DNA of 64,000 nt from Labia minor (lineage: Eukaryota; Arthropoda; Insecta; Dermaptera; Spongiphoridae), in the NCBI GenBank assembly GCA_963082975.1, contig OY720344.1:70584546-70648545 (forward strand), written 5' to 3'. The position numbers and the translations under genes were made by a program. Each line of letters begins with the position of its first letter. Within the stretch, counting starts at the first letter, position 1. This document shows positions 1 through 64,000 of this stretch, piece by piece. The notes beneath the pieces are model-generated. The model was not told where the DNA came from and did not search any database. It saw only the letters and a list, made by a program, of their open reading frames with translations.

Positions 1-319
1 ATTATATGTTGAGACTATGGTGCAAAAGTCAGAACATACATTTTATGATATTTGTGTCAATTTCTCAAAAAACTTTACAGAAGAAAATATTACTTAATTT
101 ATTTGATTCTTATAAATAAATCATTATCTTTCTTCAGACAAATTTAAATTAATTTTTATTAATTGTTTATATTTATTTTTGATAAATCCTATTATTTTTT
201 ATAAAATTAAAATTAATTTCACTTGGGAAATTTAATTTATTACCTTTTGATTGCTAATTCATTTTGCAAAAAAGATGTAAAATATTTCCGGGTAATTTTT
301 CTTTAACAACATTATTTAG

Positions 320-993
320 AAATTCCATATTTTAAAGAAGTAGTTATCATGGCCACAAATTGTGAAAAATGTGGCCATCGTTCAAACGAGGTGAAATCAG
401 GAGGGGGAATTGAACCTAAAGGTACCAAGTTAAGTGTTAAAATTTCCTCACAAGAAGATTTTTCAAGAGACGTTCTTAAAGTAAATAAAAAAATATTATA
501 ATATTTTTTAATTTAATTTTTTTTAATGATTTCATTTATAATTTTCAGTCTGAGACTTGTTCTCTTTCAATACCTGAGCTTGAACTTGAAGTAGGATCTT
601 ATGCACTGGGAGGACGATTCACTACTGTTGAAGGAATTTTAACAGCTATGAAGCAACAATTAATAGATAATGGCATTTTGTTCAATGACAGTTGTGATGT
701 TAAGTCTAAAAATCGTTTTGATAATTTTCTCACTAAATTTCAAAAAGTGCTTGACGGACACTTTCCAATTACATTAATATTGGATGACCCAGCTGGAAAT
801 AGCTACGTTCAGGTAACAATTCTCAAATTCATAACATAATATTGTATTAAATTTACTATTTCCAAAATAATGTTTTCAGAGTTTAAAAGATTCAAACGAA
901 CCAGATGAAAATTTAACTATATCTAGTTATGAAAGAACATTTGAACATAATGAAGAATTAGGATTAAATGACATGAAAACAGAAAATTATTAA
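320..993 (+). CDS. ZPR1: ZPR1 zinc finger protein, C-terminal three exons (5' part outside window)
   Basis: Exons are 320-480, 549-812 and 880-993 (stop TAA 991-993). Donors are at 481 (GTAAAT) and 813 (GTAACA); acceptors are TTTAG at 319, TTTTCAG at 548 and TTTTCAG at 879. The joined frame reads [20 protein letters not shown], then [15 protein letters not shown], which is the strongly conserved second zinc-binding half and signature of ZPR1. The second A/B domain follows, ending [21 protein letters not shown], the typical ZPR1 tail. About 178 residues are visible; the first zinc finger and the first Cys pair of the second finger must lie upstream. Known role: ZPR1 assists folding of translation elongation factor eEF1A and associates with SMN complexes, moving between cytoplasm and nucleus. 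The first exon starts in mid-codon (two bases AA complete a split codon). I could not find the preceding exon in 1-300. Very confident in identity. Confidence 0.95.
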
Positions 994-1004
994 ATCTACA
1001 TATT

Positions 1005-1010
1005 AATAAA
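1005..1010 (+). promoter_or_regulatory. Likely polyadenylation signal of ZPR1
   Basis: AATAAA lies 12 bp after the ZPR1 stop codon and is followed by a T-rich stretch. It is the first canonical hexamer downstream. In DNA this AT-rich the hexamer is common, so only its position supports the call. Confidence 0.4.
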
Positions 1011-1271
1011 ATTTATTTTACTTTTTATATTTCTTTTATTTAAAATAATTATTTCCTTATATATATAAATCTATTTTTGATGGAAAATAATGAATATATA
1101 ATAGAAATAAATATTGTTTAGCGATTAGTCTTATTTCATTATCAAAACAACAAACATATAATTCGATTTATTTATTTCTTATAAATTAGATGTGATACGA
1201 TAACTTCACATTTAGTTTTAATATTAATAATTATGCATTCATATTTTTCCTAATAAATTTTAGCTTGTAGC

Positions 1272-2522
1272 TTACATTCTTATTATTTGTTCTCCATCTA
1301 ATTTTTTCAAGCGTGGTAACCTTTTACTTACTTCTGCTCTTAAAACACTTTCTTCTATTGATTCCGCTATTGGATTTCCTAATGTATTAATACATATTTT
1401 AATTAATAGAGTAAATTGTGAATATTAAATAAAAATGAATTTATACCTAGCAATAGTAAATCTTCTAACCCAGGAAGTTCATTTAATCTGTTGACTTCAT
1501 TCCAATCTCTTATATTGTTATATCCAATAAGCAAAACTCTCAACTTTTTAAGGACTGCTATACCTTTGAGTTTGTCAATACCATTATAAGATATCCATAG
1601 TTGTTCAAGATTGTCGCCTAAAGGTTCCTTTAAATAAAATTTTTAAAAATAAAATAAAGAATATTTTTAAAAAATTTTCAATTCATTTATTGGGAATAGT
1701 TATTATAATCAATAAAATTAATTTTTTTTTATTTAATACATAAAAATTGGAAATGTATTTTAGAAAAAAATTACTTCAGAATTTAGAGAATATTATCAAT
1801 TTAAATTATGTACTTATTCTCAATGCACTATTTTAAAGTGTTAAATTATATCAGGTTTTTTAATAAACTCTCAACTGGATAACCATTCAATTTCTTTTTT
1901 TATTTGTTCAAAAAATATTAAATGTAATAACTATTATAATTTATACACATATATATGGAATTATAAATTAATAATAAACAGAATACTTATACATATTTAC
2001 CAATCCAGAAATACTTTTGATATAATTTCTTCCAATTGATAAAATTTTTAAATTCTTAAGAGCTCCAATTCCAGATATTCTATCTATCATATTTGTACAA
2101 AGAACTAGCCTTCTATAAATAATAAATATTTTTATTAATATATAAATAAATATCTATTTATATAATATATATTCAATATTATAAAATATCGATAAATGAT
2201 AATACTCATATATATAAATATATATAAAACGTATATAAAAATAATTTGTTCACGCGGGTTGTTACAAAAACCAATTACCCATTATACATAAAGAACATAA
2301 TGAATCTTACTCGCATTTTGTAAATACCCCGAGCGAATTATCCATTTTTTCAATAGGGGGCCATTGGAAAGCCATAATAACTTCTGTAGCTTCTTCTGGT
2401 GCGATGTCAGGGTTCTTATCTTGCCATTTCTTTATTGCATCTTTGCAAGTAGTAGGCGGCTAATATTAATAAATAATTATAAATTTTTGTAAATAATTGT
2501 AAAATTCATTAAAATTTACCAT
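1272..2522 (-). CDS. DNAL1: Axonemal dynein light chain 1 (LC1), leucine-rich repeat protein, complete
   Basis: On the minus strand the exons are 2522-2520 (ATG only), 2459-2311, 2112-2001, 1627-1447 and 1378-1272, with GT-AG boundaries and compatible phases throughout. They join to 552 nt, 183 residues plus stop, close to the ~190 residues of human DNAL1. The frame begins MPPTTCKDAIKKWQDK and continues with PPIEKMDNSLGVFTKCERL, then LRR blocks (GALKNLKILSIGRNYIKSI, then LEQLWISYNGIDKLKG and LRVLLIGYNNIRDWNE). It ends RLPRLKKLDGEQIIRM. These are diagnostic of LC1, which sits on the motor domain of outer-arm dynein gamma heavy chain in motile cilia and flagella. An RFX X-box lies 85 bp upstream. 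It is tail to tail with ZPR1 (278 bp between stops). The uncertain part is the start: the ATG is followed directly by a donor, so exon 1 may instead be further upstream. Confidence 0.93.
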
Positions 2523-2606
2523 TATAAAAATGAAATAATTATATAAACTATAATAAATTAGAACAAGAATTTATTGAAATATTGTATTTATTTAAAATAA
2601 TCGTAC

Positions 2607-2620
2607 GTTTCCATGGTTAT
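2607..2620 (-). promoter_or_regulatory. RFX X-box upstream of DNAL1
   Basis: On the plus strand this is GTTTCCATGGTTAT; on the minus strand (the DNAL1 sense) it is ATAACCATGGAAAC. The minus-strand form matches the X-box consensus RYYNYYWWRRNRAC at 13 of 14 positions, with a perfect GGAAAC half site. It lies 85-98 bp upstream of the DNAL1 ATG, within the usual range for X-boxes of ciliary genes. RFX factors drive axonemal dynein genes in animals, so motif and target agree. Binding is inferred, not shown. Confidence 0.65.
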
Positions 2621-3551
2621 ATTTGGAATAGATCATCTCTTAGTTTATTAGTTTTATTTCATGGCTTTAATATGTTTAAAATTATTCTTTTAATTTAAAG
2701 TATTGCGCTAAAGTTTTCAACAACTTTTTATTTGTACTTTAAATATAATAAAATAAATAGAATTTAAAAATAACCTAAGTCACAATATATTTATAATATA
2801 AAAAATTTTGATTTCTCATATTTTAATAAAAACAAAATTACCTATAATATTTTATTGCTTTTAATGATTCAATTTTATACATAATATCGTGCATTTAAAT
2901 TGGAATAAATTTTACAATGAGTTTACAATAATTTGATGAAATTCACTTTTGTTCACTCTAAGTTGAAACAAAATATTTGATCTAGATAAGGATTTATATA
3001 TTTGGGTTTATAATAAAAATTATATTATTAAAATATTTTGATTTTAATTACTTAAATAAATATTGTAAATGTATGTATATTAAAAAAAAAATGATAAATA
3101 CTAAAGTTCAGATGTTGAAATGAAAATGATACAAATAAGATAAGTATTTTTCTGTTCACTATAGTGTATGAAAATTAAAAGTAAATATCACAAAATAAAT
3201 AAAAGAATATAATAATACCATGAAAGTTAATTTTTTTTTTATTTCTATGGGCTATTGATTGTATGATCCATAATTATTTCATTAACTCGGTGTGGTTTAT
3301 GTCACAGCTATCCAACAAAATAATAAATTCATTTCTTTTTCCAAAAATTAATAAATTACAAATAATAATTATTATTAATAATCTATTTTAACATTTAAAA
3401 TGAATCAATAACATAATTTAATAATAGTAACGAATTTATATTTTAATTATACTCAATATTTATAATTAAATAATTATAGGAAGATATTTGTATTTTAAAT
3501 TTTCGTGTCAGCAGCTCTTATTCCATCTTTCAAGCAATCAGTGAACTGCGG

Positions 3552-3580
3552 CACGTGATCTGCCTCAGCCAATGACCAAT
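3552..3580 (+). promoter_or_regulatory. B56 proximal promoter: E-box CACGTG and two CCAAT boxes
   Basis: CACGTG lies at 3552-3557, CCAAT at 3569-3573 and a second CCAAT at 3576-3580. They lie about 60-90 bp upstream of the B56 start codon, in a GC-richer patch (3500-3620) that stands out from the AT-rich surroundings. NF-Y-type CCAAT pairs and E-boxes are common in housekeeping promoters. The same spacer separates the divergent DNAL1, so it may act in both directions. The transcription start is not determined. Confidence 0.5.
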
Positions 3581-3640
3581 GGTCGTATTCTATAGATTCT
3601 GACTAGTAGTTAGTGGCCTTTATGTATAAAACATCAAAAA

Positions 3641-6600
3641 ATGCCTAATAAACTCAAAAAAGATAAGGTAGAACCCTTTTAAGCACTTTTCAATTCCTCA
3701 TTTGTCAAGTATAACCCTTTTAAAGATTTTATTAAAATAATACAAGTGTTTTTTCTTTTATCACTGTTAATAATATTAAACCATATAAATATGAGGGTGT
3801 AACTTTTGACGCCGTGTCATGTTTGAGTATTTTATTATTTTACAATTAAAACATTTCTTATTTGATCAACTTTAAAAACTATCATGGTTATATACTTTTA
3901 TTTATTTTGTATTATTTAATTGAACTAATATATAACTAATTATATTTTATTTTTAGGATCAATTGAAAGCAAAGTCAGGAAATGGAAAAAATGGAAAAGA
4001 TATTCATGATGGTGCTGATGAGGTAAGAATTTATTAAAAATAATATGCTAGAATAAATTTGAATATATAATTATTCAAATAATTGATCTATTAAATCTCT
4101 TTAATCAAAATGAATTGACTAACCTTATCTTCTTATTATAAACAAGACGTAGAAAAAAGGCTCTTGATTATTTATATAATTATATTAAAATTAATCAATT
4201 TTAATTGATTATATATATATGTATATCCACATATATATTTAAATGAAATAAAATTCTTAGTTCATATATAATTTTTTTTCTCTGTTATTATTATAAGATG
4301 ACGTTTTTAAGATTTTATTTTTTAATTATTTTTTATTCATTTTTTTAAATCATTTTAAATTATACGAAATACATATTTTTATCTATATCTTTGTTCATCA
4401 ATTTCAAATTTTTTTTTGAAATCCTAAATTTAAAGAATTAACCCTGAGGTTTTAAAATTCAATAATCCCAAGATTATTTCTACAAAAAAATTTCAAAAAC
4501 CACAAACAATATCTACCTTACCATTCGTAAACTAGGCTCAAATTGGTCATTTGGAGTAACATAAACTCTTATCTCAAAAAGTAAAATATAAATTTAATCA
4601 GGCATGTCAAATGTGAGTGAGACCCACCACAAATAATTTAAATATTTCTTATTTTAAAGTAAACTTTAATTTTATTTTTAGTTAATTTAATGCAGTTACA
4701 GCATGCAGCTTATTTTTTGTATTTTAGTGATTTTTCAATTGAGTGAATGAAAAATATAAGATTCAGTTAAAACGAATATTCGGAAATTGAGTTACTGCAT
4801 TGAAAAATGCTTATAAATAGGAAATTTGAAAATTCCAATTTATATTTTTAATAATTAACATTTTCAGGTTTACGGCCAATTAGAAAATGTAAACTACTAA
4901 TAAATATATTTAAAATATTTTATTAAAAATATCAGTATGAAAAATAACATTAAATATAAAATTACTATGTATACACAATATATTAACTTTGATATTGAGT
5001 GAAATAAATTAATAGATACAAACTACGTTATAAAATGATTTGATCTCCAACTTATTACAAAATAGATCGTGAGGATGTGGCTTGTAACATCATAAGATTT
5101 GACATGACTGATTTAGGTGATAATATTTCAGTGTTTTCGTAATTAAGATATGAATTCTAGTCAAAATCATGCATTTATCTTTATAACTATGGATAAAAAA
5201 CCGTACAATTATTAATAATTAAGGATTTAATAAATAAAAAATAAAATATAAATATCCTTGACTAAAGGTAAATTACTTTCATATAGTTATTTTATTTAAA
5301 TTGTGTATATTTTATTTATTTAATACACTCTTACAAATAATAATTTTCTTAATACTTCCCTTTTCTAATTATAAAATTTATCTCATATGTAATAAATCAT
5401 TAATTTAATATTTTAAGAATTTTTTTAAAAAAATATTTGCATATTTAAAATAAGAGATATAATTTTTAATAAATAAAATACACCAATATTATACTAAAGA
5501 TAATTATTAATTGCATATTACGTATATTAAATAATAGATTTAAATATAAGATAAATGATTAACTGAGTTAAGATAATATAAATATCTAATATAAATAACT
5601 TAAATGATTTTTTTATATATATTATTTATTTACAATCTTATAAACTCCAGATTCTTTAAATATAAATCTATTCATATTTTTTTGTTAAATTAATAAGCAA
5701 ATTATAAGCAATTTTAAATGTTATTCCTTTAAATAAATTAATTACATATATTGTTAACTTTTCTACTAATTTATTGTTTTTGTGCATTTGATTTAGATTT
5801 ATTTCAAAAATTACATAAAGAACATAAAAAACATAAACAATAAACATTTATTTTATGCATATATCTACAAAAGTAATAAAAAAAATATTTTTAATGTTAG
5901 ATTGTGTGAAAACTTGAATTAGTATGAAAACTATAATTTATTTATTTTTCTTTAATCGATTCGCCCTCAAATCTATCAAAATTCTACAATATTTATTTAT
6001 TTATCTTTTTTTGATCTATCAGACATATTATAAAAGTTTGGTCATTGAAATTCTCAAATTTTCAATCATTAAAAATCTTATTATTAAAATTATCGATAAA
6101 AAATATTTATCTTTGCAAATTATTGACAAATTTAAAATCAAGTCATTGTTTTTTTTAAATAACTTTTAATAGGATATTTTTAATTTTAATTTAATTAAAT
6201 ATATTTTTTATATAACCAATGCTCTCAATATTTATCTTTTGTACCTAATTTAGTAAATAAATCTAATTAATTTCCATTTTTTTTTCAAATAAAATCTAAT
6301 TTTTTAATGTATGAAAATTATTTATATTGGTTGGGAAAATTTTTAAATTATATTAATAATAAGAAAAGTCACTCACACTACAAGCCACCAGAGTGCATTT
6401 GAAAAAACAAAATAAAAATACGATCACATATCAAGGAACCAAATTTAGAATCAAACACGTCATCGCATTGGATTATACAAATATCTACCTTTATATATGT
6501 AAATATATTTATTTTAAAAATTTATAAATTAATTATTATAGTTAAAAAATATATTTAATTAAGAACATGTTTAAATGATATATGCTATAATCAAGACATG

Positions 6601-9600
6601 CCATGATCAATTATTGAATAATAAAATTTGATGGTATATTTTTTTGTTTTTGATTTTGTATTTTTTAAATACTGCTTGCTATAGTATAAATGGTTAATGG
6701 TTAGTTAAATGGTTATACCTAGTTGAAGAAGAGTGATGCTCATGATCTGACTAGCAAATGCGGTGCTGAAATTAACCGTATGTCGTTTTGCTCTTAAGCT
6801 GGTTCTTAGCCAAATGCGCGTATCGTGACGTCAGGGCGGAGAACTTCGAAGTGGGGGTTTCGAGTCCAACTGGGGAAGCACGCGACCACTTCACTCACCT
6901 CCACTATTTAGTGCTCTCTTGTCTTGGTGGAATATGCCCTAACCGAAAAAAACACCAAAATGACCTCTGACAGAATATGTGTCATTTAATTCACCCGCGT
7001 TGTAGTGTGAATGATTTAAAAATTGATTACCACGGATTTCGTGTACCCATCATGGCCCTGGGCAATATGTTCCGGCGAAAGAAGAGCTGGACGCTCGATC
7101 CGCCCACGGTACGCTCACGGTGCTTGTCAAAAATGATTTAATATGCATTTTATAGACATTCTTATTTGCATATTCTCTAATCTCTTTCGAAACCCTAAGA
7201 AAATGCTAATAATATTATATAACAAAAATCATTATTATAAATAAATATAATTTTAGGTATATGAATGTTATATTTTACTTTAAATTACTAACTGAGAATG
7301 CCGCGAGTTAAATCTATTCTTGTACAATAAAAAAATAAAAATAATATTATTTATTTAAATCTTATCATTCATAATAAAAACACATTTGAATAAATTATTT
7401 ACTGAGAGAAATACTATACTTATTATGTTATTTAAAAAACAAACAAATATATCCATAAATTTAGATAAATCAAAATTTTAATTCTTTCACCATTCATTTA
7501 ACAAATCTGTAATCAAGTATTTTACATTAAAATATTTATAAGGATTTAATAAAATGAATATTTATTTAGGTTTAAGGGTTAATATGTTTCCTCACCTTTT
7601 CCATGAAAACTTTTTAAAAATTTGAATAAATACAGATTTTTTTTTATTCCAAAAAAATTTTAAAAATATTTAATTCTTTGGTGTTTTTAAAATAAAACAA
7701 ATCAACTATAAAATTATTTTAAGATAACAATTTTTTTTTCAACATCCCACTTAATAAAATAAATAAATAATCTTTGAATTGCTACGCACATTTTGATGTA
7801 TAACTTTGTTACGCTTTAAAAATAAGATTATAGATATACATATATAATACAAACATTCATTATTAATTCACGACTCAAATTTCCAACACAAAATTAAATA
7901 AAAAATATTTGAATATTCAAAATATCTATATTGATACATCTAAAGTCTAAGTCTATTGGCATGTTAAATTCACTAACTAAAAAGTTTGTAAACAACCCCA
8001 CTTATTTTTTTTTATTCCTAAAATTCGTTTGTAAAAATAAAATAAAATATTCAGTATTTTTTATATTTAGTCCCAATTTCTATTTTTGTGTTTAATTAAA
8101 TATAAATATAAATTTTATTTATTTTTATTTTAATGTAAATAAATTAAATTGATTTATAGAAATTGGAATTATAAGTTATTGTAACCATTCTAAATACATA
8201 AACTTTATCAAATATTTTTAAAATTTTAATTTTAATTTATATTTCGTTTTTAAATTGATTTAAATCAGCGTCGGGAAAAATGGGGTAAAAATGAAACTTT
8301 TTTGAGTAAAAAAAATATATTTTTAATTTGCTATTTTATAAACCTGTTAGTATTTTTACAAATTATTTTTTTCAACTTAAACAATTTAGTGACAATGCAG
8401 GCCACACCATCTCACTCCCCACCACTAGTCTTCTCGAGTTATTTGTATCTTGTTATATATATATTACTTATATTACTATTATTACTGTTGTGTATTACTA
8501 TTATATACTTACCAATTGAATAAATGATGTTTAAATTAAATTTTTAGTTATTGTTTTCTTTTCAAAATTATCATGGGGGGCTATAATAGGAAAAATGCTA
8601 AAAAGAGGCGATTTCGTTTTTTTTTTTTGCTTTTCACCAATTTACAAAAAAATATTTTGGGGTAATGATTAAAAAAGTTCCCCGACCGCTGATTAAAATA
8701 GATACTAAAACAAGACATTATGATTGTACTGTAAAGCAGAGATTCTCAAATTGTAGTATATTCATCACTAGTTCACTGGAGGTCCCTATCACCTGAAGGT
8801 GGTACCTATAGTACAGTTAGTTTAATATCGAAATCATTTTAGTGGTATCTGAACTTTTTAAAATAAGTTCTGTGGTACCAACTTCAAAAGTTTGAGAATC
8901 TGTGCTGTTCAGTGAAGTGAAATTTAAAAATTAAATAATCCTTCAAATGATCCGTAATAAAAGAAATATTTTACGAAATATATAGGTATAAATTTTATAT
9001 AACTTATTTTGATATGTGAAAAAATATTGTTTAAAACATAAATTATCTAATAATCGAATCTAGCATTATTATATCATAAATATAATTTTTCATTGATGGC
9101 GACCATGTAAGTATACACAACTATAATCACAGAAACTTTTTTTAAATACATACTATACTATTTTTGGACTTGTCTTAATTCTAATAAAGATTATCACTTC
9201 ATCCATAATAGTGTATATTAATACCTCTAATAATACAATTAGTAGATCAATACTTAATACTAATACAATTAGTATTCTTTTTAATTTGTATTCTCAAGGA
9301 GAATTTTAATATATATATCAATGGATTTAGGTTATTAAAAAAATTTATAAATCATTTTTAGACTTAATAAATAGAAAAATATAGATAATCTTGATCTTTA
9401 GAAATTTTTTGAAATGTTATTACTATATTATATGTCAAATATTTATATAATTTTATATATTAAACAAAAAACGTTCTTGATATTTTTATTTTCTATCAAC
9501 CTTGAAATATTAATAAAAATGACAACGAATATTTGACATTTATACTATATTATATTCTATTAAACATTAATAATGAATTTATAAGAAATTTCTAAATATT

Positions 9601-11127
9601 TACTTTCTTTATTGTTGAAATTAATATTTACTAAGTGAAATATTCATTTATTATTTAGATTAGTTTTAAATTAGGCCTTTTCAACTATTATTTATATTAT
9701 TACATAGAAGATAATCATTTTTATTTTTCAATAATATTTATAATTAATAGATATAGACTTTGAATGTATGGATGTGATACTATGTTTTCTTGGAAAAAAG
9801 TGTACATCAATTACAAAATGTGTTTGCTTCAAAAAAAAAAAAAAAAAAAATGAGAAAGATTAAGATTATTGCATTTTTATTTTTATATTGTTAGTATTTA
9901 TCTAAATATATGAGAAAATATATTTTTTTCTAATATTTTGACCCTACTCTTGATAATGTAAAAATGATTTACATAAGAATTAATTAATTATCTATGATGA
10001 AAATTGCAAATAGTCAATGAAAAGAAAAAAAAATGAAATTCATTAATTTTTATTAATAATTATGATTTGTCGAATTTAATAAAAATAATTTAGTATAATA
10101 GATATTTTTATTAATTAAATTATTAAAATACATTTTGTCAACCAATTAATTTTATTAAAAAATTATGGATTAATTATATAAAAGCCATTTAATGGGATTG
10201 GTAGTTCGAGAATATAATTATTTTCAGCAAAAATGGTCTTTGATGATTATATATTATATTCGACTGATAATGGAAACTACATTCTTGGTAATAACAATAA
10301 TTATTTAAAAACAGATTTTTTTTACATATAATAGCCAGATTCGTGAGAAATTGTATTTTTATTTTCAGTTTGAAATTCAATTTTAACTTGTGAATAAAAA
10401 TTTAAATGTACCTTTGACAATAATTTACTTTTTTCACTAACTTACTATTCAAAATTAAAAATTTTGAAATTTTGTAATTTTTTTTAATGTATTTTTCTAA
10501 GAAATATCTTAGAAAAAATATAAGAATTTATATATATATATATATATTATAAATCACAGTTTCTCCCACAATCTTCTTATCTCCTTTTGTTACATTTTGT
10601 CTATAATTTTTCGAAATCGTTGACAATGCAAATTTTATTATATTCTGTTCAACATGACTTTTGAATGCTTTGAGATTTTTATTTCACATTTTTGCAAGTT
10701 TTTATATTCATATTACAAACTTTAAAAGTTTTTACTACATTTAAATCCTTCCATTACTTGATATATAAATATAAATCATTTTGACACTTTCACCTTTTAC
10801 GACTATTCTTATAATATTAATCTAATCAGAATTTAATATTTTATTAGTGATATAATAATCAGTTAATTAATCGAAACTAAAAATATTATTATCAGTTTCT
10901 CGCGTGCTGGTGCCTTCAAACTTTTCGAGTACTACACTTCAAAAATAATCTCTAACCAATTCTATTTATGCTTCTTCTTTTCTTTATTTCCTTTTTATTT
11001 CTATTAAAAGTTATTTTTTAGATCTATATATAACATTTTTTTTATAAAATGATGATTTTAAAATTAATAAATTAATTAAAAATATTTCTACTATTTCTTA
11101 ATTCTATATTTGATAATAATTTTATAG

Positions 11128-11164
<37 letters not shown>

Positions 11165-14100
11165 AATAATATTTTTACAATAAGATGAATGTATATGATT
11201 GATTAAATGAGAATATTGTTTTGAAGATTAAATCTCTCTATAATCCCAAGATGTCATAAAATATAATAATGTAATATGGATATGTTAGCCTGATGAATTA
11301 TTTAATCTAGTCTTTATCCTTAAGGCTGTTTTTTATCTCTTATTTGATATTTATGTACACACTATACCTTTTTTTATCTATTCAATGAAGAATGGAGCAC
11401 ATACACTTCGTGTATATTTAAATAAAAAAAAAAACAAAAATTAAATAATTATTTGTCTTATACAATTTATTTTATATTACGTGACGACCTCTATTATTCG
11501 TAAATCCTCGCATATATATATATATTTTTTTTAAAAAATAATTGAAATATAATATAAATTTTAAATAAAAATAACTCATCAATTAAAATAATAATATAAT
11601 AGATTGTTATCTTTTCAAATAATTCTTATTATTATAAATATATAATTTACATTATATGAAAATATATTTGATTTAGCAAGTGAGTTAATATAGTCAGGCA
11701 GAGATTATCTTATAATGCTAAACGCACAATGAAGTCAACACATGTTTACCATCAAGGCTAATGATAATATAAAATTTATTTCATTAATAAATCTGAATCT
11801 TAACTATGAATACAAACAAATAATAAATTCTTTAAAAAAAAGTTAACTGTCTAATAAGAAAAATGTTTATTATTTGTTAATATTAGTGTATTTTGTTAGA
11901 TCTTTTCTTGTAATTAAAAAGCCAAAGAGTATTATTTATTTTATTCTGAATATTTGAAATAATTCTGTATTTCTTGATGTTTTATCTGTGATATAATACA
12001 ATAATTTTATAATCTATTTGCTTTGAAATTTCTATTAATTATTTTTTATTTTTATCGTTAATTTCAATTGATTAATTTTGATTTATTTTAATATCCATCG
12101 ATATAGCCTCTCTCGTGTAAATATTGCAGTTAATTATATACATAATTTGTTATTATTTTTTATTTTCTCTTATCATAATGACTTATATAATGAAAGGTAG
12201 TTGGTTAAAGTATGCAAAAAATTTAATTAAGTGTTGTAAGAGAAATAATACAGAAAATATTGAAATACTGAATGTTAAAGTAGTTTTTTTATTTTTGATT
12301 TTGATTCATATATAATTTAATAAATCCATTTAAAAACCTAGATATATTTATATTCTATACACAATAATATTTAACTAATATAAACATATTATTTTATAGT
12401 TATGATAAGTATTTAAAGTAAAAATAATTTAACTGAAATTTCAGTTGTTAATAAAACAATTGAACTTATTTAGAAAAACAAATTGACTACAGTACATTCT
12501 AATATAAAATTTACATGCAATGTTTTGTTTTTCAAAGGGAAATTGATTTTTATTCATTGATTACTAAAATATCGAACAAAGAATTATAGAAATATTTATA
12601 TATCACAAAGTAAAAAAAAAATTTTCCTTTTCACCAAGATCAATAATTGAATACAATATAATATAGAAATAAATATAAAAAGTGGAAATAGATAAATTAA
12701 ATTAAAAAAAAAAATGTTTCTTTTTGAATAAATATAAATATGGCGATTCCAGAAAAGATCAGACGATTTCTCAGTGTTCCAAGGTCTAAATAGAAAATAA
12801 GACATCTGGTATTTTCCTCCCATTCATGTTTGGTTATTGAGAAAAAAAACGCGACGTTTTATTTACAGAGAGTTTAAGAACTTTATATAAATAATAATAA
12901 TCTATGATTATTTATATTTATTTCAATTCGTTATAATTTATATTTTAAATGTATGTAGCAGGATTATCTCTCTAATTTACAAAATCGATAATAATTAGGA
13001 ATAATCAAATTCATCTCAAAATTATAAATTATTTTATTCTTTAATTTAATATATATATATATATATATATATTTGTTTTTCACTTTCTGTTAAATTGAAT
13101 TAGATAATTTACTTTTTTCTTTTTATCTTTGTGTTTGATGAAATTTTCATGTTTGGGATAGTCAAGAACGCAGCCTTTCTGTTTATTTAGGAATTAACCT
13201 CTCCTTAAATTCTGAGTTCATATTTATACACATTTTCTTTATCGCGTACACATTATGAATAAATCTCTTTAACCAATTAATTCAAATTATAATCCCAGGA
13301 TCGAGAAATATCTAATGTCTAATAAAAAACAAATGATAAGTAAAATAATTTCTAAAAGAAGATAAAGGTTTAATTTATTTTAAATATTATTAATTAACCT
13401 TTATATTAAATAATTCATCATAAGTAAAAACACTTATTAAGATATTCATTTTCTAAAAATTAGTTTTGTTAAAGTAGATATCTTCGTTTTTGAGAGCTCA
13501 TTGCTCAGAATTTTAATTATTTTGCATATTTTCGCGACTTCTAGAATTTAAAAGTGAGTTTAGAATTTTTCATGTCTGTCTGTCCGGAAAATTGTGACAT
13601 CATAAGCCCAAAATTAGATGAACCGATTACTAGGAAATTACATCACAATATTCTTGCATACCTCTATTTGAACATAGGCTATATATTATATCAATATCTA
13701 TTCAATAATCGCAGAAATTAATTTAAAATTTACGTATATCAATTTCTGTGTTGTTCATTCAGAGCCCCCCCGAGGCCCAGTGAAGGTGCCGATTCATTTT
13801 CGACAATGAAAATAAAATTAATCATTCTGGCAATTCCCACACAGAATTATTTTATTTAATTATTATTAATACCGTTCTACCTTACCTAAGATCAGTGGCG
13901 GACTAAGGCTAAAGTGGGCCCTAGGCAACATTGTAATTCCATTGTAATTCCATTTTACCTTTTTTAGCGTGCCACGGTTTGGCCACCGTTGGCATGTATA
14001 TGTAGGCCTATTTAATTATGGGATTCGGGCCCTAGGCTCGTAATTTTTGGGCCCCCCATAATTACAGGCCCTAGGCAAATGCCTAGGTCTCCAAGGCCTT

Positions 14101-16281
14101 AGTCCCCCCTGCATATGATGATCTTTAATGTAAAACTCGCCTTTTTATTCCATCCTATGATTCTCACCCTCCCTCTCTTTATATACAAAATTTTTATTTA
14201 TATATATATATATATAAAGATTGTGACTATATATTGTCATGTAAATTAATAAAAAAAAATTTATCACCTATATATATAAACTGGATTATATAAATAAATT
14301 ATTTTAGAATTGTAAAAGAAGTCACTGACTCTTGAGTTAAAATTATTATTATTACTTTTTACACTATTCAAATATACATAGTTTGTACTTTTTGTTACTT
14401 ATCTCTCTCTCTCTCTATATATATATATAAATTTATTGTTATAAAGCCCATATGAATTTATGTAAAACTCTACGCTGGTTAACCAACACTTTTTTCGACA
14501 CTGAAAACTCATCAATACTTCTCCGAAAAAATTAATTAATAAAAAAAAACAAAATGATTTTTATTAAAAGTTAGAACTATACAGATCTACAATATATGAA
14601 TTTCATAAGAATCCTAAGAATAGTTTTGAAAGATGTAAATATTCATATTAAAATTTTATATGTTATAAATATTTGTTCTTTCTCTTGGCCAAAATACATA
14701 AATAACTCTTAAAAAGAATCAGTATTCTTTAGATATATAAGCATTAATATAGTAATATTTAAAAAAAAATATTCAACGTAGTATGATCAATTCTTTTAAA
14801 TATTACAATAAATAACAAAATAGAGCCATACTTGAGTACAAAATAGAATTTTCTAATTTTTTAAAAAGATTTATTAATGAATGATTGTAATATTGTATAA
14901 TCAGTATATTTTATATATATTCTGAAAAGTTTATAAACTTAGCTTAAAGGTATTAAAAATGAATATTTAAATTATTTTTAATGATTTAATTCAGTATTTG
15001 TAAGATGAAAAAAAAAATGAATATTAAATATATTTCTATTATTTATAATTGAATTCATATATAAATATTTATTTATTCAAGTTTACTAATATTATTTCTA
15101 TTTCGTTAAATCTTTCCAATAAAATTTCTATTTATTTTAAAGTTCTATTTTTACCATATCCGACTATTAGTAAATAAAATTAAATAGGCAATCCACTGTT
15201 TTTCACACATTTACATATTCAATTGTATTGCGTCGATTCTCTAACCTTGATTTGGTCTTTTTCCTAACATCACTTCATAAATGATAAAAAAATAAATTTC
15301 TAGTAAATTGATTTTTAAAATATTTATTTAAATATTCCTATCACCATCATTGTGTATATATACATATTATAGGCATATATAAAAAACCATCTGATTTTTA
15401 ATTTAATTAAGTACTTATAAGGTTTCTTGTGAAACCTTTCTATGTGGCATAGCTAAATATGTTTTAAACATCTTAAATAATAAAATAAACAGTGATTTAA
15501 TAATGTTATTGCTAATTTACATTTTAAAATGAACTTCAATATATATATATATATATACATATATATATAACATTAAATAGAAATTTAATTATGCATTTTA
15601 TTAAAGTCTTTATGCATTTAAAATAATAATTATCACAAGAATTGTATTAATAATAATATTTTATTAAATCTAAAGCAAAATTCAATGATTTTAAATTCTT
15701 TCTATGTGGTTAAATCAACAATATACAATGGGTAAAAATTTTAATATAAAAGAATTTAATTACATTCATTTAGATGTATTAAAATTATAAAAAAAATAAT
15801 TAATAAGTATAAAACAAAATTAGCTGGAGTGTCTCCACTCGACTATCTCGCAATTTGAATTGGATTAAATAACATAATATATTATATTTAAATTAAATTT
15901 AATTAATTATAAATTATAAATAATAAATAATAAATATTAAACCAGCGCATGTTTGGCTTTTTGTTGATGGCACCACGTCACGTGTTGGCGCGTGAGATTT
16001 GCAGTGTTAAAAAATTAATTCTGGTAATTTCAGCGAATCAATCAAGCTGAAATTCTATATATAGCAGTTTTATACAATTATTAATCATGTGAAAAATTAT
16101 CAAACATATATTTTTATTTTTACGGTCACTTTAGAGGAAAAAAAATCAAAACGTTGTAGGTAATGACCCTCTTCCGGTTGAGCTACATTTCTCAAAAGTT
16201 GATAGAAAACTATGAATTTTGAATAATGTCCATGTACCAAATTTCATCATTCTAGCTCAACCGTTTTTGCGTAATCTTGCC

Positions 16282-16347
<66 letters not shown>

Positions 16348-17790
16348 CATTTTTCTCAACCTTAGTGAAAATGATTCAGGAACCTTCAAAACGTATAAAA
16401 ACATCAAAATCTCAACATCGAAAATTTTCGTGATCGCAATACTATCTCTGGCGAGATAGTAAAAAGATTACAAATTTTAGTTTTTTTACACTACAATATT
16501 TGAATTTTAATTCATTTATTTATTTTTTTGATTTAAAAAAAAAGATCAATCAAGAATGAGATGACAATTGTTTAGATATAATAAATGTTTTTAATATTTT
16601 ATTTTAGGTGTAGTATAATTTAATATTAATATTCAAAAAATACATAATTATACATAACTATAATATTTATGATAATAAAATATAATTAATCTGACGAGAG
16701 AACATTTCCATTCGTTAATAAAGAGATTAATAAAATTTCTGACATATAATTAATTTTAATATTAAACGAAATAATTAATTTTAATAATAAAAATAAAAAT
16801 TTAATTATAATATTTGAGTCTGAAAATTAAAAAATTTCTACATTTTCTAGTTTTTTCAATTTGAAAGAAATCACGTCAGAATTGTTCATTTTCTTTTAAA
16901 TATTTTTTAAATTGAAAATTTATTTTCTGATTTTTATACTCAATATAACTTTCATTTATAAATATTAATATATAACTATTCTAGATACAAAATTATACAA
17001 ATACTATTTTATATTATTTGTTCAATATATATAATAGTAATTTAAATTTAATAGTTTTTTTTTACTAATACAATTTTTTTTCTACTACTATTTTAATTTA
17101 ATCATTATAATAATTGATTAAAATAAAGAATTATTTTTGTTGATATTAAATATTTCTGTCTAAGTAAACAATTATTTATTTTTGATTGGATTTCTCCTGA
17201 TTGAAAACCATTGAAGTTTGTTATCTGGAACATTTTCCTTTTCCCCTTCTACACTCATGCAACTAGTAGTATAGCCACTGTCTATGACTGTTGCTAGTCT
17301 TAAGTTAGCTAATCTCCGTCGGAATGTAAACAGCAAAATGACCGGACTATTCATCCCGCACTAGCCAATACATTTGCGAAACTCTACGCCGACAACGGTC
17401 TATTTCCATCTTCCCAGTTGACGACAAGTATGAAGGAGGGGGTCGTGGAGATTCCTAGGAGATTTTCAAGTGGCACAATAGCCTTAGTGCTTGGCGAGTA
17501 CGATCTGATTCATTTTTGTTTAAAAAATAAGGCCATCCCTAAATATACAAACAAAAACAAACCATTTTTAATCTAAATATAGCTAAGAGTTTATTTATTC
17601 TTTATTATTAAATAGTTAGTATGTCATAATTACATTTTAAATAAATATACATGAGAAATTTTCGATTAATCAATATTTAGGAACATACATCAAATTCATA
17701 TAAATCCTTTAAATATAAATAAACTTGGTAACTTCAAGTTTATTTATATATATATATATATCAACTATAAATAAATCTACTAAAATTTTA

Positions 17791-17836
<46 letters not shown>

Positions 17837-20800
17837 GTTGTCAAGGATGAAATTTGTAGCTAGTAATATGGCCAACCTTAATAGCATATAACTTGACATT
17901 GGCTGAATATTTTACCGTTATTTTTTTTCTGTCAATTTACACAGCTTGCTTGTTTGAAAGAATTATTATAATCCCTAAAAAGTGTAAAACGGTTTTTTTT
18001 TAAATCAATTTTGTTTAAAATGGAAAGGTCCGAAATTCGAACAATTATGAAGTATGAGTTCCTACGTGGAAATACGGCGTCGCAGGCCACGCGAAACATT
18101 AATACTGTATTTGACTCTAGTGTTACTACGCAACAGACAGTATCTAATTGGTTCGCTAAATTTCGAACAGGTAACTTTGACCTCGCAAATGAGCCTCGCG
18201 GTCGCCCGAAATCAAAGGTGAATAATGACGATCTAAAGGTCACCGTTGAGTCTGACCTATCCCAAAGTGCATATGAATTATCACTAAAGTTTGGTGTTAC
18301 CAAACAAACAATATTGACTCATTTAGCGCAAATCGGGAAGGTGAAAAAGTTGGATAAGTGGGTTCCACGCAGGTGTAATCCATTATGAGTTCATGAAACC
18401 TGGCTCATCGATTACAGCAGACATATACTGCAACCAACTGGACGAAATGATGCAAAAACTTAAAGAAAAACAGCCCAGATTGGTCAACAGATCGACACCT
18501 ATCCTTTTGCATGATAACGCTAGACCACACACTGCACAAATGACTGTGGCAAAGATACAGGAATTGGAGTAGGAACTTCTCCATCATCCACCATACTCAC
18601 CAGACCAAGCCCCCACTGACTACCACTTCTTCCGAAATTTGGACAACTTCTTGATAGGAAAAAAGTTTAATTCCGATAATGCAGTTAAACTGGCCTTCCA
18701 GGAATTCATTGACTCCCGTTCACCAGGGTTTTATACTAACGGCCTGAATAACCTCCCACTTAAATGGCAAAAGTGTGTAGACAATATGGGTGCATACTTC
18801 GATGATTAGAATAACTCCTTATGTTTGTAAGTTATCAATAAACTTTGTGTTTTTTTCTACAAATTTCATACTTGACGACCTGATATATATATATACCAGG
18901 TCTACCGATATGAAGTGAAATATGTCGATAAGGAATATTTGTTGTGACCAAGCCTTAATTTTGTTTGGTTGGTGTGGTATTTGTCAAACATATTTATTAT
19001 ACATAGATGATTTGCGGAAAGCATTAATTTTTTTGTTTTTTCATTTGAAGAAAAGTACTACAGAGTCGTATCGAATGCTTGCCGAGGCATATGGTGATCA
19101 TACTCTTTTAGAAGCAACATGCAAAAAATGGTTTCAACGGTTCAGGAATAATGATTTTGATGTGAAAAATGAAGAACAAGAAAACCACCAAAAAAGTTTG
19201 AAGACGCTGAATTGCAAGCAATATTGGATGAAGATGACACTTTGACACATTGCTACCATTTGCTCAATGGTACTTGGCTGGGAGCTGCTACCCCATCCGG
19301 CATATTCACCAGACTTGGTGCCTTCTGATTACCATTTGTTTTCATCGATGGGTCATCTTACAAAGAAGTAGAAAATTGGGTGTCTGGTTGGTTTGCTTGA
19401 AAAGACGAACATTTCGGCCACTGCTGTCAGAAAGTTTCCTTTTGTAATTTCTATTCTTTAATTTATGAATTTATTGAGATTAAAAATATTTTTATTAAAA
19501 AATGTATTAAATTGAAATTTGTATTAAACATTTTTAATATTATTTTGAGATTTTTCTACTAAAAATCATTATTTTAAATAATTGCATTTATTTTATATTC
19601 AAATTGTAAATTTCATGTTAATTTACAATTTATTTTGAAATGTATATAGCTTCTACTAAGTTCATTGACACGGAAGATTTTGATAAATTTTCTTTTAAGA
19701 GCGAACGAGTGAAATTTAATTTATAAAAAAACGATTATTTATTTGTCTAAAATCTAAAAACGTTTAGAAAAAGAGAATTTGTTTACGTTCAAACAGTTCT
19801 ACCATGTAATAATAATAATAATAATTAATGTATTTTTATTCTCTTATTTATAAACTATTAAATAAGTCATTCTATAAATAAAATAAATTTAAAAAAATCT
19901 AGATAGGTATATCAAATGTTATTTTATATAGAGTAAACTTATAAATTGCAATGTAAATTGATCTATTATTTTAGTAAAGTTATTTCATTTATTATGACTG
20001 AGGTCTGAATTCTAGCCAATTCTCGAAATTTTCGCTTTTTGTTCCTCTCTTATCTAGTTAAAAAAATGACTATTCATTTTAATAATATATTCTATATCTT
20101 TATATATAAAATATTTATTATTACCCATTATTCTTATTTAGATAATTTTTTTTTCAACTATCTACATTTTATTTATTCTAAACAAATTATAAATAAATTA
20201 AAAATATTAATCAATAAGTCTAATAATCAACGACCACCAGCCGAATCCTATCTTCTCCCAAATCCCTAAACAATCAAACTTCTGATTAGTATTTCATCAC
20301 CCATTTAAGCCACATATATATCATAACTTCTTCGAATTTTTAACTAACTTTGATTGGAGATGCATAGATGTGATGTAAATTAATACTTCCTGGATATTCA
20401 TTCAATCCTCGCCATTTCTCTCTCATCATTTAATAAGTTATTTAAATACATTTAAATTAAATATTTATTTATTAATTTGAAATCTTAAATTAGAATAATT
20501 ATTTTAGAAAATAATAAATTGATCAAAATAGATGAATAAATACATTTTTTTTCTAGTTATTATCTTCTGCTAAGAGAAGAGTTTGGCTTTTATTATTCAC
20601 ACATTCTCTTGTCTACTTTGCCAACCCCATTAAGAATAACAACTAATTTATAATTTAATCATTCTGAAAATTAAATATTTCACATAATATTGAAAATATA
20701 TTTATAATATAATTAAAATAAAAGCATTATCTATATATATAAAAAAAGGTTTTTGTCTGCACATTGCTCAGAATTTAAAAATTTTTGCATATCTTCGCGT

Positions 20801-23800
20801 TTCATGACCTCTAGAATCCAAAAGTGACTTTAGAATTTTTCACGTCTGTCTGTCTGTCTGTCTGTCTGTCCGGAAAATTACTATTTTATAGACTCAGAAT
20901 TGGCTGAACCGATTTCTTTGAAATTACATCACAATATTCTTATATACCTCTAGAGTAACATAGGCTATACATTTTATTAATATCTTATCAATAACCGCAG
21001 AAATTAATTTTTTAAAGTTTATATAATTCTCCGTGTTGTTCATTCAAGAGCAGCTCGCGGCTCACTGCCGGCCTAGCGGAATCATTTCAAACAATGAATT
21101 ATCATAGCTATTCCCAATCAAAGAATTATTATAATATTTCACTTTATTTTAAATTCTAATATACAAATATCAATTCAATTAAATAATTTATTCTAAAAGT
21201 TCTCAATTTAATTAAAATATTTATTAGATCATATTTTTATCTTAAATTATTTTTTATTTAATTGAATATTTCTTCTTTTCTATAATATATATATAATAAT
21301 ATATAAATTTTATCATTGAATAATAAAAAAAAATATTATTTAACCTGAATTAAAATGACTGAATTATATTATCTTTGTTTTTTATTTTAATTTAATTACT
21401 CTATTATTAATTACTAAATATATATATATATTATATAAAAATTAAAATATGATGATATAAAGTTGTTTTAAATTTTTGACATTTTTAAATTGGGTATATT
21501 TTTTAAATTTATTAAAATGTCTTTTTTATTTATTATGTTTAAAAGATTCATTTTTATTATGTGATATTAATAAAAAATAACGATGCTCTGTGCAAGTCGA
21601 ATCATGTTGCACATAATTAAATAACAATTGCCAAACAAAGAATATAATATTTTTTTAAATTCTTATATTTAAATATCATTTCAATTAAATAATTTATTCT
21701 AAAAGGTCTCATTTTAATTAATTTAATAAAATATTTAAATCACCATTCAATTTTTTATTAATAGGCTTCTTTTTTTATTTTTAATTTTAATAAATTCTCT
21801 TTTTTTTGATATGATATTAATAAAAAATAATATTAAATTGTATATAAATATAAAAATTAGAATATTTGAATTTTTTTAAATTTTAACACATGTAATCAAT
21901 CATATGCATTAAGAATGGAAAATTTTTAAAATCAACTTGCTATTAAATTCAGAAAAAAAATACTGATATATAGAATATATAGACTATTCGAATATAATTT
22001 AAAACTCTTTCTCTCCTTCTATTTTAAATTAAAAAAACGGAGTTTTAGGAAATTTAGATGCCTTATGCAACATGGGTGGGTAAATGAATTGAGCTGGAAA
22101 AGGAGGCAATTTATAATTTTCTTCTAATTCAGATTTAGGACAAATCGTACAACATTATATCAAATCTCGCTAAGAACATTCAATATTTTTGTACACAAAT
22201 TATTCAGAGTATTGGCTAAGCGTATCACTCACAATCAGTTTATATTGAAATTTATATAAATTAACAAAGTAAAAATTTTTATTTGTTTAAATTTTATTAT
22301 AATGAATCAAAAAAAATTAAATATATAGATCACATGATTAAGAGAAGCAAAAAACTTGACAGAAAATAACTGTTGGATGGAGGTCGGACATGACAGAAAC
22401 TGTAAGCGAAATCTTCATATTGCGACGAATAATTTTCAAATCCCCTAGCACCACCAGAATTAGATAAGTTTATTTTAAGGGAGGAAAATAACTATGATCT
22501 AAAAAAATTAATAAATGAACTTAATAATAAAAAAACAAATAAATCAATTAATTTAAATTAATACTATTAATGAATGTATATATTGGTAATTTATCTATAG
22601 TTTTATACCGTTAATTTTTATAAATTGTCTCAAGTCTCTATTTTTGCATTTTCCCAAGTTTCATTATAATTAAAAATATTCAATAATAATCTAGCAATGA
22701 AAATAAAATATCAAAATGTAATGATCAAGAAATATTATACTCTATTTCACTATAATAACATAGAAAATACTTAAGAACCATAGGCGGTGGAAATATTAGG
22801 AGATATCATTGCGGGTTAAGGCCAAATCGATCAACATTAATTAAGATATTTTCATTATGACAGATATTAGGAAAAAAACTGCGAATTCAATATTTCTGTT
22901 CACTAATTATTTGTAGACTTTAGTAAAACATACACATGACTCAATATAGATCAGCATAAACTTTTTCAAATTTTGATCTTCAAATTTGTCTTGAAGGTAG
23001 TAAAGAAAAAATAAGATGAAGAAATCAATTGTAAAATGTTAGGTTACCCAGACGACTTAAATATAATAGGAGATTAGGAAATTGCAATTGCAGATAGCGA
23101 GGAAAAATTAATGGAGGTTTGAAATTAATAGTGATAAGAAAAAATATTTAGTAACAAAGAGGAAGAGTATTGACATACAAAATCTTAAGATACAAAATGT
23201 AGAATTTGAATATGTAGAAAAATTGAATGTAATCACGAAGGATAATAATATTTGAGAAGAATTTAAATCGGGGTTGCAATCGGGAAACGCCTGTTATCTT
23301 GCAATAAAGAGGCTTATCTCTTCAAAATTATTATCAAAGGGAATATATAAAAAAATTATTTTGCCTGTTGCATTATATGGGTGGGAGGCATGGTCTATGA
23401 CCCTGGGAGATGAGAGTAGATTCAGAGTGTTTGAGAATAGGATTCTTCCCTGCATTTATTGGCCAAAGAAAGATGAGGTCACCGGGGAATGGGGGAGACA
23501 GCATAACAAGAAATTGCATGGTCTCTCTGCATCTTCAGAAATAGTTAGGGTTATAAAAGGGAAAAAGCTGCGATAGGCAGGGCACGTGGCTAGAATGGGA
23601 GAGGAAAAAGATATTGGTGGGAAGACCGATTGGAAAACGTCCGCTTGGAAAACCAATGACGCGTAGGAAGGGACGTAAGAGAGATGGAACAAGGGCTCAG
23701 GATAGGGACACTTGGAGAAATGTGGTTGTTGCGGCTAAGAACTTTCGAGTATCTTTGAGCCACATAGGTAGAGAGATATAACATATACAATAATAATATA

Positions 23801-25445
23801 TATAATTAATATAGTGATTAAATTAAAATATATTTTTTAAATAAGAACACAAAAAGAAATGAATGTTTTATGTAATATACTGATTGAAACAAAATGGATG
23901 AAAACCTTTTACTACTTTCAACCACCAAATACTATGTACCACTCGGGGGTACAGGGGGCGGAGCCCCCGTCTAGGTGTGAAGAGCGCCGAAGGCGCTCTG
24001 AGCAGCTAGTTATAATTATAAAAAAACATTCCGAAAAAATTTCCCATATTTTTTATAGAAAAAATATAACATTAACTTTTTAATAATCATAATAAAGACT
24101 AAAAAAATAATCATTAGTATGTGTTTAATCTTAATTATAATTTTAATTTGGTACTTATTGATATCACAATAAAACGTAGAATCATTGGACCACGTGAATG
24201 TGAATTAATGTCGTTAACCACCACGCTGCGTGTCGTCTTTAAAATGTGTAAAAAGTTACATTTTAAACAAAAACACTAATTTTTTAAATTATTTAGATCG
24301 ATAAATGTAGATAGAGCATAATGTTTATTAATCGTTGCATTGGATCTGTAATTTCCTTCGATTATATAAATTCGTTAAAAATAATTATTTTTCTTTCTTT
24401 TACCTAATAATTTTGAATATGTAATTGAATACCTTTATAATATATATAAAAAATTAATAGTAATCAATTTAAATATTTAATTAGACAATTTTTTTAATAT
24501 TTTGTTCTATTCACTAAGTTTTATATCAATATCTTTTTTTCTATTAGCTCTAATATTCATAAGAATCTAAATATTTTATGAACTTTTTTGAAAGTTTTAT
24601 AAAATCAGAGAGAGAAAGAAACTTTTTCAAACTTCTTATTTTTCAAAATTCTAGGAAATGATATTTACGATATACCAAATATTTATATGTAAATATAAAT
24701 AAAGTCTAAAACTTCTAAATTGAGTTTGTATTTTACAATTTCTGAATAGTAATTTATTGGACTTTTATATATAATAATTTAAAAAAATGTAAATACCTCT
24801 CTTTCTAAAAATAGAACAATAGAGTATTGTTTCGAAAACATCATTGACATCAATAGACTTCTATACCTTTTGCCCTGCTCGTTTTTTGTAGATATATAAA
24901 TAAATAATTCTGGTACTTAGAAATTATTTTTTATAAATGATAAATTATATATAATAATAATATAAATAATATTCAAAATATTCAGTTTATTAATTTCTTT
25001 ATTGTAAAAGATGATTGATTGAAAATAAAATTTTAAAAATTGAATATCTTTAATTTAAAGTCATACTAATAATTAATTATTATTATTTTCTTGTTTCAGG
25101 TGACCAAAAATGCAAACAATGGCACTCAGGTGGTGGTTACCTCTGTTGTGTCGAATCCCTCATCGGGGCCAGGTGTCGGGGGTGCCCCACCAACTACAGT
25201 CACAGCCCCTTCTGGTAGCGTTGGGGGAGGACAACTTGCGGCCCCTTTGGGTCCCGGGGGCGCTGGTGGGGGGACTGGTGTCTTGGGGCCCGGTGGAACT
25301 GGTTCAGCACAACCACCACCGCCTACACAAATCAACAAAATAAAATATCCATGGCCTACACATAATAAAAAGGATAAACGTCAAAGTTCCTCGCGATTTA
25401 ATATCAGCAAGAATCGAGAATTGCAGAAATTACCAGCACTAAAAG
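3641..25445 (+). CDS. PPP2R5C/D: Serine/threonine protein phosphatase 2A B56 (B') regulatory subunit, first three coding exons
   Basis: Coding exons: 3641-3667 (MPNKLKKDK, donor GTAGAA), 3957-4022 ([18 protein letters not shown], then GADE; donor GTAAGA) and 25100-25445. The first two join in phase 0. MPNKLKKDK closely matches the MPNKNKKEK/MPYKLKKEK start of vertebrate PPP2R5C and PPP2R5D, and exon 3 carries the B56 motif [20 protein letters not shown], then KLPALK. Known role: B56 subunits are HEAT-repeat proteins that give the PP2A A-C dimer its substrates, through LxxIxE motifs, in Wnt/Akt signalling and at centromeres. The window holds ~146 N-terminal residues only; the HEAT repeats are not present. 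Intron 2 is 21,077 bp. The start has A at -3. Identity is very sure; C versus D type is not resolved and the single arthropod gene may be equivalent to both. Confidence 0.93.
6760..7130 (+). repeat. GC-richer tRNA-like segment, possible SINE
   Basis: A sharp island of GC-rich DNA in AT-rich intron. It holds GGGTTTCGAGTCC at about 6855-6867, one base away from the pol III B-box GGTTCGANTCC, and TAGCCAAATGCG about 45 bp upstream resembling an A-box. The following text shows no ORF with protein similarity; the 60-codon ORF at 6788 is the same DNA read by chance. The spacing is tRNA-like, but no second copy was found in the window, so SINE status is tentative. Confidence 0.4.
8737..8904. mobile_element. 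hAT-type MITE, 168 bp
   Basis: Left end CAGAGATTCTCAAAT, right end (reverse complement) CACAGATTCTCAAACT; these are hAT-like terminal inverted repeats. Flanks are CTGTAAAG (8729-8736) and CTGTTCAG (8905-8912), an 8 bp target duplication with 6 of 8 bases kept. Non-coding interior, containing GGTACC motifs near both ends. Confidence 0.75.
13495..13870 (+). repeat. Dispersed repeat with TGTC microsatellite, copy 1
   Basis: The stretch from GAGCTCATTGCTCAGAATT through the TGTC repeat and TGAACCGATTACTAGGAAAT to CATAGGCTATA and TTGTTCATTCAGAGC aligns over ~280 bp with 20755-21120, with many substitutions. The pattern of microsatellite followed by an (A)ACCGATT core resembles the Helentron-like family at 40-59 kb. 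No ORF. Confidence 0.6.
13893..14111. mobile_element. hAT-type MITE, 219 bp, GC-rich ends
   Basis: Left end CAGTGGCGGACTAAGGC, right end (reverse complement) CAGGGGGGACTAAGGC. Flanks CCTAAGAT (13885-13892) and CATATGAT (14112-14119) agree at 6 of 8 positions, an aged 8 bp duplication. GGGCCCTAGGCAA-type blocks recur inside, near both ends, as in many hAT MITEs of animals. Confidence 0.75.
16130..16460 (-). repeat. Microsatellite-bearing dispersed repeat, with (AC)26 at 16291-16342
   Basis: Read on the minus strand, a TG/TGTA microsatellite is followed by GCAAAAACGGTTGAGCTAGA, ATGATGAAATTTGGTACATG and CTCAACCGGAAGAGGG. This aligns with the plus-strand segment 40175-40360. The order microsatellite, target-like core, CCGGAAG is shared with the longer family at 55 and 58 kb. 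The 60-codon ORF here encodes a His-Thr run from the AC repeat and is not a gene. Confidence 0.6.
17170..17520. repeat. GC-richer unassigned segment, probable dispersed repeat
   Basis: Between AT-rich flanks lies ~330 bp of near-balanced composition with no homology I recognise and no credible ORF (the 60-codon minus ORF lacks known motifs). The abrupt composition step suggests an inserted element. No terminal repeats or target duplication could be defined. Confidence 0.3.
17804..17832. repeat. (TA)n microsatellite
   Basis: A TA tract abuts the left end of the mariner at 17833. Mariners insert at TA, so TA tracts are natural targets. Similar tracts occur at 10531-10549, 13047-13070, 43002-43037, 53802-53821 and 63153-63173. 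Confidence 0.85.
17833..18883 (+). mobile_element. mariner element A, internally deleted
   Basis: Terminal repeats TTAGGTTGTCAAG (left) and TCAGGTCGTCAAG (right, reverse complement) continue into a shared GATGAAATTTGTAG/TATGAAATTTGTAG; TA flanks both sides. Length 1051 bp against ~1.3 kb for intact mariners. It holds a transposase in two pieces: 18011-18388 (DNA-binding HTH part, [20 protein letters not shown], to KKLDKWVP) and, in another frame, 18371-18809 (catalytic C-terminal part). Confidence 0.88.
18011..18809 (+). pseudogene. mariner transposase pseudogene with central deletion and stop
   Basis: The N-terminal ~120 residues carry two helix-turn-helix regions ([20 protein letters not shown], then [13 protein letters not shown]) and GRPKS. 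After LDKWVP the frame changes to [20 protein letters not shown], then [12 protein letters not shown] and [20 protein letters not shown], ending YFDD. The second and third catalytic Asp are present with DD34D spacing, but the segment with the first Asp (TGDEKW region) is gone. A TAG stop interrupts the catalytic part near 18570. It cannot make a working transposase. The 123-codon minus-strand ORF over the same DNA is a shadow. Confidence 0.88.
18893..19460 (+). mobile_element. mariner element B (different subfamily), internally deleted and 3' truncated
   Basis: The left end CCAGGTCTACCGATATGAAG follows the TA tract that ends element A. An ORF at 18922-19245 carries [20 protein letters not shown], then [17 protein letters not shown], typical mariner N-terminal text. 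It then jumps to fragments of [18 protein letters not shown] (19290-19345) in another frame. The first and second catalytic Asp regions are deleted. I found no matching right terminal repeat by 19700, so the 3' end appears lost. Confidence 0.8.
20745..21120 (+). repeat. Dispersed repeat with (TGTC)n, copy 2
   Basis: Homologous to 13495-13870: ACATTGCTCAGAATTTAAAA, GACTTTAGAATTTTTCACG, a longer TGTC tract, TGGCTGAACCGATTTCTTTG and ACATAGGCTATACATTTTAT. The right part carries a GC-rich patch (CAGCTCGCGGCTCACTGCC) before AT-rich DNA. Confidence 0.6.
21119..21790 (+). repeat. Degenerate direct duplication, ~515 bp period
   Basis: AAAGAATTATTATAATATTT, CAATTAAATAATTTATTCTA and AAAGTTCTCAATTTAATTAA at 21119-21230 recur with changes at about 21635-21740. 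The preceding GAATCAT blocks also match weakly. This suggests two copies of the 3' half of the repeat at 20745, one more decayed. No coding content. Confidence 0.45.
22780..23790 (+). pseudogene. RTE-type non-LTR retrotransposon, 3' part of reverse transcriptase, multiply broken
   Basis: Pieces in shifting frames read [10 protein letters not shown] (22828-22860) and [10 protein letters not shown] near 23045-23075, where the RT active site YADD has Ala changed to Pro. Then comes the ORF 23274-23576: [20 protein letters not shown], then [28 protein letters not shown]-like [19 protein letters not shown] and VIKGKKLR followed by a stop where [10 protein letters not shown] continues. It ends with AAKNFRV and a short GATA-like tail at 23770. 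This text is characteristic of the RTE clade C-terminus. Many stops and shifts make it inactive. Its 5' part is missing or unrecognisable, though 22150-22250 may hold a decayed NYRGISLL region. Confidence 0.75.
23946..24003. other. Two adjacent GC-rich perfect stem-loops
   Basis: GGGGGCGGAGCCCCC (6 bp GGGGGC/GCCCCC stem around GGA, near 23955-23969) and GAGCGCCGAAGGCGCTC (7 bp GAGCGCC/GGCGCTC stem around GAA, near 23982-23998) stand in otherwise AT-rich DNA. No rho-independent-type T tract follows, and the context is intronic. The 74-codon ORF across it is a by-product. Function unknown; probably part of a mobile element. Confidence 0.55.
25100..25445 (+). CDS. PPP2R5C/D: B56 exon 3: Gly/Pro-rich linker plus conserved [22 protein letters not shown] segment
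   Basis: The acceptor is TTGTTTCAG at 25099; the exon starts GTG ACC AAA ([10 protein letters not shown]) and ends AAA G at the donor GTAAAACC (25446), leaving phase 1. Residues ~14-82 of the exon are a low-complexity Val/Gly/Pro/Ala stretch built of GC-rich codons, ending [14 protein letters not shown]. The last ~30 residues are the conserved B56 lead-in to the HEAT domain. The linker equals the variable, disordered N-terminal part of vertebrate PPP2R5D (PPPTQLSKIKY). Conservation of that lead-in rules out a chance ORF even though the exon is 21 kb from exon 2. A reading that runs past the donor to 25534 is intron read-through. Confidence 0.92.
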
Positions 25446-25574
25446 GTAAAACCAACATTCTTATATCTAATTTACCTTTTTTAAATATATTTTATTTCAA
25501 ATATACCCATCTCATATACCCTATTATTATATGAATAATAATAATAATAATATTAGTTTATATATAGGGGGAAG

Positions 25575-25894
25575 TGTCCTAATAAAGGATACTTTTTTTA
25601 ACAATTCTTGAAGGAGCAGATGTAGGATAACAATCCTGCAACCATTGCAATGATTGTTCACAAGTTTTTCCCCATTAAAAAACAATGTTTAATCAAGATG
25701 CTATATTCCTGTTTTTCCATTTTTCTTATGAAGGCGAAAGTAGTGTCACTCAATAGACTGTAGCTTGTAAACGAATGGACGAAATGTCATGATACTTTAT
25801 ACATAAACAAGTGACAGATGAGCCTCTCGAAATGAGACATATTCATTTTCTAGTGGCGTCACCTATTGAAAAATCCCGGGACTTTTCAGCCCAT
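25575..25894 (-). mobile_element. mariner remnant C, 5' end only
   Basis: On the minus strand the right end reads TGGGCTGAAAAGTCCCGGG, a terminal repeat typical of a mariner subfamily. It is followed ~170 bp later by a start codon (25720-25718) and MEKQEYSILIKHCFLMGKN, then, after a frame shift, QSLQWLQDCYPTSAPSRIV. The transposase breaks off after ~45 residues at about 25575; the catalytic domain is absent. Confidence 0.7.
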
Positions 25895-26199
25895 GTAATA
25901 TATAAGATTTATTAATAAATGTTTAATATATGCTATTTTTCAATACAAGGTTGTTTCTTAATTAATAAAAGATTTTTATCCTCTTTATGGTTGATCATGA
26001 ATTTTAATTATTCTTACAAATTTTTTTTTTTTTAATTTTTAATTTTAAAAAAAAATGCTAATTATTTTACAATTTATGTATTAATATAGATCATCTTAGA
26101 TGATATATCTTACATAATAGCAAGTGCTGATTTTAGATTTCCGATCAATAGCTACGCGCTTAGATTTGGTAACAATGAGCTTAATGCTTATATAAAAAT

Positions 26200-26231
26200 T
26201 GGGTCAGTTCACAAAAAAAAAAAAAAAAAAG
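26200..26231 (+). repeat. A-rich tract, possible retroposon tail
   Basis: GGGTCAGTTCAC runs directly into ~19 A residues. A similar A tract ends 9831-9850. Such abrupt tails can mark retroposed copies, but no body was recognised upstream. Confidence 0.25.
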
Positions 26232-27274
26232 AAGATACAATAATCTAATAATCAAAAATTATATAACTTATTATTAATAAGATTAAATTTACTAAGTTAA
26301 TGTTTAAATTAATAGAGAATTTTGTTTTAATATTTTTTTCTAATAATAAATTACTTTTAAACTAAAAAAAAAAATTCAAAGAAAAAAAATAAAACAATTG
26401 AGTTCTACTAAATAAACACTATTTATTATTTGTGCATACTTTTTTGTAATTTTAAAAATAGATAATAATAAAATTTAATAACTATCTGATTGGTTAATTG
26501 GGTTAAATTTTATTTTAAAAATGAGAATTATTATAATATTCATAACTTTCTGTGCTATTTTTTTTTCTATAAAATAAAAACAGAAACAAATCTTAAACAT
26601 GTTTATACATGTAATAAATACACGCTTTTATTTATGTTTCTTATTTTTTAAATTCTTAAAAAATAAACAATTTTTCTCTTATCTAAAGAATTCTTGATGG
26701 ATGGCTTTCTTTGTGACAAAAAATAAATAATGGCCAATTAAATTTTTATTAAAATGACAGTAAATAAATAAATTTATTGGCAATACAATAATCTACATTT
26801 CTAACATACTGTTATACATATATTAAAATAATAATAATAATTATCATTTTATTTATTAATATTTTAAAATAAAAGAAAATTAGATTGAATTAAAAAAAAA
26901 AAATAAATAAATAAAAATAATTTGAACAAGTAATATTGTATTCAAAAATATGTTTAAAATAAAGAAAAATTTCGAATTTAAATACTCGATTACTTTTTGC
27001 AACTCCGCTTTGATAATTAATGTAATTACCTAAATGCACGTAATGTAAATAAATAGATGAATTGAATACCAAATCTAAGATTCTTTTTATAGTATGTCAC
27101 AAAACTTTTGAAATTGTTTTTCTTTAATATTTATTATTTGTTTATTTTGAAGTTAAAAATAAAATAAAATATTTGAATGACGAGATATTCCAAATATCGG
27201 TTTCAATTTTTTTTATCTCCTCATATCTTGTACTATATCAATAATTTGATAATATTATTCAATATTTAAATAGT

Positions 27275-27363
27275 TTAACCTTCCCACCGGCTCCATAATT
27301 TGTCTATTTATTTTATGTGGCAGTATGAGCCACTGGTGGTACATGCCGGCGAGAACCTGTTAA
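27275..27363 (+). mobile_element. piggyBac-like MITE, copy 1, TTAA-flanked, 89 bp
   Basis: TTAA at 27275-27278 and at 27360-27363 bracket the copy. Ends are TTAACCTTCCCACCGGC and (reverse complement) TTAACAGGTTCTCGCCGGC. The core GGCTCCATAATTTGTCTATT, then TATTTTATGTGGC, is shared in inverse orientation with 46542-46618. TTAA target sites are the hallmark of piggyBac transposons. Confidence 0.7.
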
Positions 27364-29179
27364 ACTTAAAGGATCTCGAAAATTATATGCATTATCGAAA
27401 TATAATTATTAATATTATACCACAAGTTTATCCTTAATTAAGTGACAAATTAAGTGCAATTTAATTAATTAATTTCATCATCCATTGTCACTTTCAGCCA
27501 AAAAATATCACTACTATCCTATTCTAATTAATTAATTCATAAACTTTTTGAGATTAAATTGCGTCGAACTTTAATTTTTTTAATATATTAAATATATTAA
27601 ATAAATAATTCTCCTTATTTGTTTTCTATTAAACTCTCCGTTCTCTTCACTTAAAGCCGCATAGAGAACGCTAGACATTGTTTGTTTAATATACTCGAAT
27701 GTAAATATAACCATATTGCGTTAGATTATTTGAATGAAAATATTATTAACTATACTTGAGAGGAAATTATAAATTATCTATCTATGTATATTAATTATAT
27801 GTATAACCTCGTATTCATTTTTCTCTTAGCTCAAATGTTTATTTTGAAGTTCATTCATCATACTTCTATTAATATATTAATATATTTAATAATTTTACAT
27901 TATAAAAAATAGAGAAATAAAACACAATTGTAATGAATTATTTTTTTATTCAAATTAAAATAATTATATCTTTTGAAAAAATTTTTAGAGATTAATGTTT
28001 TTTTTATTAATTATGTGTATATAAATGAGAAACTATATGCTTTTTTATTTCTGTAGAGTAATTATGGTAAACTTCATTTTTTTGTACTTCATTAAAATAA
28101 TAATAAGAATGTATCATACATATATTTATATATATTTACAAATTCTTCTAGAATAAAATTAATGTCACATTAAAGCTCGATTTTATGATTTTGTTTATTC
28201 TTTACTTTATTTTCAATATATCGTAAGAATTAAATATTATATGGAGTTCATAATATTAACATTAATTAAAATTTTTTTATTAATTTTTTTTTTTATTTTG
28301 TTTCGAACGTTATGAGATTTTTAACATTTCAATATAAATATATATTATTTAAGAATTCTACAAAATACATTAAAATTAATGAATCAATTATTTTATGTTT
28401 TAAAAAATATATTAAAATAAAAATAATATAAGAGAAAAAAAAGTTACGACAATTCTAACATTCTTTTTAAAAGTCTATAAATTTATTCTTCCCGAGAGAA
28501 CTTTTTGAATATTAATAAAGATATAAAAAGTTAAATCTTAGATTGGAATAAAATTTATTAAAATATGAAAGTAATATAAATTAACGGGTTCGAATTTTTT
28601 AAAATTTATTTAAAGATTCATTTTTTAATGATTGTCATAATTTGAACACAATATACTTAATCTTTGTTAACCATATCAAATGCGTCTTATAATTTTCAGA
28701 AAATTAAATATTTAAACTTTTTTCTCCCATTAAACGAAAGATCAATAACCAACTTTATATTCTTAACTATCAATTATATCGATAATTGAATTTTTTTAAA
28801 CACGATAGAGAAAAATGTATGAGTGGTTAAATATTAACTTTTTAATGGATTGTCTACTGATACATGTATAAAAATAGTTATTGATATATAATAGATATTT
28901 AAATTATATTTTCAATATATTTTATGTACTACTTAAAATCAAATGAGGTTTGTTTTTTTGCTACAGTTCCAAATACAAAATTAATTTTTCAAAAGACATA
29001 CTTAATTTAATGATGTAGGATTCAAATTAAAAAAACATCAAAATACTTTATTTTAAACTTCAAAAAATTAAAAATATTTTAATGATATGGAGATTTGATT
29101 GTATTTATTTTCAAAATAATTTAAAAAGAAAATTGTTAAGGGATCTCTGAATAGAATATGATAGAAATAAAAATTGAAA

Positions 29180-29394
29180 ACAGCGGAGTATGGTGGGTTG
29201 CAGGACTAGTAGGCGTTTCCTTCTAAGGATGGCGCCTCTCGTTGACCGCTAGCGCCACCTATGTTCTGTCCGGATGTTAGTTACCATCGAGACAGCCAGG
29301 CAGCACGACTACCGGCATTGGCAGCCTGACAGTACAATGACAACGTGGTCCCTGCCAAGCGGCGATTCCCTCCCTTAGAGAGGGTAGCCAGGAC
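29180..29394 (+). promoter_or_regulatory. GC-rich 5' leader or promoter island with three upstream ORFs
   Basis: Composition jumps from AT-rich to GC-rich at about 29180. Three complete short ORFs precede the long ORF: 29229-29252 (7 codons plus stop), 29261-29329 (MFCPDVSYHRDSQAARLPAL, then AA) and 29337-29378 (MTTWSLPSGDSLP). An in-frame TGA at 29338-29340 shows that ATG 29395 is the first possible start of the long ORF. AGCGCCACCT at 29251-29260 is the reverse complement of AGGTGGCGCT, the core of the arthropod and vertebrate CTCF motif. Confidence 0.5.
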
Positions 29395-29713
29395 ATGGTC
29401 CACGGGGCGCCTGGTCCCGGCGGCGCCACCGCGTCGTCCTCCCCTGTCATGTTTTATCGGGATCCGGCAGCCGTCTCTGCGGCAGCTGCCAGTTTAGGTC
29501 TACCGAAAAGTCCCAGTTTCCACAGTGGACTCGATTTGTTGGCAAGTGCCACACTTGGACCTAACGGCGGTGGTAGTGTCGTGTGCGTGAGTCCGAACAC
29601 GCCGATGTGTGTCGGGAGTGAAGTGACAGACACAGGTACGATAGTGCCGGTGACCAACCCAGTGAATACGATTGTCTCACCCGGCATTCCGCGGCAACTT
29701 CCCTCGTTGATGG
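29395..29713 (+). CDS. GC-rich alternative first exon, probably of the B56 gene
   Basis: Starts ATG at 29395 (G at -3, G at +4) and reads MVHGAPGPGGATASSSPVMF, YRDPAAVSAAAASLGLPKSP and on to SPGIPRQLPSLM. The open frame continues to a TAG at 29743, but composition drops to AT-rich after ~29713. Two donors fit: CAG|GTACGA at 29636 (strong) and ATGG|GTTCGT at 29714 (weak). Both leave phase 1, as does B56 exon 3. With the second donor the end QLPSLM + G aligns with QKLPALK + G of exon 3, and both would become Asp with an AT-starting acceptor, as in B56 proteins (LKD). I do not recognise the rest; the Ala/Gly/Ser-rich text suggests a disordered N-terminus. That it belongs to B56 is inference; it could be exon 1 of an unrelated gene. 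Confidence 0.5.
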
Positions 29714-31505
29714 GTTCGTTTTCTCTATTGATTGAAAGTAGCTAATTAATCTCACTAAGTGTAGTTTCACACATGATTCAGCTCCCCTTAACTTTCTCTA
29801 TTGATTTTCCCGGAAACACGTGCTCGCTGATTGATTCGAACAAATATTTATCCCATTTTCCATTATATTCCTTTTATGTTACCCATTTATTATAACAATT
29901 ATCTACTACTACTATCTTCAATCATCTCTAATTGCTTTTCGATTTTAGATTAAAACACACTATACTAATGTATTATAATAGTTAAATGTATCCATATGTC
30001 TCTTCCCTTTTTCTCTCCTTGAAAAATAGCGGAATTGTTATTTTATCAAAACAGTTATATGTAATTATTATTATGATTTTTATTTATAAAATATATCAAT
30101 GAATATTTAATTAAATTTATATATTTTCAAGAAAAAGACTGACCTATCTAAAGGCTTCTGACTTATCTTTACATTAATAGAGTGAATAGATGAGAGGTTG
30201 ACTAAGTTCATCTTAACTATTCTATTCTCACTTAAAAAATTAAATAATTTTCTCACAAATAAATTTCTCATAATATATATTATATTTTTTTAAATCTTGA
30301 AATTTTATATAATTATATAACTTAAATATCTATATTTATAAAGGATAATTAAATAATAAATAACCCACCGAACTAGAGGTCGAAGGATCGAATCTATCAA
30401 AGTTAAAAGAATCTAATTACATTATATAATATTCAATATGAAATGCGAAGGCTGACTAAAATTGTTTCAGGTCTAAAAGCTATATAAAACTAAACGAAAA
30501 AATATAAATAATCAAAAAATCAAAATTATATTCTACTATCATTTTTTAAAAATTATCTTTAATAATAATATTATATTCACATAATTTATAATAGTATATA
30601 ATAATTCAGCTAAAAAATCTTTTATATTATATTATTAAAATTAATAATTTGATAATTATTTATTTAATTTAATATTTAAATATACGATGTGAATAATTAG
30701 CAAATTATATACAAAATATTTTTTCCAATTTATAAAATTCAATATTTTATTATTTCGTTACAATTGGGAATAAATTGAGTTTTAATATTAAATATTAATT
30801 TCATATTAGCCTATATTAAAAATTCTATAATATTTATACTTGTTAAAATTTATACTTATTATAGTCATTATAATTTATATATATAAATAATTATGTTTGC
30901 ACTTTGTCTGGCTATCCCTCGTTTGTATTATTCTTCTTAAATCATTTAAGGGTGTTGAATGGATTGAAAGAAGGAAAATAATTAATTAAATAAATATTGC
31001 AAATAATAATTCCAATGTTTATATAATTATAAATATTGAGAATAGTTTGCATTTCATCTAAATATATATATTTACCAAGAAAGAATAAGACCCTCTATAA
31101 AAATAAAAAAATGATAAAACCAAAATTCTTGCAAAATGCTTAAACACCACCATCAGATCAGTTGGTTTCCATAATTAAATTAATTTCCTTTCAATTTCTT
31201 TTTATAAAAGTTTTATAATTAAATTTTTTATAGGATCTTATTATATATATATATATATATATTAAAACCAGAAATTATTAAAATTCGAATATATGTGAAT
31301 TTGAATTTCTGAATAAATAAATTTAAGCTATTTGCTTATTCTTATAAATATTAATGACAATAATTAAACGTTTTTTTTATTAATAGTAATAATACTATTT
31401 TACTTTTTTATATTTAAACAAATTGAATATAAAATTAATCTAAAGTTTTTATTTATACTAAAATAATTTTTTTATTTTGATATTTTACATAAATATGTCG
31501 AATAT

Positions 31506-31542
31506 TTTTACCGACCGACGATAGTAAGGGAGGTATTGTTTT
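31506..31542 (+). repeat. Solo left end of Helentron-like repeat
   Basis: TTTTTACCGACCGACGATAG, then TAAGGGAGGTATTGTTT, identical to the first ~33 bp of the long copies at 40510, 55164 and 58306, then unrelated DNA. The fragment at 59564-59599 stops at the same base. Confidence 0.7.
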
Positions 31543-33179
31543 TTATCGAAATTATTTAATTTTCTCCAAAGAATCTTAACTCAATTTTGTAAGTGTCATG
31601 TTTATTTATTTTTTGTCCCAACTATATTTTTTTAGATAACTGTATTTATATTGAAAAATAGTATTTATTTATATAACATACATATTTCATCTTTTATTTT
31701 TCAGGCTATTTTTTAAATAAAGAATATATTTTTGACATATTATATCAAATTTTTATAGTAAATTAAGAGAAAATTCTATATTATATGTAAAACATAACCA
31801 TCATTAATGTTCTTTTCATATACCTGATAATTAATATCATTATTATTACTTACAATTTTAAAATCAGAATTTTTTTTTACCTATATAGTATATTCTTTTG
31901 ATTGATTGTTTCACGATATTTTTAGATGAAATTTGACAATTGAACCGAAATAATTTTTACTCTCGAATGAGAATATATTTTTATAAAAATAGAATCATAT
32001 ATTTGGTAAAATAAATTATATGAACCACCTAGAAATAACTTAGAAATAAATTTTTATAATTCCAAAAGAAAATATTATCTTATCCTATATAAATTCTTTT
32101 ATTTATTTTTTGGAATATTGCTGATTAATTTTTTTTCACCACATTACAGACATTTGGAATTTTAAACATTTTTTTTAAATTTAATTATGACCCTCAAATA
32201 TTTTAAATAAAATTAAAAAAATGATAATAATTTTTTTTTAAATGCAATGAAACTTGATTGATAATTTAATTTATAAAAAAACACTTTCTTGAAAAAATAT
32301 ATTTTTAAGCTGTTGTAAAAATAACTATAATTTAAGATATAGAAAATTTAAATATTCAAATTTAATTATTATTACAAACTTACAGTTTGTATATTAGTTT
32401 TTCCATAAATTCAATCTTATTTTTATCTCCATTTAGATATATTCATCCTGTTATATCTATATTAATATACTTATACTTAATGTTTAAATAAACATGATAG
32501 AGAGTATAATTCAATCCATTTTGAAAAAAATGGCAAAAAATCCTTTTTCTAGAATAAAATCTTATCGCAAAGCAATCTTAACAATTTTAAAATCAATCAT
32601 ATATTTTAGTATATTTTTCTTCAGTAATGTTTTATATAACTCAATTTAATACCCTCCCTATATTCTACTAAAAAAGCTTTCTTTTTACAAGAATAGATAT
32701 TTTTCTTCTTATAAAGTTACTTTATAACATAGTTCTTTAAATTGAAAGGTATGAACTCAATATGACTTTTATTTCATTTATTTTGATCATGCAGATTATA
32801 TTCATAAATTGATTGGGTATTCTCTTGTTCAAGAAGCTGATCACAAATTACCTAATAAACATGTAATTCAATTTATTCAATCATTCTTAGGATTGATTAT
32901 ATTTGTGATGATATAATTTATAAAATTACCTTTGCTAATCCTCTGATTGTTAGTATTATATGACTAAAGTAAGTATTTAATTATTGGTTGTGAGTAGCAA
33001 AATAATATTTTGATAAATTTAAAATAGACAGAAAATTAATTTTTGAAAAACATCACGCAAGTTTAATTATGATAATGATGTAATCATATACAAGAGATAT
33101 CATCTTATATTACTTTCATTTAATCATATATTACTTATATAGAGTTTACTTTATGAATACGTAATTATGTTATCTATCT

Positions 33180-33415
33180 TACAAGATTTTGGCTTGAATT
33201 TCATCTTAGTGGTCCTCGGTTTAAGCCCCACACCCTACAAGAGAATTTCTCTCTAGCTGGGATCTATGGGAACGCTCACCCAGCCTACGTGATCAAAATT
33301 GAAAAAAATATTTGAAATAAAAAAGTAGCGCCTCCGCTCAAGAAAATCAAGATAAATGCCAAAAGTATCCGTTATAGTAGACGGTAACCGGGGTGTTAGG
33401 TGGTGTCTTTACCTA
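33180..33415 (+). repeat. tRNA-derived SINE, copy 1
   Basis: A B-box-like CGGTTTAAGCCCC near 33217 is followed by TAGCTGGGATCTATGGGAAC and CAGCCTACGTGATC, then an AT-rich spacer and GGTAACCGGGGTGTTAGGTG. The copy at 50590-50860 has the same order of blocks (CTACCTAGGATCTATAGGAT, CCCACCTACGTTA, AAGATAAA). The body is diverged and has no coding content. Confidence 0.55.
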
Positions 33416-35224
33416 TGATGTTCAAAAGTCAGACGTTTTATTTAGCTTATAAGATTTTAGAATAGTTTCTAAGTACAAAGACTCAATTTTGGGAATATAC
33501 CTGTTTTCATAGGTTTATGTATTAATATCTTTTTAGATTAGAGATATTAAATATAATTAATGTGTCGTTGAATAAATTTATTTATTTATTTTTTTCATTT
33601 TGTGATATCGTATATAAAAATAATTATTTTCTCTTTTACCAGTTTATATTTAGATATTTATTTATTTAACAACTCCGAAATAGAAATTTTACATAAAAAG
33701 TAATTTTCTATTTGTTACACTCATTGATAGTTATAAAAAAATTTGAAATATTATAACAGAAAGTCATCAAATTTCACTCTTTTTGATAATTAATTTTTTT
33801 TTGTTTTGTTTTATTTTAATTTCTCTATCATGGATAGACAGTTCATGATGAAATCTGAAAATATATTTTTTATAACTAAATAAATACACAAATAACATGA
33901 CATTTTGTTGAAGGAGTTTATCGATTTATGGTAAAAGCGCTTTTCTAATATTTTCTGCTAATATTAAACTCAAATTTAAATTTCAATATCTATAATATAT
34001 TGATGAATAATATTTGTTTTATAATATATATTATTGGAATCGACTATTTCATTAGCGTACAAATACATTTTCTATGGTAATAAATTTGGCATATTCATCA
34101 TTCAATAAATAAGTCTTAATTAAATTTTAGTCATGAATTTCCTTTCTTATTAATTATAATAATATTTGAATTTATTCAATATTGGATTAATTAGAATTCT
34201 ACAATTTTTATAATTATGAAACAAAATTTGTTTTTCATTTCAAAAATTCTTCAATTTCTAAAAATTATATTTATCTTAATTAATAGTGTTTTTTTTCGTT
34301 TCATTAAATGCAATACAAACTGAAAATAAAATAAAAATAATTATTATTGATTTTAAGCTTTGCTTTTTTTTAAATCTTTATTATTTATTTTTGGTCGAAA
34401 TCATTTTGACACCTGCAGAATGGATCTGAAATTTGAATTATCAATAATCTTATGCTATTTTTCCATCAATCATACAAACAAGATGAATATTTTTATATTT
34501 TAATTTTTATTATATATTTATATATTATATTATATTATATTATATATATTATATTTATTTTTATATTTTTTTAAATAAGTTAAGTCTAAAATTTATAAAA
34601 ATGTATTTTCTTTTTAATTTTAAGAGTATTTTCTTTTCGTTCATTATTATTTAAGTTAAATTCTCTGAAATTAATAGTCCTATCTATGGAAACAAAACAT
34701 TTTTGAAAATATTACTATTTAGTTATATAGATTGTTCTAATACCAAAGAGAATATAGATTGGCCATTTTGATAGAAAAATTAGAAGTAAATTATGAGAAA
34801 AGAAGATATGAGTACAGATTGCTCACGCATCAATGGCATGCGTTATTATAAATAAACGCTTTAAATTAATTAATATATTTTTAATTTCAATTATTTTAGA
34901 GCGTAGTTCTTTTCCCACTAGCCAGAAAAATTAATATGTAAAAAAAAAATTAAGCTTAATAAACATTTTTAAAGGATAATTGATATTCAAAAATTGTGGT
35001 TTTAAATTGATTGATTTGTTTTTTAAATTCTCATTTCGAAAGTTAAGGAGAAGAGAAATTCTAATCGATATTTAACTACCAAAATACATCTAATTTAAAA
35101 ACGACATAACTATAAGAGAAAACAACAGGACTTCATTAAAATTGCCGGATCTAAATTTTGCAAACCACTGGCACTGGCGAATTGTCAAAACATCTTCTCC
35201 ATACATTTACGTTAATTTCTTTCT

Positions 35225-35446
35225 GATTTGAACAGCATTTTTACCTTTTCTATAGGAAAAAAGTAAAATATGACGAAAATGCTGCTTATTGCTCTCATAT
35301 TTAGATGTGCACCAATCATAAAACTACTGCGTTGATTCAATTGAACTTTTTGAATATGATTATTAAGTGTGAAGTTGTATTCGAAAAAATATAATTAAAT
35401 TCTCTGGCGGAAAAACCGAAATTACTTTCCGAACAACCTAATAATA
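35225..35446 (-). mobile_element. mariner remnant, terminal repeat and leader
   Basis: Minus strand: ATTAGGTTGTTCGGAAAGTA, ATTTCGGTTTTTCC at the right edge is a mariner terminal repeat (mellifera type), followed by the non-coding leader of such an element. No transposase reading frame was recognised and no opposite terminal repeat was found. Confidence 0.5.
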
Positions 35447-36194
35447 CATTAAATTATTTTCCTTAATATTTATAATATTCTTTTCTTTTCAATGCAAATC
35501 ATTAAGGTGAATTTAAATATTTTTAACGCAGAAAAATAATTCTCATCTATGTTTATTTCCCTTATATTATTATTTATTACGGATAGCTCTATATGTTATA
35601 TCAATGACATAATCAACTGCAAAATAATTAACAAGCCTTTTCCAAATTCACTTCATTTCACATTACGTTGATTTGATTGAATTCGAGATTCAATTAGAAT
35701 CTGCAATTTTCAGCAAAGGTTTAACTGCTCGTCCTCGGATATATATTAACAGCTATAAACATATATCTACATATAAATAAACTAAGGTAATTTTACCATG
35801 AAAATGTCACTTGTGTTTTATAAACTGCATTTTAAATAGATTTTTCTAACATTTCTAAATTAAATAAATCATTAAAAATAAATAAACTATACAATAACAT
35901 TATTTTTATTTTGTGAATATATATTTTCTGAATACAGGCACAAAGGTACTGAAAGATTTAAAAGTATGAATTTGTATATTAAATATAGGTATATGAATTA
36001 TTTAATTAATTGATAGATAATTTCAATAAGGAAACTTTTTATTTTATTTTAATACTAAATTATTCCTAAAAAATATTTGCTCATTTTTTCATAAATAAAT
36101 AAATGAAAGCTACACTCTTTTTCTGATAAAAATAAAAAAAAATAAATAAATAAGTAAAAATATATTTTAACATTTTACAAATCATGTGTAGTTA

Positions 36195-36310
36195 CGGAAA
36201 AATGTTATCGCCATGAGAGCATTACTGTCGAGCAATCAACCGGTTGAAAAAGACCATTGCCATTGCCCGCCATATTCGCCCTCATAGCGATTACATTTTT
36301 CCGTCTCTAT
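36195..36310 (+). pseudogene. mariner transposase C-terminal scrap
   Basis: Around 36262-36300 the plus strand reads CPPYSPS, a stop, then a piece that corresponds to the PPYSPDLAPSDYHFF block with third catalytic Asp of mariners. Neighbouring text contains the repeated ACGGAAAAATGTTATCGC / GCGATTACATTTTTCCGT inverted motif. Too short and broken for more. Confidence 0.4.
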
Positions 36311-36568
36311 ACATTCTACATAAAATATAATACATTTAATATTTATACATCCTAGTTATTTAATATATATTTATTACTATTTTATTGATATCACCACTAT
36401 ATTCATAATATTTTAAATATATATTTTTTTGTTTTTCTCCAAGAATATAAAATATTTCTGTTTATTAAATTATATTAAATTTTATATTTTTGCATAGATC
36501 ACTGGTTTCATTATTTCAAAAAAAAAAAAAAAATTATTTTCTGCCGAAATTTCTCGCATTTAAATATA

Positions 36569-38218
36569 TACACTTGCGTGCAGCTAAATCGACTCAACCC
36601 AAAAGCGCGCAAACAAAATCTTATTTTTTTGAAATGGCTAAGCCAATATTTATAAAATGTATATATTTTTAAAGCTTATTTATTTAGCTTTACGTTGATA
36701 TCAACATCAAGCAAATTTGTTGATTACTTTTTAAATTATTTGATCTGAATGACAATGAAAGTGAAAAACGATGTTAAGGAAAGGAAAAGTAGGAATGTTA
36801 AAAATTTAAATAAAACAATAATTTTAATCATAATAAAGAAAATTTATTTTCTTAATAATTGGTGTTCCCCCCTTTAGCTTTAATGACAGCCCTCATGCGA
36901 TCCCGCATCGACCTTATAAGATTTTTTATAAAATCTTGGGGGATGTTCTCCCATTCTTCTAACACAGCTCTTTGGAGCTCAACAATGGTCGAAGGTGCGG
37001 GATTTCTTGATCGTACCCTTTGTTTGAGGTGGTCCCACATATGCTCTATTGGATTCATGTCCGGGCTGAGCGCTGGCCACTCCATGGTCTCGATACCAAC
37101 TTCAGTCAAGTATTGCCGAGTGGCCACCGCAGTGTGGCTCCTGGCATTATCATGCATCCATAAAAAATTTTCGCCAATGAATCCGGCGTAGAGAACAACA
37201 TGATGCACGAGAATGTCCGCAATATATCGGTCAGATGTTAGACCCCCTCCACGTCCTCCGCCAGGCACAAAAACAATGTCTGTTTTTCCGTCCAAGGAAA
37301 TGCCACCCCAAATCATGCAAGAACCACCACCATAAGTGACTGTTTCAGAGAAACAGCATTGGGAAAATCGCTCACCCGGACGCCTGTACACTCGACTTCT
37401 CCTATCACTACCATAAAGGCACACTCTACACTCATCAGTGAATAGAACTGCCCTCCATTGGTCGATACTCCAATTGAGATGCTCTCGAGCAAATTGAAGT
37501 CGAGTTACACGGTGGGTTGTGGTTAATTTCGGGCCAGTGGCAGGTCTTTTGCAAGTGAGGTTGGCTTCCTTCAAGCGTATTCTCACTGTCCACTGACTGT
37601 CAGTCATACCTCGAACTTCTCTCAGCTGCTGCTGAAGACTTACGGCAGTGAGATGGCGATTTCGGAGAGACGTCGTAACGATAAAACAGTCATCTCTCGC
37701 AGACGTTGACCGACGGCAGCGGGTATTTGGTCTCCGAGTAAAGCCACCAGTTTGCTGAAACCTCCTGTGGATCCTTGAAACAGCAGACTGACAGTTCAAC
37801 AGACGAGCGACTTCTCTTTGGCAATGACCCTGTTTTATCAAAACAACAACTTGGGAGGCAACCTCTGGATTTGTATTCATGATTTTCTGATAAAAATGGT
37901 TGTCAATTTGTGTAAATTTAATCCAAAAAACATATGAAATGCGATTAATAAGAATAATTGGTTGTATGGAATTTTATAAGACAATTGAAAATAAGCATTA
38001 GCGGCAGCTAGGAACAACATTTTTTCCAGTTCAGTCATTCAGATCAAATAATTTAAAAAGTAATCAACCAATTTACTTGATATTGATATCAATGTAAAGC
38101 TAAATAAACAAGCTTGAAAAATATATACATTTTATAAATATCGGCTTAGCCATTTCAAAAAAATAAGACTTTCTATTCGCGCTTTTGGGTTGAGTCGATT
38201 TAGCTGCACGCAAGTGTA
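36569..38218 (-). mobile_element. Tc1-type transposon with long inverted repeats and intact transposase, 1650 bp
   Basis: The left end TACACTTGCGTGCAGCTAAA, TCGACTCAACCCAAAAGCGC is repeated inverted at the right end, with the similarity continuing for ~190 bp (36569-36750 against 38030-38218). Most differences are single substitutions plus a small indel. TA flanks both ends (36567-36568 and 38219-38220). It encloses one uninterrupted transposase gene on the minus strand. Long inverted repeats plus an open frame imply recent activity relative to the other elements here. Confidence 0.92.
36852..37880 (-). CDS. Tc1-family DD34E transposase, 342 residues, intact
   Basis: Full-length for the family (about 340 residues), with no stop or frameshift. 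The N-terminal part (residues ~1-120) contains two helix-turn-helix regions (VASQVVVLIKQGHCQREVAR and TAVSLQQQLREVRG) and between them RRFQQTGGFTRRPNTRCRR. The catalytic triad is visible: Asp in WRAVLFTDECRVCLYG, Asp in LWMHDNARSHTA and Glu in SPDMNPIEHMWDHLKQR, with exactly 34 residues between the second Asp and the Glu. A Gly-rich run GGGRGGG occurs in the middle, as in Tc1 proteins. The enzyme would cut and paste the element at TA sites. The start ATG 37880 gives MNTNPEVASQ. The plus-strand ORF at 36859-37191 is its shadow. Confidence 0.93.
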   Translation of the reverse strand: MNTNPEVASQVVVLIKQGHCQREVARLLNCQSAVSRIHRRFQQTGGFTRRPNTRCRRSTSARDDCFIVTTSLRNRHLTAVSLQQQLREVRGMTDSQWTVRIRLKEANLTCKRPATGPKLTTTHRVTRLQFAREHLNWSIDQWRAVLFTDECRVCLYGSDRRSRVYRRPGERFSQCCFSETVTYGGGSCMIWGGISLDGKTDIVFVPGGGRGGGLTSDRYIADILVHHVVLYAGFIGENFLWMHDNARSHTAVATRQYLTEVGIETMEWPALSPDMNPIEHMWDHLKQRVRSRNPAPSTIVELQRAVLEEWENIPQDFIKNLIRSMRDRMRAVIKAKGGNTNY

Positions 38219-39979
38219 TATAAATATATATATTTATTATAATATTCAAAACATTTTAAATGTTTTATAATAAATATTCATAAAAATGAATTTATTATTT
38301 AATAAATATATTACTTATCATGTTAAAAAAATTTCTGTCCGTTTTTTTTTATTTTATTTTGAAACTACACATTTTGTAAATGATATTCAACAACTGTTTC
38401 ATATCTAGCATCCCGAATACTCTAATCAAAGAATGATTTATCATTAGGTTTGGTGTAATTCGTTAAATGAAAATTCATTTCTAGAATGTTACATATACTT
38501 TAAAATCGTTTGTAAAATTGCCAAAAGAACGAATGGAATTCCCAATAAAAACATGTAAGACAACGTAATAACTCGCTCAAAGTAGAAACGTATACTATAT
38601 AATACACTAAAAAGAAAGAATGTAGAATAGATATTTTTTTTTAATACAATATAAATAAAATATTGAATTTTAAATCTACTAATTTCAATTTTTGTTTACA
38701 ATCCTAAAATCTAAAATTAATATAAATAGGCACCTACATATTTTTATTATTAAAATTGTCATAGGAATTTATTCTAAAAACTATTTAAATATATACATAT
38801 AATAAGATTATTGATTTCAAACTTAATAATAACTGTGATTCAATATTATTTTAATATTAACTGTTAGAAATATAACAATATTAAATTCTATTTTATTTAA
38901 CTTCAAGGTAAAACTATGATCAACTTATAACAATAGCTTCTCTTCTTTGAACTAAAATGTCAAATGTGAAATTAAATTGATCGAATTGTGTTATAATTAG
39001 ACATTCAAATATTTTAATTCAATATGAGGTGAGTTATAACGGTATTATGATTATCATACGATGAAATTATCTCAAATTCTAAGATTAATTTTGCATATAA
39101 GAAAATTATTATATTAAAGATAACAATATAAAACGATGTAATAGATTAAATTAAAATAAACTATATATAAATTTACTAATTCTACTCCTAGTTTATTTAA
39201 TGAAATTATATATTATAAAATTGGTCAAAATAGAAATAGAAATAGAATAGAATTAGTGTTGTAAAAAGTTATAAATAAAATTTTCATAATATTTTGAAAA
39301 ATATTTAGTTGAATTATATCATATTTGTTATATATTATAAAATTTATGGGAATATTCGTTGATTTTTTTCTACGCTAGTCTCTTAATCAAATTTTTACTT
39401 GAAAGGTTTTGAAAACACTTATGAAACCCAAATTATGAAAGATGTTCATGAATGTTTTTTAACCAAAGCAAAATTTAAATTTTCATCGCTTTATATATTT
39501 TTTTAATGAAAATTATATACTAATTTGAAATATTATTAGAAACTTTTAAATATATAATAGAATATATTTAAAATTTGCTTAATATTATTTTTCATAATAA
39601 CATATTTCTTATCAAAATTAGAGATAATGTTGCCTATATTTCAGGATTAAATATATTCAAAATAAAATAAAAAATAATAAATAAATAAAAATAAAATAAA
39701 TTCAAAATTAAAGGATTAAATTAAATTCTTACATAATTTTTGACTTTTTGATACATACTCATACATACATTTAAAGATTCTCCTTTATATTTAAATTTTA
39801 ATTCAAAATTTATACCTTCAAATACACAGATTATTTATTAAAATCCAATTTAAATTTTATTAATCACAACAGAGAATTTAATATTATTATTATTATTATT
39901 TGAAAGTGACAAATTAGCATTACTGCTTAAATTGATAATAAACCCCTTGAATAATTCTAATTTATGTTTTTTCCATATT

Positions 39980-40178
39980 TTAGAGATAAAAAATGAAGAT
40001 AGAATTTCATTTGCTAATTATTTCCGAACAATTCTATTCTGTTTTCTTTTTACTTTCCCGCATACTTTGTATAAGGGAAGAATCGTCAAAAATTTCGACT
40101 TCGAGATTTCGATAGATCTTGACGTTTTAGACCTCCCTGAGTCGGAAAATACCATTTTTCGAATTATATCTGTGTGTG

Positions 40179-40209
<31 letters not shown>

Positions 40210-40500
40210 TGTCTGTAAGCAAATTTACTCAAAAACTAATCAAGCTAGGACTTCGAAATTTGGTACACCGATATTATTCACAGTTTGTAGATTTCTATCA
40301 AAATTTCGTCAAAATCGGTTAACGGGAAGCGGTACTTTACCTACACTGGTTACGTTTACCTTTCAAGTAAAGTACCAGTTTGCTTCGAGATATTTGCTTC
40401 ATATTTTGTATATAGATTTAAAAATATAAAAAAAATTGAGATACCAAATTTCATCATGATCTGACTACCGGAAGTGACATTTTACCTATACAAGTAGCGT
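39980..40500 (+). repeat. Microsatellite-bearing dispersed repeat with (TGTA)n
   Basis: The (TGTA)n tract at about 40173-40208 is followed by TTACTCAAAAACTAATCAAG, CTTCGAAATTTGGTACACCG and AATCGGTTAACGGGAAGC, homologous to 16130-16460 in inverse orientation. The 165-codon ORF that crosses it (39932-40429) is repeat-derived; its CMYVCMYVCMYVC run is the translated microsatellite. Confidence 0.6.
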
Positions 40501-40509
40501 TTCTTTTTT

Positions 40510-41030
40510 ACCGACCGACGATAGTAAGGGAGGTATTGTTTTCACACCAAATTTCACCTATGGATATTTTTAGGTACATATCTCCACGAATCATGCATTT
40601 TCTTAACAGAAAAAAGTATTTTTAGCATGATGTTTGTCCGTCCGTCCGTCCGTATAGATGTGTACAGCCTGAACGGCTCAACGGATTTTGATGAAATTTG
40701 GTATATTTACTTAATACATCAGTAGGATGAATTGATCAACTTTTGGTGCAAATCGGAAACCGGAAGTGCTAGTATTGCCGATCGAAGAGAGGAAGTGAAG
40801 GGTTATTTTCATATCAAATTTCACGTGAGGACATATCTCCACGTGTTATGCACTTTGTATTGGTTTTATCCTCGAGAAAATCATCTTCATTAGTTTTTTC
40901 TTAATTTAAAATTATATGACGTCACCCCGCACTTCATGACGTCACAGCCAGCCCTTATATATTATAAATAAAATAAAATTAAAAATATTTATATTATATC
41001 CATATCTGTTTTTTTTTACATTTAAAATAT
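40510..41030 (+). repeat. Helentron-like interspersed element, copy 1, 3' truncated
   Basis: Starts ACCGACCGACGATAGTAAGG after a T run. It contains (CCGT)n at ~40629-40652, the core CTCAACGGATTTTGATGAAA, TTTGGTATATTTACTTAATA, then AAACCGGAAGTGCTAGTATT and the paired TGACGTCA sites at 40918 and 40938. It ends without the 3' inverted repeat and hairpin. About 85-90% like copies 3 and 4 by eye. Confidence 0.75.
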
Positions 41031-41689
41031 CAGTTAACCGGAAGTAGCACTTTATTCTATATATATATATATATATAAATGTTACCAAATATCAAATTTG
41101 ATACCAATAAACTAATACGAACTGGCTCTTTATCAATACCAAGTTTACACATTCTAAATATTCATTCACAACTCTTTATACCTATTTATATGCGGGAAAG
41201 TCTAGGGGAGGACACTCCCGCTTATTTTATTAATGAAGAGAGAATTTTTTTTGATTTTTTATTAATATTTCTTAATGACATTCAACAAGCTAGATTAGTA
41301 AAAAATTAAGATTATAAATCAATAAATAAAAAATAAAAGAAATGAATATTTCAAAGTTACGATCTCATTAGCAAATTCCTTTTATAGGTTACTCAGTGTA
41401 CATACTTTAATCGAATTAACTTTTAACACATGTTTCTATCTTAATATTTGTAGTTAAGTGTAGGTAGATATATTTATAACCTCAGTCTGTGATTTTTTTT
41501 ACATACATTTATTGCTAATAAATTATCATTTACCTCCCACTTTTTCTGTGAATTTAAATTTGATTTTTGTTTAAACGGTTCTAATACATTATTCATTAAA
41601 TTGAAATAGAACAACTAATTTGAATTAAATAAATAAATTTGTGTGTTTTTTTTTTGTTCATCTAATAAATTAGTTTCAATACCATAAAG

Positions 41690-41801
41690 CAGTGGTTCTC
41701 AAACTGTGGTACATGTATCACTGGTGGTAACTTAATCATTTTTGTGTTACTTCAACTTTTTGTTGGAAGTTTCTGTAGTAATATAATTTTGAAGACCGCT
41801 G
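41690..41801. mobile_element. hAT-type MITE, 112 bp
   Basis: Ends CAGTGGTTCTCAAACTGTGG and (reverse complement) CAGCGGTCTTCAAAATT, flanked by CCATAAAG (41682-41689) and CCTTAAAT (41802-41809), which match at 6 of 8 positions. Very short and non-coding. Confidence 0.7.
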
Positions 41802-42043
41802 CCTTAAATAATAATATTATAATTATAATATTTATCTATAAAATTTTATAAATTTATTATTTATGTAACTTTTTAATTCCAAAAAGGAAGTTTTGTAGAC
41901 TAAGAATTTTATAAAATTTCTTGTCTTAATTCGGTAAGAGATCTTTATTCTTTATACTACTCTTGCTGGATTACTCTTGAAGAATTTGCTTTATTATCAA
42001 GGGAAATAAATAAGTTCATAGAAAGTATTTCAACCGATTAGAT

Positions 42044-42508
42044 CAGAGGTTCTTAAACTGTGGTCCGCGGACCCCTGGGGGTCCGCGAAGCCTTTACTGG
42101 GGGTCCGCAAAGCCATCGTACAGGTGCACGAGAAAATGATGAGTCAGTTAAAACTTTAATTAATATAAAAGAAGCGATGGCATGGCTTTGTGAGGAAACA
42201 GAGATCAAATACCCAAATTCAACGAAATGTGCAAGAAAACTATTGCTACCGTTTCCATCTTCATATTTAGCTGAATTTTCTTTCTTCAATATTATAATTT
42301 CTAATAAAATGTGTTCTACTATATGCAAAAAAATCGTTATTCACCAATCACTGTTAGAAATATCCATCATATATCCTTGTTCTTATGAGATCGTAAGCCA
42401 GAAATTAACTAATAAAATGACGTAAAGTACCTAAAGTTGGGATGGGGTCCGTCAAAAAATTTTTTTTCAAGTGGGGGTCCGCGGAGTACATAAGTTTAAG
42501 AACCTCTG
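42044..42508 (+). mobile_element. hAT element, internally deleted, with perfect 8 bp target duplication
   Basis: Ends CAGAGGTTCTTAAACTGTGG and (reverse complement) CAGAGGTTCTTAAACTTATG, each followed inward by GGTCCGCGGA-type GC-rich blocks. Both flanks are GATTAGAT (42036-42043 and 42509-42516), an exact 8 bp duplication. The interior (42060-42425) encodes a remnant with SVKTLINIKEAMAWLCEETE and KLLLPFPSSYLAEFSFFNII, resembling the C-terminal dimerisation region of hAT transposases. The rest of the transposase is missing. Youngest-looking hAT copy in the window. Confidence 0.85.
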
Positions 42509-42998
42509 GATTAGATGATTCTGTTATATTTTTTTTACGTTTTAAGGTCTTCAGTATCCTACAATTTTCCGATAATATACGTCTTTGTGAATCAAATCTA
42601 ACATCTGAAAATATTATATTATTTATGTTCAAATTTTGAAGGTAGGTTATAAATTCTATAACAAAATCGGAACCATTGCCAACTTTTATCCGAATAAACA
42701 TTTAAAAATAAAGACTCTTCTTTAAAATACATGATTCTAAAATTAAATTTTTTTTTATTAAAGCAATTATTTAAAACTATACCCTAATAATAATTAATAT
42801 TAAAATTAAAAATACTTAAAATGGAAATAAGTATTTTTTTGTTAATAAATATATTAAAATATTTTTTATAATATTATTTAAAAAATATTATTAACGATAT
42901 AAATGTGTTTGGAAGTTTGTGTGTGTACTACACATATCATTTTATTTTAAAGGTGTTGAAAATAATGGAATTTTTGACGAATTATTTATTTTGAATAT

Positions 42999-43039
<41 letters not shown>

Positions 43040-46000
43040 GTAATTATTATAAAAGTATTATCTTTCCCTTTGAAATATAGTATGATAAGTTATTTTTTTA
43101 TTCTTTGGTCTGAAGGTGTCGCAAACTCATTTTCAACTTCTCTTTTTATGAATAAGAGTGAGTTTTATGTTAAAAAATAAAATTATTCACTTTTGATATA
43201 TTTTGACATTTCATTACACTCTTTATTTAAAAAGAAAGAAAAATATTGTGTTTTCCTAATATTTTATATCTCTCTCCCTCTTTCTTATATTTGAGTTATC
43301 GACCGTTGGGAGTTATTTTAACCTATTCGGTTCAGTTACCACTGTGTAAAGGAATATTTGATGCTTTTGAGAATTAATTATGCTGGTTGCATAACCATCT
43401 AGGTGAAAATCTCTTAAAAAAAAAATTAATATTAAAAATAAAAATCTTAAATTTTTTTTTAACTTATTCATGTCTTGTTAATCTGAATTCTAAAAAAAAA
43501 ACCATAACCATTTCTTTAATTTTTGACGAGTATAATATATATATATAAATTTTTTAATTTACTAATTAATAATTTTTATTTTCTGTTAGGAATTTTATAT
43601 TTTCATGAGATAGTAAATATTTTATAATATCATACTTATTTTATTAAAAATGTTAATCTTTAAATTGAAAAGTAAAAAAAAATAATCTTAAAGATTGCAA
43701 TCCTATTAACTAAAAAAAATATGACTAGAAAGAGGATACTTGTAGAGGCAGCCTTCCGGTTAAACGGTACAAGCTTTTCATGAATATCTTTAAAATATTA
43801 ATTAGTTCTTGTTCATGTTTCCTACTCTCTTCTCAAAGATATAATTTTGATTTCATTTACCATATCTTCTTTGTGAACATTACACGGTCAACTGAAAACA
43901 AAAAATTTTCCTTTTGTCTTAAACTGTTTGTGAAATTACCCACCGGGAAATCCTTTATGTTCTCTATTTCATAAAGATACTGACATTTCTCATTTCATTG
44001 ATAAGATGATCTTTTAAATCATTTATATAACTAATCTACAATTTACTTGTGAAAATATTTTTTTCTCTTTTTAATTGCCTCTTAGAAAAATAAAAAATAT
44101 ATTTCTTCTTTCATAATCTAAATCAAGTGGGATACTCTTGTTCTCTTTGTGGTTTTTTCTTTTAATAAACAAAATATAAAATTAAATCATTATTTGATAA
44201 AACTTATAATGATATACAATATCTTTTGAAAAGTATCTTTTAATCCGTTTTTAATAAACTTAAATAGAAATTAAGTTAAGCAGTTTGTTATAAATTAAAG
44301 GTCTTCATTTGCAATTTTGATTTTTATCGATCGTAAATACTTTTCATTCTCCTCATTATTATCTCAATTTACATTCAAAAACTCAGATGACAAATGATCA
44401 AAATTCTTTGCATTTTTTTTTTTATTTATTAATCTAATTCTATTTATTTATTATATTTTTTATGTTATTTGATTACAATTTTTTTTTCATCCAAAGCTAA
44501 CTCATTTATTTGAGTCTTTCTCCAGACTTCTCACTTTAAACCGTGTATTATTATTATTATTATTAATGGTTTTATTTTGATTTTTTAAATTAATTTTAAT
44601 TAAATTAATTGAAATTCCATTTTGAAATTAATTTAGAGAAAATGAGTTAAAATTATTGAAAAGAGACAAATAATGATTAAATAATTAAATATATTAATAA
44701 TTAATTTAATTTATATCATTATATTAAAACTTAAAAAAAAATAATTATGATTTTAAAAACCCCCGTAACAGAATTTTCTTTTTATTTATTAATATAATCT
44801 TTTAAAATATAGATCTAATTTTAATTCCTCTTTTATAAAATTTACAATTATAGCATTAAATAATATAATATATATAAAACAAGATTAAGCAATTTTTTTT
44901 AAAACTATACTAAGATTATCTCTTTCTAATATATTTTAGAAAAAATATAAATATTCAAAATAATGAATTTCGACTAAGACTTTTAAGACAAAGATAATAT
45001 TACCTTAAATAATAATAATGATTATTATAATAAAAATGTATTATTTATTAATATTTGACCTTTTTTTTGTTCTCATTTACTATACAATTCAATTTAAATA
45101 TTTAATATTTATTAATTGTAAACTTAAATCAAACTAAATATTAAAACAAATATTAATTTATATCTTTCTCAAAATATTAAATATTTTATGTATAATCTTA
45201 TAATTTTTTTTAGCTAAATAAATTGAAAACTAACGTCGTAGAAAATATAATTTCATTTATACCGACTTTAATCTCATCTAAAATGACGATTATTTCAGTT
45301 TCATTTCATGAAACAATGTATGTCGACATAATTAAATGAAATGATCTAATCAACGACATATGGAATGTAATTATTTCAATTAACGTTAATCAAATATTAG
45401 GACTATGACTTTAGACAAATGGGAGACATAGTTTTAGCTAAAAGAATCAACATTGCAAACATCCAACACATAAATTTCACTTACCCCATTACTTCTAACA
45501 AAGATAAAACTAATACAAACAATTTAATTAATTTCAATCTTAAGAAAATATAATAATAGACTTTTCTTAAAATGAAAAATTGTTATTAAATTATATAATA
45601 TGATTTTTATATTTAAAAGTTATAGTCTGTTTTTTCGAAGTAAGTTCACTTAAATAATATTATTGTTATTAATTTTAAAAATTTATGAATTTTTTAAAAA
45701 ATTATTTTCATAGATTCAAAATTAATTTAATTTTAACGAAAATATGGTATAAAACATTAAGACTTAAGAAATATAATATTTTAAAAGTGTGTCGAATTTG
45801 ATTTGTGTAAATGAAATGCATTACTCTATTATAAAATTAAATTTATTAAATTTTCTTAATTTTAATCACAATATATTCAAGATCACTCAAATTGGGTTAT
45901 ATGCAGATATTTATAGATTTATTCCTATAACTATGTCATAATTAAATTTAAAGTAATAAACTCGTTTATATATAATCCCTTAGATGCATGAAATAAAATT

Positions 46001-46541
46001 ATGGTATCAATTTTGTAATGAATAATAAATTGAATTTTAACTAGAAAAATTAATATATATGCAACAAATTTTACATTTATCTAGCAACTAGAACATAATA
46101 TTTTAAATAAATATTCATATATTTGGTTATTAATAAAAAAATCAGAAAATTTTCAATGATAAAAGCTCTAGTTCATTTGGATTTTATTTGCTGAAAAAAT
46201 ATATATTTGATATTTAAAAAAATGAATGGTGGAATTGCATTTGGTAAATCAAATTTAAACTAGCGAGTTGGGCTTGGAAAAAGAAGATTAAAAGAAGAAT
46301 CTGGGAAGAAAGTCAAGTGTTTAAAGGGTACAAGAACATTCAAGGGCACTTCAATCAAGTTAAATGTGCAGAGAAAATCAAAAAGAATTGCGTTTAACTC
46401 ATTTATCTATATATATAATAGTTGAATATATATTTAAAATATGTGTATGAATTAATTGATATATAAATTCATATCTTAAAAAATAAAAATTTTTAAATTA
46501 ACCATTAAATATATATTTGATTATTAAAGCCGCTGTCTCCT

Positions 46542-46618
46542 TTAACATGTGCCACCGGTGGCTTATGCCGCCACATAAAATAAATAGACAAATTATGGAG
46601 CCGGCGGGAACGTGTTAA
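46542..46618 (-). mobile_element. piggyBac-like MITE, copy 2, TTAA-flanked, 77 bp
   Basis: TTAA at 46542-46545 and 46615-46618. Ends TTAACATGTGCCACCGG and (reverse complement) TTAACACGTTCCCGCCGGC are imperfect inverted repeats. The core is inverse to 27275-27363, from which it differs mainly by ~12 bp near one end. Confidence 0.7.
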
Positions 46619-48099
46619 ATAAAAGAAGTTCAATTAAAATAATCATATCTTTTCTTATTATTTTTTGAAATTAACCTTTCAATTATTGAAATGTTTGTCT
46701 TCAAAATTCATATAATTTTTGTAAATTAAATTTAAATTCCATTCTGGTTAAAACTCTTATTAATTATTTTTAAAACTGAATTAAAATTATAATTTAAATA
46801 ATGAGAAAAACAAGAAAAAAAATTATCATTATGGACAATTAGTAAATATTTCTATCAATCTTAATTATCTGAATATTTATTAATGATAGTAACTTTACAG
46901 TAAATTAATAATTATTTTTATAAATAAATCTTATTTACAATCTCTATTATTTGCTTATATGTCTTTTTGAAATTTTCAACATTTCAACTCCTTAATGATA
47001 ATTTTTTTAAAAATCAAATGAAACGTCGACCCATTTTTTTTTTTAACAAACTGTCAACAGACATTTTATCCTGATGGAATCATTGATTTTTTTTATAATT
47101 TAGACTCGGGAATCTTGCAACTATGCTTTATTTATTTCACCCTTTAATAATTCACTCACAAAATAAAAAAGATGGAATCCAATCAGAAACAAGGATTATT
47201 TCTCCCTCTCGATTCAGATTTTTATTCTCGACAATGCAATCTAGACTAACTTTACTTAATCGAATGGAAGGGAATGAAAATCGATGATTTCTTTGTTGGA
47301 TTTATTTTTCAGATAAAATTTAACACCTTTCCCCTTCACTAGCTTCAATAGAAAATACGAATTATAAACAGCATTTTTCAAAGATCTAAATAATTCTATA
47401 ATTAGTTTACATTTTATTTTTATTTTATTACTATGAAATTTTTTTATAAACCAACTAATTTGAAAATATTAGAAAATAATGTCAAATGAATGAATAACGT
47501 GATGAAATTAACAGATTTAATTTATTTATAAATCATTGGATTAAAAAATTTTATTTGGGGTCGCGTTGATAAACATAGAAAATTTGTTTTTTAATGAAAT
47601 TACTGTATTTAATAGAATATCTATATTGATTGTTTGGAACGATGTTTTTTCAAACATCTTTAATATAAAATAATATGTATAGTATATGTGAAAATGAGTT
47701 ATTTACTTTAAATTATAAATTCAATAAAAATTTCCAGTTTAAATTAATAATTTAGAAAATTGTTAAAATTTGAACTGTTGTTTAATTGAATCAAAATTTG
47801 AATTGATAGATTTTTCTTTTGAGTTAATAAGCTAAAAATGAACTTCCGGCATTTTTAATTTTTTATCTATTAAAATTATTTCTATAAAATAGTAATTTAA
47901 AATTTCTCCTGTTTCAAAATAGTTTTTTTTTCTAAAGATGAATTCTATATTCTTAAAATCCACACACTAATCTCATTTATTTAACTTGGAAAATTAATTT
48001 AATCCAATCTGAAAGGTAGGATGATAAAGGTTAAAAGGGTTTGTTCAATATCTCTATGAAAAAATACAACAACAAAAGTCAAAATAAAAAAACAAAACA

Positions 48100-48545
48100 G
48101 TTTCGATCGAATGTTGATTTCAATTTCACTCTATGTTTCCCTTGAAATCAATAAATTCAGCGGAGATGAGAAAAGGGTTGTTTTTTTCATTCTGGCAGAT
48201 GGCAAGGGATGTAATCGTGATTGTGGAAAGGTGACAGTAACAGTCTAGACTCTTGACGACTAGCCCTGATGAAAGTTCTTCCAATCGATCCATCTACCCC
48301 CTTTTGGGCACCCGATCTTTCTTTCTAGTCGTCATTAGCTACCTCCTTTGTAAAAGAGCGCCCCAATACTACAGGAGTACACAATTCATCATCATCTAGA
48401 CACGTGGAAATACTAGGGGGGGGATAATGTTTGCTTTCGGGTGTATCAGGGAGTAGTCACGAAATCGATAAACAGCACTAACCGAGGCTTTCTGCAATCA
48501 AGAATTGCTTGTACAATCATTTCTCTAATTGTACCTTTTGCTCCT
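48100..48545. other. GC-elevated non-coding island
   Basis: A ~450 bp patch of near-balanced composition with no ORF of note and no repeat ends. It contains ACACGTGGAAAT at ~48400, a run of G at 48416-48422 and several dyad-like pieces. It could be a promoter, enhancer or untranslated exon, or a decayed element. No evidence decides. Confidence 0.3.
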
Positions 48546-50589
48546 ATTAGCTACATAAAAAATTGTATATATAAAATTATTTAAAAATTAACTTTAATTA
48601 CATTTTATTTTTACATTATTAATTTAATAAAATAATTACATCATTTTCCATTAACATTGAACATAATAAGTATTATCAAATTAAACTCGTCATATTTTAA
48701 TTATACTTCATTTTTATATAGGACAATTTATTGGATTAAAGTTAAATACATTTTAACTGATATATTTCCAACAACTCAATCATTGAGATTGTAATTTTTT
48801 AAAAAAGATTAAATATTGATAAAATAATACTTTTAATTCATTCAGTTAAATCTATTTATTTTATCTATTTTATTTTTCTCTCAAGGATCTTAAAAATAAA
48901 TTTTTTCCCCAAATTGTTAAATAAGAAAAAATTATCCAAATTGGAATGCTTCTTTATAATATATGAATCAAATAAACGACTGCTAATTTTTAATGTTCAC
49001 TCACATACCCAGATATCACTTTAATAATGTTTAAATTAATTTAAAAAATATACCTGAATCTTAGATGAAGGCAATTCTTACACGACACCCTACCTTAATT
49101 TCGACTCCAGAATTTTTATAAATTTTTACCACGTTATATAAATAAAATATATAATAATTCAGCAATAATTTTTTCAATTTTCGAAGAAATGTTGCTACTC
49201 ATGGATTTATTTTCATATGAAACGTTTTTGCAATATATAACCGTCTAACTCTCCTTTCTTTTACATTGCGCACATAAACTAAAGAAAATAAAATTTGCAT
49301 TCTCAATATTAGAATTTTCGAAATCAGTCAGTCACATATTGATATTTCATGAATTAATATGATTATGGCTTAGAATATATAAAAATTAGTAATTAATTTT
49401 ATTCAATAAATAACTAACAGATATATTTTATCTACCATAGGATTATTTATATTACATATTCATTAACAAAAATTATTATTAATTTCTTGAATCAAGGATC
49501 CATATTTAATTTTACGAATTTTAATAAAAAGGTTATAAAATCTGTTTCTCTGATCTATGTCATATTACAAACCGTTTTCAATTTTCTTCCTCTTGATATT
49601 TGGAAGTGAATTTCTCATCCCTTTAAGAATTTCTATAATAATCTGTCAGTTTTGAGTTGAACTGTCTTTCCTTTCCAACCAGCAGCAATAATCCACCTTA
49701 ATTCATCGAAACCACTTGAAAACGAAATTGTATAAGACAACCTCCAATGGTCTTTTTTATTAATGTCAATATCAATTTATATAAAATTTTCTTACTATTA
49801 TTTTTCTTATTCTAATCTATTTAATTCTATTCTTTAGTTATATTAAAAATACTTAGATAAGATAATTTGCAATGGTTTGAATGGATTCTCATTAAAGCAG
49901 AGTTTTTTTTATAAAACAAAAGTGTAACTTTATATTAAATTATAATGGATTTTGAATGAAGATCTCTTTCACTCTCCTCAATCTCTTTTTTTCAAATATA
50001 TAAATATATAATCAACATGGAAGTTGATTTTTCATTGATTAGTTAATATATTCATTCAAAATATAAAGACTAAGGAAAAAATAGAATAGATGCTAACATT
50101 TTATTGATCGAAGAAAGTTTAACACTAAATAAACTTTGTTAATCTGAGGGAAACATAAACCTCAACAAAAATGTTCCAGACATAGCATCAGGCGGAAACA
50201 AAAGGATGTTTGAAGATTAAACTAAAGTATTTATTTTTAAACAGTTTATGTATCAATAAATTTTTTTTATTTGGAAGTTTCAAAGTTTGCTGATTAAAAG
50301 AGGCATGTGATCTTCAAAAATGCAATGATTGCAAATAAAAGATTGGTTCATGAGATAAATTGAAATAATAATAATAATAGATATTCAACAATTTTCAATT
50401 TAAACGGTTTGACTGATGAATGATTTATGGTATTAGTGGTATTCAACCCGTCTTCTGTAGACTTCTCTTTTGAGTTTTGTTTTTTTATCACATGGCGACA
50501 AAGTGATATTTTTGTTTTTCATCCACTTTTATTGGAAGCTTTGCGTATTCCTTTAGCAAATACAATGATTAATGAAAGAAAAAACAAAC

Positions 50590-50860
50590 TTATAAGACGG
50601 CACACAGTCTGGGTGGCATTACACTTTACTTCCAACAACGTGGTTCCGGGTTCAAGTCCCAGTCCTATTTTTTTCTCTACCTAGGATCTATAGGATCGAG
50701 GCCCACCTACGTTAAAAAAATTCGGATGTTATTAGGAATAAAAAATAAAGACCTTTGATCAAAGAAATTAAGATAAAGATTGATAAGATCTGTTGGACTG
50801 ATTACACAACATATTTACCCCGCTAAGGTACCAACCGACTTGAGAGGCACTGTCCTTTTA
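50590..50860 (+). repeat. tRNA-derived SINE, copy 2
   Basis: CCGGGTTCAAGTCCCAG at 50646-50662 contains a perfect pol III B-box (GGTTCAAGTCC). TGGGTGGCATTACAC ~35 bp upstream is a weak A-box. Downstream blocks CTAGGATCTATAGGATCGAG and CCCACCTACGTTA match the SINE at 33180-33415. The ORF crossing it (50427-50684) is spurious. Confidence 0.6.
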
Positions 50861-50965
50861 TATATATTAAATCGAATTAATTATATAAACATAAATAAAA
50901 AGATTTATTTGGATAATTATTTATTTTAGTTAATATTTTTATTTAAAAATCCAAAATCAACTATA

Positions 50966-51590
50966 ATAAGTTGACCTGTGGCCAGGTCCGAACCGACCGA
51001 CGGTTTGAAGTAAAATAATTTCCAGCTACAGAAACAATTTCAAATAATTTTAATATATCTATTAATGTAATAAAAAACAGATATGGATACATAAATAATA
51101 AATATAAACATTTTTAATTTTATTTTATTTATAATATATATGCAAGACCAGGCTGTGACGTCATGAATGACTGGATGACGTCATATAATTTTAAATCAAG
51201 AAAAAACTAATAAATATGATTTTTCTCGAGGATAAAACCAATACAAAGTGCATGATTCGTGGTGATATATAAAAAAATCTCCTCATGTGAAATTTGGTGT
51301 GAAAATAACCCTTCCCTTCCTATCGTCGATCGCTAATACTACCACTTCCGGTTTCCGGAATTGCACCAAAAGTTGATCAATTCATCCCACTGATGCATTA
51401 AGTAAATATACCAAATTTCATCAAAATCGGTTGAGCCGTTCAGGCTGTACACATCTATACGGACGGACAGACATCATGCTAAAAATACTTTTTTCTGTTA
51501 AGAAAATGCATGATTCGTGGAGATATGTAAAAATCTCCATATGTGAAATTTGGTGTTAAAACAATACCTCCCTTACTATCGTCGTTCGGT
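50966..51590 (-). repeat. Helentron-like interspersed element, copy 2, complete
   Basis: On the minus strand it runs from ACCGAACGACGATAGTAAGG (51590) through a short CCGT region, CTCAACCGATTTTGATGAAA, and TGACGTCA at 51183-51176 and 51163-51156. It then reaches CCGTCGGTCGGT and the hairpin GACCTGGCCACAGGTC (50988-50973), ending GGTCAACTTATT. All landmarks of the family are in the same order as in copies 3 and 4. Confidence 0.8.
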
Positions 51591-52822
51591 AAAAATTAAC
51601 TAATTATCCAATTATTACTAAAAACGAGTTACTTTTTAACAATTTTAAGTACATAAAGATTAATTAAGCAAATATATACTGAAAGAACTGTTAATTTCAA
51701 GCTTATTCAATAGACTCTGTTAACGAATCTAGAACTAAAATATCCGATGGTGGATTAAATTTCGCTTGGATTATTTCAAAATTAAAAAATTATTTATGAC
51801 TATTCTTCGAGGTCGCTAGTTTCAATAGGGGTTGTTATTTACAATCTCTAATAATAGCTAACTCAGGCAGTCAATAGCCACTTTCTTCTTTAACCAATCA
51901 GTGTATATTTTTCAAAACATGTAGATCCTTAAGAATATTTTTTGATAAACATTTCCTTCAAATTTGTAATAACACATTTGCTTCTATTTAGAATGGAGAT
52001 ATTGAAAAAAGAAATCGTTTTGACTCAATGATGGATTCTTCATTCTATGAATAGAAAAGAAACAGAATAATAATAATAACAAACGTATTAATATTTTTCA
52101 AACAATTAAAGGAATGTTATTTTTATCCTGTTAAACTATTAGATAAGAAATTATTACAGGCGAAGCTATGTTTGACTCGCATTTCTAATTACAAGAATTT
52201 AGACCGCCCTTGGCTGACATATACAATCTTATTGAGTATAGGTTGGTTATAAGGGCATTATATAATAATTTCTTTAAAAAATAATTCAATACTATAATTC
52301 ATTTAAAAAAAAAAGATGTATAAATTGTATTTTTTTAGTTTTTTTTTCATTAAAATTCTTTTTCTAAAGGATGGGGAGGTATTTAATCTTTTGACCCTCT
52401 CTTCGAACTCCACGTTTGTGATAAAAAAAATATAGGAATTTTAAAATCTTACTATATATATAATACTATACTACTACTACTAGTATATAATACCATTACT
52501 ATTAAATTTGATTTTTTCAATAAATTTTACTCTATTAATATATGAATTAAGTGTTATTTAATGCTTCTACTTGACTTAATTTAGTAATACTCATATTTCA
52601 GTGAAGGGGAAAACCTTATATTTTTGTTCTTAGCTTGGGGTAGAAGTTGACCAATCAGCGAAGTTGTTTTAATTAGTACTTCGCATAAAATTAAAAGTAA
52701 TTTATCTTAATTTTCCTTGGTTAATTGAGGGTGTAAATATTCCCTAACCCTAAACAACTAAAATTCTTTTATATTTTCTATAAAGTAAACTCTTACACAC
52801 TTATATTTAACCTTCTATTATA

Positions 52823-53654
52823 TACGAGGTTTGTAAAAAGAAAAGCCGATTGTTGAATTATTTCGAAAAGTATTTATTTATTCATCAATATCTATTTTAT
52901 CCCCCTCAATGTAATTCCCCTCACATATAATGCACTTTTCAGTATGGCCATCAGCTCGTTCTTCGATTCCAACTTTATTTTATCAATTGTGGCAAAACAC
53001 TTTTCTTTCATTGGTCTCTTCAGTTTTGGGAATAGGAAAAAGTCACAGGGAGCTAAATCTTGTGTATTGAGGCATAATTACGAGGTTGTTTTTGGCCAAA
53101 AAATCACGAACAAGCAATGATGTGTGAGCTCGTGCATTATCGTACTGCAGAAGGCATGATTTGTTTTTCCACAAGTCCGATAATTTGAGTCGTATTGCTT
53201 CACGCAAACGTTGCATAACTTCCTTGTAGTATTCCTTATTAACAGTACGACCTGTTGGCAAGAACTCATGATGCACCACGCCATTGTAATCGAAGAAAAC
53301 AGTGAGCAAAACCTTCACATTGGATAGAAGCTTGCTTTTTTAAAGCGCTTGTACCACTTATAAACATTTTTTTGAGACAGAATAGACTCGCCGAATGCCA
53401 GAGTCAACATTTTAAGTGCGTTGGACCACTTCCATTTTTAACGCAAAATTTAATACAGATTCTTTAAAAATTTGAAGAACACACAAAAACGTGACTAACT
53501 TTTTCATTTGTCAAAAACAAACTACTAATCCAAAATGACTGATAATGTTAACATATGAGAAACATGTGTACCAACATAACAAAAAAATTCGATAATCGAA
53601 TGTACACAGTCCGCGAAAATTCAAAATTCAGCTTTTCTTTTGAACAGACCTCGT
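52823..53654 (-). mobile_element. mariner element D, 832 bp, internally deleted
   Basis: Terminal repeats TACGAGGTTTGTAAAAAGAA (left) and TACGAGGTCTGTTCAAAAGA (right, reverse complement), both flanked by TA. About 450 bp shorter than a full mariner. Contains a broken DD34D transposase on the minus strand. Confidence 0.85.
52900..53440 (-). pseudogene. mariner transposase pseudogene (element D)
   Basis: The minus strand reads LTLAFGESILSQKNVYKWYK, then RFKK (HTH part), fused directly to VKVLLTVFFDYNGVVHHEFL, PTGRTVNKEYYKEVMQRLRE and LLQYDNARAHTSLLVRDFLA (ORF 53043-53318). After IMPQ the frame is lost, but pieces corresponding to the YSPDLAP/C-terminal region ending EGDKID remain near 52900-52960. 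The segment with the first catalytic Asp is deleted; the second (YDNARAHT) is present. Confidence 0.85.
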
Positions 53655-53740
53655 ATATATAGAAAGGTTTTCACTACTTAACTAATTGAAACATTAAGAC
53701 ATTATATTTTAAACGATCACTTAATTTTTAAGGGTAAGAT

Positions 53741-53797
53741 ATGTAAAAAAATATTTAATAAATGATTTGAGAGCACAATCTTAAACCCAATTACCAT
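53741..53797 (+). repeat. Direct repeat, copy 1 (second at 54902-54973)
   Basis: AAATATTTAATAAATGATTT, GAGAGCACAATCTTAAACCC, AATTACCATT here matches AAATATTTAATAAATGATTT, GAAAGCACAATCTAAAATCT, AATTACCATT at ~54921-54973. The two copies flank ~1.1 kb of unrecognised sequence (GAGAG-rich at 54030-54210). This could be a segmental duplication or ends of an unknown element. Confidence 0.5.
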
Positions 53798-55163
53798 TAT
53801 TATATATATATATATATATATATTGTAACATATTCGCATAAATATGCTTTTAATACACAAGGATAGGGAAGATTCTGGAAAAACATTGACATCCGCACGT
53901 ACTCATCCCCATAAATTAAATAGGTTAAACTTTGTTAGAACAAAGAGACTCAAAAGGAAATATTTTCTATTGATAAAGACAAATGTTTCCTCAATTCTTT
54001 TATAAAAATTCATCAAATACTGCACACCTGGTTGCCAGAGATATTGGCTAGAGGTGACTAATCAACAGAGGTCTTGGAGAGAAGAGGGGAGTGATATAAT
54101 CTTCGAGAGATGTCAATGGTGAGAGAGAGATGAAGTTTTCGTTATTGATGAACAACAATTTTGGAATTAGTCTTCATTATGTTGAGAGAGACCAATTCAT
54201 CCTTGAGTGGACCCCCGCAGCCTAAGATGTCCAAGAAATCCTGATGATTGAAACTGAAGATTCAAGTCTCTAGAATTCTCCAACTATTCTTAATTATCAT
54301 ACACCTAAGTGGTCAACTCTTACTTATATAAAATTGCAATTCCTCATTAAGTTTAAACATTTCATTTAATTTACAATATTCACAAATACTCTATCAACAA
54401 ACAACACTTTATAATTACTCTGTATCAATTATTATAATATTAATTCTTTTGTTTTATTAAATATTTAATTTTAGTTTAATTTTATATCTGCATTTTTATT
54501 CTGATTCAATTAAATTTTACCTTTTCCTTTATCAACCGTCGCGGTTTCATTAACCAAATTATTCTCCAAAATTTATTCATAGTGCTACCAATTAATTAAT
54601 TATTAATTTGCACCCCATTTTTCTCATTAACCAACCATACTTTATATACGACCATATATATATGTATGTATAGAAAAAAATATAATCTATACAATAAAAA
54701 AATAATTTTGCTTGATTCTGGTTTAATGACTGTTCTCATGGATTTAAGAACAAGTAATTGAACTTTGTCTAATTGAAAAAGTAAATAAAAATGTATAATA
54801 TACAATATATAAATCCCAATGAATTCCAACTGTTCTGATTATATTATTTAAGTAGTGAACGCCTTTCTCCTCCTTTTTCTCTTGTTTAAATGATCAATCA
54901 ATTTGTAAAGGTAAGAAATGTAAATAAATATTTAATAAATGATTTGAAAGCACAATCTAAAATCTAATTACCATTCCACTTCCTGTCAAAAGCTTTCAAA
55001 TTATATTCTTAGGTGGATTTACAAATCTATTAAACGAAATAGAAAGATTATGTTGAAAACTTTTTCATTGTTTTTAAAAGTGGTAGTAAATAGAAAATAA
55101 TATAATTTGTATTATATTGGTTAATATGCTATTTTTAACACAATTATTTTAATATCATTTTTT

Positions 55164-55805
55164 ACCGACCGACGATAGTAAGGGAGGTATTGTTTTCACA
55201 CCAAATTTCACATGTGAAGATTTTTACATATCTCCACGAATCATGCATTTTCTAAACAGAAAAAAGTATTTTTAGCATGATGTCTGTCCGTCCGTCCGTC
55301 CGTCCGTCTGTCCGTCTGTCCGTCCGTATAGATGTGTACAGCCTGAATGGCTCAACCGATTTTGATGAAATTTGGTATATTTACTTAATGCATCAGTGGG
55401 ATGACTTGATCAACTTTTGGTGCAAATCCTGAAACCGGAAGTGGTAGTATTAGCGATCGACGATAGGAAGGAAAGGGTTATTTTCACAGCAAATTTTTCA
55501 CATGAGGAGATTTTTTACATATTATCTCGAATCATTCACTTTGTATTTGTTTTATCTTCGAGAAAAATCATCTTTATTAGTTTTTTTCTTAATTTAAAAT
55601 TATATGACGTCATCCAGCCATTCATGACGTCACAGCCTGTTCTATATTATAAATAAAATAAAATTAAAAATATTTATGTAATATGCCTATCTGTTTTTTA
55701 TTACATTAATAGATATATTAAAATTATTTGAAATTGTTTCTGTAGCTGGAAATTAATTTATTTCAAACTGTCGGTCGGTTCAGACCTGGCCACAGGTCAA
55801 CTTAT
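55164..55805 (+). repeat. Helentron-like interspersed element, copy 3, complete
   Basis: Left ACCGACCGACGATAGTAAGG; long (CCGT/CTGT)n at ~55285-55326; core CTCAACCGATTTTGATGAAA; GAAACCGGAAGTGGTAGTAT; TGACGTCA at 55605-55612 and 55625-55632; right TGTCGGTCGGTTCAGACCTG with the hairpin GACCTGGCCACAGGTC at 55783-55798; end GGTCAACTTATT. The left and right ACCGACCGACG/CGTCGGTCGGT blocks form the inverted subterminal repeat. The 79-codon ORF inside is not a gene. Confidence 0.8.
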
Positions 55806-58034
55806 TTTTTATTTACTTTGTTTCATATTACTTATAATTAGTATAACATATTTTTAAATTAAAAAATATTCATTTTATTTAATTAAATTTATTTTTTAAT
55901 TATATATATTATATACATATGTAATTTATTTATTGGATTTTATTTAACTTATTCCCATTTTTAGATAATTTTTGACATACTTTTTCTAAAAAGATGATAC
56001 CTCAGTTTGATCTCCACAATAATTCGAACATTTAAAAGGTCGAATTTAAAAAAAAATATAATTTCTTTATATTGTTTTATGTTTTTATAAAAATACTTTT
56101 ATTTTTTCCTGAGGGTATGAATAATTTGAAACCCCAAGTTCCTCTTTTCATTACTCTTTATTTTATTTATTTTTATTTATTTAAACTCGAGGATGTCTTA
56201 AATGATAAAAATCTAATTTATCTAAATGTACTCTTGTATAAATCAAATATAAATAATATATAAAGATAAATATAAAAATACGTTTTAAAGCAAACCAACT
56301 GTTTCACTTGTCTGCATTTTGTCTCGATGATTTAATCCTATGTTAATGTAAACATTTTACGGTTCATTATTAATATGTATTAAATTATATAAAGGAAATT
56401 ATCATATAATAAATTTAATATGAATGTTATAATATTTTCCATTTGGCTGTTCTTGAGTATAATAAAATAACAAGGCTAATCGTGCCTGGATTAGCATGGT
56501 TTTATGATCTCTTTCTATCTCTGAATTATTGGGTGGGCTCACAAAATAGAACATCCTTATAAACTTAATAGACATGAATATTTTATTTTATATTTATTTT
56601 CAAAACATCACTAATTCACTAGTATATTAACGAAATTTTTCTACAAGGACAAATAAATAAATAAAAATATGTTTTATAACTTATTTATATATTTTTTTCA
56701 TAATTCATCCTTTATTTTTATTTATTCTAATTTTATTTTATTTTTAAATTTGTTTCCGTGATCTAAAAATAATTTTAATAAAATGACCCCTCCTTTCTCG
56801 GTAATATATGCAACCAGATTTCCTTTTATGAACATAAAATCTCATTAAAAAATAATGGGTTTCATCATCACTTAGCTTTTTTGTAATTCAAAATATGCTT
56901 TCAATTTTGTAAATGGATTTTATTTTTATTTTTTTTCATTCAAATGACTAATTTATTTAAGTTAAACTCTTTCATAATTTTATTCATATTCAATAATTCT
57001 TCATACTTTAAGAATGGAACCCTAACTTGAAGGTTTCGTTTTTCATTATCTCTGATAATGAACTCCAGGGAGTAATATAGAATTAACCCTTGAAACTCTA
57101 CTCTTTAGATTTAAAATGATTAATGTTGCGATTTTGCAATATATTATATTTAAAAAGCCAAAATTAAAGAGGGTGATGCAGTTGAGAGAGAGAGAGAGAG
57201 AAGGATAAAATAAAGAATTTAATTACGACTAAATATTAAAATGAAATTGATTGATTGTATATTTTGTTTTTAATAAATATATTGATAATATTGGATTTCT
57301 ATTTAAATAAAAAAGAAAAAAAGAAAAAATGAGATATTAAAGTATATTAAAAAAAATAAAAAATTTAAAACGATTTTTAATTATAATATTTTTCATATAC
57401 ATAATATATTATTTGTCAATTTAATTTTGGAATAATCCCATTATTCTATATTTCAATCCTTTTAATTTTCGTTTTATATTTCTGTCCTTATTCTTATTAT
57501 TCCTCTTTCTCTACTAGACATTAGAAATATCCCAAACATTTACTTCTTTTAATTCTAGTAATAAAAAGAGTTCATAGATATAATGCAATTCTTTCTCAAA
57601 TAATCTTCACATCCCTCAATTCTCATTTATGTTTATGTTATACCTATTATTATGTCAAGATAAGTTCTTTAATAATATAATACATTTAAATAAAAAGAAT
57701 AAAAGTTTTTAGAGAATGGAATAGAACATTTACTTTTTTGTGCTTAAAACCCAAGTGGAAATCTCAAGCTTGAATATATGAATGGGTACATTGGGGCGTG
57801 AAAAGTTGGCTCATTCTTTCCATTCAAATCCCTTTTTAACTTTTGCCACCACATTTCATCTGTAAAATCCGTGTTCGACGCGTATATATTCTAGATTGCA
57901 AATGATGCCGTTTCATATTACAATTCTCAACTGACTTATAAGTGTCATTCATACTAAAAACCCATATTTATTTATTTTAATTACTATTTATTTTAATATT
58001 TTAGATTTAAGTAATTTTAAATATATTATCATTT

Positions 58035-58068
<34 letters not shown>

Positions 58069-58305
58069 ATTAAAAGGGAGAGTTTAATTCTTTTCAATTT
58101 TACTTCGAAATAATTTGAATTCTAATTACCTTTCAAGAAAGAATATTTAATTTTAATCCAATAAAACATGAATCACTAATAAAATTAAAATAGTTGATGA
58201 TTAAATCATATAACTTTTAATGGATATATCGCAACAAATTTATACGAAAAATAGGAATATACATATATATATAAACTATTACATTTGAACAACACTTATA
58301 TTTTT

Positions 58306-58923
58306 ACCGACCGACGTTAGTAAGGGAGGTATTGTTTTCACACCAAATTTCACATGTGGAGATTTTTACATATCTCCACGAATCATGCATTTTCTAAACA
58401 GAAAAAAGTATTTTTAGCATGATGTATGTCCGTCCGTATAGATGTGTACAGCCTGAACGGCTGAACAGATTTTGATGAAATTTGGTATATTTACTTAATG
58501 CATCAGTGAGATGAATTGATCAACTTTTGGTGCAATTCCGGAAACCGGAAGTGGTAGTATTAGCGATCGACGATAGGAAGGAAAGGGTTATTTTCACACC
58601 AAAGGAGATTTTTTTTATATATCACCACGAATCATGCACTTTGTATTGGTTTTATCCTCGAGAAAAATCATATTTATTAGTTTTTTCTTGATTTAAAATT
58701 ATATGACGTCATCCAGCCATTCATGACGTCACTGCCTGGTCTTGCATATATATTATAAATAAAATAAAATTAAAAATGTTTATATTTATTATTTATGTAT
58801 CCATATCTGTTTTTTATTACATTAATAGATATATGAAAATTATTTGAAATTGTTTCTGTAGCTGGAAATTAATTTATTTCAAACCGTCGGTCGGTTCGGA
58901 CCTTGCCACAGGTCAACTTATTA
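58306..58923 (+). repeat. Helentron-like interspersed element, copy 4, complete
   Basis: Same landmarks as copy 3: ACCGACCGACGTTAGTAAGG; a very short CCGTCCGT tract at 58429-58436; the core with CTGAACAGATTTTGATGAAA; TGACGTCA at 58704-58711 and 58724-58731; CGTCGGTCGGT; then GACCTTGCCACAGGTC with one stem mismatch; end GGTCAACTTATT. The microsatellite length differs widely between copies while the flanks do not. Confidence 0.8.
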
Positions 58924-59563
58924 ATTTTGTATTGAATTATAGTTTAATGTCTTGGTTGAAAGATAGAAGAGGATTTAAGCTTTTCCCTTATCCATACAAC
59001 CATGAAAATGAATTATCCAAGTTCTTTGTTGAAATGAGAAATCGAATATATCTTACAGCTTACACAATAGATACAAATAGGTAAGAAATTAGATTGCATG
59101 CTTTGCTCTTCTAATTAAATGGATGCGAAATCAAAGATAATCGAACTATTTTTTTCATTTTACAAAGAAGATTATAGAGAGTAACAAGGAGATAATTAAA
59201 GAAAAATATTTGATTCAATTTTAGGAAACAAGTTCAAATAAAAATCGATGATTAAACTTTTTTCTCCTTCTATTTAAGCTATTTAGAATTATTTTGAGTC
59301 CACTAAAAGATTATTTCAAAGAAAAAAGAAAAAAAGAGGAGAGGATAAAAAAAATAATAAATTGGATGAAATCAAGTTGGCTCTTTTGAGATATTGCTCA
59401 TATTCAAGTCTGTAAATTAAATAGAAGAATTAACTCATTATTTTCGCAATTCATTTTTCTAAGAGAGATAATCAAGTGAAAGAAAAAATTAAATAAAAAA
59501 AATTTTACAAAAACTGAATATTGATTTAACAAGAGATTTTGAACAAAAGTCGATGATTGTAAT

Positions 59564-59599
59564 TTTTACCGACCGACGATAGTAAGGGAGGTATTGTTT
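59564..59599 (+). repeat. Second solo left end of the Helentron-like repeat
   Basis: TTTTTACCGACCGACGATAG, TAAGGGAGGTATTGTTT, then unrelated AT-rich DNA. Breaks off at the same base as 31506-31542. Confidence 0.7.
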
Positions 59600-60260
59600 A
59601 TAATTTTTCTTCACTTCAAATAAATTATATATTTATTAATCAATCATTGATAAAAATCGAATTAGTATGAAATAGAATATATTTTTAAATAGAGATTTAT
59701 TTTATTTATAAATAAACTCGACTTGCATGAACAATAAAAATAAATAACTAATAATTTAGTTAATTTCTTAGTACTTGAGTTTTGTACCTTTGCTGACTCG
59801 ATCATCATGAATTATAATCTACTTTTTATTTAATTTGACTGAGTGAATCATTTGATTATTTAATCGAAAAATTATTAATATATTAATAATAATTTCCACA
59901 AATTTAATTGGATTATTCAACTTATGCGAATTAAGATTTTATTATATGCTTATTATTTACTACTTATTTATTTTATTATTACTTATATAAACGATAATAT
60001 TTAATATAATATTTAAATCGAATGTTTGTGAGACAGGACAATTTAATCCTCAGAAGTTCGAACCTCTTTAACTGTAATTAATCTTCAACTACCTTAAATG
60101 GTTAAATGATATACTCATTTAACAACTATGTGCAGGGAACTAACTTTGTCTATTATCAAACTTTGTTTCCTCATTATTGAGAATGGAACAATATAATGAA
60201 TGATGAGAAAAATTATTGTATATATGTATATATCTATTATTATAATAGTATCAACAATTG

Positions 60261-60300
60261 TATATAACAGGGTTACCCAACCTTTTTTCCCTAGGGATAG
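60261..60300 (+). mobile_element. Possible hAT-like left end
   Basis: CAGGGTTACCCAACCTTTTT, TCCCTAGGG resembles hAT terminal sequences, but I found no inverse partner within ~1.4 kb and no duplication. It may be cut off by the mariner next to it. Confidence 0.25.
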
Positions 60301-60539
60301 GGTTTCACTTTTAAACTTTCTTCTCGTTTAATAGACCCCTATTTTTTGATTATAAGTACACATATTAATAAAGTTTAACACATAGAATTATAAACATTTA
60401 ATAAAGAATATTTTTAACAATTTTACAACACATTAGAAGCAGTAGAGCTAATATTATTTAACCAAATTTTCAATTCAATATTTTATATAAAAATTCATTA
60501 TCTCATAATTAATAGGCATTCCTAACTGAAAAAATTAAT

Positions 60540-61094
60540 GTGATGTTTGAGGATGATGTTTTTACTATCTAGCAAAAATAGGTCAAGTTCGTTCCGTTTC
60601 AGCAGCATTTCTCAGGCGTTGATTCGGTCCAGAAGGTTTTTTGTGTCAAATCATGCGGCACCCAAACATCAAGCTTTTTTTTTGTATCCAGCCTTCTGCA
60701 GATGGTTTAAAATGGTTTGGTGACTAACTCCCATCTCCTCGGCGATGTCACGAGATGCCACATGCCGGTCTAACTGGATGTTTTCCATGATTTGATCGGT
60801 ATTCTTCGTCTCGGGTCTTCCGCCGGCTGGCTTATCCATGGTCTCGTTTTCACCTGCTCTGAATCGTCGAAACCATTCCTCCGCGGTTCGAAATGATAGA
60901 GTACCATCCCCCAAAACACCATTAATCTCACGGAACGTTTCTCTAGCGGATTTGCCTTTAACGAAGGAAAACTTTAAAATAGAGCGAATTTCGGCGTTAG
61001 TGAACTCCATGTTTACACGTCTATAACTGTTAAACGCATTATCCAAACTAATAATGCTTAGCGTCGTTTTGTAGATTATGTCAAGACCTTTCAA
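60540..61094 (-). pseudogene. mariner transposase N-terminal part (element E)
   Basis: The ORF 60669-61094 encodes 141 residues. The family-typical start is probably the internal Met at MEFTNAEIRSILKFSFVKGK. It has both HTH motifs (SARETFREINGVLGDGTLSF, then RTAEEWFRRFRAGENETMD, and later ASRDIAEEMGVSHQTILNHL), joined by GRPETKN. After YKKK a run of A residues shifts the frame, and LDVWVPHDLTQK continues in the next frame, then stops. No catalytic residues remain. The HTH part is otherwise well preserved. Confidence 0.85.
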
Positions 61095-61193
61095 ATGATG
61101 TATAGTATTACCAGATACGAGCTCAGTAGCGCTTTATACATAGCCGCGAAATTCATAAGACAAAAAGGCGGAAGGGAGATATTTGACAACCTA
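60540..61193 (-). mobile_element. mariner element E, 5' half
   Basis: The right end (minus strand) reads TAGGTTGTCAAATATCTCCC, TTCCGCC, a mariner terminal repeat. The transposase starts inside and breaks off near 60540; there is no left terminal repeat. Only the leader, the DNA-binding part and a few further residues remain. Confidence 0.75.
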
Positions 61194-61689
61194 TTATTAT
61201 TTTCTTTAATTAATTAATTAATATTTATTTAAAATTGCAATTAAAAAATATCTTGTTTCAATTAAAATATTTAATAAATATGAACTAATAATATTAAGTT
61301 AATTAAAATAATATCTGATTATTAGAAATTAAAATAAAAATATGTATAGCATATTATATTTTCAAAATTATTTTTTTGGGAAATTGCTTGAATAAATATT
61401 AATATTTTTATATTCATTGTGTTGAACATGTATGTTGGTTCACCGAACTAAACTAGGCATTGCATGAAGAACAGTGCTGATTATTACATAAATTATTATA
61501 AAATGTTTTATATTAAAAAGAATTTCTAGGATTTTGATGATGCATTTGTTAGATACAAATAGAGGAAATTAATTAAGATGAGAAAATAAGATAGAAGCAT
61601 ATTTATAATAATCGGTCCAATAGATTTATTAATAACTCTGATTTTTAAAACAATATTCTCATTTCATAAAGAATAAATGTTTTAAATTC

Positions 61690-61938
61690 AAGAGAAAGTG
61701 GCTAGAATGGGGGAGGAAAGAATGGCGAAAAATATATTAGTGGAGAGACCGATTGGGAAACATCAGCTTGGAATACCAAGGACATGGTGGGTGGACAATT
61801 TAGGAAGGAACGTGAGAGAAGGAAAGGGTAGGGATTTGATGGTTCTGGCTCAGGATAGGGACATTTGAAGAAGTGTGCTTGCTGCGGCCAAGAACTTTCG
61901 AGTTCCGTACAGCCACAGAGATAGATAGATAGATAGAA
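61690..61938 (+). pseudogene. RTE-type LINE 3' end with GATA tail, copy 2
   Basis: Reads VARMGEERMAKNILVERPIG, LGIPRTWWVDNLGRN, LAQDRDI, AAAKNFRVPYSHRDR and runs into (GATA)n at 61919-61937. It matches the 3' part of the element ending at 23790. One stop interrupts it (after AQDRDI). Heavily 5' truncated, as expected for LINE insertion. Confidence 0.75.
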
Positions 61939-62699
61939 ATTAAAGAGAGCCAGCTACTACTTTAACTATATATTAGACAATGACGATTTGTATTGGCCAA
62001 TTTTTTGCTACAAACCTCATTTGATATCCTGATTCTATGGTTAATTTTTAATCAATTTGACTCAAAGAAACATAGAATCATTCTATCAAAATCATCTTTA
62101 TATACAAATATAAATTTAAATTAATTGAATTATTTGAAATGTAATTAATTCTAAATTTATTCCTCTAGTTAACAACAAATATGAAACTTCAGCGTACTGC
62201 AATCCCTAAAGTGTTAAAAGTTTAATCTCTAAAGATTTTTTTTTAATAAACTAATTAAAAATTAAATTCCTTTATCAAGTCATATTTTAAACTTGAAACA
62301 TGTACATTTAAAGTGGAATAAAACATGGGACAACGAATGGTAATAATTAATCAAACCCTTTTGATGGTGCATTAAGAAACCAAATGGGTTTGTATCAATG
62401 ATTTATTAACATTTGTTGTCTATACGATATAAATGATATAAAACGCTTTATATTTTAACAAAATTAAAACTAACACAATACATTCATTTAATTTATTCAA
62501 AATATTTTAATATTTTTTAATAATTTAATAACTACGTGAATATAGGACATTCATTTTATAATAGTAGAAAAATTAAAAGAAGGTAACATATGAATAAAAG
62601 TTAAATATATTTAAAATTTATTATAATTAAATTAATAAATAATAGGTGGATCATTTTATTAAATATATATATAAATTTTAGCTGGAATATGTGTTATAC

Positions 62700-62770
62700 T
62701 AACTATCTATCTATCTTTGTGGTCATACGAAATTCGAAAGTTCTTTACTCTATCCTGAACTACCACCAAT
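62700..62770 (-). pseudogene. RTE-type LINE 3' end with GATA tail, copy 3
   Basis: On the minus strand GTTCAGGATAGAGTAAAGAA, CTTTCGAATTTCGTATGACC, ACAAAGATAGATAGATAG matches the last ~60 bp of copies 1 and 2, including the GATA tail. Extremely 5' truncated. Confidence 0.65.
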
Positions 62771-63204
62771 TATATAATATACTATATATTAACATATGTA
62801 TAGGGAAGTAAAAAGAAAAAGAAAATGTTTAAGTTATGCATATATACCTAGTTGTGGAAACATTAATTAAAAGGGGTGGGAGTGTTATGAACTTTGATTA
62901 TTCGAGTTATAATAATTGTCTGGCAGATAGTGAAAGGAGTGAAACATTTATTTTATAAGTGAGATAACACAAAATTATTCCATTAAAGTGAATATTAGTA
63001 TTATCGCACTGACGTTTGAGTTGATCGCGATAAATAAAATAAAAAAATCCTGTCTCATGCAATTTAAAAATGAGCCAAACGCGTTTGAACGATCGAATTA
63101 GCAAGAGATTAAGTTCAATGATATTTGGGATTACAATGTACCAATTGAAATTTTATATATATATATATATATATAAAAAGTAAATTTTTTAACAATCTTT
63201 TTAA

Positions 63205-63300
63205 ATTGATACTACTGCTATTACTACTACTACTAATTCCATTACTACCACTAATTCTACTACTACAACTAATCTACTATTACTTTACTACTACTTTTAT
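63205..63300 (+). repeat. Imperfect (TAC)n / (ACT)n microsatellite
   Basis: TACTACTGCTATTACTACTA and related triplets for ~90 bp, interrupted by TTCC and AAT changes. Other triplet tracts: (TTA)n at 11127-11165 and (AAT)n at 58038-58066. Confidence 0.7.
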
Positions 63301-64000
63301 CTATAAATAAAAATAAATATATAAAAATTAATTATTTTAATTATAATTTTATTTATATTCAAATAGATTCGTTGTTTTTTTTTTGGAAAATTAAGCCTCA
63401 TTCTAAAATTTAAATTTTAAATTATTTAAATCATCTCAAATTAGATATATGGTGAATTTATTTTCATTTGCAATACTTAAAAATTTATTAATTTATTTTT
63501 ATTAAGCAATTGCCTAAAAAAATGTCTAAATTTTTTTGTAAAGATATAATTTAACTTAATTCTACTTAAAACAAGTTAATCAGAAATTACTGAAAAAATA
63601 TTTTACCTGTAATATTTGATTTTGAAAATTTGAAACATTTATTAATCTATTTAAATAATGTGATTTGATTTATATATAATAGTTTTCAGATAATAATTAA
63701 TTGTTAGAAAAATTTAAATTGAATTAAATTCGTTCTATATAATCCATTATATCTATGTAAATATAAATTTCGAATTAATTTTTGTTTTTAATTTTTCAAT
63801 GGATTGAAAAAACTTAATACCATTGGGATTTGACTTAGTATATACACGCATTGAATATTTATTAATACCATGAGACATCAATTTAAAAAAATAAAATACA
63901 TAAAACAACCGTTTCGAGAGTAAAAGCAATATCTTTATTTTAATATTAATCATTTCTCTTTGAAATTCACAAATCCACATTTCACCATTAGATAAAATAA

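Follow-up and report, generated by a model that had tools for sequence, protein, structure and literature searches.

A candidate alternative first exon within a long intron of a gamma/delta-type PP2A-B56 gene of Labia minor

In vertebrate B56 gamma, an exon 1a of delta-like type lies upstream of a second exon, 1b, and both are joined to one core, according to PMC2257934; five transcript variants of the human gene are named in PMC3117819. For Drosophila well-rounded (wrd), the insect B56 gene of the gamma/delta type, nine unique protein isoforms with differing sets of coding exons are described (PMC11997712). Given these precedents in vertebrate B56 gamma and Drosophila wrd, the two-arm design is already known, and a B56 gene with two N-terminal arms belongs to a known kind rather than to a new one.

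The locus considered here lies in a window of 64,000 nucleotides (the whole stretch of DNA that was analysed; G000:C1:70584546-70648545) from the Labia minor genome of 604 Mb in 71 contigs. The window is very AT-rich (G+C 24%), and a GC-rich open reading frame stands out in a long intron, 3.9 kb downstream of exon 3 of a B56 gene and on the same (plus) strand. We consider it very probable that positions 29395-29713 form the coding segment of an alternative first exon in this wrd-type PP2A-B56 gene, whichever of two donor sites is used. The first-pass annotation had proposed such an exon at these coordinates, about 4 kb after exon 3, and its placement, reading frame and GC-rich character all hold. 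The features of the gene are as follows, in window coordinates:

3641 to 3667, plus strand: probable first coding exon of the long (delta-type) B56 isoform, encoding MPNKLKKDK and ending in phase 0 before GTAGAA
25100 to 25445, plus strand: B56 exon 3, a delta-type N-terminal arm, ending with G in phase 1
29180 to 29394, plus strand: putative promoter and 5' UTR, GC-rich, with a sharp 5' edge and no convincing acceptor
29250 to 29260, minus strand: AGGTGGCGCTA, an exact CTCF-like 11-mer and possible promoter or insulator element
29395 to 29713, plus strand: candidate alternative first coding exon of B56, 106 codons plus G, ending in RQLPSLM before the conserved D
29636 to 29637, plus strand: stronger donor, CAG/GTACGA, in the same phase and 78 nt (26 codons) earlier, whose use would yield a shorter in-frame form
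29714 to 29715, plus strand: donor TGG/GTTCGT, weak by donor score, best fit to the exon end with the GC change point
72895 to 73094 (window-equivalent numbering; G000:C1:70657440, outside the window), plus strand: exon 4, the first shared B56 core exon, PF01603 E 1.1e-17

Several lines of sequence evidence indicate that the gene encodes a PP2A-B56 regulatory subunit closer to gamma/delta (wrd) than to alpha/epsilon. Exon 4 alone scores up to 109.5 bits against gamma, 97.6 against delta, 66.3 against alpha and 62.0 against epsilon. The last 47 complete codons of exon 3 match residues 60-107 of human B56 delta (8u1x_B; phmmer, E 1.1e-10) and stop exactly at LPALK, in agreement with the earlier assignment of a PPP2R5C/D-type N-terminus to the upstream form. 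A search of the species' own genome gave 15 matches to PF01603, eight of them on the plus strand at G000:C1 70657448-70690305 and seven on contig C6. The second B56 gene, on C6, has a first core exon that likewise opens AG/AT at the conserved Asp; its own first or upstream exon was not found with N-terminal motifs in the 40 kb upstream. The exon at 3641-3667 came from scanning for an N-terminal motif of B56 gamma/delta, which it matches with three mismatches in ten. No exon 2 was identified between it and 25100, to which it could join directly, and the first-pass numbering of the host intron as the third is provisional.

The rest of the window holds parts of other genes and mobile elements:

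489 to 839, plus strand: neighbouring-gene exon with a ZPR1 jelly-roll domain
1403 to 1642, minus strand: neighbouring-gene exon with a leucine-rich repeat piece, which we take to be possibly from an axonemal dynein light chain
17972 to 18809, plus strand: mariner-type transposase fragments (HTH_48 or Transposase_1), of which the piece 18573-18806 has no Pfam match
36852 to 37973, minus strand: Tc3/mariner-type transposase frame of 373 codons in the 43-kb B56 intron (HTH_Tnp_Tc3_2 and DDE_3)
53043 to 53339, minus strand: mariner-type transposase fragment (HTH_48 or Transposase_1)
60669 to 61133, minus strand: mariner-type transposase fragment (HTH_48 or Transposase_1)

Two GC peaks on opposite strands, 51277-51485 (minus) and 55207-55483 (plus), have the peptide SVRIDVYSLNGSTDFDEIWYIYLMHQWD in common and are therefore probably a dispersed repeat. 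A further GC-rich peak lies at about 6202-6553 of L009 (window-equivalent 70202-70553), 2.3 kb before the shared B56 exon.

The connection between the candidate and the B56 gene is made at its 3' end. Its frame is open from 29341 to 29745, after a stop at 29338-29340, and contains an ATG at 29395 that has G at -3 and at +4; the last full codon is an ATG (Met, 29710-29712), followed by G29713/GT29714, so that the candidate ends one base into a codon, as exon 3 does at 25445. The shared core exon, 43 kb downstream, begins in the genome's own sequence with TTATAG/AT TCT ACA ATC ACC GAT. As it opens AG/AT, any upstream exon with a final G in phase 1 rebuilds the conserved Asp, and both exon 3 and the candidate do so in silico, the latter giving RQLPSLM-D-STITDREELF in frame.

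The terminal residues carry a second signal. The proposed alignment of QLPSLM with QKLPALK, the tail of exon 3, is borne out by its rarity: among the 944 sites in 110 kb of both strands at which GGT follows seven open codons, similarity to QKLPALK at the candidate's level occurs at exon 3 (score 34) and at the candidate (17), the next best reaching 15, and random codon draws from the candidate ORF matched it in 4 of 50000 cases. With exon 4 attached, the candidate tail reaches 105.5 bits against delta, 73.2 against alpha and 66.4 against epsilon, a gain over exon 4 alone of 7.9, 6.9 and 4.4 bits for these solved B56 structures, and the alignment to human B56 delta (8u1x_B) starts at residue 101. 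The exon 3 tail reaches 124.4, 78.9 and 72.0 bits (gains of 26.8, 12.6 and 10.0). B56 gamma is a point against the proposal: over its 11 distinct sequences the candidate tail moves the score by no more than -0.6 to +1.5 bits. The in-frame join and the gains for delta, alpha and epsilon argue for the proposed alternative first exon of B56.

Which donor ends this exon is less certain. The site at 29714 (GTTCGT) is weak, as had been noted: its score lies below -2, and 30% of the window's 2251 plus-strand GT dinucleotides score as well or better. By contrast, the donor at 29636 scores 4.1, which ranks it among the best 1% of the window's plus-strand GT sites and nearly level with the exon 3 donor (4.2); all donor scores come from a matrix of approximate frequencies. 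A third phase-1 GT, at 29738, scores -0.6, above 29714 and below 29636; it was rejected as a donor, given that Asp would become Asn and that the position lies beyond the GC edge. As the sites at 29636 and 29714 are both in phase 1 and 78 nt apart, both are usable in frame.

The same alternative first exon might thus end mainly at 29636, with an arm of 80 residues closing on SEVTDT before the rebuilt Asp and with 29636-29713 being intronic or part of a minor form. The donor score speaks for this arrangement, as does the stretch 29635-29712, which alone has no clear frame preference when scored with a positional model fitted to exons 3 and 4 (-0.5 for the ORF frame, +2.0 for one of the others). 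However, the GC-rich sequence runs on past this site to about 29718, and the tail produced by the 29636 donor loses the B56 similarity (97.8, 66.5 and 61.7 bits with exon 4, a change of +0.2, +0.2 and -0.3 for delta, alpha and epsilon), as the first-pass annotation had anticipated. The right GC edge lies at 29718, with intervals of 29695-29726 and 29703-29726 for the two stretches analysed; it falls by the weak donor rather than the strong one, and beyond it G+C drops to about 30% and then to 18% over the next kilobase. For exon 3 the edge method came to within 3 bases of the 5' end (25096 for 25099) and for exon 4 to within 10 (72904 for 72894), but it misplaced both 3' ends (25323 for 25445; 73146 for 73094), and the 29718 edge is hence supportive rather than decisive. 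While donor strength favours 29636, the GC edge and the B56-like tail favour 29714. Our preference is for the long form, which may be accompanied by the short one: we think it probable that the alternative first exon ends mainly at 29713, and an end mainly at the 29636 donor appears doubtful.

Next to the alternative first exon of B56, one has to consider that the ORF may be the first exon of some other transcript, whether of a nested gene or a non-coding RNA and on whichever strand, or a frame that arose by chance within a regulatory GC island. The length of the ORF is within what chance provides: when three differently chosen stretches were each dinucleotide-shuffled 2000 times, 234, 90 and 221 of the shuffles reached it, and length was dropped as evidence for coding. 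Base composition does vary with codon position (chi-square 19.4, a value that 6 of 2000 mononucleotide shuffles attain; the same test on the upstream segment 29182-29394 gave 493 of 2000), and under the positional model the ORF frame scores +5.5, the two remaining forward frames -20.7 and -18.9. The mirrored minus-strand frame scores +3.1, and a minus-strand frame of 95 amino acids shares the periodicity (34 of 3000 shuffles), as would suit a different transcript.

Homology searches agree with the earlier remark that the ORF has no recognised relatives, which likewise suits another transcript or a chance frame. The candidate arm has no Pfam match, the whole arm finds no match to human B56 delta (8u1x_B) at E up to 10, and a protein search of the species' own genome returned one match, the candidate itself. 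Homology of the whole arm was dropped as a line of evidence: the single PDB match, an Fc-receptor-like chain (E 0.024), is noise in which no stretch passes individually. Scans for relatives gave 22 pattern matches in viral contigs and 317 in bacterial and archaeal contigs, none of them confirmed; they say little, because even the conserved B56 core exon, used as a control, finds none in viral contigs. An Rfam search returned nothing. Against a separate transcript or a chance frame stand the terminal B56 match in the right phase before a GT and, by eye, the lack of any other plus-strand host exon in the lists of ORFs and GC peaks up to the B56 core, a minority of whose entries were also searched. 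We regard this explanation as very unlikely.

The 5' side bears on whether the exon is first or internal. The GC-rich island spans 29180-29713 with 58.6% G+C in an AT-rich intron, and its left change point at 29180 (29175-29183) marks a step from 17% to 61%. From exon 3 to the shared exon there are 16 GC peaks, of which the candidate is the most GC-rich (0.68 in 120 bp; next 0.57), and among the other 15 the two with the longest frames, which were the two searched with Pfam, are transposases. Unlike exons 3 and 4, where the GC step adjoins the acceptor, the step at the candidate lies 215 bases before the ATG. Five upstream ATGs in 29180-29394 open short frames. The 11-mer AGGTGGCGCTA, which we take to be an insect CTCF-type motif, has no other match in the window even with one mismatch allowed (0.07 expected), and 5 in 20000 mononucleotide-shuffled versions of the island contain it; a literature search did not find the motif among the matches listed. 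A sigma-type promoter scan, of a type unsuited to animal DNA, gave nothing. The GC edge, the upstream ATGs and the CTCF-like motif fit a promoter with a 5' UTR, and none of them proves one.

Seven acceptor-like AGs lie between 29180 and the ATG, and two of the starts they offer, 29228 and 29381, correspond to exons whose length is a multiple of three. An internal cassette exon that follows exon 3 and adds residues before the conserved Asp could draw on the pyrimidine tract TTCCCTCCCTT before the AGs at 29377-29380 and on an open frame from 29381, the one AG start usable by frame, but appears highly improbable: the GC-rich sequence begins 200 bp further upstream (29180), the AG that comes first behind the tract (29378) is out of frame, the start at 29228 runs into the stop at 29338-29340, the ATG has its G at -3 and +4, and LPSLM repeats the position of LPALK, as expected of exclusive and not of additive exons.

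For the alternative first exon, we propose the following scheme, in which promoter use, splicing, expression and function are predicted from sequence features. A second promoter in the GC island at about 29180-29394 would start a transcript inside the intron, and its first exon would encode a nearly uncharged arm of 106 residues rich in Ala, Gly, Ser and Pro. Splicing from 29713, and perhaps also from 29635, across 43 kb to the shared core exon would rebuild the Asp. A common HEAT core would then be present in two B56 proteins from this gene, the first with the basic delta-type arm (exon 1 plus exon 3) and the second with the neutral arm. The net charge is +10 for exon 3 versus -1 for the candidate arm, which has no adjacent basic pair. 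The candidate arm also contains five Ser/Thr-Pro sites, versus none in the exon 3 arm, although about three are expected from its composition and the excess is not significant; no LxxIxE-type motif was found in it. The likely consequence is that the second promoter would govern the place and time of production of the second form, and that the exchange of arms would alter localisation and phospho-regulation of the same phosphatase. PMC2257934 and PMC4463637 put forward the view that B56 specificity is steered by the variable ends.

Should this reading hold, the gene annotation ought to carry two N-terminal forms, and studies of the insect gene, for which roles in synapse growth and insulin signalling (PMC11997712) and in meiosis (PMC7780726) are described in flies, should ask which form acts where. 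Our search found no published description of the candidate exon in an insect, most subscription papers lying outside it, and the exon may well be annotated already. The candidate also offers a test of whether the two-start gamma/delta B56 design predates vertebrates; the seven species that PMC2257934 lists for the mixed-isoform transcript, like the frog from which it came, are all vertebrates. We tentatively raise the idea, speculative at this point, that this design is ancestral to insects and vertebrates, with a long, neutral and Ser/Thr-Pro-bearing second arm in insects as a second mode of control.

The comparison with Drosophila wrd covers the gene type and the number of isoforms: PMC11997712 describes the same type of gene in an insect, with several isoforms. 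Vertebrate B56 gamma offers the closer parallel in layout, with a delta-like N-terminal exon first, an unrelated second N-terminal exon downstream and a common core. In contrast, its 1b-type arm, as given in PMC2257934, comprises 19 dissimilar residues, whereas the candidate arm has 106 residues and an LP-x-L end resembling those of delta, alpha and epsilon. The likeness between the vertebrate 1b exon and the candidate exon is one of exon order.
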